Of a DNA stretch of 8,726 bases, positions 1 to 8,726 are shown one piece after another. Source of the stretch: a bacterium (lineage in GTDB: Bacteria; AUK180); assembly GCA_030622125.1 (NCBI GenBank), contig JAUXGM010000088.1, positions 1 to 8,726 of the forward strand, written 5' to 3'. The position numbers were made by a program, and so were the translations under genes. The notes under the pieces were generated by a model. That model did not search any database. It was not told the origin of the DNA and saw only the letters and a program-made list of their open reading frames with translations. Within the stretch, counting starts at the first letter, position 1. Each line of letters opens with the position of its first letter.

Positions 1-1
1 A

Positions 2-133
2 AAACCCGGTGATAACCTGACGATATCGGTTGATTTGATCAAGAATGTAGCAATGGAAAGCGGACAGAGGTTTGCAGTAAGAGAAGGCGGCAGAACCGTC
101 GGCGCCGGCGTTATTGCTAATATTATTGAATAG
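2..133 (+). CDS. tuf: Elongation factor Tu, C-terminal end (5' partial)
   Basis: The frame starting at base 2 encodes the last 43 residues of a protein and stops at TAG. The piece contains GDN near its start, then [18 protein letters not shown], which is the hallmark end of EF-Tu domain 3. EF-Tu is the cytosolic GTPase that carries aminoacyl-tRNA to the ribosomal A site; domain 3 packs against the tRNA T-stem and EF-Ts. The G-domain lies outside the window. Codons near the end (GGC, GCC, GTC, ACC) are richer in G+C than in the downstream genes. That may reflect selection on a very highly expressed gene. The stop lies only 12 nt before rpsJ, so the str-type genes and the S10 operon are probably read as one transcript. 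The identification is essentially certain; only the upstream extent is unknown. Confidence 0.97.
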
Positions 134-138
134 AGGAG
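134..138 (+). promoter_or_regulatory. Ribosome binding site for rpsJ, fixing a TTG start
   Basis: AGGAG begins directly after the tuf stop and sits 7 nt before TTG at 146. No ATG in the rpsJ frame lies near the S10 N-terminus, so this site and protein homology together decide the TTG start. Confidence 0.8.
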
Positions 139-145
139 ATAAAAA

Positions 146-454
146 TTGGACAGAGTTAGAATTCAATTGAGTGCTTATGATTATAGAATACTGGATAAGG
201 CGACGCAATCTATAATCAAGGAATTACGACGAAATGAAGGCAAAATCGCTGGGCCAATCCCCCTGCCGACAAGAATTTCAAGATATACTGTTTTAAGATC
301 TCCATTTGTAAATAAAAAATCAAGAGAACAATTTGAGATAAGAATTCACAAAAGATTGATAGATATCATTGATTATACCTCAAAGACAGTTGAGGTTTTA
401 AATAAACTTGTTTTACCGGCGGGCGTTGAGGCTAAGATCAATGTGATGAAGTGA
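146..454 (+). CDS. rpsJ: 30S ribosomal protein S10
   Basis: S10 (102 aa, normal length) sits in the 30S head; in many bacteria it also acts in antitermination as NusE with NusB. Family landmarks are GPIPLPT at residues 36-42, SPFVNKKSREQFE at 52-64, the HKRLIDI segment at 68-74 and PAGVE at 91-95. The start is TTG, supported by AGGAG 7 nt upstream and by the protein beginning MDRVRIQL, where S10 proteins normally begin. It follows tuf by 12 nt and precedes rplC by 20 nt, the widest gap in the window. The SPFVNKKSREQFE segment looks closer to Bacteroidetes-type S10 than to the E. coli SPHVNKDARDQYE form. That comparison is from memory and is only a hint of lineage. Confidence 0.98.
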   Translation: MDRVRIQLSAYDYRILDKATQSIIKELRRNEGKIAGPIPLPTRISRYTVLRSPFVNKKSREQFEIRIHKRLIDIIDYTSKTVEVLNKLVLPAGVEAKINVMK

Positions 455-474
455 TTTTAAGGAGTAAGTAAACT

Positions 475-1143
475 ATGAAGGTTGGATTGATCGGAAAAAA
501 AATAGGAATGACCCAGGTATTTAAAGATGGGAAAAGAATTCCGGTAACTGTTGTTAAAGTAGAACCGAATTATGTATTGCAAATAAAAAATGAGAGAAAC
601 GATGGATATAATGCACTGCAAATGGGAGCTTTAAAAAATAAATGGTACCGCGGGACGAAGCCGATATTAGTTCATGTTATGACTGCATTAGGCATGTCAA
701 AAGAAGAAATAGAAAAAGAGATTAAAAAGAGGAAAAGCGATAAACTTTTTACCCTGCAAGTGTTAAAAGAGTTTAAAATTGAAGACACAAAGAATTACAA
801 AGTCGGCGACATAATTGACATTTCAAAAATGGCGGTTGATGATAAGGTAACAATTATCGGAAATACAAAGGGAAGAGGTTTTCAGGGTGTAGTAAAAAGA
901 TACAATTTTCATCTTGGGCCAAAATCACATGGTTCACATTCATATAGAGAACCCGGTTCGGTAGGAATGTGTGCAGATCCCGGAAGAGTTCTGAAAGGAA
1001 AGAAAATGCCAGGACATATGGGTACCAATCAGATCACCATAAAGGGTGTAATTATTGTAGATATTATCCCCGAGAAAGGTGTGTTAATGGTAAAGGGTAG
1101 TCTTCCTGGTGCTACAAATAGTGTAGTATACATTCAGAAGTGA
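475..1143 (+). CDS. rplC: 50S ribosomal protein L3
   Basis: L3 is an early-assembly 23S rRNA binder whose long extension reaches towards the peptidyl-transferase centre. The N-terminus MKVGLIGKKIGMTQVF is classic. The conserved loop includes GNTKGRGFQG at residues 129-138, SHGSHSYREPGSVG at 151-164 and GKKMPGHMG at 175-183. At 222 aa it is about 10-15 residues longer than the usual ~209. The excess lies around residues 74-90, a charged stretch MSKEEIEKEIKKRKSDK between the KP at 62-63 and LKEF at 97-100. The start ATG has AAGGAG upstream within the 20-nt gap after rpsJ. rplD follows after 10 nt, matching S10 operon order. Confidence 0.98.
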   Translation: MKVGLIGKKIGMTQVFKDGKRIPVTVVKVEPNYVLQIKNERNDGYNALQMGALKNKWYRGTKPILVHVMTALGMSKEEIEKEIKKRKSDKLFTLQVLKEFKIEDTKNYKVGDIIDISKMAVDDKVTIIGNTKGRGFQGVVKRYNFHLGPKSHGSHSYREPGSVGMCADPGRVLKGKKMPGHMGTNQITIKGVIIVDIIPEKGVLMVKGSLPGATNSVVYIQK

Positions 1144-1153
1144 GAGGTTTAAA

Positions 1154-1774
1154 ATGGCAGAGATAAATGTAATAAATAAAGACGGTGTTGAGATAGAGAA
1201 GATCAAATTAGACGACAGCACATTCAATGGTAAGGTAAATGATAACATAATGCAATTTATGGTTAGAGCCCTTTTAAACAATAGAAGAGCAGGAACAGCG
1301 GCAAATAAAAGTAGAGCAGAGGTTCATGGTTCAAACCGAAAGATTTTTAGACAAAAAGGTACAGGGAACGCAAGAATGGGACGACGAAGAACACCGCTCA
1401 GAAAAGGCGGTGGTGTAACTTTCGCTAAAAAACAAAGGGACTTTTCAATAAAAGTTACAAAAAAAGTTAAAAGACAGGCTATCATATCGGCATTAACATC
1501 AAGATTTGGTGATTTTGTTGTTTTAGATCAATTGACAATTGAAGTACCGAAAACAAAAGAGATCTTTAATCTTAAAAAACGATTGGGTCTTCCTTTGAAG
1601 ACATTACTTGTTGTTAAAGATTCCGATATAAACTTGGATCTTTCAGTCAGGAACCTGGGATCGACAAAATGGGTAACACAAAACTATATTAATGTGTTTG
1701 ATTTGCTTTACTTTGATAAGATAGTTTTTACGAAAGATGCGATTTTGGAATTAAATAAAAGGATGGCGGTATGA
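1154..1774 (+). CDS. rplD: 50S ribosomal protein L4
   Basis: L4 binds domain I of 23S rRNA, and its extended loop lines the polypeptide exit tunnel with L22. In E. coli it also represses the S10 operon. The protein is 206 aa, a normal length. The tunnel loop is recognisable at about residues 43-97, with FRQKGTGNAR at 65-74 and GGGVTF at 85-90. The usual PWRQKG is IFRQKG here, and SPIWRSGG is TPLRKGG, so two aromatic positions found in E. coli differ. The stop overlaps the rplW start as ATGA, which suggests translational coupling. No L4-type regulatory leader fits upstream of rpsJ, so autoregulation of the E. coli kind is not supported here. Confidence 0.98.
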   Translation: MAEINVINKDGVEIEKIKLDDSTFNGKVNDNIMQFMVRALLNNRRAGTAANKSRAEVHGSNRKIFRQKGTGNARMGRRRTPLRKGGGVTFAKKQRDFSIKVTKKVKRQAIISALTSRFGDFVVLDQLTIEVPKTKEIFNLKKRLGLPLKTLLVVKDSDINLDLSVRNLGSTKWVTQNYINVFDLLYFDKIVFTKDAILELNKRMAV

Positions 1775-2064
1775 AAAATAATGTTCACGATATACTTATT
1801 GAACCTGTACTTGCTGAAAAAGCGGATATTGTCAGAGAGCATGGTGTATATGTTTTCAAGGTTGCCATCTATGCCAATAAACCGGAAGTAAAAAAAGCAG
1901 TGGAAAAGGTATTTAAAGTAAAGGTTGAAAAAGTCAATATTTTAGTTGTAAAGGGAAAAACAAAAAAAGCCAACTTCCGTTATGAGGTCAAAAGACCTGA
2001 TTACAAAAAAGCGTATGTAAAATTAGCAGCAGGAAACAGTATAGAACTGTTTGAAGGTATCTAA
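1771..2064 (+). CDS. rplW: 50S ribosomal protein L23
   Basis: L23 lies at the exit of the peptide tunnel and docks trigger factor and the signal recognition particle. At 97 aa it has the bacterial length. Landmarks are DILIEPVLAEKA near the N-terminus, the core ANKPEVKKAVEKVF at residues 35-48, VEKVNIL at 52-58 and RPDYKKAYVKL at 75-85. The start ATG overlaps the rplD stop by 4 nt (ATGA). The likely Shine-Dalgarno (AAAGGATGG-like) therefore lies inside the end of rplD. The terminal bases AAGGAGG after the stop serve rplB. Nothing unusual is seen. Confidence 0.97.
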   Translation: MKNNVHDILIEPVLAEKADIVREHGVYVFKVAIYANKPEVKKAVEKVFKVKVEKVNILVVKGKTKKANFRYEVKRPDYKKAYVKLAAGNSIELFEGI

Positions 2065-2075
2065 GGAGGGCGGAT

Positions 2076-2906
2076 ATGGGAATTAAACAGCACAAACCTT
2101 ATACCCCTACAAGGAGATTTACAAAGTTATCCGATTTCTCGGAGTTAACGACAAGTAAACCGTTTAAACCCCTTACTTTTGGGAAAAATAAAATAAACGG
2201 AAGAAATAATAAGGGAAGGATAACGGTAAGAAGAAGAGGAGCAGGCGTAAAAAGATTGTATAGATTCATAGATTTTGCAAGAGATAAATGGAATATTTTA
2301 GGAGTCATAGAAACAATAGAATATGACCCGAATAGAACCTCAAGAATTTCTCTTGTTAAATATGTAGATGGTGAGAGAAGATACATCTTAACTCCCGAGG
2401 ATATAAAGGTCGGGGATGTGATAAAAGCAGGTGATGAAATAGCATTGAAACCCGGCAATTGCACATATTTAAAAAATATACCCGACGGCACTGTTATTCA
2501 TAATATAGAGATCATTCCCGGAAGAAATAAGGGACAAATGGTGCGAAGTGCCGGAACAGGTGCAACAATTAAGGCAAAAGAAGGGAATTATGTATTTATA
2601 GAACTTCCATCCAAAGAAATAAGAAGGTTCAACATAAATTGTAAGGCAACAATTGGCGTCATTTCAAACGGTGACCATCAAAATATTACTCTTGGTAAAG
2701 CCGGCAGATCAAGATATCTTGGAAGAAGACCGAAGGTGAGAGGTGTTGCAATGAATGCACATGATCATCCGCATGGCGGAGGTCGAGGTAAACAAAAGGG
2801 CTATAAAATGCCTGTTTCTTACAGTGGAGTGCCTGCAAAAGGTAAAAAAACCAGAAAGAAAAAGAAATACTCCGATCAGTGGATCGTTAGAAGAAAAAAG
2901 AAATAG
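2076..2906 (+). CDS. rplB: 50S ribosomal protein L2
   Basis: L2 is a primary 23S rRNA binder needed for subunit association and peptidyl-transferase activity. The protein is 276 aa, a normal length. The N-terminal domain carries the KPYTPTRR region and GRNNKGRITVRRRGAGVKR at residues 42-60. The C-terminal domain has the signature PKVRGVAMNAHD at 219-230 followed by HPHGGG at 231-236, with the functionally important histidines intact. Two departures from the common NPVDHPHGGGEG are visible: NAHD replaces NPVD, and residue 237 is Arg, giving GGGRG. The rest ends in a typical basic GKKTRKKKKYSDQWIVRR tail. AAGGAGG lies 6 nt before the ATG. rplW is 11 nt upstream and rpsS 12 nt downstream. Confidence 0.99.
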   Translation: MGIKQHKPYTPTRRFTKLSDFSELTTSKPFKPLTFGKNKINGRNNKGRITVRRRGAGVKRLYRFIDFARDKWNILGVIETIEYDPNRTSRISLVKYVDGERRYILTPEDIKVGDVIKAGDEIALKPGNCTYLKNIPDGTVIHNIEIIPGRNKGQMVRSAGTGATIKAKEGNYVFIELPSKEIRRFNINCKATIGVISNGDHQNITLGKAGRSRYLGRRPKVRGVAMNAHDHPHGGGRGKQKGYKMPVSYSGVPAKGKKTRKKKKYSDQWIVRRKKK

Positions 2907-2918
2907 GTGGAGTGATAT

Positions 2919-3203
2919 ATGAGCAGATCGTTAAAAAAAGGTTTTTATATTCATGAGAAATTATTGAAAAAAGTTCAAAAAGCAAAAAAAACAAAGGATA
3001 CAAAACCAATCAAAACATGGGCGAGAGCAAGCATGATAATTCCTGATATGGTTGGAATGACCTTTCAGGTTCATAACGGTAAAAAATTCGTAACTGTTTT
3101 TGTTACCGAAAATATGGTTGGTCACCGGCTTGGTGAATTCGCATTAACAAGGTATTTCAAAAGTCATAGTGGCAAACTTGTTAAAAAAGTCGGAAGGGAG
3201 TAG
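2919..3203 (+). CDS. rpsS: 30S ribosomal protein S19
   Basis: S19 is a head protein of the 30S subunit that contacts S13 and the A-site tRNA region. It has 94 aa, close to the usual 92-93. Landmarks are RSLKKGFY at residues 3-10, [14 protein letters not shown] at 33-46, VHNGKK at 51-56 and [17 protein letters not shown] at 62-78. The common EFAPTR is EFALTR here, a Pro-to-Leu change. The ATG is preceded by GTGGAG just after the rplB stop. The stop lies 3 nt before the rplV start, so its own 3' end (AAGGGAG) supplies the rplV ribosome binding site. Confidence 0.98.
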
Positions 3204-3206
3204 AGT

Positions 3207-3545
3207 ATGGAAGTTCAGGCAATTTTAAGATATGTTAGATATTCTCCCCTTAAGATGAGAAAGATTTCCAAGGCGATTAAAGAAAACTATAGTTATAGTG
3301 TATCCGATGCTATAAATGTATTAAAATTAAACCCGTCAAAAGGGGCGAAAATATTGGAAAAGTTACTCTCAAGTGCACTTGCAAACGCAATTAACAAGAA
3401 TGCAAAAGAGGATAATCTAACCATAAAGAACATTAGCATTGATGAAGGTCCTGCCTTGAAACGTCTCAGACCACTTTCAAGAGGAAGTGCGACCGTCATT
3501 AAAAAGAGAACTTCTCATATAAAAATCGTTTTAACCGATGAATAG
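3207..3545 (+). CDS. rplV: 50S ribosomal protein L22
   Basis: L22 binds 23S rRNA, and its beta-hairpin lines the exit tunnel opposite L4, near the macrolide site. It has 112 aa, the normal size. It begins with the family-like RYVRYSPLKMRKI at residues 8-20. The hairpin region EGPALKRLRPLSRGSATVIKKRTSHI spans 80-105 and shows no deletion or duplication of the kind linked to macrolide resistance. The ATG follows GGGAG at the end of rpsS with a 3-nt intergenic gap. rpsC follows 13 nt after the stop. Confidence 0.97.
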   Translation: MEVQAILRYVRYSPLKMRKISKAIKENYSYSVSDAINVLKLNPSKGAKILEKLLSSALANAINKNAKEDNLTIKNISIDEGPALKRLRPLSRGSATVIKKRTSHIKIVLTDE

Positions 3546-3547
3546 AT

Positions 3548-3553
3548 AGGAGG
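3548..3553 (+). promoter_or_regulatory. Strong ribosome binding site deciding the GTG start of rpsC
   Basis: AGGAGG, continuing into TGAT as a near-complete anti-16S match, sits 5 nt before GTG at 3559. An in-frame GTG at 3553 overlaps this site itself and so cannot be served by it. That favours 3559 as the real start. Confidence 0.85.
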
Positions 3554-3558
3554 TGATA

Positions 3559-4206
3559 GTGGGTCAAAAAGTAAATCCGGAAGGTTTCAGATGCGGAGTG
3601 ACAAAGAATTGGACCTCAAGATGGTTTAATGAAAAGAGATATACCGAACTTGTTTTGCAGGAAAGACAAATTAGGGTCTATATAAATGAGAGCTATAAAG
3701 ATGCCGGTATCGGAAAAATAATCTTTGAGAGAAAAGGCACAAAACAGAACAAAATTAATATATTTGTAGTTAAGCCCGCATTTATTATTGGACAGAAGGG
3801 CGTTGAAATAAAAAAAATAACGGAGGTATTAAAGAAAAGATTCAATGAGGATTTCAAGATAGAGATCACAGAGATCATTGAGCCGAGTCTTGATTCTACT
3901 ATAGTTGCAAGAAATATAGGACTTCAACTTGCAAGAAGAATGCACTATAAAAGAGTAATGAAAAAAGCCGTTTTTGAAACAATTTCAAAGGGTGCAAATG
4001 GTATAAAGGTCAGGATCGCAGGAAGAATCGCCGGTTCTGAAATGAAAAGAGTGGAGTGGGAGAAAAAAGGAAGAATTCCGCTTCACACACTAAGAGCAAA
4101 TATCGAGTATAGTTATGTCCCTGCACAAACAACCTATGGCATCATAGGTGTTAAGGTGTGGATATATAAAGGCGATGTAAGATCTCATAAGGAATTAATA
4201 GATTAA
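3559..4206 (+). CDS. rpsC: 30S ribosomal protein S3
   Basis: S3 sits at the mRNA entry tunnel of the 30S subunit and contributes to mRNA unwinding with S4 and S5. Starting at GTG 3559 the protein is 215 aa and begins MGQKVNPEGFR, the exact family N-terminus; a start at 3553 would add two residues and destroy the match. A KH-type RNA-binding domain carries the GxxG loop as IIGQKG at residues 76-81. The C-terminal S3 domain has GRIAGSEMKRVEW (155-167), GRIPLHTLRA (171-180) and TTYGIIGVKVWIYKG (191-205). AGGAGG 5 nt upstream supports the start. It lies between rplV (13 nt) and rplP (12 nt). Confidence 0.98.
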   Translation: MGQKVNPEGFRCGVTKNWTSRWFNEKRYTELVLQERQIRVYINESYKDAGIGKIIFERKGTKQNKINIFVVKPAFIIGQKGVEIKKITEVLKKRFNEDFKIEITEIIEPSLDSTIVARNIGLQLARRMHYKRVMKKAVFETISKGANGIKVRIAGRIAGSEMKRVEWEKKGRIPLHTLRANIEYSYVPAQTTYGIIGVKVWIYKGDVRSHKELID

Positions 4207-4218
4207 AAGGGGAATGCT

Positions 4219-4623
4219 ATGTTAATGCCAAGGAAAAGTAAACATAGAAAAATGCAAAAAGGTAGGATCAGAGGCCATGCGTCAAGAGGCAATAGAATTG
4301 CTTTTGGGGATTATGGCATTCAATCAAAAGAGCATGCTTTTATTACTGCAAATGAAATAGAAGCGGTAAGAGTGAATCTTAATAAAAAGCTGAAAAAAAT
4401 GGGAAAAATATGGATCAGGATCTTTCCGCAAAAGGTTATTACTTCAAAGCCGTTAGAAGTTAGAATGGGAAAGGGAAAAGGTGCACCGGATAAATGGGTA
4501 GCAGCCGTCAAACCCGGCCATGTACTTTTTGAGATAAGTGGTGTTGATGCTGATAAAGCAAGAGAGATACTGAAACAAGCATCCTATAAATTAAGCGTTA
4601 AAACCAATTTTATAGCGAGGTAA
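4219..4623 (+). CDS. rplP: 50S ribosomal protein L16
   Basis: L16 organises the A-site tRNA binding region and the central protuberance side of the 50S subunit. It has 134 aa, within the family range. It begins MLMPRKSKHRKMQKGR, so the first ATG (4219) fits the family better than the in-frame ATG at 4225. GKIWIRIFP at residues 62-70 and SKPLEVRMGKGKG at 76-88 are diagnostic. The arginine in VRMGKGKG corresponds to the residue hydroxylated in E. coli; whether it is modified here cannot be seen. A weak AAGGGG site lies about 6 nt before the start. rpmC begins 3 nt after the stop. Confidence 0.98.
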   Translation: MLMPRKSKHRKMQKGRIRGHASRGNRIAFGDYGIQSKEHAFITANEIEAVRVNLNKKLKKMGKIWIRIFPQKVITSKPLEVRMGKGKGAPDKWVAAVKPGHVLFEISGVDADKAREILKQASYKLSVKTNFIAR

Positions 4624-4626
4624 ACG

Positions 4627-4830
4627 ATGAAAGCAAGAGATATAAGATCAATGACAATGGAAGAAATTAGGCATAAACTTGTTGAAATGAAATCAGAACT
4701 CATGCATCTTCGTTTCCAGAGAAAGATCGGGCAATTAACCGATACCAGTAAATTAAAAAAAACGCGAGAAGAAATTGCAAGATTTATAACAATTCAAAAT
4801 GAAAAGGAGCTTCAAGATGGAAAGAAATAA
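4627..4830 (+). CDS. rpmC: 50S ribosomal protein L29
   Basis: L29 is a small two-helix protein beside L23 at the tunnel exit. It has 67 aa, a typical length. The family pattern is clear: MKARDIRSMT at the start, then LRFQRKIGQL at residues 28-37, then the second helix KLKKTREEIARFIT at 42-55. Only 3 nt separate it from rplP; the AGCGAGG stretch at the end of rplP is the likely ribosome binding site. Its last 14 nt overlap rpsQ, whose ribosome binding site (AAGGAG at 4804-4809) lies inside rpmC. This is the second-longest overlap in the window and suggests coupled translation. Confidence 0.97.
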   Translation: MKARDIRSMTMEEIRHKLVEMKSELMHLRFQRKIGQLTDTSKLKKTREEIARFITIQNEKELQDGKK

Positions 4831-5074
4831 AAGAAAAACATTAAAGGGAACCGTAACTTCCGATAGTATGGATAAGACCATAATTGTAGAGGTAAAAACT
4901 TTAAAATTACACCCGCGTGTAAAAAAATACTACAAGACCAGTAAAAAATATCATGTCCACGATGAAAAAGAAGAATGCAAGGTTGGAGATTCTGTTGAGA
5001 TTATGGAAACAAAACCCCTTTCAAAAACCAAATGCTGGCGTGTTATAAAAATCCTTAAAAAGGTTATTTCATAG
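4817..5074 (+). CDS. rpsQ: 30S ribosomal protein S17
   Basis: S17 is an OB-fold protein that binds 16S rRNA early in 30S assembly. From ATG 4817 it is 85 aa, and AAGGAG lies 7 nt upstream. An in-frame ATG at 4799 would add six residues (MKRSFK) and would precede that ribosome binding site, so I reject it. Diagnostic segments are SDSMDKTIIV at residues 15-24, HDEKEECKVGD at 48-58 and METKPLSKTK at 63-72. The usual KTKRW/KRWR is KTKCWR, with Cys at 73. rplN follows after 9 nt; this junction is where the E. coli S10 and spc operons divide, but no terminator or promoter is seen here. Confidence 0.97.
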   Translation: MERNKRKTLKGTVTSDSMDKTIIVEVKTLKLHPRVKKYYKTSKKYHVHDEKEECKVGDSVEIMETKPLSKTKCWRVIKILKKVIS

Positions 5075-5083
5075 GAGAAACCG

Positions 5084-5455
5084 ATGATACAAAGAAATAC
5101 AATGGTAAATGTCGTTGACAATACGGGAATTAAAAGAGCCCTTGTTATTGGTTTTTACGGTTCTAACAAAAAAGTAGTTGGAATTGGTGAAATGGTAAAT
5201 TTAGCAGTAAAAAAGGTGATCCCGAATTCAAACAATAAAAGAGGCGATGTTATTAAAGCTGTTGTTGTGCGAACTGCAAAAGAAATTAGAAGGGCGGATG
5301 GAACTTATATAAAATTTGATGACAACGGTGTTGTAATTATTGATGATAATAAAAATCCGGTCGGCACAAGAATATTCGGACCGGTAGCAAGAGAACTCAG
5401 GACAGGCAAGAATAAATATATGAAGATCGTTTCGCTTGCACCTGAGGTATGGTAG
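5084..5455 (+). CDS. rplN: 50S ribosomal protein L14
   Basis: L14 lies at the subunit interface, forms bridges with 16S rRNA and is the docking site for the silencing factor RsfS in many bacteria. It has 123 aa against the usual 122. Landmarks are VDNTG at residues 11-15, [13 protein letters not shown] at 52-64, [11 protein letters not shown] at 71-81, [13 protein letters not shown] at 94-106 and the terminal [10 protein letters not shown]. One or two extra residues occur in the TGKNKY segment before [14 protein letters not shown] lies 7-8 nt before the ATG. In other bacteria this gene opens the spc operon; here it continues from rpsQ with a 9-nt gap. Confidence 0.98.
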
Positions 5456-5464
5456 GAGAAAACA

Positions 5465-5794
5465 ATGACTGCGAGAGTAAAAAAAGGTGATATCATACAG
5501 GTGATTTCCGGTAAAGAAGCAAATAAAGGAAAGATCGGAAAGGTCTTAAAAGTTCTTCGAAAGAACGAAAAAGTAATAATTGATGGTATAAATATTGTTA
5601 AAAAGGCAACACGTCCCGATCCGGCAAATAATAAACAGGGCGGTATAGTTGCGGAACCGGCTCCATTAAACATTTCAAAAGTAATGCCCTATTGTAATAG
5701 TTGTCATAGAGGAGTTAAGGTTAGATATGAAAGAGCGAACGGAAAGGTTATTAGGAAATGTGCTAAGTGTGGAGCAGTGTTGGAATACAAGTAA
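5465..5794 (+). CDS. rplX: 50S ribosomal protein L24 with C-terminal four-cysteine motif
   Basis: L24 is an assembly-initiator protein for the 50S subunit that contacts rRNA near the tunnel exit. It has 109 aa. A KOW motif fills the N-terminus (KKGDIIQVISGKEANKGKIG, residues 6-25), and the family segment APLNISKVM follows at 66-74. The C-terminus has two Cys pairs, C77-x2-C80 and C99-x2-C102, shaped like a zinc ribbon. Such pairs occur in L24 of several bacterial groups but are absent from E. coli L24. Zinc binding is inferred, not shown. AGGAG precedes the ATG by about 7 nt. rplE starts 13 nt downstream. Confidence 0.97.
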   Translation: MTARVKKGDIIQVISGKEANKGKIGKVLKVLRKNEKVIIDGINIVKKATRPDPANNKQGGIVAEPAPLNISKVMPYCNSCHRGVKVRYERANGKVIRKCAKCGAVLEYK

Positions 5795-5807
5795 AGAGGT
5801 GTAAAAA

Positions 5808-6356
5808 ATGGAATCAAGATTAAAGGCAAAATATAAGGAAATTACAAAGGAACTTAAAGAAAAGTTTAATTACAAGAATGTAATGGATATCCCGAAATTG
5901 TCTAAGGTAATCATAAATATTGGTGTTGGTGAAGCTATAAAGGATTATAAATTTCTTGAAGCTGCAATGAAGGATATTGAGACCATTACAGGGCAGAAAC
6001 CAAAAATAAATAAAGCAAAAAAATCAATAGCTAATTTCAAATTAAGAGAAGGTATGACGGTAGGAACTTCTGTTACTTTGAGAAGAAGTAAAATGTGGGA
6101 ATTTATGGACAGATTTATTTCCGTCGTGTCCCCGAGAATTAAGGATTTTAAAGGATTTAGTCCCAATCAATTTGATGGAAGAGGGAATTACAACTTCGGT
6201 TTAAGAGAGCAGTTTATTTTTCCTGAGATCAATATTGATAAAGTTAAGAATATTCGTGGAATGAACATAACAATTGCAACTACTGCGAAAACTGATGAAG
6301 AAGCAGAGTTGCTTTTAAGTAAATTGGGATTTCCATTTAAGAAGAGTAGGAGGTAA
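5808..6356 (+). CDS. rplE: 50S ribosomal protein L5
   Basis: L5 binds 5S rRNA and forms part of the central protuberance and its bridge to the 30S head. It has 182 aa, normal for the family. Landmarks are [13 protein letters not shown] at residues 31-43, [20 protein letters not shown] at 61-80, [14 protein letters not shown] at 122-135, FPEI near 138-141 and [13 protein letters not shown] at 154-166. AAGAGGTG lies just before the ATG. In E. coli, S8 represses the operon by binding mRNA at this gene start; I could not recognise an equivalent helix here by eye. The stop is only 2 nt from the rpsZ start, and the rpsZ ribosome binding site lies within the last codons. Confidence 0.98.
6348..6353 (+). 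promoter_or_regulatory. Ribosome binding site for rpsZ, fixing a TTG start
   Basis: AGGAGG lies inside the last rplE codons (Arg-Arg), immediately before its TAA, and 5 nt before TTG at 6359. The next in-frame ATG would delete both N-terminal basic residues and the first Cys pair, so TTG is the start. Confidence 0.85.
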
Positions 6357-6358
6357 AA

Positions 6359-6544
6359 TTGGCAAAAAAATCATTAAGAGTTAGGCAGCAAAAAAAACAA
6401 AAATATAAGGTTAGAGAATATACCAGATGCCCTATTTGCGGTAGATCTCGTGGTTATTTAAGAAGATTTGGTATGTGTAGAATATGCTTTAGAGAATTAG
6501 CAAGTCAGGGCAAGATACCCGGTGTGCGAAAAGCATCCTGGTGA
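6359..6544 (+). CDS. rpsZ: 30S ribosomal protein S14, zinc-binding type Z
   Basis: S14 belongs to the 30S head next to S3 and S10. This is the short, 61-aa type Z form. Two Cys pairs, C24-x2-C27 and C40-x2-C43, make the zinc site. The ending [18 protein letters not shown] is diagnostic. The long zinc-free paralogue (about 100 aa) that some bacteria induce under zinc starvation is not in this window. The start is TTG, with AGGAGG 5 nt upstream. The protein begins [10 protein letters not shown], a normal N-terminus. It lies 2 nt after rplE and 12 nt before rpsH, its usual place. The symbol rpsN is also used for this gene. Confidence 0.97.
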
Positions 6545-6556
6545 TAGGAGAGAGTT

Positions 6557-6958
6557 ATGGTGATGACTGATCCAATAGCAGATTTACTTACAAATATTAG
6601 AAATGCTTATATGGCTGAACATAAGTCGGTTGAAATTCAAAGATCCAATTTAAAGGAAGAGATCGTGAAGATATTAAGGCGCGAAGGCTTTCTTTCGGAT
6701 TATTCTGTTGTGGATATAACCGAGCAAAAGAAAAAGCTTGTTTTATTTTTGCAATATGGCGAGAATAACAAAAATTTGATCACAGGAATAAAAAGGGTAA
6801 GTAAACCCGGAAGAAGGGTTTACGCATCATATAAAGAGATTCCCAGAGTATTAAATGGATATGGGATATCCATAATTTCAACTTCAAAAGGCGTTTTAAC
6901 AGATAAAGAATGTCGTGCACAGAAAGTTGGTGGTGAAATTCTTTGTTATGTGTGGTAA
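6557..6958 (+). CDS. rpsH: 30S ribosomal protein S8
   Basis: S8 binds the central domain of 16S rRNA, a key step in 30S platform assembly, and in E. coli represses the spc operon. It has 133 aa, a normal length. The start at 6557 lies 6 nt after GGAG; a second in-frame ATG at 6563 (MTDPIADLL) would also fit the protein but is 12 nt from the site, so 6557 is preferred. Landmarks are [13 protein letters not shown] at residues 5-17, [10 protein letters not shown] at 81-90, and STSKGVLTD at 109-117 through GGEILCYVW at the C-terminus. A perfect 8-bp inverted repeat lies within the KPGRRVY codons (6801-6823). Confidence 0.98.
6801..6823 (+). repeat. Perfect 8-bp inverted repeat with 7-nt loop inside rpsH
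   Basis: GTAAACCC at 6801-6808 and GGGTTTAC at 6816-6823 are exact reverse complements, separated by GGAAGAA. The following bases (GCATCAT) hold no U-run, so it is not an intrinsic terminator. The codons specify the conserved SKPGRRVY motif of S8, which may be enough to explain it. Confidence 0.6.
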
Positions 6959-6970
6959 GCGAGGTGAAAA

Positions 6971-7552
6971 ATGTCAAAGATAGGTAGAAAACTTATTGAA
7001 ATACCTACGGAATGCAAGGTTGAAGTGAAAGATAGAAAGATCTTTGTCAAAGGTCCGAAGGGTGAATTGAATTGGCAATTGCTACCCCAAATAGATGTTA
7101 ATATCAGTGAAAAGAACATTGCAGTTAAGAAAATGGCGGATGATAAGCAAACTAAAAGTTATCATGGACTTTCAAGAACATTAATAAATAACATGGTCAT
7201 TGGCGTTACAAAAGGATATACAAAAAAGTTAGCACTGGTTTGGAAAGGTGGTAAATTAGAGGTTAAAAATGGTGCTTTGGAAATGAATGTTAATTTCATT
7301 AAAAAAACATATCGTCCAATGGAAGGTGTCCGAATAGAGCAAGGTAAACCGGCTGATGCAAAGATTCCCGGAATTGATAGAACAAGAATTCCCGGTGTAG
7401 TTATTATTTCCGGAATAGATAAACAAAAGGTTGGTGCCGTTGCAGCAAAGATACGAGCATTTTTACCCCCGGAACCATATCATGGAAGGGGCATCAGGTA
7501 TTTAGATGAAATAGTGAGGACAAAGCCCGGTAAAACAGGTGCTGGAGCATAA
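6971..7552 (+). CDS. rplF: 50S ribosomal protein L6
   Basis: L6 lies near the sarcin-ricin loop and factor-binding site of the 50S subunit. The protein has 193 aa, longer than the E. coli 177. Domain 1 is typical: MSKIGRKLIEIP, VKGPKGEL at residues 26-33 and HGLSRTLINNMVIGVTKGY at 65-83. The C-terminus is also typical: SGIDKQKVGAVAAKIRA at 147-163, PPEPYHGRGIRYLDE at 166-180 and KPGKTG at 185-190. The middle is divergent. Where most bacteria have VGVGYRA, this one has VWKGGKL (90-96), and no G[FY]SHPV is visible. An expanded segment includes IPGIDRTR followed by IPGV (132-143). No frameshift is evident, since both ends are in one frame. It lies 12 nt after rpsH and 10 nt before rplR. Confidence 0.96.
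   Translation: MSKIGRKLIEIPTECKVEVKDRKIFVKGPKGELNWQLLPQIDVNISEKNIAVKKMADDKQTKSYHGLSRTLINNMVIGVTKGYTKKLALVWKGGKLEVKNGALEMNVNFIKKTYRPMEGVRIEQGKPADAKIPGIDRTRIPGVVIISGIDKQKVGAVAAKIRAFLPPEPYHGRGIRYLDEIVRTKPGKTGAGA
7364..7395 (+). repeat. Short direct repeat (ATTCCCGG twice) in rplF
   Basis: ATTCCCGG occurs at 7364-7371 and 7388-7395, exactly 24 nt (8 codons) apart and in the same frame, giving Ile-Pro-Gly twice. It lies in the part of L6 that is longer than usual, so a small in-frame duplication is possible but not proven. Confidence 0.5.
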
Positions 7553-7562
7553 GGAGCTAAGT

Positions 7563-7916
7563 ATGAAACAAGTAAAAAGATTGCGCAGAAAAAAACATAT
7601 TCATAAAAAAGTTTTTGGTACAAAAGAAGTTCCAAGATTGTGTGTATATAAAAGCTTGAAGCATATCTATGCACAAGTAATAAATGATGAAACAAAGCAA
7701 ACCTTATTTGGCTGTTCAACTTTAACAAAAGAGTTCAAAGAAAAGATCAAATATGGTGGAAATATTCAAGCCGGCGCAGAGATCGGAAAAGGTATAGCTG
7801 AACTTTGTAAGAAGCATAATATAACAAAGGTCGTTTTTGATAGAAATGGCTTCAAATATCATGGAAGAGTTGCTGCCCTTGCCGATGCTGCCAGAGAAAA
7901 AGGCTTGATTTTTTAA
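7563..7916 (+). CDS. rplR: 50S ribosomal protein L18
   Basis: L18 binds 5S rRNA and, with L5, anchors it in the central protuberance. From ATG 7563 the protein is 117 aa, the usual length, with AAGGAG at 7551-7556 overlapping the rplF stop. An in-frame ATG at 7539 lies within rplF, ahead of that site, and is rejected. The N-terminus is basic (RLRRKKHIHKK, residues 6-16). PRLCVYKSLKHIYAQVI spans 24-40, FDRNGFKYHGRVAALADAAREKGL spans 92-115, and the final Phe is typical. It is followed after 11 nt by rpsE, in canonical order. Confidence 0.97.
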   Translation: MKQVKRLRRKKHIHKKVFGTKEVPRLCVYKSLKHIYAQVINDETKQTLFGCSTLTKEFKEKIKYGGNIQAGAEIGKGIAELCKKHNITKVVFDRNGFKYHGRVAALADAAREKGLIF

Positions 7917-7927
7917 AGGAGAATCAG

Positions 7928-8449
7928 ATGGCATATTACAATGAAGAAGTGAAAGAATATGAAGAAAAAATAATCAAGATCAATAGAGTTGCCAAGGTTT
8001 TAAAAGGTGGTAGAAAATTTAGTTTCAATTGCCTGATGGCTGTTGGTGATCGTCAAGGAAAGGTTGGTTTAGGATTTGGTAAAGCAAATGAGACAATGGA
8101 CGCAATGAAAAAAGCCGCAAATGAAGGAAAAAAAGAGATGGTTCAAATTCCAATCAATGAAAATGGAACAATACCATTTGAAGTTATAGGTAAATGGGGT
8201 AATGCACGAATCTTATTAAAACCCGCAAGACCAGGTACCGGTATAATCGCAGGCGGTTCTGCAAGAGTACTTTTAGATGTTAGCGGTATCAAGAATATTG
8301 TAACCAAAGCATTGACCAGCGGTTCGCAAATAAATATTGCAAGAGCTACTGTGGATGGGTTAGAAAAGATAAATTCTATTTACAAAAAATGGCAAATAAG
8401 GCAGACATATAAACAAGTGGAGAACAAAAATGAAACGGATAAGGGTTAA
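7928..8449 (+). CDS. rpsE: 30S ribosomal protein S5
   Basis: S5 acts at the mRNA entry site and in decoding fidelity; its N-terminal loop borders the spectinomycin site. It has 173 aa, a normal length. The double-stranded-RNA-binding-like N-terminal domain carries INRVAKVLKGGRKFSF at residues 18-33 and GKVGLGFGKANE at 44-55. The C-terminal domain has RPGTGIIAGGSARVLLDVSGI at 101-121. The spectinomycin-loop VLKGGR stretch is intact, with no deletion seen. AAAGGAG precedes the ATG by about 7 nt. The last 20 nt overlap the start of rpmD, whose ribosome binding site therefore lies within rpsE. Confidence 0.98.
   Translation: MAYYNEEVKEYEEKIIKINRVAKVLKGGRKFSFNCLMAVGDRQGKVGLGFGKANETMDAMKKAANEGKKEMVQIPINENGTIPFEVIGKWGNARILLKPARPGTGIIAGGSARVLLDVSGIKNIVTKALTSGSQINIARATVDGLEKINSIYKKWQIRQTYKQVENKNETDKG
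8419..8422 (+). promoter_or_regulatory. Ribosome binding site for rpmD inside rpsE
   Basis: GGAG lies 7 nt before ATG at 8430, inside the rpsE coding region. It supports a real 20-nt overlap of the two genes rather than a later rpmD start, and L30 homology begins exactly there (MKRIRVKVLRS). Confidence 0.75.
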
Positions 8450-8726
8450 GGTTTTAAGAAGTAGGATCAGAGAAAAAAATACTACAAAAAGAGTGCTTGA
8501 TGCTCTTGGATTGAAGAGAATTAGTCAAGTAAAAGGGTATCCGTATAATGATGCTGTGATGGGAATGCTTAGAAAGGTAGATCATTTGATTTCTTATGAA
8601 ATAGTGGAAGAAGAGGTTGGTAAGGAAAAAGAAAAGAAAGAAGAGGTTAGAGGCAATAAAGAAATGGACAATGGACAATTGACAATGGACAATGGAGAAA
8701 AAAAAGAAGAAGTTACCCCCTCCAGT
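8430..8726 (+). CDS. rpmD: 50S ribosomal protein L30 with C-terminal extension (3' partial)
   Basis: L30 is a small 50S protein near 5S rRNA. Residues 1-60 match it well: MKRIRVKVLRSRIREKNTTKR, then LDALGLKRISQ at 23-33 and a D-x-x-V-x-G-M-L-x-K-V segment at 41-50, ending YEIVE at 56-60. Bacterial L30 normally stops around here. This frame stays open for a further 39 codons to the window edge with no stop. The tail is charged and low in complexity (many Glu and Lys). It contains MDNGQLTMDNG at residues 79-89, encoded by a heptanucleotide repeat, between two KKEEV segments (69-73 and 91-95). Whether the tail is translated, ends soon after, or reflects an assembly fault cannot be decided here. 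No rplO sequence is reached. Confidence 0.9.
   Translation, partial: MKRIRVKVLRSRIREKNTTKRVLDALGLKRISQVKGYPYNDAVMGMLRKVDHLISYEIVEEEVGKEKEKKEEVRGNKEMDNGQLTMDNGEKKEEVTPSS
8634..8715 (+). repeat. Near-identical 16-bp direct repeats flanking the heptamer tract
   Basis: Bases 8634-8649 and 8700-8715 match at 14 of 16 positions and lie 66 nt (22 codons) apart in the same frame, each encoding KKEEV. They bracket the heptamer tract. An earlier related copy, GAAGAGGTT, occurs at 8610-8618 and recurs at 8640-8648. The pattern could come from duplication of a charged segment or from simple A+G bias. Confidence 0.6.
8663..8697 (+). repeat. Heptanucleotide tandem repeat, five AATGGAC-type units
   Basis: Five consecutive 7-bp units read AATGGAC, AATGGAC, AATTGAC, AATGGAC, AATGGAG, so units 1, 2 and 4 are identical and units 3 and 5 each differ by one base. 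Because 7 is not a multiple of 3, three units give a 7-residue peptide period (MDNGQLT). It lies inside the extended 3' part of rpmD. The DNA on both sides is A+G-rich coding sequence. Confidence 0.95.

Follow-up and report, generated by a model that had tools for sequence, protein, structure and literature searches.

The stretch of DNA analysed here (8,726 nucleotides, hereafter the window) is an entire contig, G000:C147, of a 2.08-Mb, 192-contig assembly from an uncultured bacterium of the candidate phylum Mcinerneyibacteriota, and it ends inside a dispersed repeat. The last open reading frame of the window (8430–8726, forward strand) follows directly on the S5 gene and encodes ribosomal protein L30 (rpmD, uL30); it is open through the final base, and the L15 side of the locus falls beyond the contig end. 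A strong constraint on length is generally assumed for ribosomal proteins, and this L30 reaches at least 99 residues against the usual ~60, length being a usual trait of L30 and not a criterion of its homology. A sequence-only reading of this DNA had described an L30 core that ends near residue 60 at YEIVE, at least 39 further open codons, and a Glu/Lys-rich extension containing MDNGQLTMDNG; that description is confirmed. The Pfam family Ribosomal_L30 (PF00327) matches residues 4–54 (E 8e-10), TIGR01308 matches L30 in the same genome (E 7.2e-13), and alignment with family members together with the structure model delimits a core of residues 1–60 (8430–8609, forward strand), with YEIVE at its end. 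In AlphaFold2 predictions made with the family alignment, mean pLDDT is 91–94 for residues 1–60 and falls to 50–53 in blocks of residues 61–99. The C-terminal tail (8610–8726, forward strand; EEVGKEKEKKEEVRGNKEMDNGQLTMDNGEKKEEVTPSS) consists of 39 codons open at the contig end, with 10 Glu and 7 Lys (17 of 39 residues), and is thus a charged, low-complexity segment with predicted disorder. Among the ribosomal open reading frames of the window, no comparable tail was seen besides that of L30.

The tail is composite. Its proximal part, EEVGKEKEKKEEVR (8610–8651, forward strand), lies upstream of an exact block shared with an S1-type gene and, as comparison of the flanks indicates, anchors the tail to L30. 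The shared block occupies the final 75 bp (8652–8726, forward strand), which match contig C50 exactly within the tail of its S1-type gene, and it is here that the contig breaks; C50 holds a 90-bp copy of the L30-tail repeat DNA at 98% identity. Straddling the start of the block is a GGTTAGA-type module, GAGGTTAGAGG (8643–8653, forward strand), read EVRG, whose family is frequent in noncoding DNA (26 noncoding matches in a sample made up of the stretches around repeat matches plus 20 other contigs, from which the coding-copy statistics below are also drawn). Within the block lies an array of the heptamer AATKGAC (8663–8696, forward strand; TRF period 7, 4.9 copies, 92% matches, score 61, with a 28-bp core), which is read MDNGQLTMDNG.

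To place this tail in its lineage, L30 cores were located by HMM in other genomes and the residues after the core were counted as tail. The comparison used one genome per species; the window's genome and G001–G004 belong to one family and G005 to another. The alignment of rpmD from close relatives, proposed as a check by the sequence-only reading, gave tails of 98–110 residues in three of the four other family genomes (104 in G001, 110 in G002 and 98 in G004) and 9 residues in G003, with 9 in G005 as well; outside the class, 44 of 45 loci, each a best-scoring L30 locus, have 16 residues or fewer after the core. The sole exception (L039, in the unrelated genome G010) carries ~55 residues of Lys/Ala tail after its L30 core and is possibly an independent case. 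The relatives' tails sit at the same place as that of the window. Those of G001, G002 and G004 contain no AATKGAC repeat, and that of G002 has a GGTTAGA-type module at the position matching the window's. The L30 of G003 has 65 residues and is followed directly by L15; a six-protein tree places G003 ahead of the tailed members, with weak bootstrap values of 39–75. On these comparisons the family probably acquired its L30 tail in a single event, loss in G003 being a possible alternative, and the tail itself is a real trait of the lineage. The suggestion of a lineage-specific surface extension therefore stands in its first half, with ~100-residue tails in three of four same-family genomes and none in the fourth, while the surface location is inferred.

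L30 is not alone: in the window's genome at least three more ribosomal proteins have long, presumably disordered tails. In 7/7 genomes of the class that were searched, L17 ends in a C-terminal tail (open frames of 186–292 codons), with repeat modules among these seven in the window's genome only; the L17 tail there runs to 170 residues in the interior of contig C110, with rpoA and tgt on either side. For S16, open frames measure 167–279 codons in the five family genomes, and those of an S1-type protein span 579–791 codons; the S16 and S1 tails are found in family members, with modules in the window's genome and some in G002. The S16 tails of G001 and G004 (L169, L170) hold long repeats of their own, EEAPAEEAKEEKPEAKDAPVAEEAKTEDAAASEVK-like and unrelated to the heptamer modules. 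Because the L17, S16 and S1 tails lie inside contigs, they are not assembly errors.

The repeat in the L30 tail is not a chance sequence. The element AATKGACAATKGACAAT occurs 93 times in the window's genome, 107 times in G001, 58 in G004, 11 in G002, twice in G003 and not at all in G005 or G006, and its reversed control gave 0 in every genome counted. Tails in the window's genome are put together, mosaic-like, from modules that also occur between genes: AATKGAC arrays are read (M/I)DNGQLT in tails, GTGAATA arrays VNSEE and GGTTAGA arrays E(V/D)RGSRLEV, and hairpin cassettes such as GCATGCCCAGCACCAATTTGGTGCGGGG are present in L17 and in noncoding DNA alike. AATKGAC has 34 noncoding versus 9 sense-coding matches in the sample, and in the 20 contigs picked regardless of the repeat, period 7 is the commonest tandem period (7 noncoding, 0 coding and 0 shuffled). 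The idea that L30 captured a genomic repeat is accordingly upheld, in that the same modules lie between genes elsewhere in the genome and occur in frame in other tails. Related modules are found in the L30, S1 and S16 tails of G002. When 290 genomes were searched for the module mosaic, the window's genome gave 16 matches, many in long open frames, and four other genomes gave one weak match each (E 0.002–0.008), three of the four with stops; among these 290 genomes, the window's genome is essentially alone in having modules in long open frames. An Rfam search of the window and of three loci that hold noncoding copies returned no RNA family. At L107 (~2428–2630) and in 25 further matches in sampled contigs, one conserved intergenic scaffold, AACAATATTAAACTCCGT...AAAGAGGGACATTACCGAAWAC, was observed with interchangeable heptamer arrays in one slot. 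Modules are also seen away from C-termini: a radical-SAM protein (PF04055, PF16199; L014 1907–3013, contig C76) appears to contain an internal in-frame insertion that carries an AATKGAC module, TIDNEQWTMDNEKKKKE, and two proteins with a likely membrane anchor (L222 and L013, contigs C44 and C58) have modules in linkers.

Coding copies of the modules share one orientation. All 29 copies read in sense; they are distributed over ten open reading frames, namely L30 and nine others longer than 150 aa, and each module family keeps a single reading register. Since copies within one gene are not independent, the sign test was made per gene, and 10/10 sense gives a two-sided probability of 0.002. Five antisense matches fall in short open reading frames (98–139 aa) that are probably not genes. 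Stop avoidance alone in AATKGAC frames was considered as proof of selection, but the argument is circular, a frame being called coding only if it is open; the usable test is the orientation bias. In intergenic AATKGAC arrays, the antisense reading is open in 42/42 frames and the sense reading in 28/42, so that the sense-only bias is not forced by stops. The two readings differ in character, the antisense being hydrophobic and Cys-containing (IVNCPLSIVN) and the sense hydrophilic. Repeated spacings of 94 codons in the C110 tail described below and of 80 codons in L17 mark in-frame duplications, which suggest that tails lengthen in this way.

The same repeats interrupt the assembly. There are 42 genome-wide matches to the L30-tail repeat DNA (E <= 0.001), and 25 of them have a contig end within 150 bp, where ~1.3 would be expected. 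As the window is a whole contig ending in this dispersed repeat, the missing L30 stop and the missing rplO are best read as assembly gaps; where the stop should appear, the repeat has produced a contig edge, which is no sign of an unlimited frame. Of the downstream region, in which the sequence-only reading proposed to locate the stop and rplO, a part was recovered. Contig C110 is a recognisable continuation of the window's operon on the secY side, carrying secY, adk, map, a 73-aa open reading frame at the place of infA, rpsM, rpsK, rpsD, rpoA, rplQ and tgt (names read from the sequences, with L17 assigned through Pfam and TIGR00059 and SecY through TIGR00967), and the L30 stop lies beyond the end of the window's contig. 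C110 begins with a 163-codon repeat tail that is open at the contig end and stops 4 nt before secY (L012 7757–8245, reverse strand); this is probably the tail of L15, an rplO product absent from the assembly. Neither TIGR01071 nor a relative's L15 used as query matched L15 in the window's assembly, and the gene order is L30-L15-SecY in the family relatives read (G001–G004) and in G005. The likeliest arrangement would be an rplO, with a tail of its own, on a short contig between two repeats that was discarded.

True loss of rplO, with the open tail on C110 as the far end of the L30 tail, would account for the missing L15 match and for a tail that stops just before secY. We consider it unlikely, because L15 lies between L30 and secY in G001–G004 and G005 and because the shortest contig met measures 2568 bp, so that a short, repeat-bounded rplO contig may have been dropped from the bin. 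More improbable still is an assembly chimera, an L30 gene with a normal end having been fused by the assembler to the repeat of the S1-type gene on C50. The identity of the last 75 bp with C50, the contig end at that point and the many contigs broken by repeats all speak for such a join, and since these 75 bp equal the S1 tail, the distal L30 tail does depend on how the assembler joined the sequence. However, the first 14 tail codons lie outside the shared block, in frame and without a stop; L30 tails occur at the same place in three same-family genomes, that of G002 with its GGTTAGA-type module at the same position; and the L17, S16 and S1 tails lie within contigs. An artefact near a repeat, as the sequence-only reading had allowed, thus explains where the contig stops but not the tail itself, tails of the same kind on L17, S16 and S1 being internal to contigs.

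Loss of the L30 stop codon, with read-through into an intergenic repeat and an accidental tail, had also been put forward. In its favour, the modules are intergenic elsewhere, and G003 has a 65-aa L30 directly before L15; but L15 follows L30 at once in relatives, leaving no spacer to read into, the tails of G001, G002 and G004 exist without the AATKGAC repeat, which makes a lost stop unnecessary, and random read-through would not yield modules that are all in sense. We regard this explanation as improbable. Less easily set aside, if still doubtful as it stands, is the proposal that the tails are selected functional elements (in ribosome assembly, solubility or partner binding, for example) for which the repeats are mere raw material. 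Four ribosomal proteins across the family have tails of differing sequence and similar charge-rich character, and bacterial S16 and L17 commonly end in low-complexity tails (PMC6821194); against this, tail length and sequence vary strongly among relatives, and one family member has no L30 tail. This proposal and the account that we prefer differ only in the strength of selection and are not mutually exclusive.

The account that we prefer, to which we assign a probability of about 0.78 as a whole, is that disordered, charged tails are a lineage-wide feature, later filled with coding-compatible genomic repeats and lengthened by in-frame duplication. In this family, L30, like L17, S16 and the S1-type protein, has a C-terminal tail that is long, charged and probably disordered. 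In the species of the window, these tails would then have been filled in frame with dispersed intergenic modules—7-nt arrays and small hairpin cassettes—that were kept only where the sense reading is hydrophilic and stop-free, and would have grown by in-frame duplication. Tails probably came first and modules later, because the relatives' tails lack the AATKGAC repeat. On the ribosome, the L30 tail is probably a flexible appendage that reaches out from the surface and is tolerated, and we infer both this location and a near-neutral role. The assembler, unable to pass the repeat, would have ended the contig there, leaving rplO, probably tailed, in the gap before secY. The hairpins, and the shared scaffold with different heptamer arrays in one slot, suggest that modules may move by replication slippage and recombination between copies, or with a helper enzyme.

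Elements of this account have precedents. Low-complexity C-terminal tails, rich in Ala, Glu and Lys and expected at the ribosome surface, are known from bacterial ribosomal proteins, with S16 and L17 among the usual carriers and L30 outside the list of recurrent ones (PMC6821194, 2019). The tails described here are likewise C-terminal and charged, but their filler is an identifiable dispersed genomic repeat common to unrelated proteins. In marine Beggiatoaceae, direct repeats of the heptamer TAACTGA are mostly intergenic, with some in open reading frames, mainly near protein ends (PMC4679880, 2015). The present repeats are also 7-nt and mainly intergenic, yet their units are AATKGAC, GTGAATA, GGTTAGA and relatives, several families are mixed with hairpin cassettes, and the carriers include several ribosomal proteins; furthermore, TAACTGA repeats inside open reading frames take the reverse orientation, which is free of stops (PMC4679880), whereas the copies described here take the more stop-rich orientation with the hydrophilic reading. 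Rickettsia palindromic elements are dispersed in frame in many unrelated genes, whose protein products tolerate them (Ogata et al., 2000, reviewed in PMC10969869), and they resemble the in-frame modules in ten unrelated open reading frames here, that of the radical-SAM protein included. As that review describes them, however, the Rickettsia elements are ~150 bp long, fall into defined families and reside in metabolic genes (PMC10969869), whereas those seen here are short arrays and mosaics, mostly in tails or linkers; the AATKGAC array is a direct repeat, and only the short hairpin cassettes are palindromic. Tandem DNA repeats also create disordered protein regions in the aaTR proteins of Borgs, where repeats are intergenic too (PMC9879509, 2023). 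Borg repeats in open reading frames are perfect amino-acid tandem repeats; here, by contrast, the unit is 7 nt, with seven codons per three units and dispersed copies, MDNGQLT-MDNG comprises only one and a half units, and the tails are mosaics. A search of the open-access literature found no description of several ribosomal proteins with tails built from repeats, which is no proof of absence. Both the capture of repeats by protein ends and low-complexity tails on ribosomal proteins are known; what appears to be new is that the two coincide on several ribosomal proteins.

A bolder extension, which we consider speculative and rather unlikely, is that mobile, coding-compatible intergenic modules repeatedly rebuild the tails of several core ribosomal proteins in this one lineage, so that the tails on the ribosome surface would vary fast in length and sequence from cell to cell or strain to strain, and ribosomes that differ in function may result. 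At the practical level, such repeats are a warning: they break short-read assemblies inside ribosomal operons, and core genes like rplO then look absent. For the biology of the lineage, the tails would provide a natural record of noncoding repeats becoming protein sequence, including the orientation and the frame that selection lets pass.
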